DNA of 64,000 nt from Thermoflexus hugenholtzii JAD2 (GTDB lineage: Bacteria > Chloroflexota > Dehalococcoidia > UBA2979): contig CAMDNW010000001.1 of assembly GCA_945903275.1 (NCBI GenBank), forward strand, positions 1 to 64,000. The letters are read 5' to 3'. Position numbers and translations under genes: made by a program. Positions 1-64,000 of this stretch are shown one piece after another (the stretch's first letter is position 1; the number at the start of each line of letters is the position of its first letter). Under the pieces are notes generated by a model that saw nothing but the letters and a program-made list of their open reading frames with translations, made no database searches and was not told where the DNA came from.

Positions 1-228
1 TTTCGGGTCGAAGCCTTCGGCGCGCTTGACGTTCTTTGGGGCTCCGGAGTCTGCCATTGGGCTGCCAGCCGGTGCGCCGCTTGATGCTGAACTGCCACTT
101 GATGCTGAACTGTCACCGCCGCCGCAGCCGAGCAACGCAGCCCCTGCGATGCCTGCAAACCCGACCGCGCTACCGCGCAGGATGGAGCGGCGAGCCACAG
201 AAGTGCGTAACCAAGTTCCTTGTTCCAT
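1..228 (-). CDS. Tat-exported lipoprotein, N-terminal part; likely ABC transporter substrate-binding protein
   Basis: Only the first 76 codons lie in the window; the gene continues past base 1. The ATG at 226-228 is preceded by a strong Shine-Dalgarno, AGGGAGG. The N-terminus carries a twin-arginine signal (VARRSILRGSAVGF), a hydrophobic stretch and a lipobox ending LLGC, followed by Gly/Ser linker residues. The mature protein should therefore be folded before export by Tat and anchored as a lipoprotein outside the membrane. After the linker the sequence reads VKRAEGFDPK. That beginning resembles family 5 peptide/solute-binding proteins of Chloroflexota, but the functional name is inference because the body of the protein is missing. 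Confidence 0.6.
   Translation of the reverse strand, partial: MEQGTWLRTSVARRSILRGSAVGFAGIAGAALLGCGGGDSSASSGSSASSGAPAGSPMADSGAPKNVKRAEGFDPK
81..116. repeat. 18-bp tandem duplication in the lipoprotein linker
   Basis: Two copies of an 18-bp unit (81-98 and 99-116) differ at one base. They encode a repeated Ser-Ala-Ser-Ser-Gly linker just after the lipobox cysteine. This is typical of slippage in low-complexity spacers of surface lipoproteins. Confidence 0.7.
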
Positions 229-383
229 ATGAACCTCCCTAGCTGGCTGGGTTTTGCGAGCAAGCCTCCGCCGGAATGGCATTCAGAAAATAGCCGTGAC
301 CTACGCTCGTTGTATACCACACAGCAAGCCATAATCTGCGCTAGTCGACCCATTATCTATTACAGAGTCGCGTTCTGAGTGCT

Positions 384-415
384 AAAAGGCCCTCGAGAAC
401 GCTTCGGGCGGCCTT
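384..415 (-). terminator. Probable terminator of the first CoA-transferase
   Basis: On the minus strand the RNA would form AAGGCC...GGCCTT with an extra CCC/GGG extension, ending in TTTT. It lies 9 bp beyond the stop of the CoA-transferase at 424. The rest of 229-423 holds no supported gene; a weak TATACA-like -10 for the lipoprotein gene is possible. Confidence 0.5.
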
Positions 416-423
416 GATTTGTG

Positions 424-2880
424 CTACGAGAGCGCCGCCACGATGCGATTGGGTTCTTCCCAGTCGATGACGCGATGCTCGCGGAAGGCAGCGATCTGGC
501 TGGCTGTGTAGCCGAGCTCTTCCATTAGGCGGACGGTGTGCTCGCCGCCGAAGGCGCCAGGGCCGAAACGGCCGGGGGAGTCCGAGAACTGCACGATGCC
601 GCCGTGCCGCAGGTAGCGGCCGACGCGCCCGCTGGCGCTGTTGGTCTCCTCCGCGAGATGGTTGGCGACGGCTTGCGGGTGCTCCTCGAAGAACTCGCCG
701 CTGTCGCGGTGTGCCTCGACGCAGGCGACGCCGACGGCGGTGAGCAGCGACTCCCACTCGGCGGACGGCTTCGTGGCGAAGAGAGTCTCGAGTGCCTCGA
801 TGAGTTCGGCGTCGTGCTCGCGGCGGGCGGCGTCCGAGGCGAAGCGCGGGTCTCCCAGCAGGTCAGCGTGTTCGGCGGTGCGGCAGAACGCCTGCCACTC
901 GGCGTCGGTCAGCGCGGCGAGGAAGACCCAGCCCTCGCTCGCACGGTAGAGGCGGTAGAGCGCGTGCAGGCCGTAGCAGCCGGCGTCGGGGATGGCGTAG
1001 CCAGGGCGTCCCTCGAAGTCGTAGGCCTCGTCGGCGTTGGCCCAGGCGTTGGCCTGCATCATGGTGGCCCAGATCGACTGGCCACGGCCGGTGACCTCGC
1101 GGGCGTAGAGGCCGAGCATGATGCTGGTGCTCACGGCCTGCGAGGAGTTGGGGTCGGGGTTGCCCTCGTTGGCGCGCATGAGCATGCGTGCGGTCTCGCG
1201 GATCTGTGCGAGATCCATCGGCTGGCTGGGGTCGGGCGGCATGGAGGCACCTGCCTGCCGGAGCGCGCCACCGAAGAGCGCGCCGGGGAGCGGGTGTGCG
1301 CCGGGGCGGCGGTGGTGCGGCCCGGTGGGGCCGTATGCGCCGATGTACATGTGGATGAGGCGCGGGTTGATGGTCTGGCAGGTCTCCCAGTCGATGCCGA
1401 GGCGTGCGGGGACGCCGGGTCGGAAGTTGTGCAGCAGCACATCGGCGTTCTCGATCAGTTGGTGGACGATGCGCTGACCATCTTCGGTCTGGAGGTCGAC
1501 CTGGATGCACTCCTTCCCCGCGTAAAGTTTGAGGCCGTTGAGGGCGTTCGCACCGGCGGCGCTCATGCGGGTCTGCTCGCGCTCGGGGGTTGCGTCGACC
1601 TTGATGATGCGCGCGCCCATGTCGCCGAGCATCGCCGCACCATAGGGGCCGGCGATGACGGTGGAGAAGTCGAGAATTGTGACGCCATCGAGCACCGCCT
1701 TCGGCGCGCCGTTGCTCACGGCGGCAGAGGCCACTGCCGGCGCAGGCGTCGCGATCTTCGCGAGTACCTGTGCGGTGTGCTGACCGACCTCGGGAGCGGG
1801 GCCGCCGACCTTGCCGGATGTCTCGCCGAGGTTGGCGAGGAGGCCGAGAATCTTCGCCTTGCCGACGCGCGGGTCGTCGACCTCGACGACGTGCTCGTTG
1901 TGCAGGAACTGCTCGTGCTGCATGCCTTCGACGGTGTAGAGGTACGGCTCAGCGGCGACATTGCCGTCGTCGACGTAGATGCGCATCCACTCATCGAGCG
2001 TCTTCTCCTGCGCGGTCTCGAACATGATGTCGCGCAGTTGTTCGCGAGCCTCGTCGTTGAGGGCGGGGGCGGTCTTGAATCGGTCGTCCTCGAACACCCA
2101 GCCAAGGCCGACCGCGCGCAGGTAGGAGTGGTAGAGGCGCACCATCAGGTTCGCGTGCTGCATCCAGCGGCCGTCCTTGGTACGGACGGGGGTGTACTGG
2201 AGCGTCGGCATCCCCGCGCCACGCGCGGCCGGGAACGACTGCGGGTCGCGGCGCGTGAAGGGGCGATTAATCAGGCGGCCTTCGTAGGGGATCATGCCCT
2301 GCAACAGGCTGGTCTGTACCCACTGGCCTCGGCCACGCTCATTGCGGACGCGCAGCACGGCGAGCGTGCCGCGTACCGCGGCCTGGCTCGCAGCCCATGT
2401 TGCGGTGCGGACGGCGACGTAGACGGGGCCTTCGCGGTCTGGCTGGCCCTCGAACTGCTTCATGCGGCCGGACTTCGCGGCGATGGCGCCTTCGGAGGCA
2501 GGCACCTGCGCGAGCGGGCCGTGCTGGCCCCAGCCACTGATCGAGGTGTAGACGAGCAGCGGGTTCGCCTTCGCGAGCGTGTCGTAGCCGAGGTCGTAGC
2601 GGGCCATAGTGCCGGGCGGCGAGGATTCCAGTAGTACGTCGGCGCGCAGCGCGAGTTGCCGCGCCTGCTCGCGACCCTCGGGTGTTTCGAGGTCGATGAC
2701 GGCACTTTGCTTGCCCCGGTTCCAGCCGATCCACGCCGCTTCCTTGCGACCGGGGTCACCGCTGGGCGGCTCGACCTTGATGACCTCAGCGCCGAAGTCG
2801 GCGAAGACAGCCCCGGCGAGGCCGCCGGCCATGCCGCTGCTGAAGTCGAGCACGGTGAGTCCTGTGAGTGGTCCGGGCAT
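424..2880 (-). CDS. Two-domain family III CoA-transferase (CaiB/BaiF type)
   Basis: 818 residues comprising two consecutive CaiB/BaiF domains (about 1-375 and 395-818). Each opens with the family signature, VLDFSSGMAGGLAG in the first and ILDFSTVIAGPYGA in the second, followed by FGAEVIKVEPP or MGARIIKVDAT. Family members move CoA between acyl-CoA and free carboxylic acids. The position of the catalytic Asp (GxGQxVDxSL) reads GRGQWVQTSL in domain 1 and GRGQSIWATM in domain 2, so neither copy has it. The ATG at 2878-2880 has a GAGGGAG ribosome site. It is a paralogue of the gene at 15141-17594. Substrate unknown; activity as a classical transferase is doubtful. Confidence 0.88.
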   Translation of the reverse strand: MPGPLTGLTVLDFSSGMAGGLAGAVFADFGAEVIKVEPPSGDPGRKEAAWIGWNRGKQSAVIDLETPEGREQARQLALRADVLLESSPPGTMARYDLGYDTLAKANPLLVYTSISGWGQHGPLAQVPASEGAIAAKSGRMKQFEGQPDREGPVYVAVRTATWAASQAAVRGTLAVLRVRNERGRGQWVQTSLLQGMIPYEGRLINRPFTRRDPQSFPAARGAGMPTLQYTPVRTKDGRWMQHANLMVRLYHSYLRAVGLGWVFEDDRFKTAPALNDEAREQLRDIMFETAQEKTLDEWMRIYVDDGNVAAEPYLYTVEGMQHEQFLHNEHVVEVDDPRVGKAKILGLLANLGETSGKVGGPAPEVGQHTAQVLAKIATPAPAVASAAVSNGAPKAVLDGVTILDFSTVIAGPYGAAMLGDMGARIIKVDATPEREQTRMSAAGANALNGLKLYAGKECIQVDLQTEDGQRIVHQLIENADVLLHNFRPGVPARLGIDWETCQTINPRLIHMYIGAYGPTGPHHRRPGAHPLPGALFGGALRQAGASMPPDPSQPMDLAQIRETARMLMRANEGNPDPNSSQAVSTSIMLGLYAREVTGRGQSIWATMMQANAWANADEAYDFEGRPGYAIPDAGCYGLHALYRLYRASEGWVFLAALTDAEWQAFCRTAEHADLLGDPRFASDAARREHDAELIEALETLFATKPSAEWESLLTAVGVACVEAHRDSGEFFEEHPQAVANHLAEETNSASGRVGRYLRHGGIVQFSDSPGRFGPGAFGGEHTVRLMEELGYTASQIAAFREHRVIDWEEPNRIVAALS

Positions 2881-2949
2881 GGTGGCTCCCTCTATCCCAT
2901 CTCCCGCTTACTCGCGCGAGGCGCCGCGAGGTCGGAGCGGGTGCTCCGC

Positions 2950-2967
2950 GCATCATAAACGTGATGC
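2950..2967. promoter_or_regulatory. Perfect 6-6-6 inverted repeat, candidate operator
   Basis: GCATCA-TAAACG-TGATGC lies in the 189-bp gap between the divergent CoA-transferase and MFS genes. A perfect palindrome there suits a dimeric regulator acting on one or both genes. A TACACT sequence near 3030 could be the MFS -10 box. No regulator gene is adjacent, so the assignment is inference. Confidence 0.4.
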
Positions 2968-3069
2968 AAGGCGCGTGGTGCGATCTACTGAGGGATGCTT
3001 GCCGCGCGCCGCTGCGGAGTGAGCGGCGTACACTCGGCCAGCATCGGCAGCCGGCATCAAGGAGTCAGC

Positions 3070-4431
3070 ATGACCGGCGGACAAAGTGGGTCGCGGCTGC
3101 GAGTTTCCCTCGACGCGACGCTGCGCCCGCAGGGGCGGGTGTTCTACGGGTGGTGGATGGTAGGCGCGGCGGCGGGTGTGCAGCTCGTGATTGCGGTGCT
3201 GTTCAACCAGGTGTTTGGCACGTACGCGGCGGTGCTGCGGAGCGAGTTCGGGTGGAGCCGAGGGGCGCTGTCTGGGGCGTTCTCAATGGCGCGGCTGGAG
3301 AGCGGGATGCTCGGGCCGGTCGAAGGCTGGCTGCTGGACAAATTTGGGCCGCGCAACGTGATGCTGATCGGGATTGTGCTGCTGGGTGGCGGGCTGATTG
3401 CGTTCGCTTTCATCCAGTCGCTGTTGCATTTCTACATCGTCTACTTCGTGATGGCAGTGGGCGGCACGCTCGGCGGCTTCCTCGCGATCACTGTCTCGCT
3501 CGTCTCGTGGTTCAACCGGCACCGCTCGAAGGCGCTGGCGATCGCGCAGATCGGGTTCGCGGCGGGCGGGCTGCTGGTGCCGATTACGGTGGCGGCGATC
3601 GAGCGCTTTGGCTGGCGGCCGGTCTCTATCGCCTCGGGTGTGCTGATTATGGTGTTCGGCCTGCCGCTGTCGATGATAATGCGCCACCGTCCCGAGCTAT
3701 ACGGCGACACACCGGACGGCTTGCCGATCATCTCGGCGGCAGATGCGCAGGCATCGCGTAGCCACGGCGAAGTGGCGCGCACGGTGGCGCTGGATGGCTC
3801 CGAGGACTTCACAGTGGGGCAGGCGATCCGCACGCCGGGATTCTGGTACATCTCGCTGGGGCACGCCGCGGCGTTGCTGATCGTCTCGGCTGTGATGGTG
3901 CACGTCTCGCTGCACCTCACGGAAAACATGGGCTACACGCTGACGCAGGCGAGCGGGTTTGTGGCGCTGATGACGGCGATGCAGATCGGCGGGCAGATCA
4001 GCGGCGGTATCCTTGGGGATCGCTTCGACAAGCGGGTCATCGCGACAATCTGCATGTTTTTTCACGCGCTGGCGCTGGTGCTGCTGGCGTTCGCGAGCAG
4101 CACACTGATGGTGGTGGCGTTTGCGGTGCTGCATGGTTGGGCGTGGGGTACGCGCGGCCCGCTGATGCAGGCGATCCGCGCCGATTACTTCGGCACGACG
4201 AACTTCGGGAAGATCATGGGGGTTTCGTCGCTGATTGTGACACTGGGCAACACTACTGGGCCGATCGTGGCGGGTGTGCTAGCGGATCGTACCGGAGACT
4301 ACCGGATGGGCTTTACGATCCTCGCGATCGGTGCGCTGCTTGGGTCAGGCTTCTTCTTGGCAGCGAAGCGGCCGCCGCCGCCGAAGCAGACGGCGGGTAG
4401 CTTCGATGAGGCCGTTACCACGCCGAGGTAA
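3070..4431 (+). CDS. MFS transporter, oxalate/monocarboxylate-type
   Basis: 453 residues with about 12 hydrophobic segments. A central hydrophilic loop lies near residues 210-250, between the two six-helix halves. N-terminal RVFYGWWMVGAA followed by FGTYAAVLRSEFGWSRG is the pattern of the oxalate/formate-antiporter and monocarboxylate-porter branch of the major facilitator superfamily. ATG 3070 is chosen because AAGGAG lies just upstream; earlier in-frame starts lack a ribosome site. The gene is divergent from a CoA-transferase, which suggests uptake of an organic acid that is then activated, but the substrate cannot be read from sequence. Its 3' end overlaps the convergent gene at 4415 by 17 bp. 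Confidence 0.85.
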   Translation: MTGGQSGSRLRVSLDATLRPQGRVFYGWWMVGAAAGVQLVIAVLFNQVFGTYAAVLRSEFGWSRGALSGAFSMARLESGMLGPVEGWLLDKFGPRNVMLIGIVLLGGGLIAFAFIQSLLHFYIVYFVMAVGGTLGGFLAITVSLVSWFNRHRSKALAIAQIGFAAGGLLVPITVAAIERFGWRPVSIASGVLIMVFGLPLSMIMRHRPELYGDTPDGLPIISAADAQASRSHGEVARTVALDGSEDFTVGQAIRTPGFWYISLGHAAALLIVSAVMVHVSLHLTENMGYTLTQASGFVALMTAMQIGGQISGGILGDRFDKRVIATICMFFHALALVLLAFASSTLMVVAFAVLHGWAWGTRGPLMQAIRADYFGTTNFGKIMGVSSLIVTLGNTTGPIVAGVLADRTGDYRMGFTILAIGALLGSGFFLAAKRPPPPKQTAGSFDEAVTTPR

Positions 4432-5617
4432 CGACGGGGCCGTTATCGACGGCCTCGAAAGCGCTGCCGGGCACGGTCTTCAGTTGGTTCAGATCGCTGT
4501 CATCCCAACCGGGTTCAGTCTCCCCCGTGATGTACCGGTTGGAGCCGTTGTCTGAGACGAACATGCCGTAGCGACGTAGCGCTTCGAGGACGCCCCGCAC
4601 TTGACCCGGGAACCGCGAGATGTCGCAGTCGGCGCGCAGGCGTAGCCCCATCGGCGGTGCGTTGGGATCGGTGATCGAACTGACGTAGTGGGTGACGGGA
4701 GTGATGAACGAGCGCTGGGTACGGGACACCGTGAAACGCAGGGCATGGTTGATGGCGCCTGCGCGCACCTCGTCGATGCGGACGAGGCCGGGGATGGTCG
4801 GGAGGCCGGCGGCGTCTGCCGAAGTCCAGCCGCGCGGTCGGAGCGCATTGGAGCGCAGATCGAAGAGGGCTCCCGAATCGGCTTGCCAGCCTACTGAGGT
4901 GCGCATCAGCGCGAACAGTTCGTACAAGCGGCATTCGCCTTCGCGCACAATCAGCGCGTGTCGATCGGAGCCTGCCTTGATGCGGACATCGACGGAAATT
5001 GGGTAGAGGTCGGGGTCGCTCTCACCGGCGTACTCGAAGACGACCGGAGTCGTGGGTTGTGTCGCGGGGACGATGGTGTAGGGGATGCCGTACTCAGGAT
5101 TCGAGCCGAAGTCGGCATGGAGATTGCGGTTCCCGCCGATCGCGAGGATGTAGTTGATGTAGCCATCCGAACGCGGATGCACGGGATAGCCCGAGATGTC
5201 TGTGGCCCACGGATTGTCGTCCGGGAAGAGCGGGCATGCGCCGATGGCGCGGTTCGCTGAGGGTGCTGGTGCGGGACTCGTGTAGACCACAAGCACTGCG
5301 CCCGGAGGCATCACGCGCGAGGGGAAGCGCGCCTCGAACGTCTAGTTCACCAAGGCGGGCGCGCCGCGCAGCCAGCCTGTGCAGGTGGACTGCTCGACCA
5401 CCCAGACGGCACGGAAGAGGCAGTCGTTGGCCTCGGCGGTGCCTGCGAGTGCATCGGCATTGCCGCCGCTCCAGACCGTGAGTGCTATACCGCCGGACGC
5501 GGGCATTTGGCCGGTGAGAGCGCCAGCAGCTGGAGTCTGGGCCGTGGCTGTGGCAGCCCAGAGCGTCAGCAGGGCAACGAGGCTCCAGAGTATGAACGGG
5601 CGCACGCGGTTGAGCAT
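4415..5617 (-). pseudogene. Exported protein gene interrupted by an in-frame TAG stop
   Basis: Two open segments in the same frame are separated by a single TAG at 5342-5344. The 5' part (ATG 5617, ribosome site AAGGAT) encodes a signal peptide (MLNRVRPFILWSLVALL...TATAQ) and ends GAPALVN. The 3' part resumes TFEARFPSRVMPPGAVLVVY and runs to 4415 without its own signal peptide. The junction reconstructs a motif of the form GAPAxVNxxFxxxFPxxxPxGxxLxV, which I recall from exported Chloroflexota proteins. So this is most likely one roughly 400-residue secreted protein knocked out by a point mutation. Internal restart at GTG 5314 or ATG 5311 would give an unexported fragment. Function unknown. 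Confidence 0.75.
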
Positions 5618-5677
5618 CGGGCGATCCTTCGCACTTCGTACCGTGAGAACGAAGGCGCAGGGCAAGGCGTGCGGTGG

Positions 5678-6412
5678 TTAGTCCCGGCGGTAGAGCGCGC
5701 CAGTGACGACGCCTTCGCCTTCGGGGAGCAGGCTGCCGTCGGACATCTCGACGACGCGGTCGGCGTAGTCGACGATGAGCGGGTCGTGGGTCGCCATGAT
5801 GATGGTGATCCCGTCGCGCGACGCCTCGCGCAGCAGCCCGAAGATCTGTGCGCCGGTGACGGTATCGAGTTCGCCCGTGGGTTCGTCGGCGATCAGAAGC
5901 GCGGGATGATTGGCGAGGGCGCGGGCAACGGCGACGCGCTGCTGCTCGCCGCCTGAGAGTTCGTAGGGGCGGTGGCCGGCGCGCGCGCTGAGACCGACGA
6001 GGCCGAGTAGTTCGGTGGTGCGGCGGGCCTCCTCGCGGCTGCTCACGCCAGCGACGCGCAGCGCGAGGCCGATGTTCTCCGCCGCTGAGAAGAGCGGTAG
6101 CAGACCGAACGACTGGAAGACGAAGCCGATCGAGTGGCGGCGCAACTCGGTCAGTTCAGACTCGCTGGCATCGGTGATGTCACGGCCATCGAGCGACACC
6201 CGGCCGCTATCGGGCTTGTCGAGACCGGCGATCAGGTTCAGCAGTGTGGTCTTGCCGGAGCCGGAACGACCGACGATGGCGAGTAACTGGCCTTTCGGTA
6301 TGGTCAGAGAGACTTCGCGCACGGCATAGACAGTGTGGCCGCCGCCCGTGAAGGCGCGGGAGACGTGGTGTACCTCGACCGCAGTGGGCTGTGGGCCGCG
6401 TGGGGCGGTCAT
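5678..6412 (-). CDS. ABC transporter ATPase, LolD/MacB type
   Basis: 244 residues forming one ABC ATPase domain. Walker A is GRSGSGKTTLLN, Q-loop FVFQSFGLLP, signature LSGGEQQRVAVARAL and Walker B LLIADEPTGELD. The LDxxTG and EPTGELD wording is characteristic of ATPases that power FtsX-type permeases (lipoprotein release, macrolide or antimicrobial-peptide export). The start overlaps the stop of the preceding ATPase by ATGA (6409-6412), so the two are translationally coupled and probably form a pair. It is the last gene of the operon that begins with the giant permease at 10696. Confidence 0.9.
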   Translation of the reverse strand: MTAPRGPQPTAVEVHHVSRAFTGGGHTVYAVREVSLTIPKGQLLAIVGRSGSGKTTLLNLIAGLDKPDSGRVSLDGRDITDASESELTELRRHSIGFVFQSFGLLPLFSAAENIGLALRVAGVSSREEARRTTELLGLVGLSARAGHRPYELSGGEQQRVAVARALANHPALLIADEPTGELDTVTGAQIFGLLREASRDGITIIMATHDPLIVDYADRVVEMSDGSLLPEGEGVVTGALYRRD

Positions 6413-7302
6413 GCGCCAGCCTCGTCATCGGCGTCGCCGGGACGAATCTCGACGTGGTCGCCGTGCAGTTCGAGGCGGGCGCGACCGTGGATGCCGAGGC
6501 GGTCGGTGAACTCGCGCGGGATCTGCATACGCCCGCTGCGGTCGACGAGTGCGAACTCGCGCATCTCCTGTATGCGGTCACGGCGGAATGAACGCGGGCG
6601 GACGAGTTCGGCGCTCGTGCGGCCGTCGCGCATGGTCACCACGCGATCGACGCGCTGCGTGATCGCGCGGTCGTGGGAGACGATGATCACGGTGACGCCG
6701 GTCGCCTCGTTCAGTTGGTGGATCGCGGCGAACACCTCGGTCGCTGTGGCGCTGTCGAGTTCGCCGGTGGGCTCGTCGGCGAGCAGCAGGGGCGGGGTGT
6801 TGGCGAGTGCGACGGCGATGGCAACACGCTGCTGCTCGCCGCCGGAGAGTTGGTGCGAGCGGTGGTCAAACTTATCGCCGAGGCCAACCTGCTCCAGCAG
6901 ATCGGCCGCGCGGGCTGAGGCTTCCTGGCGGCTGATGCCTTCGATGAGTTGGGGCACCTCGACGTTCTCGAGGGCGGTGAGGTACGGGATGAGATTGCGG
7001 CCGGTCTGCTGCCAGACGAAGCCGACCTCGGCGCGGCGGTAGTCGGTGAGTTCGTACTCGGTCATCGTGAGCAGATCGCGCGCGCCGACGCGCACGCGGC
7101 CGGCGGAGGGCTGGTCGAGGCCGGCGAGAATGTTGAGCAGCGTGGACTTACCGGACCCGGAGGCGCCGACGATCGCCATCACCTCGCCCGGGGCGACGGC
7201 GAGGTCGAGGCCGCGCAGCGCGACGACCTCGAGTTCATCGGTCTTGTGGATCTTGAAGACGTCCTCACATAGGACGTAGGCCTCGTCGGGCGATGCGGTC
7301 AC
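6409..7302 (-). CDS. ABC transporter ATPase with C-terminal AbrB-like domain
   Basis: 297 residues from GTG 7302, chosen because GAAGGG lies just upstream and the start falls 4 bp after the permease stop. Residues 1-230 are an MacB/LolD-type ATPase (Walker A GASGSGKSTLLN, signature LSGGEQQRVAIAVAL, Walker B LLLADEPTGELD). The last 45 or so residues read FALVDRSGRMQIPREF followed by TDRLGIHGRARLEL. This is a clear match to the swapped-hairpin SpoVT/AbrB fold normally found in DNA-binding transition-state regulators and antitoxins. The tail may dimerise the ATPase or contact DNA. It pairs with the ATPase at 5678 and serves the FtsX permeases next door. Confidence 0.9.
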   Translation of the reverse strand: MTASPDEAYVLCEDVFKIHKTDELEVVALRGLDLAVAPGEVMAIVGASGSGKSTLLNILAGLDQPSAGRVRVGARDLLTMTEYELTDYRRAEVGFVWQQTGRNLIPYLTALENVEVPQLIEGISRQEASARAADLLEQVGLGDKFDHRSHQLSGGEQQRVAIAVALANTPPLLLADEPTGELDSATATEVFAAIHQLNEATGVTVIIVSHDRAITQRVDRVVTMRDGRTSAELVRPRSFRRDRIQEMREFALVDRSGRMQIPREFTDRLGIHGRARLELHGDHVEIRPGDADDEAGA

Positions 7303-7306
7303 GCGG

Positions 7307-10300
7307 CTACCCTTCGCCGACACGGAGCGCACGGTGGATGGCGAGGCGGACGTAGAGTAGCACCACGGCCCCCATGGTCTGGATGAACGCCGCGCCGAGT
7401 ACAGCCCAGATCACGGCTACGCTGCCCCACGAGATGGCGAGCGCGAATGGCGGCAGCACGGCCGCGCCAGTCTCGCTGACGCCGAACACCTCCATCATGC
7501 GCTGACCGACCTGCAGCCCGACGATGGTGCCAAGGCCCATGCCGGCGATCACGATGACACAGTATTCGAGCGCGACGACCAGGAACACCTGCCGCCGCGA
7601 GAAGCCGAGCGTGCGCAGGATTGCGAACTCCAGCGCGCGCTTTTGCGCGGTGAGGTAGGAGTAGAGCACGAAGCCGATCGCCGAGAGCAGCAGCACCGTC
7701 CCGAACGAGATGGAGAGGATGCCCGCCCAGCCTGCGGCAATCAGCGGGTCTTCGTCGGCGAGGGCACGTTCGCTGGCGGTGTCGCGCAGCGTCTGCGGCT
7801 CCCACTCCACGAGTGCCTCACGTGTACGCACGGGGTCGTCCGAGGCGAACCATGCCTCGTTGAAGGCGATCGGGCGGGTGGCGAGCGCGCCATTCGCGGC
7901 TTCGGCCAGTCGCCTGGCATGTATGACGGCGAAACCGGAGCGGCCGGCGACGTTCGGGTCGTAGGTGGGGAAGAGCTCGAACGTCCCGGCAAGGCGGGCA
8001 TCGAGGTATACGCCGCTCACCAGCAGTTGGAACGTGTCGCCCGTGCGCAGTTCCGCACGGCTGGCCACTGCCTGCGGGAGATACACCGCGGCAGCCTCAC
8101 CGTCGGTCACCGGCCGCAGGCCGCGGTCGCGAGGCGTCACGCGCGTGTCGTTCCACTCGTAGCGGACAGAGGCACTCGCGCCGGTGGGCGCGTCGGGGTC
8201 GGAGCGTGCGGTGTCGGTGGTCCGTTGGGCGCGCTGGCCTTGAATCACCTCGAACTCCGCAGCGGGGAAGGCGTTGATGAGGCGTGCGCCCGCGAATGGG
8301 GCATCGGAGGCGACCGACTCCGTGTTGGGCGCGAGCGGCGGCGCGGCGATATTCGAGGTGTGCAGCGGGCCGAGCAGCGCAACGCCGCGTTGTGCGGTGA
8401 TCGCGCTCTGGGTGGCGAAGTAGACGGCTTCGAGCGTGTACGGCGCGGTGAGGCTGGGCGGCGCGCCGCGTCCGGAAGGCGGGCGGGCAGCCTCGATGGG
8501 TGCGTTGAAGAAGCGCCACTCGCGCGTGGCGGCGTCGGCGGGGCGCGCGACGCCGAGGGTGATGCGCGCGAGGCGGCCGTTGCCGTCACGCAGCGCGGCG
8601 ATGACGCCGACAGGGCCGCGAATGTCGGGGAACTTCGCCCAGACGCCGATCTGCCGCATGTCGTCAGGCAGCGCGACGGTGTTCGCCGGCGGTGCGTTGC
8701 GTGCGAGATTGTCCGCTATCACGGTGAGCGGTTCTGCCGCGAAGTCGTCGCGGAAGTACGCGACTTCGCGGAACGTATCGGGTTCGACGCCGAGCAGCGT
8801 GACCGACTCGTTCTTGCCATTCGCGAGTACCGCACCCTCGGTGCGGATCGCGGGACTGACGGCACGAGCGGGGACGGCGGTGACGGCGCGCAGGAACGCC
8901 TCGTCGCCGCGCTCGAAGAGCGCGCGCATATCGGCGGCGCGCACGTCGGCGCCGACCGGGTAGCGGGCGCGGTCATCGTAGGAGCGGGCGAGCGTGGCGG
9001 AGAACGTCGCGCCGAACATGCCGACGCCGGTGGCGAGCATCAGCATCAGCACGAGGCGGGAATAGTGGCTAGGGTCACGGGCCAACGCTCTCATGCCGAC
9101 GAGCGCCGCCGCACCTGCGACGCGCCCGATCATCCAGGCGAGCAGACGCAGTGCGAGCGGGAAGAGCCGCAGGAAGACTACGCCGACGGTGAGCATCAGC
9201 ACAGTCGGCGTCGCCAGCATGAGCGGGTCGGACTGGCGGCCGCCGAAGACAGTGCGCGTGAAGAGCTGGTCGTCCTGCCGCAGCCGCCAGAACAGTATCG
9301 CCAGCACGACGACGAGGGCGACATCGAGGTAGTAGCGGAGCAGCAGCGGCACCGGACGCGGGCGCGCGGAAGCGCGGCGGAACTCGACGACCGTGCTGCG
9401 CGTCGCGCGCCAGGCAGGGATCATGAACGCACCGAAGGCGAGCAGCGCCCCCGCGATGGCGAAGGCGTAGGCCTGCGTGGACAGGTGCACCTCGAGCGGG
9501 CCGCCGCCCGAGAGCGCGGTGAAGGCGGGCATTGGGCCGAGCGCCGAGATCACGGCGGCGGCGAGCAGCGGCCCGGCGGCTGCGGCGAGCAGCGCGAGGA
9601 TGAAGCCTTCGATCCCGAACTCGAACAGCAACTGGCCAGGACTCGCGCCCCGGCTGCGCAGCACCGCGATCTCCGGCGCTTGTCGCTCGACGAGCATCGT
9701 TGCGACCATCACGAGGTAGTACGCGACGATGCCGCCGATCTGGAGCAGCAGCACGAACAGCGGGATGCGCACGAAGAAAAGACGGTCGTCGAAGGTCTCC
9801 AGCGTCTTCGCCAGCCCGCTCTCCATCGTGACCCTGCGTTCGAACCCGGCGAGCACGCTAGGGAGGGCGGTGACGCCGGTAGCAACGGCCGGAGCATCGC
9901 GCGCATTGAGGGCGCGAGCATCGATGGTGTAGCGGTCGGCATAGGTCGCGGAGGCGGTTGGTGCGCCCGCGGTGAGTGCGGCGAAGAACGCATCCTCCGG
10001 CAGCAGCAGCACGAACTGTTCCCACGACTCCTGTGCGTCCTCGACGACACGGGTCGCGTCTGTCCAGTACGGGTTTCCAGGCTGCGTCACGCGCACGAGG
10101 GCGGCGATCTGCACGAGCATGGGGCGGCGGTCAGTGTCCCACCAGGCGTGCAGCGCCAAGCGGTCGCCGACGCTGACGTTGTTGCGCGTGGCAGTCTCCT
10201 CGCTCAACGCGACGGCGACCGGCCCTTCAGGCGGCTGAGCGGCAAAGGGCAACTCGCCGCGCACGACGGTGAGGTGTGTATCAAGGCCGTCACGGAAGCG

Positions 10301-10696
10301 CAGTTGCGCGCGTGGGCGGCGTAGGTCCTGTTCGTTGACTGCGGCGTTCGGCGCGGTGAGGTAGAACGTCTGGCTGGTGCCTTGTCGCACCACGCCGCCG
10401 ACCGCGCCGGCGAGTGCCTCGCGCACTGCGGCGTCCTCGCGGGCGCTGGATTGGCGGTAGGCCTGCTGGCGCGCGGTCGCCGCCTCGCGGGTGATGCGGA
10501 TGTCCACGTCGTTGGTGGCGCGCGGGTGTTCGAGCGCGTAGCGCAGGCCGAGGTCGCGGATGGCATCGGCGTAGATGGAGGTAGCGGAGAGGATGGCTGA
10601 GGAGATCAGCGCGCCCAGCGCGACGCTGGCGAGCAGCCGCCGGTTCGCGGCCATGCGCCTGATCGCCAGCACCGGGAGAGAACGAAATCGGCCCAC
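7307..10696 (-). CDS. Giant FtsX/MacB-type ABC permease
   Basis: 1129 residues from GTG 10696. One N-terminal membrane helix (residues 13-40) is followed by an extracellular domain containing IYADAIRDLGLRYALEHP. A first FtsX module follows (helix group around residues 310-450), then a helix pair, a second large extracellular domain (about 590-970) and a C-terminal FtsX module ending near 1125. The paralogue at 10735 has the same layout. Two FtsX modules in one chain match a BceB-like 10-helix design. The start is chosen because TACAAT sits 8 nt upstream and no Shine-Dalgarno is present. The cargo is unknown; such permeases usually pull lipoproteins or hydrophobic molecules from the membrane. 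Confidence 0.85.
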   Translation of the reverse strand: MGRFRSLPVLAIRRMAANRRLLASVALGALISSAILSATSIYADAIRDLGLRYALEHPRATNDVDIRITREAATARQQAYRQSSAREDAAVREALAGAVGGVVRQGTSQTFYLTAPNAAVNEQDLRRPRAQLRFRDGLDTHLTVVRGELPFAAQPPEGPVAVALSEETATRNNVSVGDRLALHAWWDTDRRPMLVQIAALVRVTQPGNPYWTDATRVVEDAQESWEQFVLLLPEDAFFAALTAGAPTASATYADRYTIDARALNARDAPAVATGVTALPSVLAGFERRVTMESGLAKTLETFDDRLFFVRIPLFVLLLQIGGIVAYYLVMVATMLVERQAPEIAVLRSRGASPGQLLFEFGIEGFILALLAAAAGPLLAAAVISALGPMPAFTALSGGGPLEVHLSTQAYAFAIAGALLAFGAFMIPAWRATRSTVVEFRRASARPRPVPLLLRYYLDVALVVVLAILFWRLRQDDQLFTRTVFGGRQSDPLMLATPTVLMLTVGVVFLRLFPLALRLLAWMIGRVAGAAALVGMRALARDPSHYSRLVLMLMLATGVGMFGATFSATLARSYDDRARYPVGADVRAADMRALFERGDEAFLRAVTAVPARAVSPAIRTEGAVLANGKNESVTLLGVEPDTFREVAYFRDDFAAEPLTVIADNLARNAPPANTVALPDDMRQIGVWAKFPDIRGPVGVIAALRDGNGRLARITLGVARPADAATREWRFFNAPIEAARPPSGRGAPPSLTAPYTLEAVYFATQSAITAQRGVALLGPLHTSNIAAPPLAPNTESVASDAPFAGARLINAFPAAEFEVIQGQRAQRTTDTARSDPDAPTGASASVRYEWNDTRVTPRDRGLRPVTDGEAAAVYLPQAVASRAELRTGDTFQLLVSGVYLDARLAGTFELFPTYDPNVAGRSGFAVIHARRLAEAANGALATRPIAFNEAWFASDDPVRTREALVEWEPQTLRDTASERALADEDPLIAAGWAGILSISFGTVLLLSAIGFVLYSYLTAQKRALEFAILRTLGFSRRQVFLVVALEYCVIVIAGMGLGTIVGLQVGQRMMEVFGVSETGAAVLPPFALAISWGSVAVIWAVLGAAFIQTMGAVVLLYVRLAIHRALRVGEG

Positions 10697-10734
10697 GAGG
10701 GCGGATTGTACGTGCGGCGCGTAGACTCCGCGCC
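10697..10734. promoter_or_regulatory. Divergent pair of leaderless-type promoters
   Basis: Only 38 bp separate two divergent GTG starts. On the plus strand TAGACT (10722-10727) lies 7 nt before GTG 10735. On the minus strand TACAAT (10705-10710) lies 8 nt before GTG 10696. Neither start has a Shine-Dalgarno. Each -35 region would overlap the opposite -10, so polymerase could probably occupy only one promoter at a time. Confidence 0.6.
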
Positions 10735-13700
10735 GTGGGCACGTTTTCCGCGTTCTGGCTGCTCGCTCGGCACCGTATGCGGGCACACTGGCCGCTGCTT
10801 GCCGCGACTGGCCTCGGCGTGCTGCTGGCCTCGGTGTTGCTGGCCGTGGTGCCCGTCTACGCCGACGCGATGGCCGACCTAGGACTGCGTTACCGGCTGG
10901 AACAAGGCATCGATGATCCCGGCGACCAGGTGCTGCAACTGACGCTCGACGGCTCGCAGCTGGGCGACAGCCGGGATCGCCGCATCCGCGAGGCGATGGA
11001 TGAGGCGACGCGCGCGCGGATCGTCTGGCTCGGCGATGGCCTGCTGGTGGAGGAGCGCTCGCAGCGCATCCAGGCGTCGCTACCGAAGCAGCTGGGGATC
11101 GCGTGGCCTGCGTACCTCGCCGCTATGCCCGGTCTCGCGGAGCACGTCGAGGTTTTAGCAGGGCGGCTGCCGGAAGCGAGTGATCGCGCTGAGGTCGTAC
11201 TGCCCGCAGGCTACGAGCGATACGCGGCCATCGGCGACACGGTCGTGCTCGCGCTGTCGGCGTTTGATGACTGCCCGCGCGTGCCACCTTCGGAAAACCC
11301 TGCCGTCGCGGCGGCCGAGGTGCGCTGCCGCCCGTCGCTCACCGTTGCACCGGAGGGTGCGGCGACGGTGGTTGGCTTCGTGCGCCGCCGCGACGCGAAT
11401 GACGCGCGCTGGCAGTTCTTCGACGCCTCGTGGGCCGTACCGAACGCGCCGAACACTCGCGTCTCGGAGCCGGGAGCGGGCGGACTGCTGCTGATCACGA
11501 CGCCAGAGCAGTACATGGGCGTGATCGCGCAGCGGTTCCCCGAACTGCGTGCACATCACCGGGCAGGTGTGGTGCCCGACCTGCGCGGGCTACGCGTGGC
11601 GGACGTGTCGTATGCGATTGCGGACATCGAAGCATGGCAGCGGGACATTCAGACCACGCTCGGATTGCGTGCAGGCGGCCGTCTCGACCTTGCCAAGCAC
11701 CTGAGCAGCTTCCGCGATGCGCAGACGTTCTCGCGTATCCCGCTGCTGCTGATCTTGTTGCAGGTGGTCGGGGTGATCGTCTTCTACCTTGTGCTGGCGG
11801 CATCGATGCTGGCCGACCGGCGGGCGGACGAGATGAACGTCTATCGCAGTCGGGGTGCCAGCGCTGGACAACTTGCGGGCCTCGCGGCGTTCGAGGCGCT
11901 GTTCATTGCAGTACCCGCTGCGCTGGCGGGGCCATGGATCGCAGTGCGCAGCGTCGCACTGCTCGGGTATTTGCCGGTGTTCGAGCGGAGTACGGGCGGG
12001 GGGCCGCTGCCCGCAGCGGTGACGCCGGAGGCGTACGCCTTCTCCGCTGCCGGCGCCCTGATCTCGGTGGCTGCGATTGCGGCACCGGCATGGGTGATGG
12101 CGCGACGCGGCGTGCTCGATGAACGGCGGGAGCGAGCACGGCCACGCGGGCGGGGCTTCGTGCAGCGATACTTCCTCGATGTCGGCGTGATGATGTTGGC
12201 GGCGGCGCAATTCTGGCAGATATCGCGGCGGGGATCGGTGTTCGACCCGAAGGCGGTAGGTGGCTGGTCGAGCGATCCGCTGTTGATGCTGTTCCCGTTG
12301 GTGCTCACGCTCGCGGTGGCGGCGATGGTGTTGCGGCTGTATGCGCCGCTGTTGCGGTTCACGCTCGTGGCGATCGTGCCGCTGCGTGGGTCGACGGTGG
12401 GCGTGGGGCTGCAGCAGATGGCGCGCGCGCCGGCGACGCACGCGCGCGTGCTGATGCTGCTGGTGATGGCGACCTCGGTCGCGACGTTCGCGGCGTCGTA
12501 CGGCCCGACGGTCAGCCGCTCGCATCGTGACCGTGCGCTATACGAGGTGGGCGCCGACCTGCGCGCGACGCTCGACCAGCCGGGGAGCGACGTGGGCGAG
12601 CGGCTTGCGGCGCTGCGGAAGACTGAGGGCGTCCGCGACGCGACGCTCGTGTACCGAGGCGCGTTGCGTGCACCGACCGGTGGCGAGATTGCGGTCGTGG
12701 GCATCGAAGATCCATCGCGGGCGGGGCCGATGCTCTGGTCGCGCGACGACTTCGCTGCGCAGCCGCTCCCAGCTCTGCTCGACCAGATACAGAACACGGA
12801 GGACGCGCACCTCGGCATCGCGCTACCAGATAATGCCGTCGCGATTCGCATGCACCTGTACGCCGACACGGTGACCGGCCTGATCGGCTTCGCTGCACGC
12901 GTGCGCGACGCTGAGGGCGGCTACCACGAACTGCCGGTGATCGAGTTGCCGGGGCGCCAATGGCGTGAGGTGAACCTTGAGTACCCGCGTGAGTTGTTCG
13001 CGCCGCGCCCGTTGCGGCTTGCGGGCTTTCGACTGCGCGAGGAGAGTTTCGTGCGCCGCGATGGCGCGCTGTTCATCGACGATCTGCGCGCCGTCGATGC
13101 TACGGGTGGGGTGACACTGATCGACGACTTCGAAGTGCCATCGGGCTGGCGCGTCTACACGCAGCCGGGGACGCCCGAGGCGTTCGAAGTCTCCTCGGCG
13201 CGTACGCATGGCGGCGTGCGTGCGGGGCGCTGGTCGTGGGAGACGAGTTTCTCGCAGCGCGAGAGCGTGCTCGCAGCTCCCGACCCGGATGGCGCGCTGC
13301 CCGCGCTGTTCAGCGCGCGGGCGCTGGATGTCCTGCGCGCGCGCGCGGGCGGCGAGGCGCTGGTGGTGCTGGAGAACGGCGTGCGGGTGCCGCTGCGGGT
13401 CGCGGGCGTCGTGGAGATGTTCCCGACCATCGACCCGGCCGCCCCGTTCATCGTGACCGATCGCGTGCGACTGCGTGCGCTGGCGCTGCTCGGCGGATCG
13501 CGTGCGCTGCCGTATGCCACTGAGATGTGGGTGGACACCGAGGACAGCCTGACGCTGCCGGAGCAACGCGCGCTGCTCACACACCTCGCGAACCGGGAAG
13601 AGTCGCCATTGCTGGTCGATGCGGGCGGTATGCTGTTGCGATCAGCGATGCTGGACGACACGCTCGCGGATCCGTCGCTGGTGGCCTCAGGTGCGGGGGT

Positions 13701-14109
13701 GCTGCTGGTGGCAGCGGTGGCGGTGGTGCTGATCGCGGCGGCGGGCTTCGGGATCGCGGTGTTGATTGCGGTGGGTGGGCGCGTCACGGAGTTCGCGGTG
13801 TTACGCGCGCTCGGCGTGAGCGCGCCGCAACTGTTGCGCTCGTTGTTGCTGGAGTGGGGCGTGCTCGCGCTCTGTGGCGGCGTGCTCGGCTTCTTGCTTG
13901 GCCGGCGCATCGCCGATGTCATGCTCACCGCGCTGGAAGTCACTAGCGCAGGTACACGCGTCGTCCCGCCGTTCACGTTGCAGAGCGACTGGCGGGTGAT
14001 CGGCGCGGGCCTTGTAGTCGTCGGCGGCTGCGCGCTGGCGGCGGTGGTGGTCGCGTGGGGTGAGGTGGTGCGGCGGGCGGGGGCGGCGGCGCTGCGCCAC
14101 ACGCAGTAG
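10735..14109 (+). CDS. Giant FtsX/MacB-type ABC permease, paralogue
   Basis: 1124 residues with the same arrangement as the divergent permease. An N-terminal helix is followed by VYADAMADLGLRYRLEQG, an extracellular domain with a disulfide-capable Cys pair, a first FtsX helix group (about 340-460), a helix pair, a large extracellular domain and a C-terminal FtsX module (about 985-1110). Residues roughly 750-850 contain FIDDLRAVDATGG, IDDFEVPSGW and AGRWSWE, resembling a jelly-roll carbohydrate-binding-type fold inserted in the extracellular part. GTG 10735 is preferred because a TAGACT -10 box lies 7 nt away. Together with the other permease and two ATPases it could form a heteromeric exporter. 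Confidence 0.85.
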   Translation: MGTFSAFWLLARHRMRAHWPLLAATGLGVLLASVLLAVVPVYADAMADLGLRYRLEQGIDDPGDQVLQLTLDGSQLGDSRDRRIREAMDEATRARIVWLGDGLLVEERSQRIQASLPKQLGIAWPAYLAAMPGLAEHVEVLAGRLPEASDRAEVVLPAGYERYAAIGDTVVLALSAFDDCPRVPPSENPAVAAAEVRCRPSLTVAPEGAATVVGFVRRRDANDARWQFFDASWAVPNAPNTRVSEPGAGGLLLITTPEQYMGVIAQRFPELRAHHRAGVVPDLRGLRVADVSYAIADIEAWQRDIQTTLGLRAGGRLDLAKHLSSFRDAQTFSRIPLLLILLQVVGVIVFYLVLAASMLADRRADEMNVYRSRGASAGQLAGLAAFEALFIAVPAALAGPWIAVRSVALLGYLPVFERSTGGGPLPAAVTPEAYAFSAAGALISVAAIAAPAWVMARRGVLDERRERARPRGRGFVQRYFLDVGVMMLAAAQFWQISRRGSVFDPKAVGGWSSDPLLMLFPLVLTLAVAAMVLRLYAPLLRFTLVAIVPLRGSTVGVGLQQMARAPATHARVLMLLVMATSVATFAASYGPTVSRSHRDRALYEVGADLRATLDQPGSDVGERLAALRKTEGVRDATLVYRGALRAPTGGEIAVVGIEDPSRAGPMLWSRDDFAAQPLPALLDQIQNTEDAHLGIALPDNAVAIRMHLYADTVTGLIGFAARVRDAEGGYHELPVIELPGRQWREVNLEYPRELFAPRPLRLAGFRLREESFVRRDGALFIDDLRAVDATGGVTLIDDFEVPSGWRVYTQPGTPEAFEVSSARTHGGVRAGRWSWETSFSQRESVLAAPDPDGALPALFSARALDVLRARAGGEALVVLENGVRVPLRVAGVVEMFPTIDPAAPFIVTDRVRLRALALLGGSRALPYATEMWVDTEDSLTLPEQRALLTHLANREESPLLVDAGGMLLRSAMLDDTLADPSLVASGAGVLLVAAVAVVLIAAAGFGIAVLIAVGGRVTEFAVLRALGVSAPQLLRSLLLEWGVLALCGGVLGFLLGRRIADVMLTALEVTSAGTRVVPPFTLQSDWRVIGAGLVVVGGCALAAVVVAWGEVVRRAGAAALRHTQ

Positions 14110-14126
14110 CGCGGGCCGATTCTCGG

Positions 14127-14573
14127 CTAGCGGTTCGCGCCTTGCTCGATGCTCGCGGGGATGCGCAGTACAGCGGTCGCGGCGCCATCGCGCACGAACA
14201 CCTGCACGAGGTCGTCGGCGCGTAGGGGAGTGGTAGTGCGGGCGATCGTGAAGAAGCGCTCGGCGCGGGTGTAGCGCAAGGTCAGCGTGCTTTCGGATGA
14301 CGCGATCACCATCGTGCCGCCTGCGACCGAACGTATCGTGCCGCTGCGGAGCGCCTCGCCCTTCAGCCCGCGCGCGCCGTCGAAGCCGGTGAAGCCGCCT
14401 GCTGACCGCACAGTTCCGGCTGAAGCGGGCAGCGCGCCTTCCGCTGAGACGAGCATCAATTGCCGCTCCATTGGCGCGCTGGCGGCCTGCCCGAGGCGGA
14501 TGCCGAGCATCGCGCCGCCGGCCGCCGAGGCCAGCGCGAGGGTCAGCATCGCGATTGTGACGAGCCGCCTCAT
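14127..14573 (-). CDS. Small membrane-anchored exported protein, DUF5666-like
   Basis: 148 residues with an N-terminal hydrophobic anchor (MRRLVTIAMLTLALASAAGG) and an extracytoplasmic beta-rich domain. The domain repeats the pattern SGTIRSVAGGTMVIAS...DLVQVFVRDGAATAVL seen in OB-like DUF5666 modules. Its start overlaps the stop of the upstream gene by ATGA (14570-14573). It is convergent with the giant permease and may be an accessory of that export system; this is inferred from position only. No enzyme motif is visible. Confidence 0.65.
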   Translation of the reverse strand: MRRLVTIAMLTLALASAAGGAMLGIRLGQAASAPMERQLMLVSAEGALPASAGTVRSAGGFTGFDGARGLKGEALRSGTIRSVAGGTMVIASSESTLTLRYTRAERFFTIARTTTPLRADDLVQVFVRDGAATAVLRIPASIEQGANR

Positions 14574-14971
14574 CGCTGTGGCTCCAGGGCGACGACACCA
14601 GTGAGCGCCAGCCCGAACTCCGACCGCTCGCCACCGACGTTCACGACCGTGCCCGGAGTAAGCGATTCTGGGGGTAGGGCGCGGATGTCCTCAACGATCG
14701 CATCGGCGGGGAGCCGCAGTTCAGTGCGCTTGCCGCCGGCCTCGATGACGAGGCGGCCTGATGTGACCTCGATAACGGTGCCCGCGATGGCTGCGGCAGG
14801 GTCGGTGACGGGTAGGGCGGTAGTAACTGTGAGCGCCTCGCGCTGCGGCGCGTGGCCGTAGACGAAGCCTGCAACACCGCCGACGAACATCGAAAGCGAC
14901 ATAACTATTATGGTGGTGACTGCGAGGCGAAAGGTGCCTCGATTGGTAGCAGCGGGGCTGACGACGGTCAT
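14570..14971 (-). CDS. Small membrane-anchored exported protein, DUF5666-like
   Basis: 133 residues. A single membrane segment (about 17-38, LAVTTIIVMSLSMFVGGVAG) is followed by an extracytoplasmic domain with AGTVIEVTSGRLVIEAGG and TPGTVVNVGGE. That is the same OB-like beta pattern as its downstream neighbour, and the two look like distant duplicates. GAAAGG lies upstream of ATG 14971 and TATCAT further up could be its -10. Function unknown; the location suggests a periplasmic or surface partner of the FtsX exporter. Confidence 0.65.
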   Translation of the reverse strand: MTVVSPAATNRGTFRLAVTTIIVMSLSMFVGGVAGFVYGHAPQREALTVTTALPVTDPAAAIAGTVIEVTSGRLVIEAGGKRTELRLPADAIVEDIRALPPESLTPGTVVNVGGERSEFGLALTGVVALEPQR

Positions 14972-15030
14972 GGCGAGGCCTTTCGGGGCGTCATGATAGG
15001 CGCTTCGGACGGGCTTGATGACCTCGATCC

Positions 15031-15060
15031 TTACTGTGCGGGTGCAAGTTGCGCTATAAC
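15031..15060 (+). promoter_or_regulatory. Sigma70-like promoter of the second CoA-transferase
   Basis: TTACTG (15031-15036) and TATAAC (15055-15060) are separated by 18 bp, about 80 bp upstream of the GTG start. The transcript would have a leader containing the GGGAGAG ribosome site. Confidence 0.45.
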
Positions 15061-15140
15061 AGTCGCGCTATTGGCCCGCATTGGGAGGCTGACTGCGGCC
15101 ACCTCATCCCACGCGGGTTGCATTGAGGGAGAGAGATACT

Positions 15141-17594
15141 GTGACCGGAGCTGCTGAAGATATTCGCGTTATCGACCTGAGCGTTGGGCGGCCGGGTGGC
15201 ATCGCCACCATGGTGCTCGCCGACTACGGCGCCGAGGTGATCAAGGTGGAGCCGCCGGGAGGCAGCGCCGACCGTGATGACTACACGTGGCCGCTGGTGC
15301 TGCGCGGCAAGAAGAGCGTTGCGCTCGATCTTGCGAACGCGGGCGACCAGGCGAAGATGCATGACTTGGTGAAGGGCGCCGATGTCGTCGTCGTCTCGTA
15401 TGGCCCTAGCGAGGCTGCGAAGCACGCCGCTGATTACGAGACGCTGTCGAAGTTGAACCCCGGGCTTGTCTACTGCTCGATCACCGCGTGGGGCCTCAAG
15501 GGCCCGTACGCGCAGTACCCGTCGCATGACGAGGCACTGGTCGCGGCGAAGGCCGGGCGCTTCTGGGCGGTGCAGAACATCGCCCCGCGCCTCGGCCCAT
15601 CGTTCGCGGCGGTGCAGGTCGGCACGCATGGCGCATCGCTGGGCGCGGTCGGCGGCATTCTTGCCGCGCTGCATGCGCGCAAGCGCACTGGCCACGGCCA
15701 GATGATCGAGTCGAGCATTTTGCAGGGCCTGCTCCCGTTCGAGAACACGATGGTTCGCGAGCAGATGGAGCTGAAGTACCCCGAGAAGATGGCGACGGAG
15801 CGTGGCCCGCAGAACACGCCGACTGCCATGTCGAGCCTCGGCTACCAGCCGATTATGGCCAAGGATGGCGAGTGGATTCAGTTCGCAAACCTGATGGAGC
15901 ACCTGTTCCAGGCATCCATCGTCTCGCTCGGTCTGATTGAAGAAGTGCTCGCTAACCCGGAGTACTCAGGCGCGCCCAACGGTTTGCCCGAGGACAAGCG
16001 CGAGGAAGTCCGCAACATCATGCTTACGCGCGCGCTTGAGAAGACGCGCGCCGAGTGGATGGAAATTTTCTACCAGAACGAGGATGTCGCAGCGGACTAC
16101 GTGCAGACCGCACAGGATGCCCTGCACCATCGCGACTTGGTCGCGAACGGCGAAGTCGTTGAGTACGAGCACCCGGTTGTCGGCAAGCTGCGCATGGCCG
16201 GCCCCGTCGCCAAGTTGCGCGACACTCCCGGTGCAGCGGGTTTCCCGGCCCCGTCGCCCGGCGCGCACACGCAGGAAGTGCTTGCGGCTGCGCCGCGTAC
16301 GCTGCCCGTGTTCTCTGGCACCGGCGACGGCTTTGCCCCGTTGCACGGCATCACCGTGCTTGAGTTCGCTACGATCATCGCGACGCCGCTTGCCTGCACG
16401 TTGCTCGGTGACTTGGGGGCGCGCGTGATCAAGGTCGAGCCGATCGGTGGCGACCCCGGCCGCGGCCTCGCCCGCTCCTCGGGCATCGGTTCCTACATCG
16501 GTGCGACGCGCAACAACTCCAGCAAGGACAGCATCTGTATCGACCTGAAGTCGGAGCACGGTCAGGCGATCGTGCGCGAGTTGATCAAGCAGGCCGACTT
16601 CATCATCCACAACTACCGGCCCGGTGTGCCGGAGCGCCTCGGCATTGGCTACGAGCAGGCGACGGCGATCAAGCCGGACATCATCTGGATGAACCTGAAC
16701 GGCTATGGCCCGGACGGCCCCGGCTATCTACACCCCGGCGCGCACCCGATCCCGGGCGCCGTCAACGGTGGCGCGCTCATGCAGGCAGGCGCCGACTGGC
16801 CCGGCGACACGAGCACGCTGGAGGGCATCCGCGAGGCATCACGCAAGTTCACTCGCGCCAACGAGTCGAACCCTGACCCGTGCAGCGCGATGGGCTTGCA
16901 GGCGGCGGCGCTGCTGGCGCTGCACTACCGCGACCAGACTGGCAGGGGTCAGCAGGTCTTCCAGAGCATGGTTTCGGCCAACCAGTTTGCGAACTCGGAC
17001 GACGCGCTGTCGTACAAAGGCAAGCCTGACCGCCCGGTGATTGACGGCATGATCATGGGTACCGGGCCGCTGCGCCGCTTGTACCATGCCGCTGAGGGTC
17101 AGTTGGCCTTCATCAGCGGTGAGGATGACGCGACATTCACGAAGTTCGTGCAGGCGGCCGGTCAGGCTGGTCTCGCGTCCGACGCGCGATTTGCGGACAA
17201 GGGCGCGCGCGCTGCGAACGCGGACGCGCTCGTCGCCGTGCTCGAGCCGGTCTTCGCCTCGAAGACTGCCGACGAGTGGGAGCGGACGCTGACCGCGGCC
17301 GGTGTCGGCTGCGTGCGGGCCGACACGTATCCGTCATCGGGTAAGTTCTGGCTGAACGACCCGCATGTGAAGGCGAACGGGCTTGACCCAATCGCGCACC
17401 ACATGGTGATGGGCGACTACCAGCGGTGGGGCCCGATCGTGAAGTTTGAGAAGAACCCTGGCACCTATGGTGGGGGGATGCTCGCTGGTGAGCACACTGA
17501 TCAGATCCTCGGTGAACTCGGATTTGACCAAGCCCAGATTACAGAACTGCGCGACCGCAAGGTCGTCTGGTCCGAGGAGCCTGTGTACCCGTAG
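15141..17594 (+). CDS. Two-domain family III CoA-transferase (CaiB/BaiF type)
   Basis: 817 residues, the same two-domain build as the gene at 424-2880. Domain 1 starts IRVIDLSVGRPGGIATMVLA and has YGAEVIKVEPPGG; domain 2 starts ITVLEFATIIATPLACTLLG and has LGARVIKVEPIGG. The catalytic Asp position of the family reads GHGQMIESSI in domain 1, where a Glu could substitute, and GRGQQVFQSM in domain 2, where no acid is present. GTG 15141 is chosen over an upstream TTG because GAGGGAGAGAG sits at ribosome-site distance. A strong terminator follows, so it is probably monocistronic. It may activate an organic acid as its CoA thioester; substrate unknown. Confidence 0.87.
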   Translation: MTGAAEDIRVIDLSVGRPGGIATMVLADYGAEVIKVEPPGGSADRDDYTWPLVLRGKKSVALDLANAGDQAKMHDLVKGADVVVVSYGPSEAAKHAADYETLSKLNPGLVYCSITAWGLKGPYAQYPSHDEALVAAKAGRFWAVQNIAPRLGPSFAAVQVGTHGASLGAVGGILAALHARKRTGHGQMIESSILQGLLPFENTMVREQMELKYPEKMATERGPQNTPTAMSSLGYQPIMAKDGEWIQFANLMEHLFQASIVSLGLIEEVLANPEYSGAPNGLPEDKREEVRNIMLTRALEKTRAEWMEIFYQNEDVAADYVQTAQDALHHRDLVANGEVVEYEHPVVGKLRMAGPVAKLRDTPGAAGFPAPSPGAHTQEVLAAAPRTLPVFSGTGDGFAPLHGITVLEFATIIATPLACTLLGDLGARVIKVEPIGGDPGRGLARSSGIGSYIGATRNNSSKDSICIDLKSEHGQAIVRELIKQADFIIHNYRPGVPERLGIGYEQATAIKPDIIWMNLNGYGPDGPGYLHPGAHPIPGAVNGGALMQAGADWPGDTSTLEGIREASRKFTRANESNPDPCSAMGLQAAALLALHYRDQTGRGQQVFQSMVSANQFANSDDALSYKGKPDRPVIDGMIMGTGPLRRLYHAAEGQLAFISGEDDATFTKFVQAAGQAGLASDARFADKGARAANADALVAVLEPVFASKTADEWERTLTAAGVGCVRADTYPSSGKFWLNDPHVKANGLDPIAHHMVMGDYQRWGPIVKFEKNPGTYGGGMLAGEHTDQILGELGFDQAQITELRDRKVVWSEEPVYP

Positions 17595-17616
17595 CCGTCA
17601 CGGCTCGCACGTCCAA

Positions 17617-17650
17617 CAGGGGAGGCCATCTGGCCTCCCCTGTTTTTTTT
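17617..17650 (+). terminator. Strong intrinsic terminator
   Basis: An 11-bp perfect stem (CAGGGGAGGCC, loop ATCT, GGCCTCCCCTG) is followed by eight T residues. It starts 22 bp after the CoA-transferase stop and is the clearest intrinsic terminator in the window. Confidence 0.95.
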
Positions 17651-17666
17651 GTTGGGCGCATGACGT

Positions 17667-18134
17667 TCATTCGCGAGGCCGCAGCCGCCATCTCGCAAGC
17701 CTCGCCGCCCACGTGCGCGGCAGCAGTCCGACTGCGGTCGTGAGCATGGTGTTGTATGCGCCATCGACGACGGCGCTCTGGCCTCGTTCAAGCGCGTGGA
17801 GGGCGGTCTCTGCGACCTGCTCAGGGTTGCGGCCACCACGGCGAGCGGTGCTGATGCCGGCGACGGCGAAGAAACTGGTCTCGGTACGGCCGGGGCAGAG
17901 GGCGAGCACCCGGACGCCTCGATGGCGGTTCTCGACGGTGAGCGCCTCGGAGAACGAGAGCACGAAGGCCTTGCTTGCGCCGTAGACCGCTGAATACGGC
18001 GTCGGCTGCCACGCGGCGATCGAGGCGACATTGACGATCGCGCCATCGCCTCGCTGCGCTAGTGCCTGCGCGAACGCCGCGCCGATGCCGGAGGACGCGC
18101 CGGTGATCAGCGCAGCCTTACCTCGATAGTCCAT
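17667..18134 (-). CDS. Short-chain dehydrogenase with a large internal deletion
   Basis: 155 residues against about 260 for the family. The N-terminal cofactor motif ALITGASSGIGAAFAQALAQ is intact. The sequence then jumps straight to RGDGAIVNVASIAAW, the strand carrying the catalytic Ser, followed by YSAVYGASK with the YxxxK pair. About 100 residues between the first helix and strand E are missing, including the NNAG motif and most of the Rossmann core. The reading frame is preserved and the C-terminal half looks normal, so this is an in-frame deletion. It starts 3 bp after the stop of the nucleotidyltransferase gene. It is unlikely to fold as a normal dehydrogenase. Confidence 0.75.
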   Translation of the reverse strand: MDYRGKAALITGASSGIGAAFAQALAQRGDGAIVNVASIAAWQPTPYSAVYGASKAFVLSFSEALTVENRHRGVRVLALCPGRTETSFFAVAGISTARRGGRNPEQVAETALHALERGQSAVVDGAYNTMLTTAVGLLPRTWAARLARWRLRPRE

Positions 18135-18137
18135 CGG

Positions 18138-18752
18138 TTAGAGGCCGTCGCGCAGCGCCATCGACGAGATGTCGAGGCGGAAACGGGACTCGGGGATCGG
18201 TTCGAAGAGGGCCGTGAACGCCTCGGGGATCGGTGTGTCGGCGAGCGTGCGGAACACACTGCCCTGCGCGCGGCCCGCGACGAGGAAGCGGCAACCGCGG
18301 CCGCCGATCTCTGCCAGCGCGGCGCGCATCGCCTCGGCATCGCCGTAGTAGCGAGGTTCCAGTAGGCGCGTGAACGTGTCCCAACCGACTATGAACGTGC
18401 TCCCCGGCAGTAGCCGCGCCTTCTCCACGAAGCGTGGTGCGCGGGAGAGCAGTACGCGCGCCTGTCCCCGGAACTGTGCGAGGCGGTGCGTGACCTCATC
18501 AGCTATGAGCGGCGGCTTGTCCACGTTGGTCACCGAGAGTTCGAAGATCACCTCGCGGCCGGCCTGTTCGCGGGCGGCGGCGGCGAGCAGGCGATGGCCG
18601 TCGTGCAGCGGGTTAAACGAGCCGGGGAGCAGCGCGATGGCTTCGAGGTGTGCCGCGCTCGACATCGAACCATCAGGCTCCACCAGCACGAGTGCGGAGC
18701 CAGGGACGTCGCTGGTGAGCAGCATGTGGAGTGCTTCGCCCGATGCTGTCAT
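18138..18752 (-). CDS. Cytidylyltransferase-like nucleotidyltransferase
   Basis: 204 residues. LLPGSFNPLHDGH (about 42-54) carries the HxGH nucleotide-binding signature, and RLDISSMALR near the C-terminus corresponds to the ISSTxxR motif of nucleotidylyltransferases. SVTNVDKPPL, RAPRFVEKARL and STFIVGWDTFTRLL are typical of a stand-alone branch in which homologues carry a CinA-like N-terminal domain. Here only about 40 residues precede the catalytic domain, so that domain seems lost. The substrate is not established. It is cotranscribed with the deleted dehydrogenase downstream. Confidence 0.75.
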   Translation of the reverse strand: MTASGEALHMLLTSDVPGSALVLVEPDGSMSSAAHLEAIALLPGSFNPLHDGHRLLAAAAREQAGREVIFELSVTNVDKPPLIADEVTHRLAQFRGQARVLLSRAPRFVEKARLLPGSTFIVGWDTFTRLLEPRYYGDAEAMRAALAEIGGRGCRFLVAGRAQGSVFRTLADTPIPEAFTALFEPIPESRFRLDISSMALRDGL

Positions 18753-18824
18753 CGCGGATTTTCCAGGCTCAGATGTCGCGCCATTCTGCTCGATACTATG
18801 ATACGGCGTGAATGGAGGACGGAT

Positions 18825-19727
18825 ATGCGCGCGCTGATTGTCGATCCAGAGGCTCCCGCCCGGCTGCGACTGGCGGAGGCTCCCGAGCCAGAGCCACTAC
18901 CTGGGCAAGCACTGGTGGCCGTCCAGCACCTCGCCCTGAACTACGGAGACTTGAATGGCGTCCGTAACCGTCCGGCAGGTTTTGTGCCGGGATGGGACGC
19001 ATCGGGTGTTGTGCTGCGTCCCGCCGCAAGCGGCGAGGGGCCAGCAGAGGGTGCGCGCGTAGTTACGACTATGGGCACGCAGGGCGGTTGGGCCGAGCGC
19101 CGCGCAGTAGACCTCGATGAGTTAGCGGTAGTGCCGGATGATATTGACCTCGGTGAGGCGTCGACGCTGCCGGTGGCGGGCGTGACGGCGCTGCGTGCGC
19201 TACGACGCTCTGGTGCGCTGCTCGGGCGGCGGGTGCTTGTGACGGGCGCTTCGGGCGGCGTCGGACGGTTCGCGGTGCAACTGGCGGCGCTTGGTGGTGC
19301 GCGCGTCATTGCGAGCGTCGGTTCGGTCGCGCGCGGCGAGGGTCTGCGCGAACTCGGGGCGGACGAGATTGTCGTGGGCCTCGAAGGGGTCACGGCCCCG
19401 ATCCATGTCGTCATCGACAACGTGGGCGGGCCGCAACTGGCGGCGGCGTGGCGGCTACTCGGGGAGAACAGCGTGGTTCAGTGCATCGGCACCACGTCAC
19501 AGCAGGAGGCATCGTTTCCCTCGCTGGTGGGCATGCGCCGCACGATCGAGGCGTTCACGAAAGGTCCACGCTCCGGTGAGGACATCGAGTACCTCATGTG
19601 GCTGATGCAGGCAGGCAAACTGCAGGTGGACGTGGGGTGGCGCGGGTCATGGTCGCGCATCGCTGAGGCTGCTGACGCGCTGTTTGGCCGGCGGGTCGCG
19701 GGAAAGGCTGTGCTCGACGTGGATTAG
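18825..19727 (+). CDS. Zinc-independent alcohol dehydrogenase / quinone oxidoreductase family protein
   Basis: 300 residues of the medium-chain dehydrogenase/reductase fold. An N-terminal GroES-like part (LNYGDLNGVRN, VPGWDASGVVLRP) is followed by the Rossmann motif GASGGVGRFAVQLAA and VIDNVGGPQL. No structural or catalytic zinc cysteines are visible, which places it with quinone oxidoreductase-like enzymes using NADPH. ATG 18825 is chosen because GGAGG lies upstream, with a TATGAT -10 candidate about 30 bp before the start. Its TAG stop overlaps the stop of the convergent gene within four bases (TTAG, 19724-19727). Substrate unknown. Confidence 0.85.
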   Translation: MRALIVDPEAPARLRLAEAPEPEPLPGQALVAVQHLALNYGDLNGVRNRPAGFVPGWDASGVVLRPAASGEGPAEGARVVTTMGTQGGWAERRAVDLDELAVVPDDIDLGEASTLPVAGVTALRALRRSGALLGRRVLVTGASGGVGRFAVQLAALGGARVIASVGSVARGEGLRELGADEIVVGLEGVTAPIHVVIDNVGGPQLAAAWRLLGENSVVQCIGTTSQQEASFPSLVGMRRTIEAFTKGPRSGEDIEYLMWLMQAGKLQVDVGWRGSWSRIAEAADALFGRRVAGKAVLDVD

Positions 19728-20011
19728 AGCGCGTTGGTCGCGCGGTCGGAGAGGCCGCGGGCGAGTTCGATGTCACGCTCGGTGACGCCGCTGTTCTCGC
19801 TGCGGAGGTCGATGAGCACGATGGGGCCTTCTTGCGTCACTGTGCCGTAGTGCCCGAGTGACTGCTGGAGCGCAGCGGCCTGTGCGACGAACCCGAAGGC
19901 AGCGATGAAGTCCTTGAAGCGGAAGCGGCGTGAGAGTTCGCCGCCCTCGTAGCCCCACTGGCGCAACGTCTTGAGCGCGTCGAGTACTTGGGCATCGGTC
20001 AGGATCGGCAT
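19724..20011 (-). CDS. Pterin-4a-carbinolamine dehydratase-like protein
   Basis: 95 residues with the family outline: LTDAQVLDALKTL, then RFRFKDFIAAFGFVAQAA, then VLIDLRSENSGVTERDIELA. In true dehydratases the second helix is followed by a His-His-Pro motif. Here the same place reads SLGHYG, so one catalytic His and the Pro are missing. It may be an inactive or repurposed member, as occurs with several PCD/DCoH-like proteins. It lies 30 bp downstream of the HAD gene on the same strand and they probably form an operon. Confidence 0.7.
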   Translation of the reverse strand: MPILTDAQVLDALKTLRQWGYEGGELSRRFRFKDFIAAFGFVAQAAALQQSLGHYGTVTQEGPIVLIDLRSENSGVTERDIELARGLSDRATNAL

Positions 20012-20041
20012 GGCAGGGCCTCTTGTGCCTCGGAGTTGGGG

Positions 20042-20404
20042 TCAGCTCACCTCGTCGCCGTCGAGGAACATCCATGGCTCTTCCATGTGGATGGCAACAT
20101 CGAGGTACTCGAAGCCGTGCATGACGGCGTACATCTCGTCCATGTTGGTGTCGCCGATGTGCTGGTAGGTCTCGGCCTCGAACTGGGCTTTCACCTCGTC
20201 GAGGCGGTGTTTGTTGATGGTGAAGTCCATGACGACGCCGTGCTTCTCCCAGATGCCCTTCTGGACAGGGACGGGGCGGTCGGAGGCGCTGCCGATGATA
20301 TAGCCGAGTTCACGGGCGCGGAGCACCATTTCGAGTGTGATACGGCCGGGCGGGTCGCCTGCCCAGAGTGTCCCATCGATATCGAAACTAATCAGTCGAG
20401 CCAT
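20042..20404 (-). CDS. Minimal HAD-like hydrolase
   Basis: 120 residues from ATG 20404. HAD motif I is ISFDIDGTLW, motif II sits in GSASDRP, the motif III lysine is plausibly in TINKHRLDEVK, and motif IV is HIGDTNMDEMY. All four are present but there is no cap domain and the protein is about half the usual HAD length. Such capless members tend to act on large or phosphoprotein substrates. This is family-level inference; the substrate is unknown. Confidence 0.72.
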   Translation of the reverse strand: MARLISFDIDGTLWAGDPPGRITLEMVLRARELGYIIGSASDRPVPVQKGIWEKHGVVMDFTINKHRLDEVKAQFEAETYQHIGDTNMDEMYAVMHGFEYLDVAIHMEEPWMFLDGDEVS

Positions 20405-20492
20405 ATCACCGCCTCTCCAAGCCACCGTAGCACCTTGGGCTATGCTCCGGAACCGGGCGGTGTATAGTCCCGGCGCCAGAGAGGGGGCACAG

Positions 20493-21239
20493 ATGAGTGG
20501 ACCATTGGATGGTCAAGTGGCTGTGGTGACGGGAAGCAGCCGGGGGATCGGCCGGGCATGCGCGATAGAACTGGCGGCCGCGGGGGCGACCGTCATCGTG
20601 AACTACACGGCGAATCAGGCAGCTGCGAACGCCTGCCTGATGGACATCATCAAGGCGGGAGGTAACGGAATCGTCGTCCGGTCGGACGTGGCCAACCCCG
20701 AGCAGGCGAAGCAATTGATCGATACTGCCATCGAGTCCTTCGACAAGGTGGACATTCTGGTGAACAACGCAGGGATTAACCGTGACCGGACGATCGCGCG
20801 GATGTCTGTCGAGGAGTGGGATACGGTGATCCAGACCGACCTGTCCTCCATGTTCTATTGCACGTCGGCCGTCGTGCCGGGGATGCGAGAGCGCAACTAC
20901 GGGCGGATCATCAACATTTCTTCGATCGTGGGGCAGATGGGGAACATGGGTCAGGCAAACTATGCGGCGGCGAAGGCGGGGATGATCGCCTTCACCAAAA
21001 CCGCCGCGAAGGAACTGGCACGGAACCAGATCACTGTGAACGCGATCTGTCCCGGCTTCATCGACACCGAGATGGTCTCGGCGTTGTCAGACGAAGTGAA
21101 GACGGCGGTACTGGCCAACATTCCGCTGGGGCGCTTCGGCACTGCCGAGGAGGTCGCCGCGGTGGTGCGCTTCCTGTGCACCGAGGGCGGTTTCTTCACC
21201 GGCTCGCAACTCTCGCCGAACGGCGGGCAGTACATGTAG
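20493..21239 (+). CDS. 3-oxoacyl-(ACP) / acetoacetyl-CoA reductase, short-chain dehydrogenase family
   Basis: 248 residues, a complete classical short-chain dehydrogenase. VVTGSSRGIGRA binds NAD(P)H, and VNNAGINRD, the catalytic Ser in INISSIVGQMG, YAAAKAG with the Tyr/Lys pair and the CPGFIDTEM loop are all present. The whole matches FabG/PhaB-type reductases of 3-oxoacyl thioesters. ATG 20493 has GAGGGGGC upstream, and TATAGT near 20463 is a good -10. It is followed by a hairpin and then the DUF35 plus thiolase-like pair, so it may belong to the same acyl-CoA pathway. Confidence 0.88.
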   Translation: MSGPLDGQVAVVTGSSRGIGRACAIELAAAGATVIVNYTANQAAANACLMDIIKAGGNGIVVRSDVANPEQAKQLIDTAIESFDKVDILVNNAGINRDRTIARMSVEEWDTVIQTDLSSMFYCTSAVVPGMRERNYGRIINISSIVGQMGNMGQANYAAAKAGMIAFTKTAAKELARNQITVNAICPGFIDTEMVSALSDEVKTAVLANIPLGRFGTAEEVAAVVRFLCTEGGFFTGSQLSPNGGQYM

Positions 21240-21248
21240 AGCTCCGAG

Positions 21249-21283
21249 GCCTGCCTCGTGCTGTTGTGCAGTGCGAGGCAGGC
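21249..21283 (+). terminator. Hairpin after the reductase gene
   Basis: GCCTGCCTCG and CGAGGCAGGC form a perfect 10-bp stem with a 15-base loop that can pair further (TGC/GCA). No T-run follows, so it may be a weak terminator or an RNA-stabilising end. Confidence 0.45.
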
Positions 21284-21378
21284 GCGGGCCTTGAAAACCG
21301 CGCGAGTGGCGCTACGCTGCCGGAGGCCGCCGCACCGCTGAGGCGCATGAGGACGGCAGGCTGCGAAGAGGGGGAAGT

Positions 21379-21786
21379 ATGCCGAAGCCCATCCCGGTTC
21401 CAGATGAACTGAGCAAGCCGTTCTGGGATGCAGCCAACGAGGGCCGCCTCGTCATCCACCACTGCAAGGACTGCGACACCTTGCAGCACCCGCCGCGGCC
21501 GCGCTGCCGCGACTGCGGCTCCGAGAACCTCGAGTGGAAAGAAGTGTCGGGCAAGGGCCGCATCTCGACCTGTATGGTCATCGATGACGGCCGCATCGGT
21601 CGGATGCACCCGGATCAGCCGTTCAACCTCGCGACGATCATCCTCGACGAGGATCCGCGAGTGAACATGTACTCCAACATCCCGGGCGTGCCCGTGCGTC
21701 AGGCGCCTGAGGGCGCGGCGGTTGAGGTCTTCTTCGAAGAAGTTTCGCCCACGCAGAAGGTGCCGGAGTGGCGGCTCGTCGGTTAG
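21379..21786 (+). CDS. DUF35 OB-fold protein with zinc ribbon, acyl-CoA associated
   Basis: 135 residues. The N-terminal rubredoxin-like ribbon has two CxxC pairs (CKDCDTLQHPPRPRCRDC), followed by an OB-fold (VSGKGRISTCMVI to the end). DUF35 proteins are small partners of SCP2-type thiolases and steroid side-chain aldolases. The gene directly after this one is such a thiolase homologue, which strongly supports a two-subunit enzyme. GAGGGGGAAG precedes ATG 21379. Confidence 0.88.
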   Translation: MPKPIPVPDELSKPFWDAANEGRLVIHHCKDCDTLQHPPRPRCRDCGSENLEWKEVSGKGRISTCMVIDDGRIGRMHPDQPFNLATIILDEDPRVNMYSNIPGVPVRQAPEGAAVEVFFEEVSPTQKVPEWRLVG

Positions 21787-21847
21787 ACGGCGGCGCGCAT
21801 CGACACCCACACGCTGAGACGCGGTTACCCGCAGTAAGAGGTACGAC

Positions 21848-23170
21848 ATGACGCAACCCGCAGGCTGGTGGAGACGAGACAAAGAAGGCACTGGCATCTG
21901 GCCGCATCGCGGCAAGGTCGCGATCACGGGCTGGGGGCAGTCGCCGGTCGACCGGCGCTGGGACGGCGTGTCGATGGACAAGACGCTTGGCGCGTACGCG
22001 ATGTACGCCGCGAAGATGGCGCTCGATGACGCGGGGCTGAAGCCCGAGGACGTCGACGGCCTGATCTGCTGCCCGGACAGCATGGCCGGGGCGACCGGCG
22101 GCAGTTCCGCCGTGTGGGCGCCGCGTCCGTACTTCGAGGCGCCCTACGACTCCGAGGACGGCCTGACGATCGTCACTGGCGGCTGGCTACAGAAGAACAT
22201 GCCCGGCCTCACCAACCTCAAGTACAACCCGGAACAGGTGCCCGCCATCGGCGAGCAGATGGGCATGGCTGCGCAGGCCGTCGCCGAGGGTCTCTGCCAG
22301 GTTGCGCTGGTGGTTTACACGGCCGGCAACCTGCAGGGCCGCTACCGCATGGGCGGAGAGAACGCAGGCGACACAGTCTCCGGCAACGCGCAGTGGACCT
22401 CGGTGTACGGCCAAGCGGGCCTCGGGTACACAACGACCGGAGTCATGCAGGAATACTGCCAGAAGTACGGCACGACGTGGGACGACGTGCTCGCGCCGGT
22501 GGTAGTGAACGAGCATATCAACGGCCTGATGCACGAGTGGTCCTACTACACGCTGCACGAGCCGTACGCGCTGACCATCGAGGATTACAAGGCCTCGCGC
22601 TTCGTGACGTACCCAATGCGGCTGTTCGACAACGACCGGCCGGTGAACGCGGTGGGCGCGTTCATCTTCACGACGGCCGAGCGCGCGAAGGATATGAAGC
22701 AGAAGCCGGTCTACGTCCTCAACCACACGGGAGGTGGTGGTGGCCCGTTGCGCAGCAGCGCCCCCACGCTGGTTGAGATGGAGTCGTGGGTCGACCGGGC
22801 CGCGCGCATGGGCTACGAAGGTTCCGGCCTGAAGCCGTCCGACGTGGATATCTTCAACCCGTACGACGGGTACTCGCCGTTCCTGCCGATCTCGCTGGAG
22901 TCGTTCCAGTGGAAGGGCGCGAAGAAGGGTGACGCCAAGGACTTCTTCAACGGTGATATCACCGTCCACGGGCCGTTCCCGCACTGCTCCGGCGGCGGCA
23001 ACTTGGGCGTCGGCCGTACGCGCACGGCGATGTACATCGATGGCATCGAGCAGTTGCGTGGCATGGCCGGTGAGCGGCAGGTGACGACGCGCGCCGAGAC
23101 CGCGATCTGCGCTTTCGCCCCCGGAGGGAGCGCGGCGTACCTGTACCTGTCGAACGACATCACCTCGTAG
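21848..23170 (+). CDS. SCP2-thiolase-like lipid-transfer / acyl-CoA aldolase subunit
   Basis: 440 residues of thiolase fold: VAITGWGQSPVDRR, ALDDAGLKPEDVDG, IGEQMGMAAQAVAEG, then C-terminal YDGYSPFLP and HCSGGGNLGVGR. The nucleophilic Cys motif of true thiolases and the GHP motif are not evident. The glycine-rich C-terminal loop and tyrosines resemble Ltp2-type retro-aldolases that work with DUF35 partners. The DUF35 gene ends 61 bp upstream. A likely role is cleavage or formation of a C-C bond on a CoA thioester; the natural substrate (steroid or branched acyl chain) is unknown. Confidence 0.85.
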   Translation: MTQPAGWWRRDKEGTGIWPHRGKVAITGWGQSPVDRRWDGVSMDKTLGAYAMYAAKMALDDAGLKPEDVDGLICCPDSMAGATGGSSAVWAPRPYFEAPYDSEDGLTIVTGGWLQKNMPGLTNLKYNPEQVPAIGEQMGMAAQAVAEGLCQVALVVYTAGNLQGRYRMGGENAGDTVSGNAQWTSVYGQAGLGYTTTGVMQEYCQKYGTTWDDVLAPVVVNEHINGLMHEWSYYTLHEPYALTIEDYKASRFVTYPMRLFDNDRPVNAVGAFIFTTAERAKDMKQKPVYVLNHTGGGGGPLRSSAPTLVEMESWVDRAARMGYEGSGLKPSDVDIFNPYDGYSPFLPISLESFQWKGAKKGDAKDFFNGDITVHGPFPHCSGGGNLGVGRTRTAMYIDGIEQLRGMAGERQVTTRAETAICAFAPGGSAAYLYLSNDITS

Positions 23171-23196
23171 CGCGTCTCTAGGCTCGCGAGGGATTA

Positions 23197-23225
23197 CGAG
23201 GCCTCCGGCATTGCCGGGGGCTTCG
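23197..23225 (+). terminator. Hairpin after the thiolase-like gene
   Basis: A 13-bp stem with two wobble pairs and a three-base loop begins 26 bp after the stop. No T-run follows. It probably ends or stabilises the DUF35-thiolase transcript. Confidence 0.45.
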
Positions 23226-23348
23226 TGTATGGGGGCGGCGGGGTGCAGACTCGACCCCGGTGGCGCGCCTCGATACCCTGCCCGCTGACGCAACGCACGA
23301 GGCACGCCGCACGGCCTCGCCTGATACCCGACGGGAGCACCGGACACC

Positions 23349-23933
23349 ATGCCAGATACCGCTATCGACGCCATCGATCAGTTTATCGCCGGGGCGGGCA
23401 TCGACACCGCCAACGCCTCGTGGCGGACGCGGCTGAAGGCCCCGCCGGAGGTCGCCTTTGAGGCGGGCAAGACGTACTTCTGGGATTTGGAGACGAACGT
23501 CGGCAACGTGGTGGTGCGGCTGCTGCCGGAGGTCGCGCCCAAGCACGTCGCGAGTACGATCTACCTGACGCGCCTGGGCTACTACAACGACCTGGTCTTC
23601 CACCGTGTGATCACGCAGTTCATGGCGCAGGGCGGCTGCCCGCTGGGGAGCGGCACCGGCGGCCCCGGCTACACCTACGGCGGCGAGTTCGCCGCCAACG
23701 TGAAGCACGACCGGCCCGGCCTGTTGAGCATGGCGAATGCCGGCCCCGGCACCGACGGCAGCCAGTTCTTCCTGACGTTCATCCCAACGCCGTGGCTCGA
23801 CGGCAAGCACACGATCTTCGGTGAGGTGGTGGACGGGATGCCCACCGTGCAGGCGCTGGAGGCACGCGGCTCGCAGAGCGGGGCGACCAGCGAGCGGTTG
23901 GAGATCACGAAGGCGACGGTGCGCGCGGAGTAG
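23349..23933 (+). CDS. Peptidyl-prolyl cis-trans isomerase, cyclophilin type
   Basis: 194 residues. A 40-residue N-terminal extension precedes the cyclophilin domain. Active-site blocks are [14 protein letters not shown] (with Arg and Gln), [27 protein letters not shown] and [10 protein letters not shown], where His replaces the Trp of cyclosporin-binding eukaryotic forms, as usual in bacteria. No signal peptide is present, so it acts in the cytoplasm on protein folding. Starts at ATG 23349 with a purine-rich GGGAG upstream. Confidence 0.92.
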
Positions 23934-23990
23934 CGTGCGCGGTTACCTCGATGACTGTGTCCACGAGTGAGTTCGTGCGGGGAGCATCGT

Positions 23991-24491
23991 TTGTCGCTCA
24001 CTGATGACCTGTTGCGCGCTAATGCAGCGTACGTGGAAGTGTTTGACGCCTCGGGACTGCAACAGCGCCCGCTGAAGGAGCTGGCGATTCTGACGTGTAT
24101 GGACTCGCGGTACACAGCGCAGGGGGTCATTGGCCTCGCGCTGGGGGACGCGCATGTGATCCGCAATGCGGGGGGGCGCGTGACCGAGGATGCGATACGC
24201 TCGCTGGTACTGTCGGCGGTGCTGCTGGGGACGCGGGCGTGCGTGGTGATCCACCACAGTGACTGCGGTCTATTCGGGCGGTCGGACGAGGAGTTGCGCC
24301 AGCGCGTCGCCGACGTGGCTGGGGCGCGCGTAACGTTTGATTTCTTGCCCTTCCATGACCTCGAACAGTCGGTGCGCGACGACGTACACGCGTTGCGAGC
24401 CTGTCCGTACTTCCCGGAGGGCTACGAGATCGTCGGCTTCACCTATGACGTGCGGACGGGGCGACTCCAGCAGATAGACGACTCACCGTAA
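23991..24491 (+). CDS. Beta-class carbonic anhydrase
   Basis: 166 residues. Zinc ligands are in AILTCMDSRY (CxDxR) and VVIHHSDCGLFG (HxxC), with the loop HVIRNAGGRVTEDA. Beta-carbonic anhydrases interconvert CO2 and bicarbonate. TTG 23991 is chosen because GGGGAG lies 5 nt upstream and the protein then begins MSLTDDLL, the beginning usual in this subfamily. An alternative GTG at 23967 would add eight residues without a ribosome site. The gap 24492-24676 holds nothing recognisable. Confidence 0.88.
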   Translation: MSLTDDLLRANAAYVEVFDASGLQQRPLKELAILTCMDSRYTAQGVIGLALGDAHVIRNAGGRVTEDAIRSLVLSAVLLGTRACVVIHHSDCGLFGRSDEELRQRVADVAGARVTFDFLPFHDLEQSVRDDVHALRACPYFPEGYEIVGFTYDVRTGRLQQIDDSP

Positions 24492-24676
24492 CGGACTTGA
24501 TCGCTCGCAACATTGATGGACAGGTTGAGCCGCTCGCCGGTCCAGCAGGTGGGGCCGCCCAGCGTCTTCCGTTCATCTGCGTCTTCGAGGGAGCGTAGAC
24601 GCGGGTGCACTCAGCGCTTGAGGCGCCAGCCGCGCCCCGCGTGGCCGGAGGACGCCGCCCCGCGCGCGGACTTCGC

Positions 24677-25573
24677 CTAGCCCGCAGCGACCACGATGAG
24701 CGTCCCGGCGAGGCAGAATGCCGTGCCGAGTCCGATAAGGCGCGTCGGCCGCTCGCCAAGGAAGTACATCGAGAGTGGGACCACCATGAGCGGAGAGGTC
24801 GAATTGAGGATCACGGCGCGCGCCGCACCGGTCTCGGCGACCGCGTAGATATACAGCAGGCTGCCGATCGACGTTCCGACCACGCCCAGCGCGATCACCA
24901 ACGGCAGATCGCGCGCGGTCGGGAGGCGTCGGAGCACCTCGCCCCGCGTGGCGATAGTGGCGACCGTCGCGATGATCAGGCCGCCGGCAGGAATGCGCAC
25001 GGCACCGACGGCGATCGCGCCAAGGTCACCTCGGCCGGCCGCGAGCAGCAGTGTCGCCGCGGCCCACGCGCCCGCCACCGCGACCAGCACGGCGACCGTC
25101 GGCAGCGGGCCCAGGCGGCTCGGGCCGCTCGGATCGGGGAGCGTCGCAACCTGCCCGCGCACGACCAGGTACGTGCCTACGATCACCGCGGCGCCACCCA
25201 GCAGCAGATCCCAGCCGGCGCGCTCGCCGAGCAGGAGCACGCCACCGGCGGAGCTCATCACGACCCAGAGCGCGGTGGCGGTGGGGGACATCCGCTGCAG
25301 CCCGACACGCGGGAGGGCACGCACGTAGGTTGTGTCGCCGATCCCGTAGCCGATGCACGCCGAGGCGACGATGGCGAGCAGCACGCTCCACGGCGCGGCA
25401 CGGAGCTCGTCGACGCCGCCAGTGAGCAGCAGCAGGGCGAGCACGAACGGGGAGGCAATCAGGAAGCGCGCGCCGCTGAGCACCGCGCCACCGTAGCGTG
25501 AGCTGAGCCGCGCCATTCCGACGCTCGTCCCCGCCCAGCACAGCGCCGAGGCCAGCGCGGCCGCCTCACCCAT
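24677..25573 (-). CDS. EamA/DMT-family transporter
   Basis: 298 residues with ten hydrophobic helices in two EamA repeats (1-135 and 150-298). The ends of the repeats read PTATALWVVMSSAGGVLLLGE and ILNSTSPLMVVPLSMYFLGERP, the DMT hallmark. These proteins usually export metabolites such as amino acids; the cargo is unknown. GAGGAGG precedes ATG 25573. tRNA-Asp lies about 100 bp upstream on the same strand. Confidence 0.88.
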   Translation of the reverse strand: MGEAAALASALCWAGTSVGMARLSSRYGGAVLSGARFLIASPFVLALLLLTGGVDELRAAPWSVLLAIVASACIGYGIGDTTYVRALPRVGLQRMSPTATALWVVMSSAGGVLLLGERAGWDLLLGGAAVIVGTYLVVRGQVATLPDPSGPSRLGPLPTVAVLVAVAGAWAAATLLLAAGRGDLGAIAVGAVRIPAGGLIIATVATIATRGEVLRRLPTARDLPLVIALGVVGTSIGSLLYIYAVAETGAARAVILNSTSPLMVVPLSMYFLGERPTRLIGLGTAFCLAGTLIVVAAG

Positions 25574-25673
25574 GTGTGCCTCCTCGGCGCGATCGGGATC
25601 AGTATGGGGTAGGCGAGGTCGGTCAACCGCGGGAACGTCGAAAGGCAGTGCGTCAGCATCGCTTAGCGGGTTA

Positions 25674-25750
25674 TGGCGACCCCGATCGGATTCGAACCGA
25701 CGGTCTCCACCGTGACAGGGTGGCGTGTTAGGCCGCTACACTACGGGGCC
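25674..25750 (-). tRNA. tRNA-Asp (GTC)
   Basis: 77 bases including an encoded CCA. The acceptor stem GGCCCCG pairs with CGGGGTC, including one G-T pair. The anticodon stem CCACC/GGTGG encloses the loop CTGTCAC, giving anticodon GTC. The T-arm has GGTTCGAATCC. The discriminator base is G, as expected for tRNA-Asp. Confidence 0.97.
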
Positions 25751-25865
25751 GCGCAGTAGGGCTTTGCGATCCTACTCAGCGGCGCGAGCGCGGTCAACGG
25801 CTGCATCACGCGGACGGCCTCGCCGCGTACCGGGGGCCGCGATACACTGGCTGTAGGAGGCGCGT

Positions 25866-26090
25866 ATGCCAGCGGCACGGGAGTCCAGACGGCGCATCGG
25901 AGTCCGGCGCAACCTACCGCTTGGCGTGACCGGCGAGGCTGCCGAGGCTTCACGCGCCGCGAGCCGCCCGGCCCGCCTAATGGAGCGCGAGACACCCTAC
26001 CTGATGGGTGAACTGAGGCGCGTGGCGGCAGTGACGGCCACCTGCTTTGGGTTGTTGATCTTCCTCTACATTGTCGACCGCATGCAGTAG
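25866..26090 (+). CDS. Small single-span membrane protein
   Basis: 74 residues. A basic, Arg-rich N-terminus is followed by a single C-terminal membrane helix (VAAVTATCFGLLIFLYIV) and a short basic end. TAGGAGG before ATG 25866 and TACACT (25843-25848) as a -10 box support real expression. No family recognised; the tail-anchored layout suggests a membrane-bound regulator or assembly factor, without further evidence. Confidence 0.65.
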   Translation: MPAARESRRRIGVRRNLPLGVTGEAAEASRAASRPARLMERETPYLMGELRRVAAVTATCFGLLIFLYIVDRMQ

Positions 26091-26131
26091 CGGGGATGCC
26101 TCGGGAGGCCAAGGCCAGCCCCGGGCACGGG

Positions 26132-26641
26132 TCAGCGGAGCCGCTGCCATGCCGCCGCAATCGCCACCGCCGCCGCGAAGATGCCGATGAGGTCGCCACG
26201 TGCCGCCTCGAAGCCCCCATAGAGCATCAGCCGCACGACCCACGCTCCGACGAGGCCTGCCGCGGCGATGGCCTGCATCGGCACGCCTCGCTTGCTTCGG
26301 GTGACGCGCGTGATCGCCTCGGCCATGAGGCCGCCTGCGCCCGCGCCGACGAGGGCGGCGACGATCAGCGCGAAGAAGCCGAACGCACGCACAAACGAGA
26401 GCACCAGTGCGCCCGCAAGGCCCAGCGCTACGGCCAGCACCGCCGAGGTCGCGATGGCCAGCACGTAGTGCTTCGGGGCGAGTTCGTACATCACGGGACG
26501 GCGGAGTTGGGCGCAGTCTCGGCAGCGGGTGCCGCCGGGGGTGAAGACCAGGCAGCGCGCACAGATCAGTTTGTCGCAGCGGCCGCAGCGCAGCTCGGTC
26601 TCGGTGTTGGGGTGCTGGGCGCAGTAGGTCGCAGTGGTCAT
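26132..26641 (-). CDS. B-box-type zinc finger membrane protein
   Basis: 169 residues. The N-terminal 50 hold a zinc-binding module with Cys/His pairs (YCAQHPNTETELRCGRCDK, CARCLVF, CRDC), like the B-box-like fingers found at the front of bacterial membrane proteins. The remainder has three or four hydrophobic helices. Its ATG overlaps the PHP phosphoesterase stop by ATGA (26638-26641), so it is cotranslated as the last gene of the rny operon. Function unknown. Confidence 0.72.
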   Translation of the reverse strand: MTTATYCAQHPNTETELRCGRCDKLICARCLVFTPGGTRCRDCAQLRRPVMYELAPKHYVLAIATSAVLAVALGLAGALVLSFVRAFGFFALIVAALVGAGAGGLMAEAITRVTRSKRGVPMQAIAAAGLVGAWVVRLMLYGGFEAARGDLIGIFAAAVAIAAAWQRLR

Positions 26642-27504
26642 GGCGCGGGCGTTGCTTCCGGCACCTCGCATCCCGCCGTGCGTGCGGCGTCGAGGAGCGC
26701 CTCGACAACGGCATCGGGCAGCGGGATATCGCCCGGCTCGCGCTCGTCCTTGCGGTCGTAGATGCCGTGGAAGTCGGAGCCGCCGAGCGCGAACAGGCCT
26801 AGGCGTTCTGCTAGCGCACGCAGCGTCTCCACGAGTTCCGGCTCATAGGCCTTGTAATAGGTCTCCATACCGAACAGCCCGTCGGCGGCGAGGGCGGTGG
26901 CGACTTCCTCGTAGTCCGTGGTGAAGGAGGGGTGCGCGAAGAGCGGCAGGCCGCCGGCGCCGCGGATGAGGCCGATCGCCTCACGGGGGGTGAGCCGCTC
27001 GCGCTCGAAATAGGCGGGGCCGTTGCGCCCGAGGAAGCGCTCGAACGCCTCGTCGAAGGTCTGGATGTGGCCGCGTTCGAGGAGCGCCTGCGCGACGTGT
27101 GGGCGGCCGATCGAGGCCTCGCCGGCGATCTCTCGCACGCGCTCCCACTCGATCGGCGCGCCGAGACGGGCGAGTGCCTCAACCATCTTTGTCGCGCGCT
27201 CGATGCGGCCACGGCGGAAGCGTTCGAGTTCTCTGATGAGCCGCTGGTCGTGGCTGTCGACGAAGAGGCCGAGCATGTGCACCTCGGTGCCCGGCACGTC
27301 GCATGAGAGTTCTACGCCGGGGATGAGGCGGAAGCCGGGGTGCTTTGCGGCTGCCTCGATGGCGTCGTCGAGGCCGTCGAGGGTGTCGTGGTCGGTGAGC
27401 GCCATCACGCGGACGCCTCGGGAGGCGGCGAGGTCGACGAGCGCGGCGGGCGTCAGGCGCCCATCGGAGTGGGTGGAGTGCGTGTGAAAGTCGCCAATAC
27501 TCAT
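26638..27504 (-). CDS. PHP-domain phosphoesterase, RNase AM / nucleoside bisphosphatase-like
   Basis: 288 residues from ATG 27504. Metal-binding motifs of the PHP family are visible: DFHTHSTHSDG, ALTDHDTLDG, IPGVELSC, PLFAHPSF and GGSDFHG. The length and order fit the YciV-like branch, which includes 3',5'-nucleoside bisphosphatases and 5'-exonucleases. It follows ymdB by 10 bp and is the third gene after the RNA-decay enzyme rny, which suits a role in nucleotide or RNA-end turnover; this is inference. Confidence 0.85.
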   Translation of the reverse strand: MSIGDFHTHSTHSDGRLTPAALVDLAASRGVRVMALTDHDTLDGLDDAIEAAAKHPGFRLIPGVELSCDVPGTEVHMLGLFVDSHDQRLIRELERFRRGRIERATKMVEALARLGAPIEWERVREIAGEASIGRPHVAQALLERGHIQTFDEAFERFLGRNGPAYFERERLTPREAIGLIRGAGGLPLFAHPSFTTDYEEVATALAADGLFGMETYYKAYEPELVETLRALAERLGLFALGGSDFHGIYDRKDEREPGDIPLPDAVVEALLDAARTAGCEVPEATPAP

Positions 27505-27514
27505 GCCGCTAGCG

Positions 27515-28291
27515 TCACCGGATGAGGCACTCTCGGTCAACCCGCTCGATGTGCGTCGCGCGCCTCGTGATGTCGTCGACTTCGATGAGCACGGAGTTGA
27601 AGGAGACCTCGGGGCCTTTGGCGACGGGGAGGCGGGTGGGCATGGATGTGAGGAAGCGTTCGAGGACAGCCTCGACGTCGTCGCCGATGATCGAATCGCG
27701 CGCGCCCACCATGCCGAGGTCGGTGACCATCGCGGTGCCACCGGGCAGTACGCGGGCATCGGCGGTCGGGGTGTGGGTGTGCGTGCCGACGACGGCCGCC
27801 ACGCGGCCGTTGAGGTACCACGAGATGGCCTGCTTTTCGCTGGTGGCCTCGGCATGGAAGTCGACCACTACGATTGAGTCGACGCTGACCTCGTTGAGCA
27901 GCGCGTCAGCGGTCCGGAATGGGTCGTCGAGCGGCATCGGCATGAAGGTGCGGCCCATCAGGTTGAGCACGACGAGGTTGTCGATGCGCCAAACGCCTCG
28001 GCCGGGCGTGCCGGGCGGGTAGTTGGCGGGGCGCAGCACGGGCCAATCGTGGTCGAGCGACGAGACGAACTCGCGGACATCGAAGATGTGGTTGCCCGAG
28101 GTGATCACGTCGGCACCGGCGCGGAAGATTTCTTTCGCCGTCTGCTCGGTTAGCCCGCGACCCGCGGCGGCGTTCTCGCCGTTCACGATGATGTAGTCGA
28201 GGCGCAGGGTCGAACGCAGTTCGGGCAATAACTGGCTCAATGCCGCCCGTCCCGGCTGGCCGACGACATCGCCGACCATCAAGAGGCGCAT
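27515..28291 (-). CDS. ymdB: YmdB-family metallophosphoesterase (TIGR00282)
   Basis: 258 residues. Dinuclear metal-site motifs are MRLLMVGDVVGQPG, VNGENAAAGRG, ITSGNHIFD, VDFHAEATSEK and VVGTHTHTPTAD. The family is a cyclic-nucleotide phosphodiesterase of broad use in Firmicutes and Chloroflexi. The start codon lies 2 bp after the rny stop, so the pair is coupled. The recA-rny-ymdB order is the same as in Bacillus. Confidence 0.92.
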   Translation of the reverse strand: MRLLMVGDVVGQPGRAALSQLLPELRSTLRLDYIIVNGENAAAGRGLTEQTAKEIFRAGADVITSGNHIFDVREFVSSLDHDWPVLRPANYPPGTPGRGVWRIDNLVVLNLMGRTFMPMPLDDPFRTADALLNEVSVDSIVVVDFHAEATSEKQAISWYLNGRVAAVVGTHTHTPTADARVLPGGTAMVTDLGMVGARDSIIGDDVEAVLERFLTSMPTRLPVAKGPEVSFNSVLIEVDDITRRATHIERVDRECLIR

Positions 28292-28293
28292 GG

Positions 28294-29823
28294 TTACCGG
28301 GCGACCGCCGACGCCCGCGTCTCGCGGACTACCGTGACCTTGATCTCGCCGGGGTACTGCAAGGACTCCTCAATCTGCTTCGAGACATCGCGCGCAAGGC
28401 GCAGCGCGCCTGCGTCATCGACCGCCTCCGGCCGCACCACCACGCGCACCTCACGGCCCGCTTGGATGGCGAACGACTGCTCGACGCCCTCGAACGAGTT
28501 TGCGATGGCCTCGAGGGCTTCAAGGCGGCGGATGTACTGGTCGGCGGACTCGCGGCGCGCGCCGGGGCGGGAGCCGCTGATCGCGTCGGCGATCATCACG
28601 ATGAGTGCCTCGGTGGTCTCGGGCTTCACCTCTTCGTGGTGGGCGGCGATGCAGTGCACGACTTCCTTGGAGACGCCGAAGCGCTTGGCGATTTCCGCGC
28701 CTATGGTGGCGTGGGTGCCTTCGAGTTCGCGATCGACTGCCTTGCCGAGGTCGTGTAACAGCCCACCCATGCGCGCGATCTCGATATTCGCACCGATCTC
28801 GGCGGCGATTGCAGTGGCGAGCCATGAAGTCTCGACGCAGTGCCGCAACTGGTTCTGGCCGTAAGAGTAGCGGAAGCGCAGACGTCCCAGCGTCTTCACC
28901 ACCTCCGGGTGCAACCCGGTCACCTCGGCGTCGACGAGCGCCTGCTCGCCCGACTCCTGGATGCTGCGGTCGACCTCGGCGCGGGCGCGCTCGACGGCCT
29001 CCTCAATGCGGGTCGGCTGGATACGACCGTCTTGGATGAGGCGGCCGAGGGCGACTCGTGCGATCTCGCGCCGCACCGGGTCGAAGCAAGAGACGGTGAC
29101 TACTTCGGGCGTGTCGTCGATGATCAGGTCGCAGCCGGTGGCGGCCTCGAATGCGCGGATGTTGCGGCCCTCGCGCCCGATGATGCGGCCCTTTATTTCG
29201 TCGGAGGGGATGGGCACAACTGAGACGGTGGTCTCCGCGGTAATTTCCGAGGTCATGCGCTGGATCACCGTCGCCAGCACCTTGCGCGCCCTCGTGTCGG
29301 CCTCAGCCTTGGACGAGGCTTCCATAATGCGCACCCGGCGGGCAGACTCATCACGCAGTTCGATGTCGAGGCGGTCGAGTAGTTCGGAGCGGGCTTCTTC
29401 GAGGGTCAGGCTGGCGACGCGAGCGAGACTCGCCTCTGCTTCTTCGCGTGCTTCGATGACCGCATGCTCGGCGCGTTCGAGGGCGGCGGTGCGATCGCGG
29501 AGCGACTGTTCGCTGCGCTCCAGCGCTTCGGAGCGGCGTTCGATGCCCTCCTCTCGCTGTTCGAGGCGTCGTTCGACGCGGGTGATTTCGCGGCGCTGAT
29601 CGCGGGCCTCGTTCTCGGCCTCCTGGCGGTGGCGAATGGCGGCATCGTGGCCTTCGATTTCGAGGATACGCCGCTGCCCTTCGGCATCTGCGACGATGCG
29701 GCCGGCCTGCTCGCGGGCGTTGCGCACCACGTCGCGCCCGCCGAGGCGTAACGCCAGCACGGACGCCACGCCGCCGACGACGAACGCCACCACAATTGGC
29801 ATCAATATAAGAACCATGTCCAT
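28294..29823 (-). CDS. rny: Ribonuclease Y
   Basis: 509 residues. An N-terminal membrane anchor (MDMVLILMPIVVAFVVGGVASVL shortened here to its first 23 positions, 1-23) is followed by a long charged coiled coil (about 30-200). A KH domain (IKGRIIGREGRNIRAFE) binds RNA, and an HD domain (LLHDLGKAVD, AAHHEE) holds the catalytic metal site. RNase Y starts mRNA decay by endonucleolytic cuts at the membrane. It is first gene of the set rny-ymdB-PHP-zinc-finger protein and lies downstream of recA. Confidence 0.96.
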   Translation of the reverse strand: MDMVLILMPIVVAFVVGGVASVLALRLGGRDVVRNAREQAGRIVADAEGQRRILEIEGHDAAIRHRQEAENEARDQRREITRVERRLEQREEGIERRSEALERSEQSLRDRTAALERAEHAVIEAREEAEASLARVASLTLEEARSELLDRLDIELRDESARRVRIMEASSKAEADTRARKVLATVIQRMTSEITAETTVSVVPIPSDEIKGRIIGREGRNIRAFEAATGCDLIIDDTPEVVTVSCFDPVRREIARVALGRLIQDGRIQPTRIEEAVERARAEVDRSIQESGEQALVDAEVTGLHPEVVKTLGRLRFRYSYGQNQLRHCVETSWLATAIAAEIGANIEIARMGGLLHDLGKAVDRELEGTHATIGAEIAKRFGVSKEVVHCIAAHHEEVKPETTEALIVMIADAISGSRPGARRESADQYIRRLEALEAIANSFEGVEQSFAIQAGREVRVVVRPEAVDDAGALRLARDVSKQIEESLQYPGEIKVTVVRETRASAVAR

Positions 29824-29955
29824 GAGAGGCTCCGAACGGGGTAGGGCAGCAGCTTTGAGGCCGCTGGTAACGTGACAAGTGCGGCGGGCTCGTGCTCGCA
29901 GTCACATCGTAGCACCGTCCGATGCGCCGAAGCGAGGCGGGCGCGGCTCGCCGGA

Positions 29956-29995
29956 GATGGCAGGACGGCGGCCATACGGCCGCCGTCTTGCCATC
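29956..29995 (-). terminator. Long hairpin after recA
   Basis: An 18-position stem with one mismatch closes on the loop ATAC (29974-29977). It begins 21 bp beyond the recA stop on the minus strand. No T-run follows. It likely ends recA transcription or separates it from rny. The rest of 29824-30015 contains no gene. Confidence 0.6.
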
Positions 29996-30015
29996 GAACT
30001 CTCGGGATAATTGGT

Positions 30016-31131
30016 TTAGATGCCGAGCGTGAGCGCCTTTTCCTCGGCGCTGACTTCGGCCTCGTCGTCCTCGGTGGACGCCTCGTCGTCGGTGACCGCC
30101 ATCGTCGATCCCTTCACACCAGCGGCGGCGCGCACTTTCTCCTCGATTGCGTCGCGCATCTCAAGGTGCTCGCGGAGGTAGCCCTTCGAGGCCTCGCGGC
30201 CCTGACCGAGGCGCTGGTCGCCAAAGGAGTAGAAGGAGCCAAGCTTCTTTACAACCTCGAACTGGACGGCCAGGTCGAGAATATCGCCCTCGCGGCTGAT
30301 GCCGTGCTCCTCGTTCGTGAACATAATGTCAAACTCAGCCTGACGGAACGGCGGGGCGGTTTTGTTCTTCACGACCTTCGCCCGCACCCGGTTGCCGATG
30401 AAGGTGGTGCCCTGCTTGAGCGATTCGACCCGGCGGATATCGATGCGAACTGAGGCGTAGAACTTCAGCGCGCGCCCACCCGGTGTGGTCTCCGGACTGC
30501 CAAACATCACGCCGATCTTCTCGCGCAGCTGGTTGATGAAGACGAGAGCGGTGTTGGAGCGGGCGACGGCCCCGGTCAGTTTGCGTAGCGCTTGAGACAT
30601 CAGGCGGGCCTGGAGTCCGGGGAGCGAGTCGCCCATATCGCCTTCGATCTCCGCCCGCGGCACGAGGGCGGCGACGGAGTCGACGACCACGATGTCCAGG
30701 GCGTTCGAGCGGATGAGGGCCTCGCAAATTTCGAGCGCCTGCTCGCCGGTGTCCGGTTGGGAGATCAACAGGTCGTTGATGTTGATTCCGCACTTCGCCG
30801 CGTATTCCGGGTCGAGCGCGTGCTCGACATCGATGTACGCCGCCATGCCGCCGGTCTGCTGGGCCTGCGCGATGATGTGCTGCGCCAACGTGGACTTACC
30901 GGCCGACTCCGGCCCGTAAATCTCCGTGATGCGGCCACGGGGGATACCGCCGATGCCCAGCGCGATGTCGAGGGAGATGGAACCGGTAGGAATGGACGAG
31001 ACGTTCAGCCGTGCGCTGTCGTCGCCCAGACGCATAATCGCGCCCTTGCCGAAATCCTTGGTGATCTGGTCGATCGCCTTGCCGATGCTCTCGGCACGGA
31101 TGTCTTTTTTCGGTGTCTCGTGCTGCGCCAT
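30016..31131 (-). CDS. recA: Recombinase RecA
   Basis: 371 residues. Walker A is GPESAGKST, Walker [10 protein letters not shown], with DNA-binding loops L1 and L2 in [13 protein letters not shown] and [20 protein letters not shown]. An acidic C-terminal tail ends the protein. RecA coats single-stranded DNA, drives strand exchange and triggers LexA self-cleavage. ATG 31131 is preceded by AAGGGGAC. Two LexA boxes and a near-consensus promoter upstream indicate classical SOS control. Confidence 0.98.
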
Positions 31132-31189
31132 CGTGTCTGTCCCCTTAGCGTCAGTTGTTGCTACGCGATGCCTTCACCGCATGGGCTGG

Positions 31190-31218
31190 ATAATAGAACG
31201 GACGTTCGTTTGCGTCAA
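31190..31218 (-). promoter_or_regulatory. recA promoter
   Basis: TTGACG (31213-31218) and TATTAT (31190-31195) with a 17-bp spacer, about 60 bp upstream of the recA start. It is the best sigma70 match in the window. Confidence 0.88.
31195..31208. promoter_or_regulatory. LexA/DinR box 1
   Basis: AGAACGGACGTTCG fits the Gram-positive type SOS box (core GAAC-N4-GTTC). It lies inside the promoter spacer and abuts the -10, so repressor bound here would block polymerase. Confidence 0.88.
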
Positions 31219-31226
31219 GCTTATTT

Positions 31227-31240
31227 CGAACGGACGTTCC
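31227..31240. promoter_or_regulatory. LexA/DinR box 2
   Basis: CGAACGGACGTTCC matches the consensus CGAACRNRYGTTYC at every fixed position. It lies just upstream of the -35 and is 32 bp, about three helical turns, from box 1, which would place both repressor dimers on the same face. Confidence 0.88.
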
Positions 31241-31314
31241 GAAGAATCTGAGGAACCTGACTAGCAGTATGGACTCAATCCGCCTCGCTGTCCGCCTCAC
31301 GTCGCGCATGGGGT

Positions 31315-31348
31315 GGTGCGCGCGGTGTGACCGCCCACCACGCGCACC
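31315..31348 (-). terminator. Hairpin ending the yggS-proC-yggT unit
   Basis: GGTGCGCG (31315-31322) pairs with CGCGCACC (31341-31348), with further pairing inside the loop. It lies 62 bp beyond the yggT stop. The remaining bases of 31241-31409 show no gene. Confidence 0.45.
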
Positions 31349-31409
31349 AAAGTGGTCGAGGTCGGGGACTGACAATCGAAGCGGTGGGGGCGCGCTGAAC
31401 GGCTAGATG

Positions 31410-31661
31410 CTAGATGGCACCGGCGAGAGCCTGGCCGATTCCGAACAGCAGGAAGATCGCGATCATTGGTGTGATGTCGATCATACCGATCATCGGCACT
31501 ACCTTGCGGAGCGGTACGAGGATCGGATCGGTGAGCGAGTCTAACGCCTGGAAGATGATGCTTTCCTTGTCGAGCGGGAACCATGAGAGCAGGGTTCGCG
31601 CGAAGATCGCGTACGCGAGCAGTTGCGTGAAGTAATAAATGATCACGACGACAATCGTCAC
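31410..31661 (-). CDS. yggT: YggT-family membrane protein
   Basis: 83 residues with two hydrophobic segments (IVVVIIYYFTQLLAYAIFA and MIGMIDITPMIAIFLLFGI) separated by LDSLTDPILVPLRKVVP, the YggT signature. GTG 31661 overlaps the proC stop by GTGA. The yggS-proC-yggT order is common in bacteria and often neighbours division genes. The function is not firmly known; links to cell shape and osmotic tolerance are reported for the family. Confidence 0.88.
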   Translation of the reverse strand: MTIVVVIIYYFTQLLAYAIFARTLLSWFPLDKESIIFQALDSLTDPILVPLRKVVPMIGMIDITPMIAIFLLFGIGQALAGAI

Positions 31662-32464
31662 CGCTCGTCCCCCAGATCCTGTGCGCGTAGGTACGCCGCT
31701 TCCACTGCATCATCGAACGCCGAGCGCATGGAAGCCGCCTCGAGTTCCGCGAGGGCAGCAGCCGTCGTGCCGCCCGGTGAGGTGACCGCGTTCTTTAGTT
31801 CAGCGGGGTGCAATCCCGATTCCATCGCATACCGCGCCGACCCGGCGACCGTCGCCAGCACCAGCGCCGAGGCGTCCGGCCGCTTCATGCCGAGCCGCAC
31901 GGCCGCATCGATGAGCGACTCGATCATCAGGTAGACGTACGCCGGCCCCGATCCGTGTACGGCCGTCGCGAGGTCGACCGCGTCGTCATCGCTCACCTCG
32001 ATTACCGCGGTGGCGATCCCATCGAGCATTGCGCGCACGTGGGCGCGCTGTTCTGTAGTGACTTCGGGCGCTGCGAGGTAGACCGCCGCACCTTCGCCGA
32101 TGGCGGCGGGGAGGTTCGGCATCACGCGGACGCTCGCCCGGTGCCCGCTGTGCCGCTGCACGTCCGCAAGGCGTACACCTGCGGCAATGGACACCACTAC
32201 CGTGCTTACGCCCAATACGCCGCGCATCGCACTCGCTACGCCCGGGAGATCTTGCGGCTTCACCGCGAGCAGCACGAGGTTCGCGCCGATGCAGGCAGTT
32301 TCGATGTCGTCGGTGACGCGGACGCCGTGCTCGGAGAGTTGTGCCCGGCGCGCCGGACTGACCTCGGCGACCGCGATGTCGCCCGGTGCGGCCACCTGCG
32401 CGCGCAGCAGCCCGCGCAGGAACGCTTCGCCCATGAACCCGCCACCGATGATACCGATACGCAT
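31658..32464 (-). CDS. proC: Pyrroline-5-carboxylate reductase
   Basis: 268 residues. MRIGIIGGGFMGEAFLRG binds NAD(P)H. AVKPQDLPGV, VRVMPNLPAAIGEGA and the C-terminal dimer motif VHGSGPAYVYLMIESL...TVAGSA and TSPGGTTAAALAELE are all diagnostic. It catalyses the last step of proline synthesis. GAGGAACAGG precedes ATG 32464. It sits between yggS and yggT in one operon. Confidence 0.96.
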   Translation of the reverse strand: MRIGIIGGGFMGEAFLRGLLRAQVAAPGDIAVAEVSPARRAQLSEHGVRVTDDIETACIGANLVLLAVKPQDLPGVASAMRGVLGVSTVVVSIAAGVRLADVQRHSGHRASVRVMPNLPAAIGEGAAVYLAAPEVTTEQRAHVRAMLDGIATAVIEVSDDDAVDLATAVHGSGPAYVYLMIESLIDAAVRLGMKRPDASALVLATVAGSARYAMESGLHPAELKNAVTSPGGTTAAALAELEAASMRSAFDDAVEAAYLRAQDLGDER

Positions 32465-32484
32465 GCCTGTTCCTCGCCTTGCCG

Positions 32485-33177
32485 CTATACCGTCCGCCGC
32501 GGCCCGAAGATCGCGGTACCGACGCGTACGAGCGTTGAGCCTTCCTCGATCGCCACGTTGTAGTCGCCAGACATGCCCATCGAAAGCCCGGTTAGCCCGT
32601 GCGTGTGCGCGAGTTCGCGCATGCGGCGGAAGAGCGGGCGCAGGCTCTCGGCGTCGTGCGTCTCGGGAGCGACCGTCATCAGGCCCGCCAGCCGCAAGTG
32701 CGGCTGTTCGAGGGCGAAGGTGATGAGGCCCGGTGCTTCGTCGAGCGGGACGCCGGTCTTGCTCGCCTCATCGGCGAAGTTCACCTCGACGTAGCACTCC
32801 AGCGTCGCGTCCCCGCGGGCGGCGAGGCGGCGTTCGAGATCCTCGGCGAGCCGCAGCGAGTCGAGAGAGTGGAGCGAGACGATGTGTGGGAGCACCTCGC
32901 GTACCTTGTTGCGTTGCAGATGGCCGATGAAGTGCCAGCGCGGCTGGAGGCTCAGCGCCGCGACCGCCTCGGCCTTTGGCGCGAGTTCTTGCGCCCAGTT
33001 CTCGCCGAAGTCGGTGGCTCCGGCGCGGATCGCCTCGGCGACCGCCTCGGCGTGGTGTGTCTTCGAGACCGCCACCAGCGTCACCTCAGCCGGGTCGCGG
33101 CCGGCGCGCGCGCACGCCTCGGCAATGCGGGCCTGTACCGCAGCCAGCCGCTCGACCACCGAGGTTGTTGTCGTCAT
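32485..33177 (-). CDS. yggS: YggS/PLPBP-family pyridoxal phosphate homeostasis protein
   Basis: 230 residues. EVTLVAVSKTH carries the PLP-binding lysine. WHFIGHLQRNK, SLHSLDS, VNFADEASKTG, MTVAPE and GLSMGMSGDYNVAIEEGSTLVRVG follow in family order. The protein buffers pyridoxal phosphate in the cytoplasm. ATG 33177 has no Shine-Dalgarno; TACTCT lies 6 nt upstream, suggesting a leaderless mRNA. First gene of the yggS-proC-yggT operon. Confidence 0.95.
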   Translation of the reverse strand: MTTTTSVVERLAAVQARIAEACARAGRDPAEVTLVAVSKTHHAEAVAEAIRAGATDFGENWAQELAPKAEAVAALSLQPRWHFIGHLQRNKVREVLPHIVSLHSLDSLRLAEDLERRLAARGDATLECYVEVNFADEASKTGVPLDEAPGLITFALEQPHLRLAGLMTVAPETHDAESLRPLFRRMRELAHTHGLTGLSMGMSGDYNVAIEEGSTLVRVGTAIFGPRRTV

Positions 33178-33183
33178 GGGGGC

Positions 33184-33189
33184 AGAGTA
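33184..33189 (-). promoter_or_regulatory. Leaderless-type -10 box of yggS
   Basis: TACTCT ends 6 nt before the ATG, so transcription should start at or within a base or two of the A of the start codon. No ribosome site is present. Confidence 0.55.
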
Positions 33190-33215
33190 TCGCATCCGCG
33201 CCGCTGGGCGGCCCG

Positions 33216-33240
33216 TGGGGGGTGGGGGGGGGGTGGTGGT
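33216..33240 (+). repeat. G-rich tract with quadruplex potential
   Basis: Runs of six and ten G separated by a single T, followed by GTGGTGG, lie in the gap between yggS and the lipoprotein pseudogene. On the minus strand this is C-rich sequence upstream of the yggS promoter. Polymerase slippage or assembly error in the run lengths is possible. Confidence 0.6.
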
Positions 33241-33344
33241 TACATTACATAAAAGATGGCGCTCGTGCATGGTGTTGTCGTTGCCGTCGCGAACCAAGGT
33301 CATTCCTCGGCTGGTCTATTGATAAACGGTTCGAGGAGGACACG

Positions 33345-33919
33345 ATGTTCACGAAGCCCCGTCGGATGCTGATCGGGTTGGGTATGGTAGTCATGCTTGC
33401 CTCGGTGCTCACGGCGAGCGGCTGCTCGGCCGTGAGCACCAGCACCATTGCCCCGTCGGCATCCGGCGGCGCGATGGGCGCGCCCGGGATGCCGCCCATC
33501 GAGGCGGGCAAGGGGTCGAGCGACGCTGCTGCACCGATCGCCGACACCGATTCGACGCAAGCCTCGGCCGACATCCTCGGCGGCACGATCATCCGCACCG
33601 GGATGCTTGCCTTGAGGTGGAGTAGGTCGCTGAGGCATACGACCGCGCTTCGGCGGTTGCGACGCGAGCCGGCGGCTACGTGCAGGAAGGCTGATTCTTC
33701 GGTGCGGCCGACGAGCGTTCGGCGAGCCTCGTGCTGCGCGTGCCAGCCGAGCGGTACGACGCGGTCGTTGCGGAACTGCGCGGTATCGCGAAGGAAGTGC
33801 GATCCATCAGCATGCAGCCGCGCGACGCGACGACGGAGGTTGCCGACGTGGAGGCGACCATCCGCAACCTGCGCGCGATCCGGTTGTACGGGCAGCGTCA
33901 GCGGCGGCGGGGGCGGTAG
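33345..33919 (+). pseudogene. DUF4349-type lipoprotein gene, frameshifted and truncated
   Basis: The start is intact: GAGGAGG, ATG 33345, signal peptide and lipobox (LTASGC). The DUF4349 opening GGTIIRTGMLAL follows, to about 33615. There one base is missing. In the shifted frame the family text resumes (AEAYDRASAVATRAGGYVQE, then DERSASLVLRVPAERYD, then TTEVADVEATIRNLRAI), interrupted by a TAG and a TGA. The gene ends soon after IRNLRAI, without the remaining coiled coil and C-terminal membrane helix of the family. So three or more independent lesions exist and the gene is dead. 33920-34090 beyond it has only short open stretches. Confidence 0.85.
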
Positions 33920-34090
33920 GGGTGCAACAGCCACAATCCGGGGCAGGTGTGAAATAAATTTTGCTGAGTGAGCGAGAAGTCACGCAGTTACTCGATCTGA
34001 TTGAGAAGCCTCCGCAGCCGACCCAAACACTGCTTGCTGGCGCTCGTCGGTGGACTACGCGGACGTAGCACTTCCCGGCGCAGTGCCCCG

Positions 34091-35734
34091 CTAACACACT
34101 CCGCAGAGTTTGCAGCCGACCTCGGGGGGCGGGCAGGGTATGGTGCGGCGGGTGCGCTCGTGCTTGTCCATCTCGCGGAGCAGGAAGCGCTCGGTCATGC
34201 CGACATCGACGATGAACCACGGGGGGCGGTCGCCCTCCCACGGGAAGGGGCCGTCGAGGCCGTGCTCGGAGATGGCGCGGCGGTAGGTGGAGAGCGAGTT
34301 GTCGGTCATCGATTCCAGCATGGGGGCGAGGCGGGCGTCGGCGCGAGAGAGCACATCGTCCACGCGAGCGGTGAGGGGGGAGTCGCTGCGGAACTCGATG
34401 CCGGGCTTGAGGTGCTGCTTCAGGATGGCCTGACGGCGCTTGATGAGCGCGGGGTCGGCCTGCACCTGCATCTGGTAGGCCGTCCAGGGCTTCGGGATCG
34501 TCGGCGAGACGGCCATCACTGCGCGCGTGCCGTGGCCAGCCTTGTCGAGGCGTTCCTTGATGCGGTTGCCGAGCGTCGCCATCGCGTAGACATCGTCGTC
34601 GTCTTCGCCGGGCAAGCCGATCATGAAGTAGAGCTTGAAGCGCGTGAGGCCAGCCTCGCCGACCATCGAGGCGCCATCGAGGATCTGTTCCTCGGTGCAG
34701 CCCTTATTGACCGCGAGGCGCATTCGCTCCGAGCCGGCTTCAGGGGCGACAGTCACGGTCTTGGTACCGCCGCCGGCGAGCGCCGCCAACATGCGCGGTT
34801 CGAGTTTGTCGACGCGCAGCGAGGAGATCGAGACCTGCGCGCCGAGGTTGTGCGCGCCGACGACGAGGTCGGTCAAATCGGGGTGATCCGCTACAGCGGC
34901 ACCGAGCAGACCGACTTTCTTGCTGTGTTGCAGCGCGTGTTCCACCTGGCCTAGCAGTTGCTCCAGCGGCCGGTAGCGAGGCGGGCGGAACACGTAGCCC
35001 GCGATGCAGAAGCGGCAGCCACGGCCGCAGCCGCGCGCGCATTCGATGAGCGTCATGTCGGAGAGTTCGGTGTCCTCGGTGAGGACGGTCGAGTGCGCCT
35101 CGGTGGTGGCGATGTCGTGTACCCACTGGCGCTCGACCGCGCCGTACCTCGGCGGGCGCGTGGGCACGTAGATGCCGGGGATGGTGGCGAGTTCATCGAG
35201 CAGTTCGTCGCGAGAGCCGTAGAGGCCGTCGCGCCACGCGGCGACGAGGCTAGGGATGATCTCCTCGCCCTCGCCCACCACGATGGCGTCGAGGAACGGC
35301 GCGACACCAGCGGGGTTGGTGAGCATGCATGCGCCGCCGGCGATCACCAGCGGGTCGCTCTCGTTGCGCTGCTCGGAGCGGAGCGGGATGCCGGTGCTCT
35401 TGAGCGCCTGCACCATGTGCCAGTAGTCGAACTCGTAGGAGAGGGTGAACGCGACTACCGCGAAATCCGACAGGGGGCGCTGCGACTCCATCGAGACGAC
35501 CGGCTGCGGGCCGCGTGCGTCGCGGGCCGGTGGCTCGACGAAGGCGCGCTCGCAGACGAAGTCGTCGTAGGCGTTGAACAACGAGTAAACGGTCTGCATC
35601 GCCAGGTTGGACATGCCGATGTAGTAGGAGTTGGGATACACGATCGCGATAGGGATGCGGCCACCCCAGTCGCGGACGATGTACCCCCGCTCCCGGGCGA
35701 GGCGATCACGAGCGATTTGCCGAACGTCAGGCAT
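34091..35734 (-). CDS. Radical SAM protein, TIGR03960-type
   Basis: 547 residues. The N-terminal 190 look like the B12-binding-like part of this family (IAIVYPNSYYIGMSNLAMQ, PLVIAGGACMLTNP, AIVVGEGEE). The SAM cluster motif is CGRGCRFC (residues 236-243, CxxxCxxC). The C-terminus ends with three more cysteines (CPPPEVGCKLCGVC). Radical SAM enzymes generate a 5'-deoxyadenosyl radical; the substrate of this branch is unknown. In many genomes it is fused or adjacent to a DUF2344 protein, which is not seen here. The ATG has no ribosome site but TAGACT 6 nt upstream. Confidence 0.9.
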   Translation of the reverse strand: MPDVRQIARDRLARERGYIVRDWGGRIPIAIVYPNSYYIGMSNLAMQTVYSLFNAYDDFVCERAFVEPPARDARGPQPVVSMESQRPLSDFAVVAFTLSYEFDYWHMVQALKSTGIPLRSEQRNESDPLVIAGGACMLTNPAGVAPFLDAIVVGEGEEIIPSLVAAWRDGLYGSRDELLDELATIPGIYVPTRPPRYGAVERQWVHDIATTEAHSTVLTEDTELSDMTLIECARGCGRGCRFCIAGYVFRPPRYRPLEQLLGQVEHALQHSKKVGLLGAAVADHPDLTDLVVGAHNLGAQVSISSLRVDKLEPRMLAALAGGGTKTVTVAPEAGSERMRLAVNKGCTEEQILDGASMVGEAGLTRFKLYFMIGLPGEDDDDVYAMATLGNRIKERLDKAGHGTRAVMAVSPTIPKPWTAYQMQVQADPALIKRRQAILKQHLKPGIEFRSDSPLTARVDDVLSRADARLAPMLESMTDNSLSTYRRAISEHGLDGPFPWEGDRPPWFIVDVGMTERFLLREMDKHERTRRTIPCPPPEVGCKLCGVC

Positions 35735-35740
35735 TTGAAC

Positions 35741-35746
35741 AGTCTA
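35741..35746 (-). promoter_or_regulatory. Leaderless-type -10 box of the radical SAM gene
   Basis: TAGACT, then six bases, then ATG 35734. No Shine-Dalgarno in between. Confidence 0.55.
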
Positions 35747-35772
35747 GTCCACCAGCAGCCGTAGCCGCCTGT

Positions 35773-36042
35773 TCAGTCGTTGAAATACTTAGCCTGCTCT
35801 TCCTCGTTCTTGCGGCGCTGCCGCCGGAGGTACCAGAGCACGCTTCCCCCGAAGACAACGATGGGAATCAGCGCCAGCCGACCGTCGGAGAAGGAAACGA
35901 CGAGCGTCAGGATCAGGCCAGCCATCACCCCAACGATCACCAGCATCACCGGCACGATCACCTGAAACGCCGCCATCACCATCATGAAGGTCTCGTGCCA
36001 TGAACTCGGCTCGTTTTCTTTCTGTGGCTCGTATCCGTACAT
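35773..36042 (-). CDS. Small two-helix membrane protein
   Basis: 89 residues from ATG 36042. A polar N-terminus (MYGYEPQKENEPSSWHETF) is followed by two membrane helices (about 25-48 and 54-72) and a charged tail (RRQRRKNEEEQAKYFND). No known family recognised. TACACT lies 7 nt before the ATG, another leaderless arrangement, and this supports expression. Confidence 0.7.
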   Translation of the reverse strand: MYGYEPQKENEPSSWHETFMMVMAAFQVIVPVMLVIVGVMAGLILTLVVSFSDGRLALIPIVVFGGSVLWYLRRQRRKNEEEQAKYFND

Positions 36043-36049
36043 GCGAATC

Positions 36050-36055
36050 AGTGTA
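36050..36055 (-). promoter_or_regulatory. Leaderless-type -10 box of the two-helix protein
   Basis: TACACT, then seven bases, then ATG 36042. Confidence 0.55.
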
Positions 36056-36077
36056 CGGCACCCAGCGAACCGGGGCT

Positions 36078-36480
36078 TCAGGCCGGTTCTCGCAGGAACA
36101 CGATGCGGTCGAGGTCGCATGGCGAGTATCCGAGGCGGCTGAGGTCCACCGCCGCTTCACCCCGGAACTGCGTCCCGTGGTTTACCACATGCGCGATCAG
36201 ATGTCCGAGCGGATTCGCGCGAGGCCGTCCGCCCGTGTCGTGGTATTCAACTACCTTCGCCACCGCCTCGTCGGTGAGGGTATCGCTGAACGACTGCAAC
36301 GCCGAGGCGTGCGCCATGCACCGCTCATGGAGCGCTTCGAATGATGGGCCAGCGCGCCCAAGATGCTGCCGTCGCTCAGGTCTGCGTCCGCGGTGAGCGC
36401 GGTATGGCCGCCCGCGCCCGCAGCGGCGAGCACACACTCGTTCGCCCAGTGGTTGCAGGCGAAGAGCAGCCGCGCGTGTG
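36078..36480 (-). pseudogene. DinB-family gene with out-of-frame internal deletion
   Basis: The 5' remnant (about 36480-36350) reads LLFACNHWANECVLAAAGA...DADLSDGSILGALAH, the first helix of a DinB metal-binding bundle. The 3' remnant in another frame (about 36360-36078) reads PSFEALHERCMAHASALQSF, then NPLGHLIAHVVNHGTQFRGEA, then LDRIVFLREPA, the rest of the fold. About 40 residues usually found between LAH and the SFEAL helix (the ERWRG region) are missing and the frame changes at the join. No convincing start codon is present. DinB proteins are thiol S-transferase-like hydrolases; this copy cannot be functional. Confidence 0.8.
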
Positions 36481-36500
36481 GGCATCCACCGCTACTTCGC

Positions 36501-37112
36501 CTATCCCGTCGCCAAGGCGGCCTGCGCCAGCCATACGCTGAGCGCATCGAGGAATGCGTTGCGCCGCTCCAGCTGGTCGCCGACGTGCCGCTCGATCAGC
36601 AGTTGCTCGAACTCGACCGGGTCGGCTTCCGGCGGGATGTGCATGATCTCGTCAGGCTCGATGGCGACTTTCATGTCGCGACTAGTCTCGAACCGCTCGT
36701 TCACCACGAGCCCTCGTTGTCCGGCGGCCAGCGGCCAAGTAGCGTCGATGGTCATCCAGTCTGTGTCGACGCGCAGTCGCAGGAACATATGGACATCGGG
36801 GATCGGGCCGGCTTCGAGATGCGCGCGCAACTCGTCCGGCAGCCACGGCAACTCCTCGGCGCGGAAGGAGTGCAGCGCGCAGATCAGCATCGCTCCGCCA
36901 CCGAACTCCTCGTACAGCGCCTGCAATAGCAGGTGCTTGCCCGGGGCGGTTGCCTGCCATTCTGTGACGATCGTCCTAGGCTGGATACCGGAAGGCCTCG
37001 CGAAGGGCATGTCGCGCACCAGCGCAAAGATGGCAGCCTGCGTCAGCCGTTCGTCGTCGGGGAAGCGCGTTCGCGCTACCGCCGCCGTCTTGAAGTCCGC
37101 GAGTAGTCCCAT
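36501..37112 (-). CDS. Uncharacterised protein, possibly transglutaminase-fold
   Basis: 203 residues, soluble, no signal peptide. I do not recognise a family with confidence. The order LYEEFGGGAMLICALHSF, then DVHMFLRLRV, then WMTIDATWPL resembles the Cys, His, Asp-Ala-Thr-Trp sequence of bacterial transglutaminase-like cores. The Cys context is weak, so this is only a hint. ATG 37112 has TAGGAT exactly 7 nt upstream and no ribosome site. Confidence 0.65.
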   Translation of the reverse strand: MGLLADFKTAAVARTRFPDDERLTQAAIFALVRDMPFARPSGIQPRTIVTEWQATAPGKHLLLQALYEEFGGGAMLICALHSFRAEELPWLPDELRAHLEAGPIPDVHMFLRLRVDTDWMTIDATWPLAAGQRGLVVNERFETSRDMKVAIEPDEIMHIPPEADPVEFEQLLIERHVGDQLERRNAFLDALSVWLAQAALATG

Positions 37113-37119
37113 GCGCGCG

Positions 37120-37125
37120 ATCCTA
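37120..37125 (-). promoter_or_regulatory. Leaderless-type -10 box
   Basis: TAGGAT, then seven bases, then ATG 37112. 37126-37294 further upstream shows no gene. Confidence 0.5.
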
Positions 37126-37294
37126 ATGCATTCCCGCTACCCCGGACGACGTGCTATTTGCGTCCGAGGAGGACTGGTGTTCCTTAAGACCTTCCCTCGT
37201 TAAGTCCGAGGCCCTCCAAGCTGCCCTTCGTGACCCACTCGGCTGAGTGAGCCTTGGTCATCCGCTGCCGGATGTCCGTACGGAGGACGCATCG

Positions 37295-37456
37295 ATGGAA
37301 CTACTGCAACTGGTGCGGCTACGGCAGGGCCGGGAGTAGTTCATCGCGGAGTTCGGCGAGCGGATGTATGCGCTGGCTGAGGCGAGCGCGCACTGGTTTC
37401 CCTACATTTTGCTCGGCAAACTGTTGCCTGTGATGTACGTCCTTGAGCGGCGCTAG
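37295..37456 (+). pseudogene. Small ORF interrupted by an in-frame TAG
   Basis: ATG 37295 (GGAGGACGC upstream) encodes MELLQLVRLRQGRE, then TAG at 37337-37339. The same frame then runs FIAEFGERMYALAEASAHWF, PYILLGKLLPVMYVLERR and stops at 37456. If read through it would give a 53-residue protein with a hydrophobic C-terminal half. No family recognised. The end overlaps the nrdJ stop. It may be a decayed gene fragment or chance. Confidence 0.35.
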
Positions 37457-39687
37457 CCGCAGCGCGAGTACCCGCACGAGCGGCAGAGCAGGCAGCGCTC
37501 CGGGTAGTCCATTTGCGAGCTGCACTCCGGGCACGTCAGTCCCGAGGCGACTGAAGCCGTTGAGGCGGCATCGGTCACATGCTCCGAGAAGTAGAGCCGC
37601 AGCCAGCGGAAGATGTAGTCCAGCACGCTCGTCGCGAACGGCAGATCAGGGTTATTCGTCATGCCGTAGGGCTCGAAGCGTGTCTGTTCCAGTTTACTCG
37701 CCAGTTTGTCGAGGCTTACGCCGTACTGGAGCGCGATCGAGGTCAGCAGCGCCACGGCATCCGTCAGGCCCGACACCGTCGAGCCTTCCTTCGCCATCTT
37801 GATGAATACCTCGCCCGGCGTACCGTCCTCGAACATGCCGACGGTGATGTAGCCCTCTTGCTCACCGACGCGGAACTTGTGCGTCACCGCCGGCCGCTCG
37901 TCCGGCAGGTAACGCCGGTACGGTTCGGCTGCGCCCATGGGCGTCGAGGCTGCCGCTGGGGCACTGCCGTCGTGCGCGAGCACCTGCATGGTGCGGGAGC
38001 CGTCGCGGTAGACCGTTACACCCTTGCAGCCGAGCGCGAAGGCGCGCTCGTACACCGCGCGTACCTCGTTGACCGTCGCCTCATGGGGCAGGTTCACCGT
38101 CTTGGAGACCGCGAGGTCGGTGTGGGCCTGAAATGCGGCCTGCATGCGGACGTGCCACTCCCAACCGACCTCGTGCGCCGTGACGAAACGGCGCTTGGCC
38201 TCTGTGGGCACGCTGTCCTGTTCGTGCAGACGAGCGCCGCGCGCGAGGGCGTCCATCAGCTCCCGGCCGAAGAAGCCACCCTCGCGCGCGGCCCGCTCGA
38301 ACACGGTGGACACCTCAGCGAGCATCGTGCCGTCGCCCATCCGCCGCATGTGGGCGAGCGAAAACAGCGGTTCGATGCCCGAGGAAGTGCCCGCGATGAT
38401 CGCGATAGTGCCGGTCGGCGCGATGCAGGTACGCGTCGCGTTCCGGTAGCGCGGGCCGCGAGCATAGATTGAACGCTCCCAGTTCGGGAATACGCTTTTC
38501 TCCTCGCCCAGCGCCGCCGAAGCTGCATCCGCCGCCTCGCCTATTGTGCGCGCCAGCCGTCCGGCGAGCGCCAGCGCGGCCTCCGAGTCGTACGGCAGTC
38601 CCGCAGCGATCAGCAGGTCAGCGAACCCCATGATGCCGAGGCCGACCTTGCGGTTTCCACGCACTGCCTCGGCGATCTCAGGCAGCGGGAAGATGTTCAC
38701 CTCCACCACGTCGTCGAGGAAGCGCACGCCGAGTGCAACCGTCTCGCGTAGGGCGTCCCAATCGAGGTCGCCCAACGCGCCGTCCCAGAACCGCGCGACG
38801 TTGATCGAACCGAGCGTGCAGGCCTCCCACGGCAGCAGCGGCACCTCGCCACAGGGGTTAGTCGACTCGATCGCGCCCAGCGCGGGGGTTGGGTTGAAGC
38901 GGTTGATGGTGTCGAGGAACAGTAGTCCAGGGTCGCCCGTTTGCCAGGCCCCTTGCGCGATTTCGCCCAGCAGTGCCGAGGCGTCTTCCGTACCACGAGG
39001 CTCGCCGGTGCGGGGGTCAAGGAGTTCGATCTCGCGCCCCTCGGCCGCCGCACGCATGAACTCGTCGGTCACCGCGATGGAGATGTTGAAGCGCTGCGCG
39101 GTGACGCCGTCGTCTTTCGCGTGGATGAACGCGCGCACATCCGGGTGGTCGGCGCGCAGCACGCCCATGTTCGCGCCGTCACGCTTCCCGCCTTGCGTCA
39201 CGAGGCGTGAGACATCGTCGTAATGCCGCAGCACCGAGACTGGCCCGCACGCCGCGCCGTGCGTCGAGGCGATTGGTTCGCCCTCACCGCGCAGGCGCGA
39301 GAACGAGAAGCCCGTACCGCCACCGTACTTCTGCACCATCGCCGCGGCCTGCGCGGTGGACATGATCGATTCGAGGGTGTCCTCGACCGGCAGCACGAAG
39401 CATGCGGCGAGTGTCCCGCGCCCGGTGCCCGCGTTCATGAGAGTCGGTGAGTTGGGCAGGAAGCGCAGGCTCGCCATGGCGTCGTAGAACCGCTGTGCCC
39501 ACGCGGCCCGCGCCTCGCGCGATGGCTCGGCTGCCGCGATCGCCTCGGCAACCCGAGCGAGCAGTCCTTCGGGCGTCTCGATGACCTCGTCACGTTCGTT
39601 GCGCAGCAGATAACGCCTCGTGATGACGGTGCGGGCGTTCTCGGTCAGCGTGACCGGGTGCGCGATGACAGGTGGAGTGGTGACCAT
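37453..39687 (-). CDS. nrdJ: Vitamin B12-dependent (class II) ribonucleotide reductase
   Basis: 744 residues from ATG 39687 (GAAGGAATC upstream). Family motifs include LPNSPTLMNAGTGRG, AACFVLPVEDTLESI, KYGGGTGFSFSRLR, ESTNPCGEVPLLP with the radical Cys, and SSGIEPLF. The C-terminal CPECSSQMDYP...CLLCRSCGYSRC supplies redox or zinc cysteines. The enzyme makes deoxyribonucleotides using adenosylcobalamin, so works with or without oxygen. TATATT near 39721 is a plausible -10. The nrdR repressor gene is close upstream on the same strand. No B12-box or cobalamin riboswitch element was seen in the leader. Confidence 0.96.
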   Translation of the reverse strand: MVTTPPVIAHPVTLTENARTVITRRYLLRNERDEVIETPEGLLARVAEAIAAAEPSREARAAWAQRFYDAMASLRFLPNSPTLMNAGTGRGTLAACFVLPVEDTLESIMSTAQAAAMVQKYGGGTGFSFSRLRGEGEPIASTHGAACGPVSVLRHYDDVSRLVTQGGKRDGANMGVLRADHPDVRAFIHAKDDGVTAQRFNISIAVTDEFMRAAAEGREIELLDPRTGEPRGTEDASALLGEIAQGAWQTGDPGLLFLDTINRFNPTPALGAIESTNPCGEVPLLPWEACTLGSINVARFWDGALGDLDWDALRETVALGVRFLDDVVEVNIFPLPEIAEAVRGNRKVGLGIMGFADLLIAAGLPYDSEAALALAGRLARTIGEAADAASAALGEEKSVFPNWERSIYARGPRYRNATRTCIAPTGTIAIIAGTSSGIEPLFSLAHMRRMGDGTMLAEVSTVFERAAREGGFFGRELMDALARGARLHEQDSVPTEAKRRFVTAHEVGWEWHVRMQAAFQAHTDLAVSKTVNLPHEATVNEVRAVYERAFALGCKGVTVYRDGSRTMQVLAHDGSAPAAASTPMGAAEPYRRYLPDERPAVTHKFRVGEQEGYITVGMFEDGTPGEVFIKMAKEGSTVSGLTDAVALLTSIALQYGVSLDKLASKLEQTRFEPYGMTNNPDLPFATSVLDYIFRWLRLYFSEHVTDAASTASVASGLTCPECSSQMDYPERCLLCRSCGYSRCG

Positions 39688-39832
39688 GATTCCTTCACTG
39701 CTGAGTGCGATAAGAGAATATACGTTCCCTGCTGCGCGCACTGCGGTCGCCCTCACTGAGATCGCTCTCCAGCTTGCGTGAAGTGGTGAGACGCCTGAAT
39801 TGGGACTGACGCCGTCCCCAAAGTGATGTCGC

Positions 39833-40006
39833 CTAGTAGGCGCCTTTCTGCAGCAAAGCGGTGCCGATTTTTGGGGCCGCCCCTGCATCAGGAGTCGCCT
39901 TGAGTGACAACCGAAACTCCGTTGGTGCGAATTCGCACGTACTCTCAAGCGCCCCCCGCAACTCCTCAGTGCTGCGAGCGTTCTCGTCGTCGTATTCGTG
40001 TGTCAC
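39833..40006 (-). CDS. Possible small protein between nrdR and nrdJ
   Basis: 57 codons from GTG 40006 to TAG 39833, starting four bases after the nrdR stop with no ribosome site. It encodes an acidic front (MTHEYDDENARSTEELRGAL) and a mixed end finishing in PKIGTALLQKGAY. No known family. Tight spacing after nrdR suggests translational coupling, but the codon use is less GC-biased than neighbours, so it may be a remnant. The remaining 145 bp to nrdJ contain only its promoter. Confidence 0.35.
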   Translation of the reverse strand: MTHEYDDENARSTEELRGALESTCEFAPTEFRLSLKATPDAGAAPKIGTALLQKGAY

Positions 40007-40010
40007 GGGG

Positions 40011-40589
40011 CTACCGGCGAGCGAGGGCGGAGGGGGCGCTCTCGATCGGGGTGGGGGTGGTATCCAGCGGCAGATCGTCGATGCCGTTGAGCAGTCGCGC
40101 TAGTTCGTCGTCGAACAGCCGAGGCTGTTCGGCCGGCGGTACCGAGCTGAAGGTGATCTGGTCGAGTTCGTGCAGCATGTCCTCCACCGACACGAACTGC
40201 CGGTAGACCGAGGCAAAGCGGATATAGGCGATTGGGTCGAGCAGTTTCAATTGCGTGATCGCCATCTCGCCGACCACACGGCTGGACACCTCGGCGCGTC
40301 CAGCCGCCATGAGCCGCTGCTCAATGTCGTTGACGATCGCCTCGACGGCGTTCGCGGGCAGCGGGCGCTTCTGTGCCGCCATGCGTAGCCCGTGCAGTAG
40401 CTTCTCGCGCTGGAACTCCTCGCGGCGGCCGTCCTTCTTGACGACCATAACCACCGAGGCTTGGTACTGCTCGTACGTCGTATACCGCTCGCCACAGCTC
40501 TGACATTCGCGGCGGCGGCGGATGCCGCTCTCAGCGGTGCGAGAGTCGACGACGCGTGAGGACACCTGACCGCAGTACGGGCATTTCAT
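40011..40589 (-). CDS. nrdR: Transcriptional repressor NrdR
   Basis: 192 residues. The zinc ribbon MKCPYCG...RRRRECQSCGERYTTYE is followed by the ATP-cone domain (VVKKDGRREEFQREKLLHGL...YIRFASVYRQF). About 40 extra residues follow the usual 150-residue core. NrdR senses ATP/dATP and represses ribonucleotide reductase genes. Start ATG 40589 by homology. It sits between ftsZ and nrdJ on the same strand. I did not find a convincing pair of NrdR boxes before nrdJ. Confidence 0.96.
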   Translation of the reverse strand: MKCPYCGQVSSRVVDSRTAESGIRRRRECQSCGERYTTYEQYQASVVMVVKKDGRREEFQREKLLHGLRMAAQKRPLPANAVEAIVNDIEQRLMAAGRAEVSSRVVGEMAITQLKLLDPIAYIRFASVYRQFVSVEDMLHELDQITFSSVPPAEQPRLFDDELARLLNGIDDLPLDTTPTPIESAPSALARR

Positions 40590-40721
40590 GCGTGTGTAGT
40601 TGCTTTCGATGGGGGAGGAATGCGCTGTTCGCGCTGGAGTGAGAGGCAGTGAAGCATTCGCGGGCGGGCTCGGCAAGGCTGTACATCCACAGACTTATCG
40701 ACGGTGAACGCCGGAATATGC

Positions 40722-40762
40722 ACCAGCCCCGGCCCGTTGTGTCGGCAGGTCGGGGCTGGTGT
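40722..40762. terminator. Hairpin after ftsZ
   Basis: CACCAGCCCCG and CGGGGCTGGTG form a perfect 11-bp stem around a 19-base loop. It starts 25 bp beyond the ftsZ stop on the minus strand and probably ends the dcw operon. No T-run follows. 40590-40721 contains no gene. Confidence 0.6.
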
Positions 40763-40786
40763 GCGTAACTCGTGTGCGACGTGTGG

Positions 40787-42262
40787 TTAGCGCGTTGGGA
40801 ATGTGCGCCGCAAGAACGTCGGCAGGTCGGATTCCGTCAGCATCTCGCTGCTCGGCTCCGACTGTAGGTCGGCCAGCCGGATCGGCTTCGGCTCGGCGGC
40901 AATACCGTCTAGCACATTCCGCATGGTCATCGGGCGCGCCTGCGAGAAGCCGGTGCCGATGACTGTGATGCGCACCTCATCCTGCAGTGACTCGTCGATC
41001 GCCGTACCGAAGATGATCTCGGCCTCGGGGTCGACGACCTCGGCGATGACGCGCGCCGCGGCGTTCAGTTCGTGCAGGCCCAGGTTTGCCGGGCCGGTGA
41101 TGTTGAACAGCACGCCCTTTGCACCGGTGATGTCCACTTCCAGCAGCGGGCTGGAAATCGCGGCCCGTGCCGCCTCGACCGCACGATGTTCACCTCGGCC
41201 GGTGCCAATCGCCATCAGGGCCGGGCCCGCGTCGGTCATGATCTTGCGCACGTCCGCGAAGTCGAGGTTCACGATGCCGGGCACCGTAATCAGTTCGCTG
41301 ATGCCCTGGATGCCTTGCCGGAGCACGTCGTCCGCGATCTTGAATGCATCGGCCATAGAGACCTTGTCGTCGCAGATCTGGAGCAGCCGGTCGTTGGGGA
41401 TCACGATCAGCGTGTCCACCTTCGACTGAAGGTCTCGCACGCCTTCCTCGGCCTGCTGCCGCCGCTTTGCGCCCTCGAACGCGAACGGCTTGGTCACGAC
41501 GCCGATGGTGAGTGCGCCCATCTCACGGGCGACCTCGGCTACGATCGGTGCGGCGCCGGTGCCTGTCCCGCCGCCGAGGCAGGCGGTGACGAACACCATC
41601 TCAGCGCCTTGCAGCGCTTCGGCGATTGCCTCGCGCGACTCCTCGGCCGCGCGCGAGCCGCGCAGGGGGTCGGCCCCGGCGCCCAGCCCTTTGGTGAGCC
41701 GGTCGCCGATGCGCACCTTCATTTCCGCGGCGCACTGCTGGAGTGCCTGCATGTCGGTGTTCATCGCGACGTACTGCACTCCCGGTAGCTTCGCCGAGAT
41801 CATCCGGTTGACCGCGTTCGAACCACCACCGCCCACTCCCACGACTATGATCGGTGGCAACGTGTTGTACTGTCCCGCCATTGGAGTGGCCTCCGTCTCT
41901 GCTGGCGCAACCGCGCCGGCGTGCGCTGCATCCACGGTGTAGTGGGGGACCTCCGCGAGCGGTGCAGCTTCGCTCGTGGCGGATAATGGACTCGCTGGCG
42001 TGTCGCTGGCCGAGGCGGGCCGTGCGACGTGATAGATCGCCGCAAGCGGCGGTTCGATGCGGTCGTATTCGGAATACGTGCCTTGCGGCGGCAGCTCTGC
42101 GCTCAGGTCGAGCACCTCCAGCACCGTCGCGGCTGGTGCTGAGATACCCGGTGTGGCCTCGGCTGCGATCATGGCTTCGTCGCGGGCGCGTGCGGCAGCC
42201 AGATAGTCGAACAGCGTCTCGCGAGGTGTGAGCGGCCCGCCCGCTTCAGGTGTCCTCGTCAT
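40787..42262 (-). CDS. ftsZ: Cell division GTPase FtsZ with N-terminal extension
   Basis: 491 residues if started at ATG 42262, which overlaps the ftsA stop by ATGA. Residues 1-127 are an unrecognised acidic, Ala/Pro-rich extension. The standard protein begins at [18 protein letters not shown] (ATG 41881, internal GGAGG 8 nt upstream) and is 364 residues. The tubulin signature [10 protein letters not shown], the GTPase and T7 regions and the C-terminal partner-binding peptide [10 protein letters not shown] are intact. FtsZ forms the division ring with FtsA as membrane tether. Two start sites could yield two isoforms; the sequence alone does not decide. Last gene of the dcw operon. Confidence 0.95.
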
Positions 42263-43497
42263 TGCGGCAATATCACACGCATGAGCTGTGCCACCTTTCT
42301 CATCAGCCCGCCGAGGGATGCGCTCGGCAGCAGTGGGGAGGAACGCAACATGATTTCCCGCTCCCTGACCGCCCCGCGGAGCAAGCCGACGGCGGTCGCA
42401 TACGCGGGGTCGTGGAGCATGTCTGATAGCCCGGAGAGGTGATGCGGCCGGCCGATGCGCGCCGGGAGCGAGAGCACTTCCTCCGCGAGGTATTCGATGC
42501 CCGGCAGGCTGGAGCCGCCGCCGGTGAGCACTACGCCTGCGGAGAGCACGTCCTGCTGGATGCCGCGCCGCACTTCGGCGGCCACCATCTCGAACAGTTC
42601 TTCCGTACGGGCCTGGAGCACCTCTGCTATATACCGCCGTTGTACTGTCTTTTTGCCCGCTGAGCCGAAGGCGTCGATTTCCACTTCTTCGTGCTCGTCG
42701 ACGAAGGAGGGGATCGCGTTGCCGTATTGGCGCTTTGCCAGTTCCGCCGCCATCTGCGGCACGCGCAGCGCGATGACGAGGTCGCGCGTGAAGTGCTGAC
42801 CGCCCACCGGCAGCACCGCCGTGTGGACGACCGCGCCTTGCAGGTACACCGCGATGTCCGTCGTTCCGCCGCCGATATCGACGAGCACGACGCCTTGATC
42901 CATCTCCTCGCGGTCGATGACCGCCTCGGCGGAGGCGAGCGGCTGGAGGATGAGCGAGTCGTGATCGACGCCCGCGTTCCGGATGCACTGAAGCAGGTTG
43001 TGCACTGCGGAGGAGCTGGCCGTCACGACATGCGTCTCGACATCGAGGCGCGAGCCGAACATGCCTACGGGGTCGATGACGTCTGCCTGACCATCTACCA
43101 CGAAGTATCGAGGCACCACGTGGATCACCTCGCGGTTATTCGGGACGTTGACGATGCGCGCGCTCTCCAGCGCCCGTTGCACGTCGCCTTGCGTGATCGG
43201 GTGCCGTGGGTCGGCGATCGCCACGATCCCGCGGGAATTCATCGAGGAGATATGCGGCCCCCCGATGCCGACTTGGGCCGACATGATCGTGGTGCCCGAC
43301 GCCATCGCCGCGCGTTCGACGGAAGACGCGATCGTCTCCGTCGCCGCGTGGATATTGTCCACCATGCCCTTCGTGAGGCCCGCCGACGGCGTCACACCGG
43401 TTCCGAGGATCCGGATCTCGCCCGCGGCGACCTCCGCCACGATCGTCGCGACCTTGGTTGTGCCGATATCGATGGCTGCGAATGTGGGATTCGCCAT
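42259..43497 (-). CDS. ftsA: Cell division protein FtsA
   Basis: 412 residues of the actin-like ATPase fold. [14 protein letters not shown] is the phosphate-1 loop, [15 protein letters not shown] phosphate-2, and [19 protein letters not shown] the adenosine motif. The C-terminus ends with an amphipathic stretch ([14 protein letters not shown]) suitable for membrane attachment. FtsA anchors FtsZ polymers. Start and stop overlap ftsQ and ftsZ (TAATG and ATGA). Confidence 0.96.
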
Positions 43498-44321
43498 TAG
43501 CGCACCACCAGTTCCTTGCCGAAGCGCAAGTCGATCTCATTGACCTTCATGCGCTCGGCCTTGATGCGTTGACTCGTTGCCACCCACGCCGCCACTTTGA
43601 ACTCGTAGTCATGTGAGTCCCCGAAGATCGCCGTCGGCGCCCCGGCCATCCGGACCAATAGCCCCCGCGAACGTTCGAACTCGTATCGCTGCGGCTGTGC
43701 GCCCAGCTGCCCATAGGTGCCGTCGCTCTGCAGTCGCGTTACCAGCGCCACCGTATCCCGATCGACGCTCATGCCCGGTTCCAGCGGCTGTCCGACGCCT
43801 ACCTCGTACACCGTCGGCGCGTTCGAGGTAGGCGCGCGAGCCTTGTCCACTACGCGGCCTTTAGCATCGATCACTGAGCGCGTGCCAAGCACCTGCCAGT
43901 AGCCCCAGCCCTGCCGCTCGGTCAGGTCGATCACCACACCCTGTGGCCAGTCCCGGTGTACACGCGCATCGATGACGCCCGGCAGCTCCCTGATGCGCTG
44001 TTCTGCCCCCTGGCTGTCGAGGCGCAGCAGCGAGTGGCTGGCCAAACTAGCGGCCAGCGCAACCTGCTGTGGCTCGACTACCTGCGCGCCGACTACTTGC
44101 ACGTGCTTCACGCGTAGCAAATCGCTGCGGTAGAGCGCCGCGGTGCCCATGAGCAGTGCGGCGATAGCTGCACTGCTGCCTGCGGCGTACGCGAGTGCGC
44201 GCCATGGCACTCCACTGCCGCTGCCGCCGCGCGACTTGGATCGCTGCATGTAACTCGGTCCCAGCGTGTAGCGAGGGGCCGGCCGTGCTGGTTCGCGCCG
44301 TCCGAATCCGAAACTAGGCAT
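43497..44321 (-). CDS. ftsQ: Cell division protein FtsQ/DivIB
   Basis: 274 residues from ATG 44321 (AGGAGG upstream). A basic cytoplasmic tail precedes one membrane helix (ALAYAAGSSAAIAALLMGTA), then the POTRA domain starts (LLRVKHVQVVGAQVVEPQQV, then IRELPGVIDARVHRDWPQGV), followed by the FtsQ beta domain (VVIDLTERQGWGYWQV). It links the septal synthase with FtsL. Overlaps the ddl stop by eight bases and ftsA by one. Confidence 0.92.
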   Translation of the reverse strand: MPSFGFGRREPARPAPRYTLGPSYMQRSKSRGGSGSGVPWRALAYAAGSSAAIAALLMGTAALYRSDLLRVKHVQVVGAQVVEPQQVALAASLASHSLLRLDSQGAEQRIRELPGVIDARVHRDWPQGVVIDLTERQGWGYWQVLGTRSVIDAKGRVVDKARAPTSNAPTVYEVGVGQPLEPGMSVDRDTVALVTRLQSDGTYGQLGAQPQRYEFERSRGLLVRMAGAPTAIFGDSHDYEFKVAAWVATSQRIKAERMKVNEIDLRFGKELVVR

Positions 44322-45387
44322 ACGTACGGGCCTCCTCATAGCGTTCGAACGCGAGGTCGACCAGCCGCGTGATGAGATCGCCGTACGACAGCCCTGCGTG
44401 CTGCCAGAGCCGCGGGTACATGGAGATCGGCGTGAAGCCAGGTAGTGTGTTCACTTCGATGATCTGGATGTCATCGGGCGGCGTGACGAAGAAGTCGACG
44501 CGCGCCATGCCTGCGCAGTCCACCGCGCGATACGCCCGCAGCGCGTACTCCTGCACCCGTTGCGCCGTCGCCGCAGGTAGCGAGGCAGGTACCGTCAGTT
44601 CGGTGCTGTCGTCGGCGTACTTCGCTTCATATGAGTAGAACTCAGCGTGCGGCGTGATCTCGCCGAGCGGCGAGGCTTGCGCATCCGCGTTGCCGAGTAC
44701 CGCGCACTCGATTTCGCGTCCGGTCATCGCACCCTCGACCAACACCTTGCGGTCGTAGCGCGCTGCCAGTGCGACTGCATCGAGCAGGTCTTCGCGCGAC
44801 TTCGCCTTGCTCACGCCCAGCGAGGAGCCACCGTTCGCGGGCTTTACAAAGCACGGGTAGCCGAGGTCGCCCTCGATCGCGCGCAACTCGCCCGCATCCG
44901 GCTCACGCGACTCGGCGTCACGCAGCACGTAGTAGCGAGGTTGAGGGATGCCCGCCTGCGCGAACACTGCGCGCATCTGCTCTTTGTCCATGCCGATAGC
45001 GCTCGCAGCCACACCGGAGCCGACATACGGCTTCTCCGCGATCTCCAGCAGCCCTTGCAGCGTGCCGTCCTCGCCCATCCGACCGTGGACGATCGGGAAC
45101 ACAACATCTACCGCACCCAGCGCCGCGAACACATCCGGCGTTGCGAACAGGCCTTCGCCCGGCTCCTCGCCGAGCGTGCCAGTCTCGCCCGCCTCGGTGC
45201 GCGCGAGGCGTACACGCGTCTCCTCCGGCGTTAGCCAGCGGCCGCCGCGCGTGATGCCGAACGGCACGACCTCGAAGTGCGCCGCGTCCGCCGCGCGTAG
45301 GATTGAGCGCGCCGAGACCACCGATACCGCGTGCTCCGGCGACTTGCCGCCGCAGATCACCGCCAGCCGTGTGCGCTGTGAGGCCAT
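44314..45387 (-). CDS. ddl: D-alanine--D-alanine ligase
   Basis: 357 residues of the ATP-grasp fold. The N-terminal VICGGKSPEHAVSVVSARS, PIVHGRMGEDGTLQGLLE, YVGSGVAASAIGMDK, CFVKPANGGSSLGVSK and the C-terminal ARVDFFV...IIEVNTLPGFTPISMYP are the family signature. It makes the D-Ala-D-Ala end of the peptidoglycan stem. Start overlaps the murC stop (TGATG). Confidence 0.96.
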   Translation of the reverse strand: MASQRTRLAVICGGKSPEHAVSVVSARSILRAADAAHFEVVPFGITRGGRWLTPEETRVRLARTEAGETGTLGEEPGEGLFATPDVFAALGAVDVVFPIVHGRMGEDGTLQGLLEIAEKPYVGSGVAASAIGMDKEQMRAVFAQAGIPQPRYYVLRDAESREPDAGELRAIEGDLGYPCFVKPANGGSSLGVSKAKSREDLLDAVALAARYDRKVLVEGAMTGREIECAVLGNADAQASPLGEITPHAEFYSYEAKYADDSTELTVPASLPAATAQRVQEYALRAYRAVDCAGMARVDFFVTPPDDIQIIEVNTLPGFTPISMYPRLWQHAGLSYGDLITRLVDLAFERYEEARTYA

Positions 45388-46832
45388 CAGCGGGCCTCCA
45401 ACTTCGCGCGCAGCATCGGCCCTAGCTCGTTCACCGTGCCCGCGCCGATCGTGAAGAACACGTCACCCGGCCTCAGGTCGACCGCAATCCGTTCTGCTGC
45501 TTCCTCAAATGTTTCGAGGTACACCGCCGGCGGACTCGTGATCTCGCGCGCTAGGCCGGCGGCGTCGAGGCCTGCTTCGGCCTGCTCGCGCGCTGCGTAG
45601 GTGCCGAGGATGTAGAGCGTGTCGAGCGCCTCGAAACAGGTCTTGAAGCCGTCCAGCAGGTACGCCGAGCGCGAGTAGGTGTGAGGCTGGAAGCAGGCAA
45701 CGAGCCGTCGTCCCGGGAATCGCTGGCGAGCCGCCAGCAGTGTCGCGCGTACTTCGGTCGGGTGGTGGGCGTAATCGTCCATCAGCGTGATCGTGGTGTC
45801 GGGGCCGTCAAGGTCGATATCCGCGATGTGCTCGAAGCGCCGCACCGCGCCACGGCACTGCTCGGCGGCCTGTATGGCGCGGCGGAAGTCTGCCCCAGCG
45901 CGCATCGCCATTGCGAGTGCGCCCAATGCGTTCGCGATATTGTGCCGTCCGGGAATCTGCAACGACAGCCGCCCGAGTTCGGCACCATCAAGTTGCACCA
46001 CGCAGTCGAGGCCGCCGCGGTCGTTGCCGCGCACGTTGGCCGCGCGCCACTCGGTCGGGGTCTTCGTGGTATCAGTCTCCACGCCGTAGAACTCGACGTG
46101 TGCGCCCGCTTGCCGACGCTCGCGGCCCAGCATTGCCGCCTCCGGCGCGTCGGCACAGACAAACAGCGTGCCATCCGGTGTCACGCGCTCGGCGAACGCC
46201 CGGAACGCCGCTTTGTAGCGTTCTTCCGTCTGGTAGTAGTCGAGGTGGTCGGCCTCGATGTTCGTGACCAGCGCGAACTTCGGTGTGTATTGCAGGAACG
46301 CCTCGGCGTACTCGTCGGCCTCGACGACCGCTATGCGTCCCGCGCCGTCGCGCGCGTTGCCGCCGAGGTCGATCGAGTCGCCACCTGAGAGCACCAGTGG
46401 GTCGAGGCCGCTTTGCACGGCCATTAGCGACGCGAACGTGGTGGTCGTCGTCTTGCCGTGCGTCCCGGCGATCGCCAACACGTCGCGGTCGGCGATCAGC
46501 CGTTGCACCATCTCTGAGCGCACCATCACAGGGATGCCACGCTCGCGCGCCGTCCGTAACTCCGGATTGTCGTCGCGCGCCGCGACCGTAGTGACTACGA
46601 GTTCGGCACGGCCAACGTTTGCCGCCGCGTGACCGAGATAGATCGTCCCGCCGTGCTCCTGCAATCGCTCCGTGTGTTCGGAGGTCACGAGATCGGAGCC
46701 GGTCACGACGTGGCCGCGCGCCAGCAGGATTTCGCCGATCGCGGACATGTGCATCCCGCCCGCGCCCACCAGGTGGACGCGTTGCGGGACCACATTCCCG
46801 TTGGTTGGTTGCCGCCGTCTGATCGCCGTCAC
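45387..46832 (-). CDS. murC: UDP-N-acetylmuramate--L-alanine ligase
   Basis: 481 residues. HLVGAGGMHMSAIGEILL is the UDP-binding fold, AGTHGKTTTT the ATP loop, and DDYAHHPTEVRATL the Mur-ligase C-terminal signature. It adds the first amino acid of the stem peptide. GTG 46832 overlaps the murG stop by GTGA. In many genomes murB follows; here ddl comes directly next. Confidence 0.96.
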   Translation of the reverse strand: MTAIRRRQPTNGNVVPQRVHLVGAGGMHMSAIGEILLARGHVVTGSDLVTSEHTERLQEHGGTIYLGHAAANVGRAELVVTTVAARDDNPELRTARERGIPVMVRSEMVQRLIADRDVLAIAGTHGKTTTTTFASLMAVQSGLDPLVLSGGDSIDLGGNARDGAGRIAVVEADEYAEAFLQYTPKFALVTNIEADHLDYYQTEERYKAAFRAFAERVTPDGTLFVCADAPEAAMLGRERRQAGAHVEFYGVETDTTKTPTEWRAANVRGNDRGGLDCVVQLDGAELGRLSLQIPGRHNIANALGALAMAMRAGADFRRAIQAAEQCRGAVRRFEHIADIDLDGPDTTITLMDDYAHHPTEVRATLLAARQRFPGRRLVACFQPHTYSRSAYLLDGFKTCFEALDTLYILGTYAAREQAEAGLDAAGLAREITSPPAVYLETFEEAAERIAVDLRPGDVFFTIGAGTVNELGPMLRAKLEAR

Positions 46833-47899
46833 GCCGCGATCTCTTCCATGAGCGTGGCGAGGCGCGCCGCCGCGTCTGGCCGCGCGAGCCCGCGCATCGC
46901 TTCGGCCATCCGTCGCCGTGTGTCTTCATCCGCGATCAACCGCAGTACTTCGGGTTCGATGCGCTCAAGTGCGTCGTCGCCGACCACGACCGCCGCTCCG
47001 CGGTCGGCGAGGTAGCGCGCGTTCACGTGCTGGTCGGAGAAGCCGCCAGGGATCACGATCGCGGGCAGTCTGGCCACCGGCAGTTCGCCAAGCGTCGATG
47101 CTCCCGCGCGTGTGACGGCGAGGTCAGCCGCGGCCATCGCCCATGCCATCTCGTCGGTGTAGGGCAGCAAGTGGTAGCGACCGCGCTGACCCTCGGGCAG
47201 CCGCTCGCGTTCGTCCGTGAGCCACGATGCGTCCTCGCGGCCCGAGATGTGCAACACCTGTGCGCGTTCGAGCAGCCGGGGTAGTGCTGCCGCGACCGCA
47301 CCGTTGATGCGCCGCGCGCCGAGCGAGCCGCCGGTTACGAGCACCGTCGGCAGGCCCGCGTCGAGGCCGAAACGCGCGATGCCGTCCGCACGTGTCGCCT
47401 CGCTGAACTGCCGTCGCACCGGGTAGCCGGTCACGATCGTCTTCGCGCGCGGCAGCGATGCCATCGAGGCGTCGACCGAGCAGGCCACGCGCGTCGCGTA
47501 GTGGTTCAGGAAGCGCACCGACCAGCCCGGGTGCACGTCAGGCAGGAACACTAGGAGCGGCACATGCGCGCCTGGCGCGGCCCAGCCCACCGGCGCGGCA
47601 GCATAGCCGCCTGTGGCGAATAACGAAGCGGGCCGGTCATCGCGCATCCGCGTCACGGCGGTCTGCCGCCCGCGCAGCAGGTTCAGGCCACCGGTGATCA
47701 TCCGCTTCGGCCCGCCTCGCACCTGGGACGATGGAATCGCGCGATAGGGGATGCCCGCAGCCTCAGCCAGCCCACGTTCGGGGCCGCGCTCGCTGCCGTA
47801 GTAGACGAGGTCGCCGCCACGCGCGCGCAACTCCTCACCCACGGTGATCGAGGGGTAGGCGTGCCCGCCCGTGCCTCCACCTGCCAGCGCATACTTCAT
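46829..47899 (-). CDS. murG: Lipid II synthase MurG
   Basis: 356 residues. YALAGGGTGGHAYPSITV is the acceptor-binding loop; GGYAAAPVGWAA, TGGSLGARRINGAV, RAGASTLGELPVARLPAIVIPG are the donor-domain signature. It transfers GlcNAc from UDP-GlcNAc to lipid I on the inner face of the membrane. ATG 47899 overlaps the ftsW stop by ATGA. Confidence 0.96.
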   Translation of the reverse strand: MKYALAGGGTGGHAYPSITVGEELRARGGDLVYYGSERGPERGLAEAAGIPYRAIPSSQVRGGPKRMITGGLNLLRGRQTAVTRMRDDRPASLFATGGYAAAPVGWAAPGAHVPLLVFLPDVHPGWSVRFLNHYATRVACSVDASMASLPRAKTIVTGYPVRRQFSEATRADGIARFGLDAGLPTVLVTGGSLGARRINGAVAAALPRLLERAQVLHISGREDASWLTDERERLPEGQRGRYHLLPYTDEMAWAMAAADLAVTRAGASTLGELPVARLPAIVIPGGFSDQHVNARYLADRGAAVVVGDDALERIEPEVLRLIADEDTRRRMAEAMRGLARPDAAARLATLMEEIAA

Positions 47900-49101
47900 C
47901 GCGGCCTGCCCATTGGCTCGTATCGCAATACGCCGTTCTGTGCCGTCGCGCGCGCGGGATCCTCGATTGCCGCGTACCTCGATACCGACAGCAGCACGCC
48001 AAGCGCGGCCATCAGCGAGAGGATTGCTGAGCCGCCGTAGGACAGAAATGGGAGCGGAATGCCCGTCAGCGGGATTGACCGCGTCACGCCGCCGACATTG
48101 ATCACCAGCTGGAACGCGATCCAGGTCAGCACACCCACCACGAGCAGCGAGCCGAACCGATCCGGCGCACGCCTCGCGATGCGAAGCCCGCGCCAGAGGA
48201 GTACGGCGAACAGCACCAGCACGACCGTGACGCCGATGAACCCCAGTTCCTCGCCGACGATCGCCAGCGCGCCGTCTGTGTGCGATCCGGGCACGTAGAA
48301 GAACTTCTGCCGCGACACGCCCAGCCCGAGGCCGGTCAGGCCTCCGGAGCCAAACGCGACCAGCAACTGCAACGTGTGGAAGCCGAGGCCCTCGGGGTCG
48401 GACTCGGCCTGCGTGAACGAGAGGATACGCTGCGCGCGGTAGTCGCCGCTCGCGATCAACACCACCGCCGCCAGCACGCCACTCGCCGCGAGCGCCGCGA
48501 CGTGCTTGATGCGTGCCCCGGCGACGAAGAACAGCGTCCCGGTGATCACCGCGATCATAATCGTGGTGCCGAGATCCGGTTCGAGCATGATCAGCGCCGC
48601 AACCAGTCCCACTATGCCGACGAACGGCACTACCCCCAGCGAAAAGTCTTTGACCACCTCGCCCTTGGAGGCGAGCCATGCCGCCATGTATATCAGCAAG
48701 GCTAGCTTCGCGAACTCGCTCGGCTGCAACGGCGGCAACGGTCCCAAGGCGATCCACCGCTGCGCGCCGTTCTGCTCGACGCCGAGTCCGGGGATCAGTA
48801 CCGCCGCTAGTGCCAGCAGCGTGGCGAGCATCACCAGCGGGCTGAGATGTCGCAGAATGCGGTAGTCGATCTGCATCGCGATGACCATCACCACCGCGCC
48901 GACTGCGGTGAATACTGCTTGCCGCTTGGCGAAGTAGTTGGCGTCATCAAATTGCGCGTAGCCGAGTGCGTACGACGACGAGTAGATCGTGATCAGCCCG
49001 ATCGCCAGCAGCACCGCCAGCACGGCGATCAACGCGTAGTCCGGCCCGTGTGCCGGCAGCACCATGTCGCGGCGTGCGGTTGCTGCCTGTCGCGCCATCA
49101 T
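47896..49101 (-). CDS. ftsW: Septal peptidoglycan glycosyltransferase FtsW
   Basis: 401 residues with ten hydrophobic helices of the SEDS family. IDYRILRHLSPLVML, LQPSEFAKLALLIYMAAWLA and GLTGLGLGVSRQKFFYVP (conserved Asp region follows in HTDGALAIVGEELGF), and the C-terminal LPFLSYGGSAI are diagnostic. It polymerises lipid II with FtsI. ATG 49101 overlaps the murD stop (49098-49101). Confidence 0.95.
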   Translation of the reverse strand: MMARQAATARRDMVLPAHGPDYALIAVLAVLLAIGLITIYSSSYALGYAQFDDANYFAKRQAVFTAVGAVVMVIAMQIDYRILRHLSPLVMLATLLALAAVLIPGLGVEQNGAQRWIALGPLPPLQPSEFAKLALLIYMAAWLASKGEVVKDFSLGVVPFVGIVGLVAALIMLEPDLGTTIMIAVITGTLFFVAGARIKHVAALAASGVLAAVVLIASGDYRAQRILSFTQAESDPEGLGFHTLQLLVAFGSGGLTGLGLGVSRQKFFYVPGSHTDGALAIVGEELGFIGVTVVLVLFAVLLWRGLRIARRAPDRFGSLLVVGVLTWIAFQLVINVGGVTRSIPLTGIPLPFLSYGGSAILSLMAALGVLLSVSRYAAIEDPARATAQNGVLRYEPMGRPR

Positions 49102-50504
49102 GCGCCTCCACTCAGCGCGCCTACTGCGGCCCGGAAGGCTGCGCCCCGCCGCTCGAAGTTCGCGTAGGCGTCGAAGGACGTCCCGGCTGGCGAGAACAGC
49201 ACGACGTCGCCGGGCTGTGCGAGACGCGATGCAGCCCGTACTGCCTCAGCGACCGTTTCCACCATCTCAATCGGCGGCGTCCCGCGGCGGTGCGCCTCGC
49301 GCACCGCCGCGGCGAACAGCGCACCCGCCTCGCCGAATGTCACCACCGCGCGACATCGCGCACCCGCCTCGCGCCCGAGGTCGGCGGTGGGTAGGTCTTT
49401 GTGCCGCCCACCCAACAACAGCACCACCGGCTCCGTGTACGAGCGGATACCCGCGAGCGTCCGCTCGGGCGTTGTGGCGATGGAGTCATTCACGTACTGC
49501 ACGCCGGCCACGGTTGCTACCGGCTCCAGCCGGTGCTCGACACCGGTGAACGCGCGCACCGCGCGTGCCGCTGCCTCGTCGCTCACGCCGAGTTGCGAGG
49601 CGACCGCGATCGCGGACAGCACGTTCTCCACGTTGTGTTCGCCGCGCAGCCGGATCTCGTCGCGGCCCACCACACGATGCGCGTGGCCAGCCTCGAATCG
49701 CACGATATCGCCGCCGACGACCGCGACGCCGTCGCCCGGGAGCGCGCGCACCATCGAGGTTGTGAGCGTGCGCCCGCGCGCCTCGGCGGACCAGCTTGCT
49801 GTGACCTCATAGTCGAGGTTGAACACGGCGATGTCGTCGTCGCTCTGGAACTCGAAGATGCGCCGCTTCAGCCCTACGTACTCGTCCCACGAGTAGCGGT
49901 CGAGGTGGTTGGGGGTCACGTTGGTCACGCATGCGACGTGCGGACTCTGCTCTACCAGTTCCAGTTGCGTGTGCGACAACTCCAGCAGCACACGCGTCTC
50001 AGGCCCGATGTGCTCCAGCAGCCCGAGCATACCCACGCCGATGTTGCCGCCGACCACGTAATCCTGTCCCGACGCTTCGAGCATCGCCCCGGTCAGCGAG
50101 GTCGTTGTGGTCTTTCCGGATGACCCCGTGATCGCTGCTATCGGTGCGGGGCATAACTGCATGAACAACGCGGTCATCGAAGACACGGGTACCCCGGCTT
50201 CGCGTGCCGCGACCAGGGCCGGGAGGTGCTGTGAGACGCCTTGCGAGGCGTAGACGTAGTCCGCCCCCGTCGCGTCCTCGACCCGGTTCGCGCCCAGCGA
50301 GAGGGTCGCTCCGGTGTCCGCGATGGCATCGAGGCTGCTGGCAAGGGTCTCGGCGCTCCGCGCGTCGGACACGGTGACCTGTGCCTCACGTGCCGCAAAG
50401 AAGCGGACGAGGTCGATCCCTTCGATCCCCAGGCCGACTACAGTCACCCGCGTCCCTCTAAAGTTAGGAGAAACCGCCATAGCAGATTCACCATTCTTAC
50501 CCAC
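49098..50504 (-). CDS. murD: UDP-N-acetylmuramoylalanine--D-glutamate ligase
   Basis: 468 residues. VVGLGIEGIDLVRFFAA is the nucleotide-binding front; ITGSSGKTTTTSL the ATP loop (Ser-Ser in place of the usual Thr-Asn); VTPNHLDRY and VNDSIATTPERTLAGI follow. GTG 50504 is chosen as AAGG lies upstream; ATG 50480 is the alternative. Six bases separate it from mraY. Confidence 0.94.
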   Translation of the reverse strand: MGKNGESAMAVSPNFRGTRVTVVGLGIEGIDLVRFFAAREAQVTVSDARSAETLASSLDAIADTGATLSLGANRVEDATGADYVYASQGVSQHLPALVAAREAGVPVSSMTALFMQLCPAPIAAITGSSGKTTTTSLTGAMLEASGQDYVVGGNIGVGMLGLLEHIGPETRVLLELSHTQLELVEQSPHVACVTNVTPNHLDRYSWDEYVGLKRRIFEFQSDDDIAVFNLDYEVTASWSAEARGRTLTTSMVRALPGDGVAVVGGDIVRFEAGHAHRVVGRDEIRLRGEHNVENVLSAIAVASQLGVSDEAAARAVRAFTGVEHRLEPVATVAGVQYVNDSIATTPERTLAGIRSYTEPVVLLLGGRHKDLPTADLGREAGARCRAVVTFGEAGALFAAAVREAHRRGTPPIEMVETVAEAVRAASRLAQPGDVVLFSPAGTSFDAYANFERRGAAFRAAVGALSGGA

Positions 50505-50510
50505 AGGCCT

Positions 50511-51470
50511 TCACATCGCAAGGGCAAGCGCCACCCCGGCCATACCCGCGGCTACACTCACCAGCCAGAACCGGGCTACCACCTGCTGCTCCGCCCATCC
50601 GATCAGCTCAAAGTGGATATGGATCGGCGCCATCCGGAACAGCCGCCGCCCCCCCGTGCTTTGGAAATAGGCGATCTGGATAATGTCCGAGGCCGCCTCC
50701 ACGACGAACACCACTCCGATAATCGGTAGGATCAGCCAATGGCCGGTGAGTAGCGCCACAGTGGATAACGCCGCCCCGAGCGGTAGCGCGCCCGTGTCGC
50801 CCATGAACACCCGCGCCGGATTCACGTTGAACCAGAGAAATCCCAACAGCGCCCCCACCACCGTGAAACAGAATGTCCCGAGGAATACGTCCCCCTGGAA
50901 CATCGAGATCACGCCGTAGGCGGCGAACGCCGATGCCGCCGTGCCCCCGAGTAGCCCGTCGAGGCCGTCCGTGATCGCTACCGCCGTCGTTGTGGAGAGC
51001 ATCACCACCACTGCCGCCGGGATGAACAGTGCACCCAGCGCGACCGACCCCGATCCCGGCACGATCACCTCGCGAATCCCCAGCGGCTCGTATAGCACGT
51101 ACGCGACCACCACAGAGAGAACCGTCAGCAGCGCGATCTTCAGCCGCCACGACAACCCGCCTTGCCGCCGCCCCACCAGCGTGCCGAAGTCGTCCGCGAC
51201 CCCGATCGCCATCGTAGTACCCACGACGCCGATGACTAACAATTCTGCCGGCCCGCCAAAGCGGTTCACCGTCGCTGTCACCAGGCCTACTGAGGCGAAG
51301 ATCAGCAGCCCGCCCATCGTCGGCGTCCCGGCCTTGACTGAGTGCGACGACGGCCCAAGTTCTGAGATCGCCTTGCCGAGGTGCTGCGCGCGCAACCACC
51401 CCACGATCGGCAGCCCCACCAGCAGCGCGAACGCGAAGGCCGCGACGCTCGCCATCAATGCGCTCGTCAT
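50511..51470 (-). CDS. mraY: Phospho-N-acetylmuramoyl-pentapeptide-transferase
   Basis: 319 residues, about ten helices. SVKAGTPTMGGLLIF, GVADDFGTLVGRRQGGLSWR (Asp pair) and ITDGLDGLLGGTAA, WFNVNPARVFMGDTGALPLG are the catalytic loops. It links the muramyl pentapeptide to undecaprenyl phosphate, giving lipid I. Start overlaps the murF stop by ATGA. Confidence 0.96.
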   Translation of the reverse strand: MTSALMASVAAFAFALLVGLPIVGWLRAQHLGKAISELGPSSHSVKAGTPTMGGLLIFASVGLVTATVNRFGGPAELLVIGVVGTTMAIGVADDFGTLVGRRQGGLSWRLKIALLTVLSVVVAYVLYEPLGIREVIVPGSGSVALGALFIPAAVVVMLSTTTAVAITDGLDGLLGGTAASAFAAYGVISMFQGDVFLGTFCFTVVGALLGFLWFNVNPARVFMGDTGALPLGAALSTVALLTGHWLILPIIGVVFVVEAASDIIQIAYFQSTGGRRLFRMAPIHIHFELIGWAEQQVVARFWLVSVAAGMAGVALALAM

Positions 51471-52846
51471 CGCGCGCCGCCTTCCAGTGCCTGCACGACG
51501 GTCTCGAGAGCCAGTGCTCGCGAGGCCTTCACGAGCAGTACGTCCCCCGGCTGCAACATCGCGCGCAACACTCCCACCACTTCGCCCTTCGAGGTACAGT
51601 GCGTCGCTTGCCCCAATCCGTTTGCGCGTGCGCTGTCGCTAATCCGCTGCGCGAGCGTTCCGACGGTGAACAGTGCGTCGCATACCTGCGCGGCGCGCTG
51701 TCCCACGCGGTCGTGTTCTGGCTCCGTCATCGCGCCGAGTTCGAGCATGTCGCCCAGCAGCGCGATCCGCCGTCCTGGTGTCTCGGCAAGCAAGTCGAGC
51801 GCCGCGATCGTCGCCGCGGGGCTCGCGTTGTAGGTGTCGTCTAGTAGCGTCACACCGTCCGGTAGGCTGCGCACGCTGAGCCGCGTCGGGATTTCCAGCG
51901 CCTCGATCGCCGTGACGATGTTCGCGAACGGCACCTCGTCCGCGAGGCCCGCTGCGGCCGCCGCCAGCACATTTGGCAGCAGATGCGCGCCGGGCAGCGG
52001 CACATGCACGCGCGCGCTCACCACGCCGTACTCCAGCGTGAAATCAAAGCCCTTCGCGCCGTGGCTTTCGATGCCGGTTCCGCGCACATCGGCGTCGTCG
52101 CTCGTGCCGATCAACCAGACGTGCGCCTTCGTGTACGGCGCCATCGCGCGCACCGCTGAGTCGTCGCCGTTCAGGATCGCGTGGCCGTCTGCCGGTAACG
52201 CCTCTGGTAACTCGCGTTTTGCGCGCGCGATCGCTTCCAGCGAGCCCGCGCGTTCGAGATGCACTGGCCCTACGTTGAGCACGATTCCCATGCGCGGATG
52301 CGTCCACTCGCAAAGCCCTGCGATCTCGCCTGTCGTGTACATGCCCATCTCAATTACCGCGCGTTCCGTCTCTGGGCGCAGTTCGAGAAGACAGAGCGGC
52401 ACGCCGATCTCGTTGTTGTAGTTCGCCTCGTTCACCTGCACGCTGTAGCGCTTCGATAGCACCGCCGCTGCGATCAACTTCGTCGTCGATTTGCCGACGT
52501 TGCCCGTGACGCCCAGGATCACCGTGCCTGCCAGCGCCTCGCGCCACGCTGCCGCGATCTGTTGCATCGAGGCCAGCGCATCGTCGGTCACGATGCATGC
52601 CGCGCCTGCTGTGCCCTCGACCGGACGTGTCAGCAGGACACCCGATGCGCCTCGCGCGACCGCGTCGGCGGCGAAGTCGTGCCCATCTACGTGCTCGCCA
52701 GGCAGCGCGACGAATAGGTCGCCTGGCCCGGCTCGGCGCGAGTCGATGATCGCGCGTGTGAATGTTGCTGCCGGCCCGTCGAGCGCGCGCAGTCGCGCGC
52801 CCAGCGCCTCGCGTACGAATGTGGTGTCGAGGACGGGCGTGCTCAT
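51467..52846 (-). CDS. murF: UDP-N-acetylmuramoyl-tripeptide--D-Ala-D-Ala ligase
   Basis: 459 residues. IIDSRRAGPGDLFVALPGE is the N-terminal domain; ILGVTGNVGKSTTKLI the ATP loop (Ser for the usual Thr); EMGMYTTGEIA, NVGPVHLERAGSLE, LDDTYNASPAATIAALDLL and VLLVKASRALALE complete the family pattern. It adds D-Ala-D-Ala. Start overlaps ftsI by ATGA. In most dcw clusters murE precedes murF; here ftsI does. Confidence 0.96.
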   Translation of the reverse strand: MSTPVLDTTFVREALGARLRALDGPAATFTRAIIDSRRAGPGDLFVALPGEHVDGHDFAADAVARGASGVLLTRPVEGTAGAACIVTDDALASMQQIAAAWREALAGTVILGVTGNVGKSTTKLIAAAVLSKRYSVQVNEANYNNEIGVPLCLLELRPETERAVIEMGMYTTGEIAGLCEWTHPRMGIVLNVGPVHLERAGSLEAIARAKRELPEALPADGHAILNGDDSAVRAMAPYTKAHVWLIGTSDDADVRGTGIESHGAKGFDFTLEYGVVSARVHVPLPGAHLLPNVLAAAAAGLADEVPFANIVTAIEALEIPTRLSVRSLPDGVTLLDDTYNASPAATIAALDLLAETPGRRIALLGDMLELGAMTEPEHDRVGQRAAQVCDALFTVGTLAQRISDSARANGLGQATHCTSKGEVVGVLRAMLQPGDVLLVKASRALALETVVQALEGGAR

Positions 52847-54588
52847 CGCGCGGCGACCTGGCGCGTCCCGATCGGCTTGGTCGGTGCGACTCCCATGTAG
52901 TGCATCACGTCCGCCGCGACTTTCGAGAACACCGGTGCGGCCACCTGGCCGCCGAGGTTCAGGCCGCCGGTCGGCTGGTCGATCTTGACCAGCACAGAGA
53001 TGCGCGGCTGCCGGTACGGGATGAACCCCGCAAACGTCGCGATGGTGCTGTCAAGGTCGTAGCCCGTGGGAATCGATACCAGCGTTGTGCCGGTCTTGCC
53101 TGCCACTTCGTAGCCCGGTACCTGTGCGCCGTGGAACTCCACGCCGTCTACGACCAGGTTCATCATCTGCGACATGGTGATCGCGGTCTGCTGCGTGATC
53201 GGCCGGCGCACCTCAACCGGCTGGAACGAACGCACGCCGGTCGGCGTCACGGTGCGCGACACTACGTACGGCCGCATCAACTTCCCGCCGTTGGCGAACG
53301 TGTTGACCGCTGTGAGCACCTGCACCGGCGTCGCCGCCAGTCCCTGCCCGTATGAGTTGGTCGCGAGGTCGACGGGATACCAGTTCGGGTCGTCGGGTAG
53401 CCGCACCAACCCCTCGGCCTCCCCCGACAGCCCAATGTGCGTCACCTCGCCGATGCCAAACGACTGCATGTAGCGGTAGAAGTCCTTCGCACCGATCAGG
53501 CCAGACAGCCAGACCGCCCCGGTGTTGAGCGACTTTTGCAGATACTGTGTGACGGTCATTTTGCCGTTTGCGGAGAAGTCCCAATTGGTGATCGCGTATG
53601 TGCCGAAGACGACGCGTCCGGTGTCATCGAAGGTCGTGCCGGGGGTGACCTTGCCCATATCGATAGCGGCCGCGGTGGTAAGGGTCTTGATCACCGATCC
53701 TGGCTCATACATGTCGGTGATTGCGCGGTTCCGCACGTTGTCGGCCAGCTTCGGATCGTTCAGGTTCGTGCTCTTCGGTCCGGTCGAGGGCGCCGAGGCC
53801 ATCGCGAGGATCGCGCCGGTTTGCGGATCCATCACCACGATTGAGCCGCCCTTGGCCGAGTACTGCTTTACTGCCTCATTCAGCCGCCGCTCCGCGATGC
53901 CTTGGATGAAGCGGTCGATGGTCAGTTGCACTTCGCCGCCAGCCACTGGGTCGCGCGAGGTGCGCCCTGCGAAGGAGATCGGCCGCCCTAGCGCGTCACG
54001 CTCGGAGATAACCAGCCCCAGCTTACCACTCAGGATGCCGTCGAAGTCCGACTCCGCGCCCCACAAGCCCTTGCCGTCGAGGCCGACGTAGCCGACGAGC
54101 GGGCCCGCGAGGTCGCCCTCGGGGTAGATGCGTTGCGAGGACGGCAGCAGCCGTACGCCCCACAACTCCTTCTCGGCGAGCGCGATTCCCTGCTGGTACG
54201 GCAACTGTCGCCGCACCACGATGTCGCCGCCGCGCTGCGCGGTGCCCGCTCCCAAGATCGTGCGCGCGTCCATGTTCAGTTCGCTCGCCAGCGCAGTCGC
54301 GGCGCCCCTTGCCTTGTCGGCCTGCCGCCAGAGAAACGAGTCGACGTAGACATCCCATGTTTCGACGGATGTCGCGAGCGGGAAGCCGGTCGAATCGAGA
54401 ATTGCACCACGCGGTGCGGCCACTGCGTCCACGCCCTGGTGCGTGAACGCGGCTTCTTCGACGTACTGCTCGTGGTCGATGATCTGGATCTGCCCCAGCC
54501 GCACGAACAGCGCGAGCATCGCGAGGCCCACAAGGGTCGCTAGGAGCCGGAGGCGCCACGTCAGGTGGTCGGGTCGCCCGTCTGCCAA
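52843..54588 (-). CDS. ftsI: Septal peptidoglycan transpeptidase FtsI/PBP2-3 type
   Basis: 581 residues. One N-terminal membrane helix (about 12-30), a PBP dimer domain, and a transpeptidase domain with active Ser298 in SVIK, SLN (353-355) and KTG (498-500). It cross-links septal peptidoglycan with FtsW. No C-terminal PASTA repeats are present. ATG 54588 lies 54 bp after the ftsL stop, the longest internal gap of the operon. Confidence 0.94.
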   Translation of the reverse strand: MADGRPDHLTWRLRLLATLVGLAMLALFVRLGQIQIIDHEQYVEEAAFTHQGVDAVAAPRGAILDSTGFPLATSVETWDVYVDSFLWRQADKARGAATALASELNMDARTILGAGTAQRGGDIVVRRQLPYQQGIALAEKELWGVRLLPSSQRIYPEGDLAGPLVGYVGLDGKGLWGAESDFDGILSGKLGLVISERDALGRPISFAGRTSRDPVAGGEVQLTIDRFIQGIAERRLNEAVKQYSAKGGSIVVMDPQTGAILAMASAPSTGPKSTNLNDPKLADNVRNRAITDMYEPGSVIKTLTTAAAIDMGKVTPGTTFDDTGRVVFGTYAITNWDFSANGKMTVTQYLQKSLNTGAVWLSGLIGAKDFYRYMQSFGIGEVTHIGLSGEAEGLVRLPDDPNWYPVDLATNSYGQGLAATPVQVLTAVNTFANGGKLMRPYVVSRTVTPTGVRSFQPVEVRRPITQQTAITMSQMMNLVVDGVEFHGAQVPGYEVAGKTGTTLVSIPTGYDLDSTIATFAGFIPYRQPRISVLVKIDQPTGGLNLGGQVAAPVFSKVAADVMHYMGVAPTKPIGTRQVAAR

Positions 54589-54642
54589 GCCTGACGCTCC
54601 CTTCGCGCGCGCCTCATCAGGAAGCGCACGTAAGCATGACCG

Positions 54643-55083
54643 CTACTGAAATCCGGGGAGCCAGCGCAGCGCCTGTTCCCACCAGTCCAGTGCCGGCGGG
54701 GCAGATGGCTGCGGGCGTACGACGTATCGCTCGGGGAGTGCGACCAGTGCCGGTGCGGGTGTCTCGACTGTGACGCGCAACGCGTCCTTCGCGGGAATCA
54801 TGCCCAGCCGCACCATCGCCAGTTCGCGCATCTGGCCTTCACCCGCGGTCTGCGCGATCTGCGCTTCCAGCAGCCGCACCCGCGCGCTCAACTCAGAGCG
54901 CTCGCGCTCCAGCGATCGCAACTGGTAGCCGGCTGTCGCCGCGTTGCTCGTCTGCAAGACCTGCAACACGCCGACTGTGGTCGCCGCCAGCAACGCGAGC
55001 GAGGCGAGCAACGTCCGCGAGACCCGTACCGCGTTCGGCAGCATCGCCGGGGCGCGCTGGGCCAGTCGTGCGGTTGTGGCCAT
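54643..55083 (-). CDS. ftsL: FtsL-like cell division protein
   Basis: 146 residues. A short cytoplasmic end, one membrane helix (LLASLALLAATTVGVLQVL), a coiled-coil heptad stretch (YQLRSLERERSELSARVRLL to about 90) and a proline-rich tail. Size, topology and place between rsmH and ftsI identify it rather than sequence identity. It should join FtsQ and activate FtsWI. ATG overlaps the rsmH stop by one base (TGATG). Confidence 0.82.
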   Translation of the reverse strand: MATTARLAQRAPAMLPNAVRVSRTLLASLALLAATTVGVLQVLQTSNAATAGYQLRSLERERSELSARVRLLEAQIAQTAGEGQMRELAMVRLGMIPAKDALRVTVETPAPALVALPERYVVRPQPSAPPALDWWEQALRWLPGFQ

Positions 55084-56039
55084 CAGGCGGCCTGCCGCTC
55101 CACGATCGATTCGGCGATCCGCATCCGCGCCGATCGCGCCCGCGGGTTCCGCGCCGCCTCGGCCGCCGAGGGCTTCCGGACGCTGCGCGTGACCCGCCGC
55201 AATGTGGCGACGTGTCCACAAACGCAGACCGGTGTACGGGGCGGACATACGCAAGCGCTTGACTCCTTGCGCATATATTCCTTCACAATGCGGTCTTCAA
55301 GCGAATGGAATGCAATCACGACCAACCGTGAGCCAACGCCGGCGAGCAGGCCGCGGGCCGCTTCCAGCGAGTCAGCCAGGAAATCCAGTTCTCGGTTGAC
55401 TGCTATCCGCAGGGCCTGAAACGTCAGGGTGGCGGGGTGAATATGGCGTTCCCGGCCCCGTCCCACGGCCTGCTCGATGGCGTTGACCAGTTCTTTGGTC
55501 GTGTGTAATGGCCTCCGCTCGACGATCGCGCGGGCGATCCGGCGGCTGTGTCGCTCCTCTCCGTATTCCCAGATCAGTGTGGCGAGGTGTTGCTCGTCGT
55601 AACTGTTGATAATGTCCGCGGCGGTTTCGCCCACCGTCTGGTCCATCCGCATGTCCAGTGGCTCGTCCCGCTGAAACGAGAAGCCCCGGCCGGGCGTGTC
55701 CAATTGCATCGATGAGACGCCGAGATCGAACAGCACGCCGTCCACCGACACGAAGCCCTGGCGCTCGCAAACCTCCGCGATCTGTCTGAAATTGGCGTGT
55801 TCCAGCACTACTGCGCTCCCGAAGCGGGCCAGCCGCTCACCGGCCAGCCGGATCGCCTCGGCGTCCGCGTCTAGCCCCAGCAGGGCACCGGAGGGCTGTG
55901 CGGCCTCGATAATCGCCTCGGAGTGCCCGCCGAGGCCGAGCGTACAATCGACATAACGACCACCGGGCCGCACTGTGAGGCCTTCGACGGCTTCCTGGAG
56001 CATCACGGGGGCGTGGCGGGGAGTGGGAGTCGTGGTCAC
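55083..56039 (-). CDS. rsmH: 16S rRNA m4C1402 methyltransferase
   Basis: 318 residues. [31 protein letters not shown] (SAM loop), [40 protein letters not shown] and ISFHSLEDR-like [16 protein letters not shown] are diagnostic. It methylates C1402 of 16S rRNA. GTG 56039 is chosen because it overlaps the mraZ stop by GTGA; a longer upstream start would overlap far into mraZ. Confidence 0.95.
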
Positions 56040-56491
56040 TGGAGCGCCTCGGCTTCCGCCGCGCGCAGCGCCGCCTGCTCGGCGAGCCACCGCTCGTACT
56101 CCCAGACTTCGAGGTAATCGCCGCAGCCGACGACCACTGCGCGGCCGTCGAGGCCAGTGGTGGCCCGGATCGGTGCGGGGACGAGGATCCGCCCCTGGCG
56201 GTCGAGTTCCACCGCAAAGGCTTCCGCCATGAACTGACGTCGCGTCCGCCGCGCCGCCAGCGTCCGGCTGCTCTCTTCCTTGCCCGACAGCCGACGCGCG
56301 GCCTCAGCTTCGAAGCCTTCGCTTGTGTACAGTTCGATGCAGCCCTCGACGGACGGTCGCAGCACACCGCCCGCGCCAAAGTCGCGGCGGAATGCGGCGG
56401 GGACGGCCAGCCGGCCTCGCTCATCCATCGCGTGCTCGTAGGTTCCGTAGAAGGTCAAATCCCGCCTCGATGTGGCCGGGCCAGAGTTCAT
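56036..56491 (-). CDS. mraZ: Transcriptional regulator MraZ
   Basis: 151 residues. Two AbrB-like swapped hairpins: [20 protein letters not shown] near the start and [17 protein letters not shown] around residues 90-106. The family signature (DxxGRxxxP) is present twice. MraZ binds TGGG-type repeats upstream of its own gene and controls the dcw operon. ATG 56491 is first in the operon, 27 bp or less from such repeats. Confidence 0.95.
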
Positions 56492-56501
56492 GGGTATAAT
56501 C

Positions 56502-56525
56502 CCCATTTTCACCCACCGACGCCCC
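56502..56525 (-). promoter_or_regulatory. MraZ operator repeats
   Basis: On the minus strand, TGGG occurs at 56502-56505 and 56512-56515 and GGGG at 56522-56525, each 10 bp apart, just upstream of mraZ. This matches the tandem 10-bp-spaced MraZ boxes known in other bacteria. The repeats overlap the likely promoter (GATTATAC), so binding would repress. Confidence 0.75.
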
Positions 56526-56641
56526 GGAAGACTACCACAGGCCCCCGTAGGGCCGCAATAAGCAGTCGGTTTACGTCTTAGGGGGCAGTCACAACCGCCA
56601 TCGGAGGCATCCGCGCTACGATTTGCGGGAAGGAGCCACTG

Positions 56642-57151
56642 ATGACCCAGCAGCCCCCCGCCCCCCGCGCCGCCGTGCTCACCGTCAGCGACGCCGGCTC
56701 CCGCGGCGAGCGTGTCGACACTGCTGGGCCAGTCGCCGTCGCGCTGCTTCGCGATGCGGGCTTCTATGTCGCTCTGACCGCTCTGCTCCCGGACGAACCC
56801 GCGCAGATCGAGGCGACGCTGAAGCGGTGGGCGGACATCGACGGATGCGTGCTGATCGTCACGACCGGCGGCACCGGCCTTGCGCCTCGCGACCGTACGC
56901 CCGAGGCGACCACTGCCGTCTGCGACTACCTCGTACCCGGCATCGGCGAAGCGATGCGCGCCGCCAGCCTCACGATCACGCAGATGGCAATGATTTCGCG
57001 CGCCATCGCCGGTGTCCGGGGCCGCACACTGATCGTGAACCTTCCCGGCTCTGAGGGGGGTGCGCGCGACAATCTCAACACTGTGCTGCCGGTGCTGCAC
57101 CACGCGGTCACGCTGCTCGCGGGCAGCACCGCGCATACCGCGCAGCCCTAG
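56642..57151 (+). CDS. mog: Molybdopterin adenylyltransferase-like protein (MogA/MoaB)
   Basis: 169 residues. AAVLTVSDAGSRGERVDTAG, VLIVTTGGTGLAPRDRTPEAT and LIVNLPGSEGGARDNL are the MoaB/Mog signature for binding molybdopterin. It should activate molybdopterin before metal insertion. GGAAGGAG precedes ATG 56642; TACGAT (56617-56622) is a -10 candidate. It is divergent from mraZ and followed after 9 bp by trmD, an unusual neighbour. Confidence 0.92.
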   Translation: MTQQPPAPRAAVLTVSDAGSRGERVDTAGPVAVALLRDAGFYVALTALLPDEPAQIEATLKRWADIDGCVLIVTTGGTGLAPRDRTPEATTAVCDYLVPGIGEAMRAASLTITQMAMISRAIAGVRGRTLIVNLPGSEGGARDNLNTVLPVLHHAVTLLAGSTAHTAQP

Positions 57152-57160
57152 CCGCCGTCG

Positions 57161-57913
57161 ATGCGCTTCGACATCCTCACGCTGTTCCCCGGCATGTTCG
57201 CCGGCCCGCTGGACGAGTCGATCCTTAAGCGCGCCCGCGACGCGGGCGTGATTGAGGTCGCTCTGCACGACCTCCGCGGCTGGGCTACCGACAAGCACCA
57301 CACGGTGGATGACTACCCGTTTGGCGGCGGCGCCGGCATGGTGATGAAGCCTGAGCCGCTCTTCGCGGCCGTCGAGGCGATCCAGCCGCTCGCCGAGCCG
57401 CCTGCGCGCGTGGTGCTGCTGACCCCGCAGGGCCGCCGCCTGGATCGTGCGCTTTCCCGCGAACTCGCTGCCGAGCCGCGCCTGCTGCTCGTCTGCGGTC
57501 GCTACGAGGGCGTCGACGAGCGCGTCCGTGGGCACCTCGTGAACCTCGAAGTCAGCGTGGGCGACGTGGTGCTCTCCGGCGGCGAGTTGCCTGCGATGCT
57601 GCTGTTGGACGCCGTGGCTCGCCTGATCCCCGGCGTCCTCGGCTCCGAGGGTTCGCTCATCGAAGAATCCTTTGAGGGCAGCCTGCTCGAATACCCCCAG
57701 TTCACCCGCCCCGCCGAGTTCCGAGGGCTACCTGTCCCCGATGTTTTGCTCTCTGGTAACCACGGCGAGGTCGACATCTGGCGGCGACGCCAACGCCTGC
57801 TCCGCACCCGAGCCCGCCGCCCCGACCTGCTTGCGGATGCCGACCTGACCCCAAAGGAGCGGTCGTGGCTCGACACTCAGCCTGACTCGACTGAACCGCT
57901 GCCGAGCGGCTAG
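57161..57913 (+). CDS. trmD: tRNA (guanine-N1-)-methyltransferase
   Basis: 250 residues. [46 protein letters not shown] and [20 protein letters not shown] form the SPOUT trefoil-knot site. TrmD makes m1G37 in tRNAs and prevents frameshifting. It is followed by rplS as is usual, but rpsP and rimM, which normally precede it, are replaced here by mog. Confidence 0.96.
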
Positions 57914-57970
57914 ACTGAACCTCCCGCGCCGAATGGCCCGGATCCTAGCCATCGACTGATGAGGCCTGCC

Positions 57971-58336
57971 ATGAGCATCAACATCTTCGATCTGCGCGGC
58001 CTCGCCGCGCCGCGCAACGAGACCATCCCGGAGTTCGCCTCCGGCGACACCGTCCGCGTGAACGTACGCGTCGTCGAAGGCGAGCGCGAGCGCATCCAGG
58101 CATTCGAAGGCCTTGTGATCCGGGTGCGCAATGGCGCGGCCGGTACATTCACCGTCCGCCGCATCGCGTCCAACGGCGTCGGTGTCGAGCGTACCTTCCC
58201 GTTCAACGGTGCACGCGTCGAGAAGGTCGAAGTTACCCGCCGCGGCCGTGTCCGCCGCGCGAAGCTCTACTACCTCCGCGGACTCACCGGCCGCGCCGCC
58301 CGCGTCAAGGAAGCCCGCCGCGTCACGACGAGCTAA
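57971..58336 (+). CDS. rplS: 50S ribosomal protein L19
   Basis: 121 residues. [29 protein letters not shown] and [20 protein letters not shown] and [19 protein letters not shown] are the L19 signature. ATG 57971 gives the expected length; GAGG lies upstream. A hairpin terminator follows. Confidence 0.96.
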
Positions 58337-58360
58337 CAGTATCCGCTCGGATGCAACACC

Positions 58361-58385
58361 GAAGCCCGCTCATCGAACGGGCTTC
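58361..58385 (+). terminator. Terminator after rplS
   Basis: GAAGCCCG (58361-58368) and CGGGCTTC (58378-58385) with a 9-base loop, then TTGATCT. Placed 24 bp after the rplS stop, before the convergent NUDIX gene. Confidence 0.75.
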
Positions 58386-58406
58386 TTGATCTGTGGTACA
58401 CGATTA

Positions 58407-58910
58407 TCAGATACCAACGTCGATTGGGTGCTCCGGATCCGGGTGACGCCCTTCCAGGAGGTCGCGAAGGTGCCTCGCCAGTGTGCGCGGCACAAAGACT
58501 TGGTTTGTGGCGGCATCGATTTCATCGAGGAGCCACCACTTGTGCTCGCCGACCGGGCGTTCCTCCCAGCCTTCGAGCGCGCCGGGGGCAGGCATGAACG
58601 GCTCCGTGCGGATCATGAAGAAGCGCTCGTGTGACTCGTAGCGCGTGCCCTCCCAGATGAAGGTGTGCGTGCGGCGCCAGACGGCCGAGCCGATCTCGTT
58701 CGGCTCCAGGCCGGTCTCTTCCCACAACTCGCGCCGCGCGGCGTCCTCCCAGCCCTCACCCTGCTCCACAACGCCGCCGGGCGTGACCCAGATGTTGGGG
58801 TCTTCGCCGCCGATGACGTGCATGAGCAGGATGCGGTCGTAGGTATCGAGCACGATCGTGCGCGCGGAGAACCGCGGGATGGGGCCGAAGGCCTGGCCGA
58901 CTGGTGGCAT
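58407..58910 (-). CDS. NUDIX hydrolase
   Basis: 167 residues. The Nudix box GGVVEQGEGWEDAARRELWE, followed by ETGL, is complete. ARTIVLDTYDRILLMHV precedes it. NUDIX enzymes cleave nucleoside diphosphates linked to another group; the substrate cannot be read here. GGAGGACGGAG precedes ATG 58910. Divergent from priA with only 44 bp between starts. Confidence 0.92.
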   Translation of the reverse strand: MPPVGQAFGPIPRFSARTIVLDTYDRILLMHVIGGEDPNIWVTPGGVVEQGEGWEDAARRELWEETGLEPNEIGSAVWRRTHTFIWEGTRYESHERFFMIRTEPFMPAPGALEGWEERPVGEHKWWLLDEIDAATNQVFVPRTLARHLRDLLEGRHPDPEHPIDVGI

Positions 58911-58941
58911 CTGCCGCTCCGTCCTCCAGTGGGCGGGACAC

Positions 58942-58947
58942 TATCAT
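58942..58947 (+). promoter_or_regulatory. Leaderless-type -10 box of priA
   Basis: TATCAT, then seven bases, then GTG 58955. The competing ATG at 58946 would lie inside the -10 box, which argues for the GTG. Confidence 0.6.
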
Positions 58948-58954
58948 GCCGGAC

Positions 58955-61633
58955 GTGACTGCTGTGCCCCCCGTCCGCCCCAAGTACGTGCAGGTCGCGG
59001 TCAACGCGGGCCGTCCGAACTTCATGACCTTCACCTACCGCGTGCCTCCCGGCCGGGCTGTCGAGGCTGGCGAGGTGGTGCATGTCCCTTGGGGCCAGCG
59101 CACACTTCAAGGGCTGGTGACCGAAGGCCCGATGGATCTGTCCGGCTATCGAGGCGACATCCGCGACCTAGAGCCGCCGCTCGCCAACCCGCCGACACTG
59201 ACACCGCAACGCCTCGCGCTCGCTATGTGGGTGGCGGAGTACTACTACTCGCCGCCGTGGGAGGCGGTCGCGTTGCTGCTCCCGCCCGGCGCAGGCGAGT
59301 CGCCTCGCACAGCCATCGTGCGCGGTACGGCACCGCCCGCCGAGGCGCTGTCCGAGCGGCAGGAGGCACTGCTTTCACTGCTCGACGAGACGCCGAGGCT
59401 GGCGGACGACCTACGTGAGGCGGTCGGGGCGCGTGGCTTCGATGCCGCACTCACGGCGCTGATCCGGCGAGGACTGGCGGAGCGGCGTTACTCGCTGGCA
59501 CGACCGCGAGGCCGCGCGCGCACCTCGCAGTCAGTACGGCTGCTCGCCACGCCTGAGCGCGCCCAAGCATACGCGCGCAACATCGAAGGCCGCCGCGCTT
59601 CTCGCCATGCACGCGCGCTGCGTGCGCTGCTGGACGCCGACGGCCCGCTGGCGTTCGACAGCCTCGCGCGGATTGTGCGGGGTGCTCCGGCTGTGGAGAC
59701 ACTGCTTGATGAGCATCTGATCGTGCGCGATGCCGATGACCTTGTACGCCTCGTTATCAGTGCGGACGAGGCGCTGGTGCAGATCCGCGTGCTATCGCGG
59801 TCGCGCGCCGAGCAGGCGGCGGCAACGCTGCTCGAACGGCTCGTGGACGAGGGCGGACATGCGTTGCCGATGGCCGGCTTAGGGCGCGAGATCGGCGATG
59901 GCGCACGCGAGGCGATCGCACGGCTAGAAGGCGAAGGCCTCGTGCGTATCGAGGATGTCCTCGAACGCCGCGACCCGCTGCGCAGCCTGCTGGTCACGCA
60001 CCTCCCGCCGCCTGACCTGATCCTGGAGCAGCGTGAGGCCGCTTCGCGCATCCGCGCCGCCATCGACCGCGCGGACGGCACTGGCCTGCTGCTGCAGGGT
60101 GTCACAGGCAGCGGTAAGACCGAGGTCTACCTTGACGCGCTGCTCCATGCCGTCGAGCAGGGCAAGCGCGGCATCGTGCTGGTGCCGGAGATCGCGCTCA
60201 CGCCGCAGACCGTGCGCCGGTTCGCGGAACGCTTCCCAGGCAAGATCGGCGTGCTGCACTCCGGCCTGACGCCCGGCGAGGCGTTTGACGAGTGGCACGC
60301 GACCGCGGAAGGCCGCTACGACGTGGTGATCGGCTCGCGCTCCGCGATCTTCGCGCCGCAACCGGATCTTGGTCTCATCGTGATCGACGAGGCGCATGAG
60401 TGGACGTACAAGCAGACTGACCCCGCGCCCCGCTATGACGCACGCACGGTCGCGGCACACCTCGCCACGCTGACCGGGGTGGCAGTCGTTTACGGTACCG
60501 CCACGCCCGACGCCGAACGCTGGTACAACGCAGCCGAGGGCCGCCTCGAACGTATCGACCTGCCGCGGCGGTTACGTCCGGTCGCGCAGCCAAGCGGCGG
60601 CACGACGCTGTGGCCGGCCGCCGACCTCCCGCCGGTGGAGGTCGTCGATGTGCGCGGGGAACGCAGCCTGTTCTCGGCGCCGCTGATGCAGGCGCTCGGC
60701 GAGACACTCGACCGCGACGAACAGACGATCCTATTCCTCAACCGCCGCGGCCTCGCAGGCTATCTGCTCTGCCCTGGTGGACACTCACCCGTCTGTCCTT
60801 CGTGCGATGTCGCGATGTCGGTGCATGAAGAACCGAATGGGGCGACTCGGCTGATCTGTCACCAGTGCAATCGCTCGCGTGCGATGACCGAGCGGTGCAG
60901 CGAGTGCGGACGCGCACTCCGTCCAGCGCGCGCCGGTACGCAGCAGGTCGAGCGCGAGGTGCGCACATTGTTCCCGACGGCGAAGGTGCTGCGCTGGGAT
61001 CGTGACACTGCTCGCACTGCTGAGCAGCACGAGGCACTCCTCGGCCAGTTCAGGAGGCACGAGGCAGACGTGCTTGTGGGTACGCAGATGATCGCGAAGG
61101 GTCTCGACTTGCCACTCGTCACGCTCGTCGGCGTTGTGCTCGCGGACTACTCGCTGTGGAGCGGTGGTTTCCGGGCGAAAGAGCAGACGTTCCAGTTGCT
61201 CGCTCAGGTCTCGGGGCGCGCTGGCCGCGCCGAACGTGCGGGGCGGGTGGTGATCCAGACACTCCAGCCGGAGGATCGTGCCATCGCTTCGGCGGCGACG
61301 TACGACGTTGATGGCTTCTTTGAGACGGAACTGCCGTGGCGCAACGAGCACAGATACCCGCCCTTCACGCGCCTCGCCCGCCTTGTGTTCTCTCACCTCC
61401 GCAACGAATACGCGCTTGAGGAGGCTCAGCGTGTGCAGCGCGAACTACACCGAGTGGCTTCGGGCCTGCCGGATGCTGAGGTGCTCGGCCCTACGCCGCC
61501 ACCGATCGCGCGCGTGCGGGGGCGCTACCGCTGGGGGTTGCTCATCCGCGGTGCCGACCCGGTAGCGGTCATCCGGGAGGTCGATCTGCCACCCGGCTGG
61601 GTGGTCGATATCGACCCAATTACGGTCGCCTGA
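58955..61633 (+). CDS. priA: Primosomal helicase PriA
   Basis: 892 residues from GTG 58955. An N-terminal 3'-DNA-binding domain (KYVQVAVNAGRPNFMTFTYR) and a winged-helix region precede the helicase core: GVTGSGKTEVYLDALL (Walker A), VIDEAHEW (DEAH), YGTATPDAERWYN, TQMIAKGLDLPLVTLVG and QVSGRAGRAER. The zinc region (CPGGHSPVCPSCD, CHQCNR, CSECG) has seven of the usual eight cysteines: the second of the first pair is Gly and a His follows. PriA reloads replication at stalled forks. Confidence 0.95.
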   Translation: MTAVPPVRPKYVQVAVNAGRPNFMTFTYRVPPGRAVEAGEVVHVPWGQRTLQGLVTEGPMDLSGYRGDIRDLEPPLANPPTLTPQRLALAMWVAEYYYSPPWEAVALLLPPGAGESPRTAIVRGTAPPAEALSERQEALLSLLDETPRLADDLREAVGARGFDAALTALIRRGLAERRYSLARPRGRARTSQSVRLLATPERAQAYARNIEGRRASRHARALRALLDADGPLAFDSLARIVRGAPAVETLLDEHLIVRDADDLVRLVISADEALVQIRVLSRSRAEQAAATLLERLVDEGGHALPMAGLGREIGDGAREAIARLEGEGLVRIEDVLERRDPLRSLLVTHLPPPDLILEQREAASRIRAAIDRADGTGLLLQGVTGSGKTEVYLDALLHAVEQGKRGIVLVPEIALTPQTVRRFAERFPGKIGVLHSGLTPGEAFDEWHATAEGRYDVVIGSRSAIFAPQPDLGLIVIDEAHEWTYKQTDPAPRYDARTVAAHLATLTGVAVVYGTATPDAERWYNAAEGRLERIDLPRRLRPVAQPSGGTTLWPAADLPPVEVVDVRGERSLFSAPLMQALGETLDRDEQTILFLNRRGLAGYLLCPGGHSPVCPSCDVAMSVHEEPNGATRLICHQCNRSRAMTERCSECGRALRPARAGTQQVEREVRTLFPTAKVLRWDRDTARTAEQHEALLGQFRRHEADVLVGTQMIAKGLDLPLVTLVGVVLADYSLWSGGFRAKEQTFQLLAQVSGRAGRAERAGRVVIQTLQPEDRAIASAATYDVDGFFETELPWRNEHRYPPFTRLARLVFSHLRNEYALEEAQRVQRELHRVASGLPDAEVLGPTPPPIARVRGRYRWGLLIRGADPVAVIREVDLPPGWVVDIDPITVA

Positions 61634-61684
61634 ACCCTGCTGGGGGCGCGGCTGCCTCGCTGAGACGCTGCGCGGGATGCCCCA

Positions 61685-61690
61685 TACAAT
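61685..61690 (+). promoter_or_regulatory. Leaderless-type -10 box of def
   Basis: TACAAT, then six bases, then GTG 61697. No ribosome site is present between them. Confidence 0.6.
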
Positions 61691-61696
61691 CGCTGG

Positions 61697-62257
61697 GTGG
61701 CAGTGCGACCGATCCGCTACCTAGGTGATCCCGTCTTACGCCAGCCCGCGAAGAAGGTGCGGAAGGTGGATGACGCGATCCTCCAGTTGATCGCGGACAT
61801 GATCGAGTCGATGTATGCCGCGCAAGGCGTCGGGCTGGCCGCGCCGCAGATCGGGGTGCCATTGCGTGTCGTGGTGCTCGGGATGCCGGACGAGGATCCG
61901 TTTGCCCTGATCAACCCAGTGGTCATCCGTCGTGAAGGTACGCGGCGGATGCAGGGAGAGGGCTGCCTCTCTGTTCCTGGCTATCGAGGTGCGTTGACGC
62001 GGTCGGAGAAAGTGGTCGTTCGTGCACTCAATGAGCACGGCAAGGAGGTGCGCATTCGCGCGGAGAACAACCTCCTTGCGGAAGCGTTAGAGCATGAAGT
62101 GGATCACATCAACGGCATTCTGTATGTCGACCGCCTAGACAGCACGGACGACCTCATCAAGCTCGACGGCACTGACTGGGCTACCGCGCGGCCGATCGGC
62201 GAGGCTGCCGAGGAACCTGCTGCTGAGGCAGTAGAGGAGGTGGCGCAGCGTGGCTGA
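61697..62257 (+). CDS. def: Peptide deformylase
   Basis: 186 residues. The three metal and catalytic motifs are GVGLAAPQIG, EGCLSVPG and HEVDHINGILYVD (HExxH). It removes the N-formyl group from new proteins. A 25-residue acidic C-terminal tail extends beyond the core. GTG 61697 is the likely start given the TACAAT 6 nt upstream. The 3' end overlaps yajC by eight bases. Confidence 0.96.
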   Translation: MAVRPIRYLGDPVLRQPAKKVRKVDDAILQLIADMIESMYAAQGVGLAAPQIGVPLRVVVLGMPDEDPFALINPVVIRREGTRRMQGEGCLSVPGYRGALTRSEKVVVRALNEHGKEVRIRAENNLLAEALEHEVDHINGILYVDRLDSTDDLIKLDGTDWATARPIGEAAEEPAAEAVEEVAQRG

Positions 62258-62564
62258 GTTCCTGCTGCTCGTCATCCCGGTAGTTGCCGCGTTTTACTTC
62301 ATTCTGGTGCGGCCGGTGGTGGAGCAGCAGAAGCGCCGCCGCCGGGACATCTCGCGGCTGCACGTTGGCGACGAGGTGCTGACGGCAGGTGGGTTCTATG
62401 CAGTGGTGCTCGACATCCAGACCAGCGAAGGTGGCGGTGTGGAGATCACGCTGGAACCGGCCCCGGGTGTGCGCCTGCGCGCGACCGCCGAGGCGATCCT
62501 GAGTATCACCACATCAGAGTCAGATGGGGCCGTCCAGCAGCGTAGGAAGGCCGGGAGCGCCTAA
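62250..62564 (+). CDS. yajC: Preprotein translocase subunit YajC
   Basis: 104 residues. An N-terminal membrane helix (FLLLVIPVVAAFYFILVRP) followed by EQQKRRRRDISRLHVGDEVL and TAGGFYAVV is the YajC pattern. It joins SecDF in the accessory translocase. GTG 62250 has GAGGAGG 8 nt upstream and overlaps the def stop. The stop overlaps the secD start (TAATG). Confidence 0.92.
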   Translation: MAEFLLLVIPVVAAFYFILVRPVVEQQKRRRRDISRLHVGDEVLTAGGFYAVVLDIQTSEGGGVEITLEPAPGVRLRATAEAILSITTSESDGAVQQRRKAGSA

Positions 62565-64000
62565 TGCCGACTCGAAGCCGGTGGATACCGGTGTTGTTGA
62601 TCGTCTTGCTGACGGCGGGTGCGTTCTACGTGATCTGGCCACGGCGGCCTGCCGAGTTCCTGCCTTCGAAACTGTTCGGTGTGCGCATCCCGTGGCCAGC
62701 GGGACAGGGCGTCCAGATCGGCGACTTTGAGCGCCGCTATATGCGTCTCGGCCTCGACCTACAGGGCGGGACGCGACTGCTGCTCGGTGCGTCGCTGCCG
62801 GAAGGCATCGAGGGCAACGTCAATGACGCGATGGACGGCACGGTCAGCGTGCTGCGCCGCCGTGTCGACGCGACCGGTCTGGCCGAGGCCGAAATCACGC
62901 GACAGGGTGCCACGAATATCTCTGTGCAGCTGCCTGGCAAGACCCGGGAGGAAGCACGCTCCTTGCTTGGACGGACGGCCCTGCTCCAGTTCTGCGAGCA
63001 GGCGCCCGGCATCGATCCCGACCTGCGCGTGCCCTGCGATCAGGACGGCCAGTGGGTGCGGGCTGTCGGCAAGATCGAGGGGCAGAGCGTGCCACTCACG
63101 TCGCGTTTCCTCAAGGCAAACGCACAGATCGGCACCGACACGCTTGGTCAGCCGCAAGTGATCTTTGAGTGGCAGGGCGATGGTGTGGAACTGTCTAGGC
63201 AGATCACCGAGCGCCTGGTAGGCAGGCCGCTGGGTATCTTTCTCGACAACGAAGCGCTGACCAAACCGACCGTGCAGAGCGTGATCGAGAGCAGCGGCAT
63301 TATCACCGGCATGACCCTCGACAGCCGTCCAGGCCGCATTGGTGCCCGCGAACTGGTGGTTCAGTTGAACTCGGGGGCATTGCCGGTGCAACTGACCGTG
63401 CTGCAAGAGCAGAACGTCGATGCCACGCTGGGCACCGATGCGGTGCGGGAATCGGTGCTTGCGGGCGAGATCGGTCTGCTCCTCGTGGTGCTGTTTATGG
63501 TGCTGTACTACCGCGTGCCTGGACTGCTCGCCGCGCTGGCGCTGGTTGTGTATGCCGCGCTCTCGCTCGCGGTCTTCAAACTGGTTCCGGTGACTATCAC
63601 GCTCGCAGGGATCGGCGCGTTTGTGCTGTCGGTCGGTATGGCCGTGGACGCGAATATCTTGGTATTCGAGCGCATGAAAGAAGAGATGCGTGACGGGCGC
63701 TCGTACGCCGCCTCGATCGAGGCAGGCTTCGCGCGCGCGTGGTCGTCGATCCGCGACTCTAACGTCGCGACGCTGATCACGACGTTCATCCTGTACATCC
63801 TCGGCGGTGGTATCAGCATCCCGGGCCTTGGTTCCTTTGAGGCGCCGCTGGTGCAGGGGTTCGCGATCACGCTGGGTCTGGGGGTCCTCGTCTCGATGTT
63901 CTCGGCGATCGTGGTGACGCGTTCTTTCCTGCGGCTGCTGGTTGGCACCGGTATCGCGCGTAACGCGGAATGGCTGGGAGCGAACTTGCGTCCGAGTGAA
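62564..64000 (+). CDS. secD: Protein translocase subunit SecD, 3' end outside the window
   Basis: 479 codons, open to the window edge. One N-terminal helix (WIPVLLIVLLTAGAFYVIW), then LGLDLQGGTRLLLGA, the P1 base (VSVLRRRVDATGLAEAEIT, QGATNISVQLPG) and the C-terminal helices with ESVLAGEIGLLLVVLFMVLY, AVDANILVFERMKEEMRDGR and FARAWSSIRDSNVATLITT. SecD pulls secreted proteins outward using the proton gradient. The reading is at or near the expected C-terminus; secF presumably follows. Confidence 0.95.
   Translation, partial: MPTRSRWIPVLLIVLLTAGAFYVIWPRRPAEFLPSKLFGVRIPWPAGQGVQIGDFERRYMRLGLDLQGGTRLLLGASLPEGIEGNVNDAMDGTVSVLRRRVDATGLAEAEITRQGATNISVQLPGKTREEARSLLGRTALLQFCEQAPGIDPDLRVPCDQDGQWVRAVGKIEGQSVPLTSRFLKANAQIGTDTLGQPQVIFEWQGDGVELSRQITERLVGRPLGIFLDNEALTKPTVQSVIESSGIITGMTLDSRPGRIGARELVVQLNSGALPVQLTVLQEQNVDATLGTDAVRESVLAGEIGLLLVVLFMVLYYRVPGLLAALALVVYAALSLAVFKLVPVTITLAGIGAFVLSVGMAVDANILVFERMKEEMRDGRSYAASIEAGFARAWSSIRDSNVATLITTFILYILGGGISIPGLGSFEAPLVQGFAITLGLGVLVSMFSAIVVTRSFLRLLVGTGIARNAEWLGANLRPSE

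Follow-up and report, generated by a model that had tools for sequence, protein, structure and literature searches.

The window analyzed here, a stretch of 64,000 nucleotides from a Dehalococcoidia genome, contains two giant permease genes, A and B, that are transcribed away from each other from start codons lying only 38 bp apart (Table 1). This arrangement raises the question of how both genes are started from so short a region, and whether their closeness couples their expression. A preliminary description had placed two overlapping leaderless promoters in the gap and had proposed that the two permeases may be expressed in alternation. Its reading of the sequence, including the distance between the starts, is exact to the base: on the forward strand GTG 10735 is preceded by TAGACT at a spacing of 7 nt, on the reverse strand GTG 10696 is preceded by TACAAT at 8 nt, and neither direct reading nor a Shine-Dalgarno scan of the window revealed a Shine-Dalgarno sequence before either codon. 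Both genes thus have the features of leaderless genes with an adjacent -10 motif, namely TANNNT at about 6-8 nt and no Shine-Dalgarno. The open frame of A continues to 10786; the alignment of its relatives begins at 10696, and for this reason longer forms of A, starting at 10786 or 10742, were rejected. In the comparison of start regions among relatives, loci with identical start regions were dropped.

Table 1. Coordinates of the features of the divergent permease locus in the window.
Feature	Position	Strand	Basis
ABC ATPase 2 (FtsE/LolD type), 4-nt overlap with ATPase 1	5678..6412	-	PF00005
ABC ATPase 1 (LolD/MacB/YbbA type), 26-nt frame overlap with the 3' end of A	6409..7332	-	PF00005
Permease A (P0001, 1129 aa), two FtsX domains, YbbP-like	7307..10696	-	PF02687 E 8.4e-16, predicted structure
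Intergenic gap, 38 bp, two divergent -10-like boxes	10697..10734		Sequence reading
TACAAT, -10-like box of permease A, 8 nt before GTG	10705..10710	-	TANNNT at 6-9 nt in 26/28 scorable family A genes
TAGACT, -10-like box of permease B, 7 nt before GTG	10722..10727	+	TANNNT at 6-9 nt in 20/21 scorable family B genes
Permease B (P0002, 1124 aa), two FtsX domains, YbbP-like	10735..14109	+	PF02687 E 2.5e-14, predicted structure

The geometry of the gap differs in part from what had been proposed. With a spacer of 16-18 bp, the -35 hexamer of B would lie inside 10698-10705 and that of A inside 10727-10734. Each would then sit in the stretch that separates the -10 box of the other gene from its GTG, sharing at most 1 nt with this box; the -35 zones are therefore not forced onto the opposite -10, as the preliminary description had it. 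In the window these would-be hexamers are G+C-rich and bear no likeness to TTGACA, and a consensus promoter scan of 10500-10950, which is not informative for -10-only promoters, detected no -35/-10 promoter. The two boxes are separated by 11 bp and do not overlap. Across such a short gap the footprints of two polymerases should overlap; thus the description of the promoters as overlapping holds for the footprints and fails for the boxes, while their leaderless nature is supported by the conservation of the boxes.

Indeed, both boxes are widely retained in the family of the window. In counting, candidate starts up to 45 nt away from the aligned one were accepted, for the control spacers as well. 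Among 25 family loci inspected for B, four were not scorable (L014, L018, L027 and L032) and only one of the remaining 21 (L008) lacked TANNNT at 6-9 nt; for A, 30 loci were inspected, two were not scorable (L117 and L128) and two of the remaining 28 (L123 and L124) were misses. B is most often preceded by TACACT or TAGACT, and A by TAGAAT or TACAAT. In the same loci, control spacers of 12-15 nt gave TANNNT in 0/21 B and 0/28 A genes, spacers of 18-21 nt in 1/21 and 0/28, and spacers of 24-27 nt in 1/21 and 7/28, respectively. The seven A matches at the last spacing do not all represent the same box: this applies to two, seen from a later start codon, while three are other TANNNT motifs inside the coding region and the remaining two are L123 and L124, where TANNNT lies 26-27 nt before ATG. 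For these two genes a short-leader promoter is possible, and leaderless A genes are thus not universal in the family.

Searches of 44 genomes identified ten family genomes in which A and B are linked divergently, and both boxes are present in all ten; loss of the TANNNT boxes in close relatives, which had been set beforehand as the result that would speak against the proposal, did not occur. The boxes are also kept where the two genes are unlinked, in 16/18 A and 14/15 B genes of the family; no N-terminus of B was found in 20 unlinked A loci. Within the 45 nt upstream of the family genes, no alignment column exceeds 0.45 bit apart from C and G directly before the box of A, and therefore neither A nor B has a -35 signal in this family. 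Judged on these comparisons, the TANNNT boxes of A and B are not due to chance, and leaderless promoters at the two genes are strongly supported by box conservation; the transcripts themselves would then be leaderless as well.

An alternative is that transcripts start further upstream and carry leaders, TANNNT being kept for some other reason such as the binding of a regulator. The start sites considered here are predicted, and three loci (L033, L034 and L035) have, between the two -10 boxes, an operator-like inverted repeat, GGTGC...GCACC, which is not seen in the gap of the window. However, the distance between box and start is constant at 6-9 nt for both genes, linked or not, and in this genome there is room for a longer leader only if it begins in the promoter or the coding region of the other gene. 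Upstream starts thus seem unlikely.

Starts of this type are not confined to the two permeases. The window and eight further stretches of the same genome, 224 kb in all, were searched with a simple home-made gene caller that gave 178 genes and 1108 candidate starts. The counts of TANNNT at spacers 6 and 7 are 11 and 13, compared with a mean of 2.8 per spacer at 12-39; the 24 occurrences at these two spacers, against 5.6 expected, correspond to a Poisson P of 6e-9. Leaderless-type starts are thus enriched in the sample, so this start mode appears ordinary in this genome. The 224 kb contain 24 divergent neighbour pairs, of which only A/B has boxes at 6-8 nt before both genes. For Chloroflexi, leaderless signals with a TAtaaT pattern were reported in 2011 from four of the 12 genomes surveyed, at an average of 4.7% (PMC3160421); Shine-Dalgarno statistics have been given for Dehalococcoidia and Tepidiformia (PMC10783764). 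In Deinococcus, such -10 motifs are reported to drive leaderless genes, most of which have no classical -35 (PMC12340547). Among the best-matching open-access titles, none concerned this A/B gene pair.

A second aspect of the question is whether the two permeases work together. A and B are paralogues, and both proteins start with VGxF. In the window both ATPase genes are located downstream of A in the same direction and none is found beside B. Searches of 36 family genomes with both proteins gave 23 genomes with both, two with B only (G018 and G023), two with A only (G030 and G033) and nine with neither; Fisher's test gives P 2.8e-5 for this co-occurrence, or 1.1e-3 when the weak A-like fragments of G005 and G019 are included as A, values that overstate significance because related genomes are not independent. 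Of the 30 family A loci, 27 have the homolog of ATPase 1 next to A and 26 that of ATPase 2; in the three loci without ATPase 1, A itself is cut at the contig end. In several genera A remains with the ATPases and B is found elsewhere; in another clade A and B are together and, in G054, the best ATPase pair is about 39 kb away (G054:C5:440937-442573, L140), near a PhoU gene and another ABC ATPase gene. No giant frame surrounds this remote pair, the longest within 11 kb having 486 aa, and a scan of seven frames there, including the two ATPases, found no permease family and left three without any match. The same genome contains further giant permease-like matches on another contig (C4), and the remote ATPases might serve these instead of A and B. 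Gene order is thus broken reciprocally, which suggests that A, B and the two ATPases are one functional set, a linkage compatible both with a single physical heteromer of A and B and with two complexes.

Another small gene lies at 14127-14573 on the reverse strand of the window, convergent with B; its product has no Pfam match, and a homolog is found near B in 15 of 66 named loci. The homolog is convergent with B in 13 of these 15 and also occurs at loci without an A gene; its product is a possible partner of B.

The distance between the two starts proved to be variable. Among the linked family genomes, 38 bp is found only in the window, the others ranging from 58 to 95 bp: five genomes of a second genus have 58-60 bp, and a third genus includes one genome with 77 bp and three with 91-95 bp. 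Correspondingly, the spacing between the boxes at linked family loci is 11, 31-33, 52 or 66-70 bp. Two genomes of the same genus, G001 and G002 (76 and 67% complete), gave no match to A or B.

These distances bear on the possibility that the gap is a switch, at which one promoter is occupied at a time and which is used for alternation between A and B or for a fixed ratio of the two. With 38 bp between the starts and divergent boxes 11 bp apart, footprints should overlap in this genome, and overlap is also likely at the 58-60 bp of the second genus. However, the distance is not conserved in the third genus, and the boxes are retained where the genes are unlinked; being conserved even when the genes are far apart, the promoters look real and not built as an either/or device. 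Moreover, the ATPases are on the side of A only, so that under strict alternation B would be made apart from its probable motor. Finally, five bidirectional promoters of E. coli are reported to show no measurable competition at their weak basal level, while activated ones compete (PMC12825309). Overlapping polymerase sites are thus probable in this genome, where alternating expression is possible, and neither a selected switch nor alternation as a function is supported; as an explanation of the gap, a switch is improbable. If the promoter of A or B were strong or activated, interference would be expected from the geometry, by analogy with the activated E. coli promoters (PMC12825309).

Outside the family the picture changes. 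Almost all of the closest named relatives, Tepidiforma flava among them, carry the title Dehalococcoidia or Chloroflexi, which points to the class Dehalococcoidia for the window, and 41 of 66 named loci with B have an A gene pointing away from it, the others being perhaps cut by contig ends; 42 divergent A/B pairs, window included, were examined. At the 33 linked loci outside the family, B is at most 33% identical to B of the window. TANNNT was found there 5-9 nt before ATG or GTG in 11/33 B and 2/33 A genes, counting start codons within 24 nt of the aligned start and excluding matches farther off or before CTG, and A has a Shine-Dalgarno-like match, by a loose criterion, in 18/33 loci. Leaderless-type starts of both genes together are therefore characteristic mainly of the family of the window; the leaderless-type start of B extends beyond it, to Tepidiforma (L083 and L092). 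In Tepidiforma flava (L092) the B homolog has TACAGT at 8 nt from its ATG.

Other Dehalococcoidia loci contain a different conserved element in the A/B gap, GGGGTATGTTCGACC...CGTAGACTAC, present in 13 of 14 loci with gaps of 174-251 bp between match edges (L063, L065, L067, L070, L073, L075-L077, L079, L080, L082, L084 and L096); L086 retains the second half alone. A pattern search found the element once in G054, once in G069 and not in G070. CGTAGACTAC includes TAGACTA, readable as a -10 (TANNNT) on both strands, and the whole element may be a shared bidirectional promoter or operator. Its occurrence elsewhere in the class lends some plausibility to the idea that in the window, too, one promoter with a symmetric -10 serves both directions, an arrangement known from E. 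coli; this is nonetheless very improbable, since the window has two separate boxes, with no -10 element shared between them, and the predicted starts are about 39 bp apart, against the usual 10, 18 and 23 bp (PMC12825309).

Taken together, the likely explanation is that the gap consists of two independent leaderless sigma70-type promoters placed back to back, whose closeness more probably results from compaction than from a conserved switch. Each promoter would be a -10 element without a recognisable -35, and RNA would start at the GTG or 1-2 bases from it, so that the ribosome would read the start codon at the 5' end of the mRNA. One transcript would lead to permease B; the other, a putative operon, to permease A and then to ATPases 1 and 2. 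A and B would probably share this ATPase pair and be needed together. Given the shortness of the gap in this genome, a polymerase bound to either promoter would also cover its neighbor; since weakness is expected of -10-only promoters, there would probably be little competition. A more far-reaching reading is a Dehalococcoidia-wide type VII ABC machine of two different full-length YbbP-like permeases and two different ATPases, with two leaderless -10-only promoters which in this lineage are so close that the occupancy of one would determine the output of the other and so fix the permease ratio without a regulator; this appears rather doubtful.

The proteins themselves belong to the type VII ABC (FtsX/MacB/Lol) systems, PF02687 matching two stretches of each permease and PF00005 both ATPases. 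AlphaFold models, with mean pLDDT of 81.6 for A and 81.3 for B, have ten long helices in the order 4+2+4, as counted by eye from the predicted secondary structure; the duplicated halves and ten predicted transmembrane helices are those of a YbbP-like single-chain permease. The best Foldseek match of both models is YbbP of E. coli (9ge6_A; E 1.1e-15 for A and 2.0e-14 for B), at 12-13% identity; a second structural search, VIA-align 2, run for B, gave BceB and YbbP tied, with Z 19.9 and 19.5. On these predicted structures, A and B are YbbP-like type VII ABC permeases. Membership in the curated NCBIfam families was rejected, A reaching 36.8 of 362 bits for lolCE and 28.4 of 622 for ADOP, and B 34.2 of 622 for ADOP. 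The nearest models of the two ATPases are LolD, FtsE, MacB and YbbA, all below their cut-offs. Within the second outer domain of B, a part (residues 694-824, about 12814-13206) is similar to a carbohydrate-binding module (4mgq, Z 7.6), at a level that may reflect no more than a common arrangement.

The locus has a twofold significance. It adds comparative support for leaderless -10-only starts in a large and mostly uncultured class for which the earlier survey reported few such starts (PMC3160421), and these starts affect the annotation of start codons in Dehalococcoidia. It also reveals a conserved four-gene transporter set, two YbbP-like permeases and two ATPases with no known substrate, which is present in the complete genome of Tepidiforma flava.

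As for known promoters, the two starts resemble those of leaderless genes in Deinococcus-Thermus and Actinobacteria, described as having TANNNT a few bases before the start, no Shine-Dalgarno and usually no -35 (PMC12340547, PMC3160421); differently from these, the window comes from a 66% GC Dehalococcoidia genome and has two such promoters back to back. The bidirectional promoters of E. coli likewise direct divergent transcription from a short region, where simultaneous binding in both directions is barred if the sites overlap; however, they share one -10, with starts mostly 10, 18 or 23 bp apart, whereas the window has two boxes and starts about 39 bp apart (PMC12825309).

As for known transporters, A, B and their ATPases have the FtsX-type permease fold and the ATPase type in common with LolCDE, MacB and BceAB, and the curated NCBIfam cut-offs for LolCE and LolD are not reached by the window proteins. 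LolC, LolE and MacB contain one FtsX half per chain, and BceB has one large outer domain. No lipase or esterase family of the kind to which a TesA-like hydrolase partner would belong was found among 16 window frames scanned. Also among the closest known systems is YbbAP(-TesA), a type VII ABC system of E. coli with a single-chain permease of duplicated halves, ten transmembrane helices and a LolD/MacB-like ATPase (PMC12646458). It differs from the window in that the latter encodes two permeases of about 1125 aa, the YbbP chain having 804, and two different ATPases, with 12-13% identity between the permeases of the two systems. Each of A and B alone has the two-FtsX architecture of YbbP, in which one permease is combined with two ATPases (PMC12646458).
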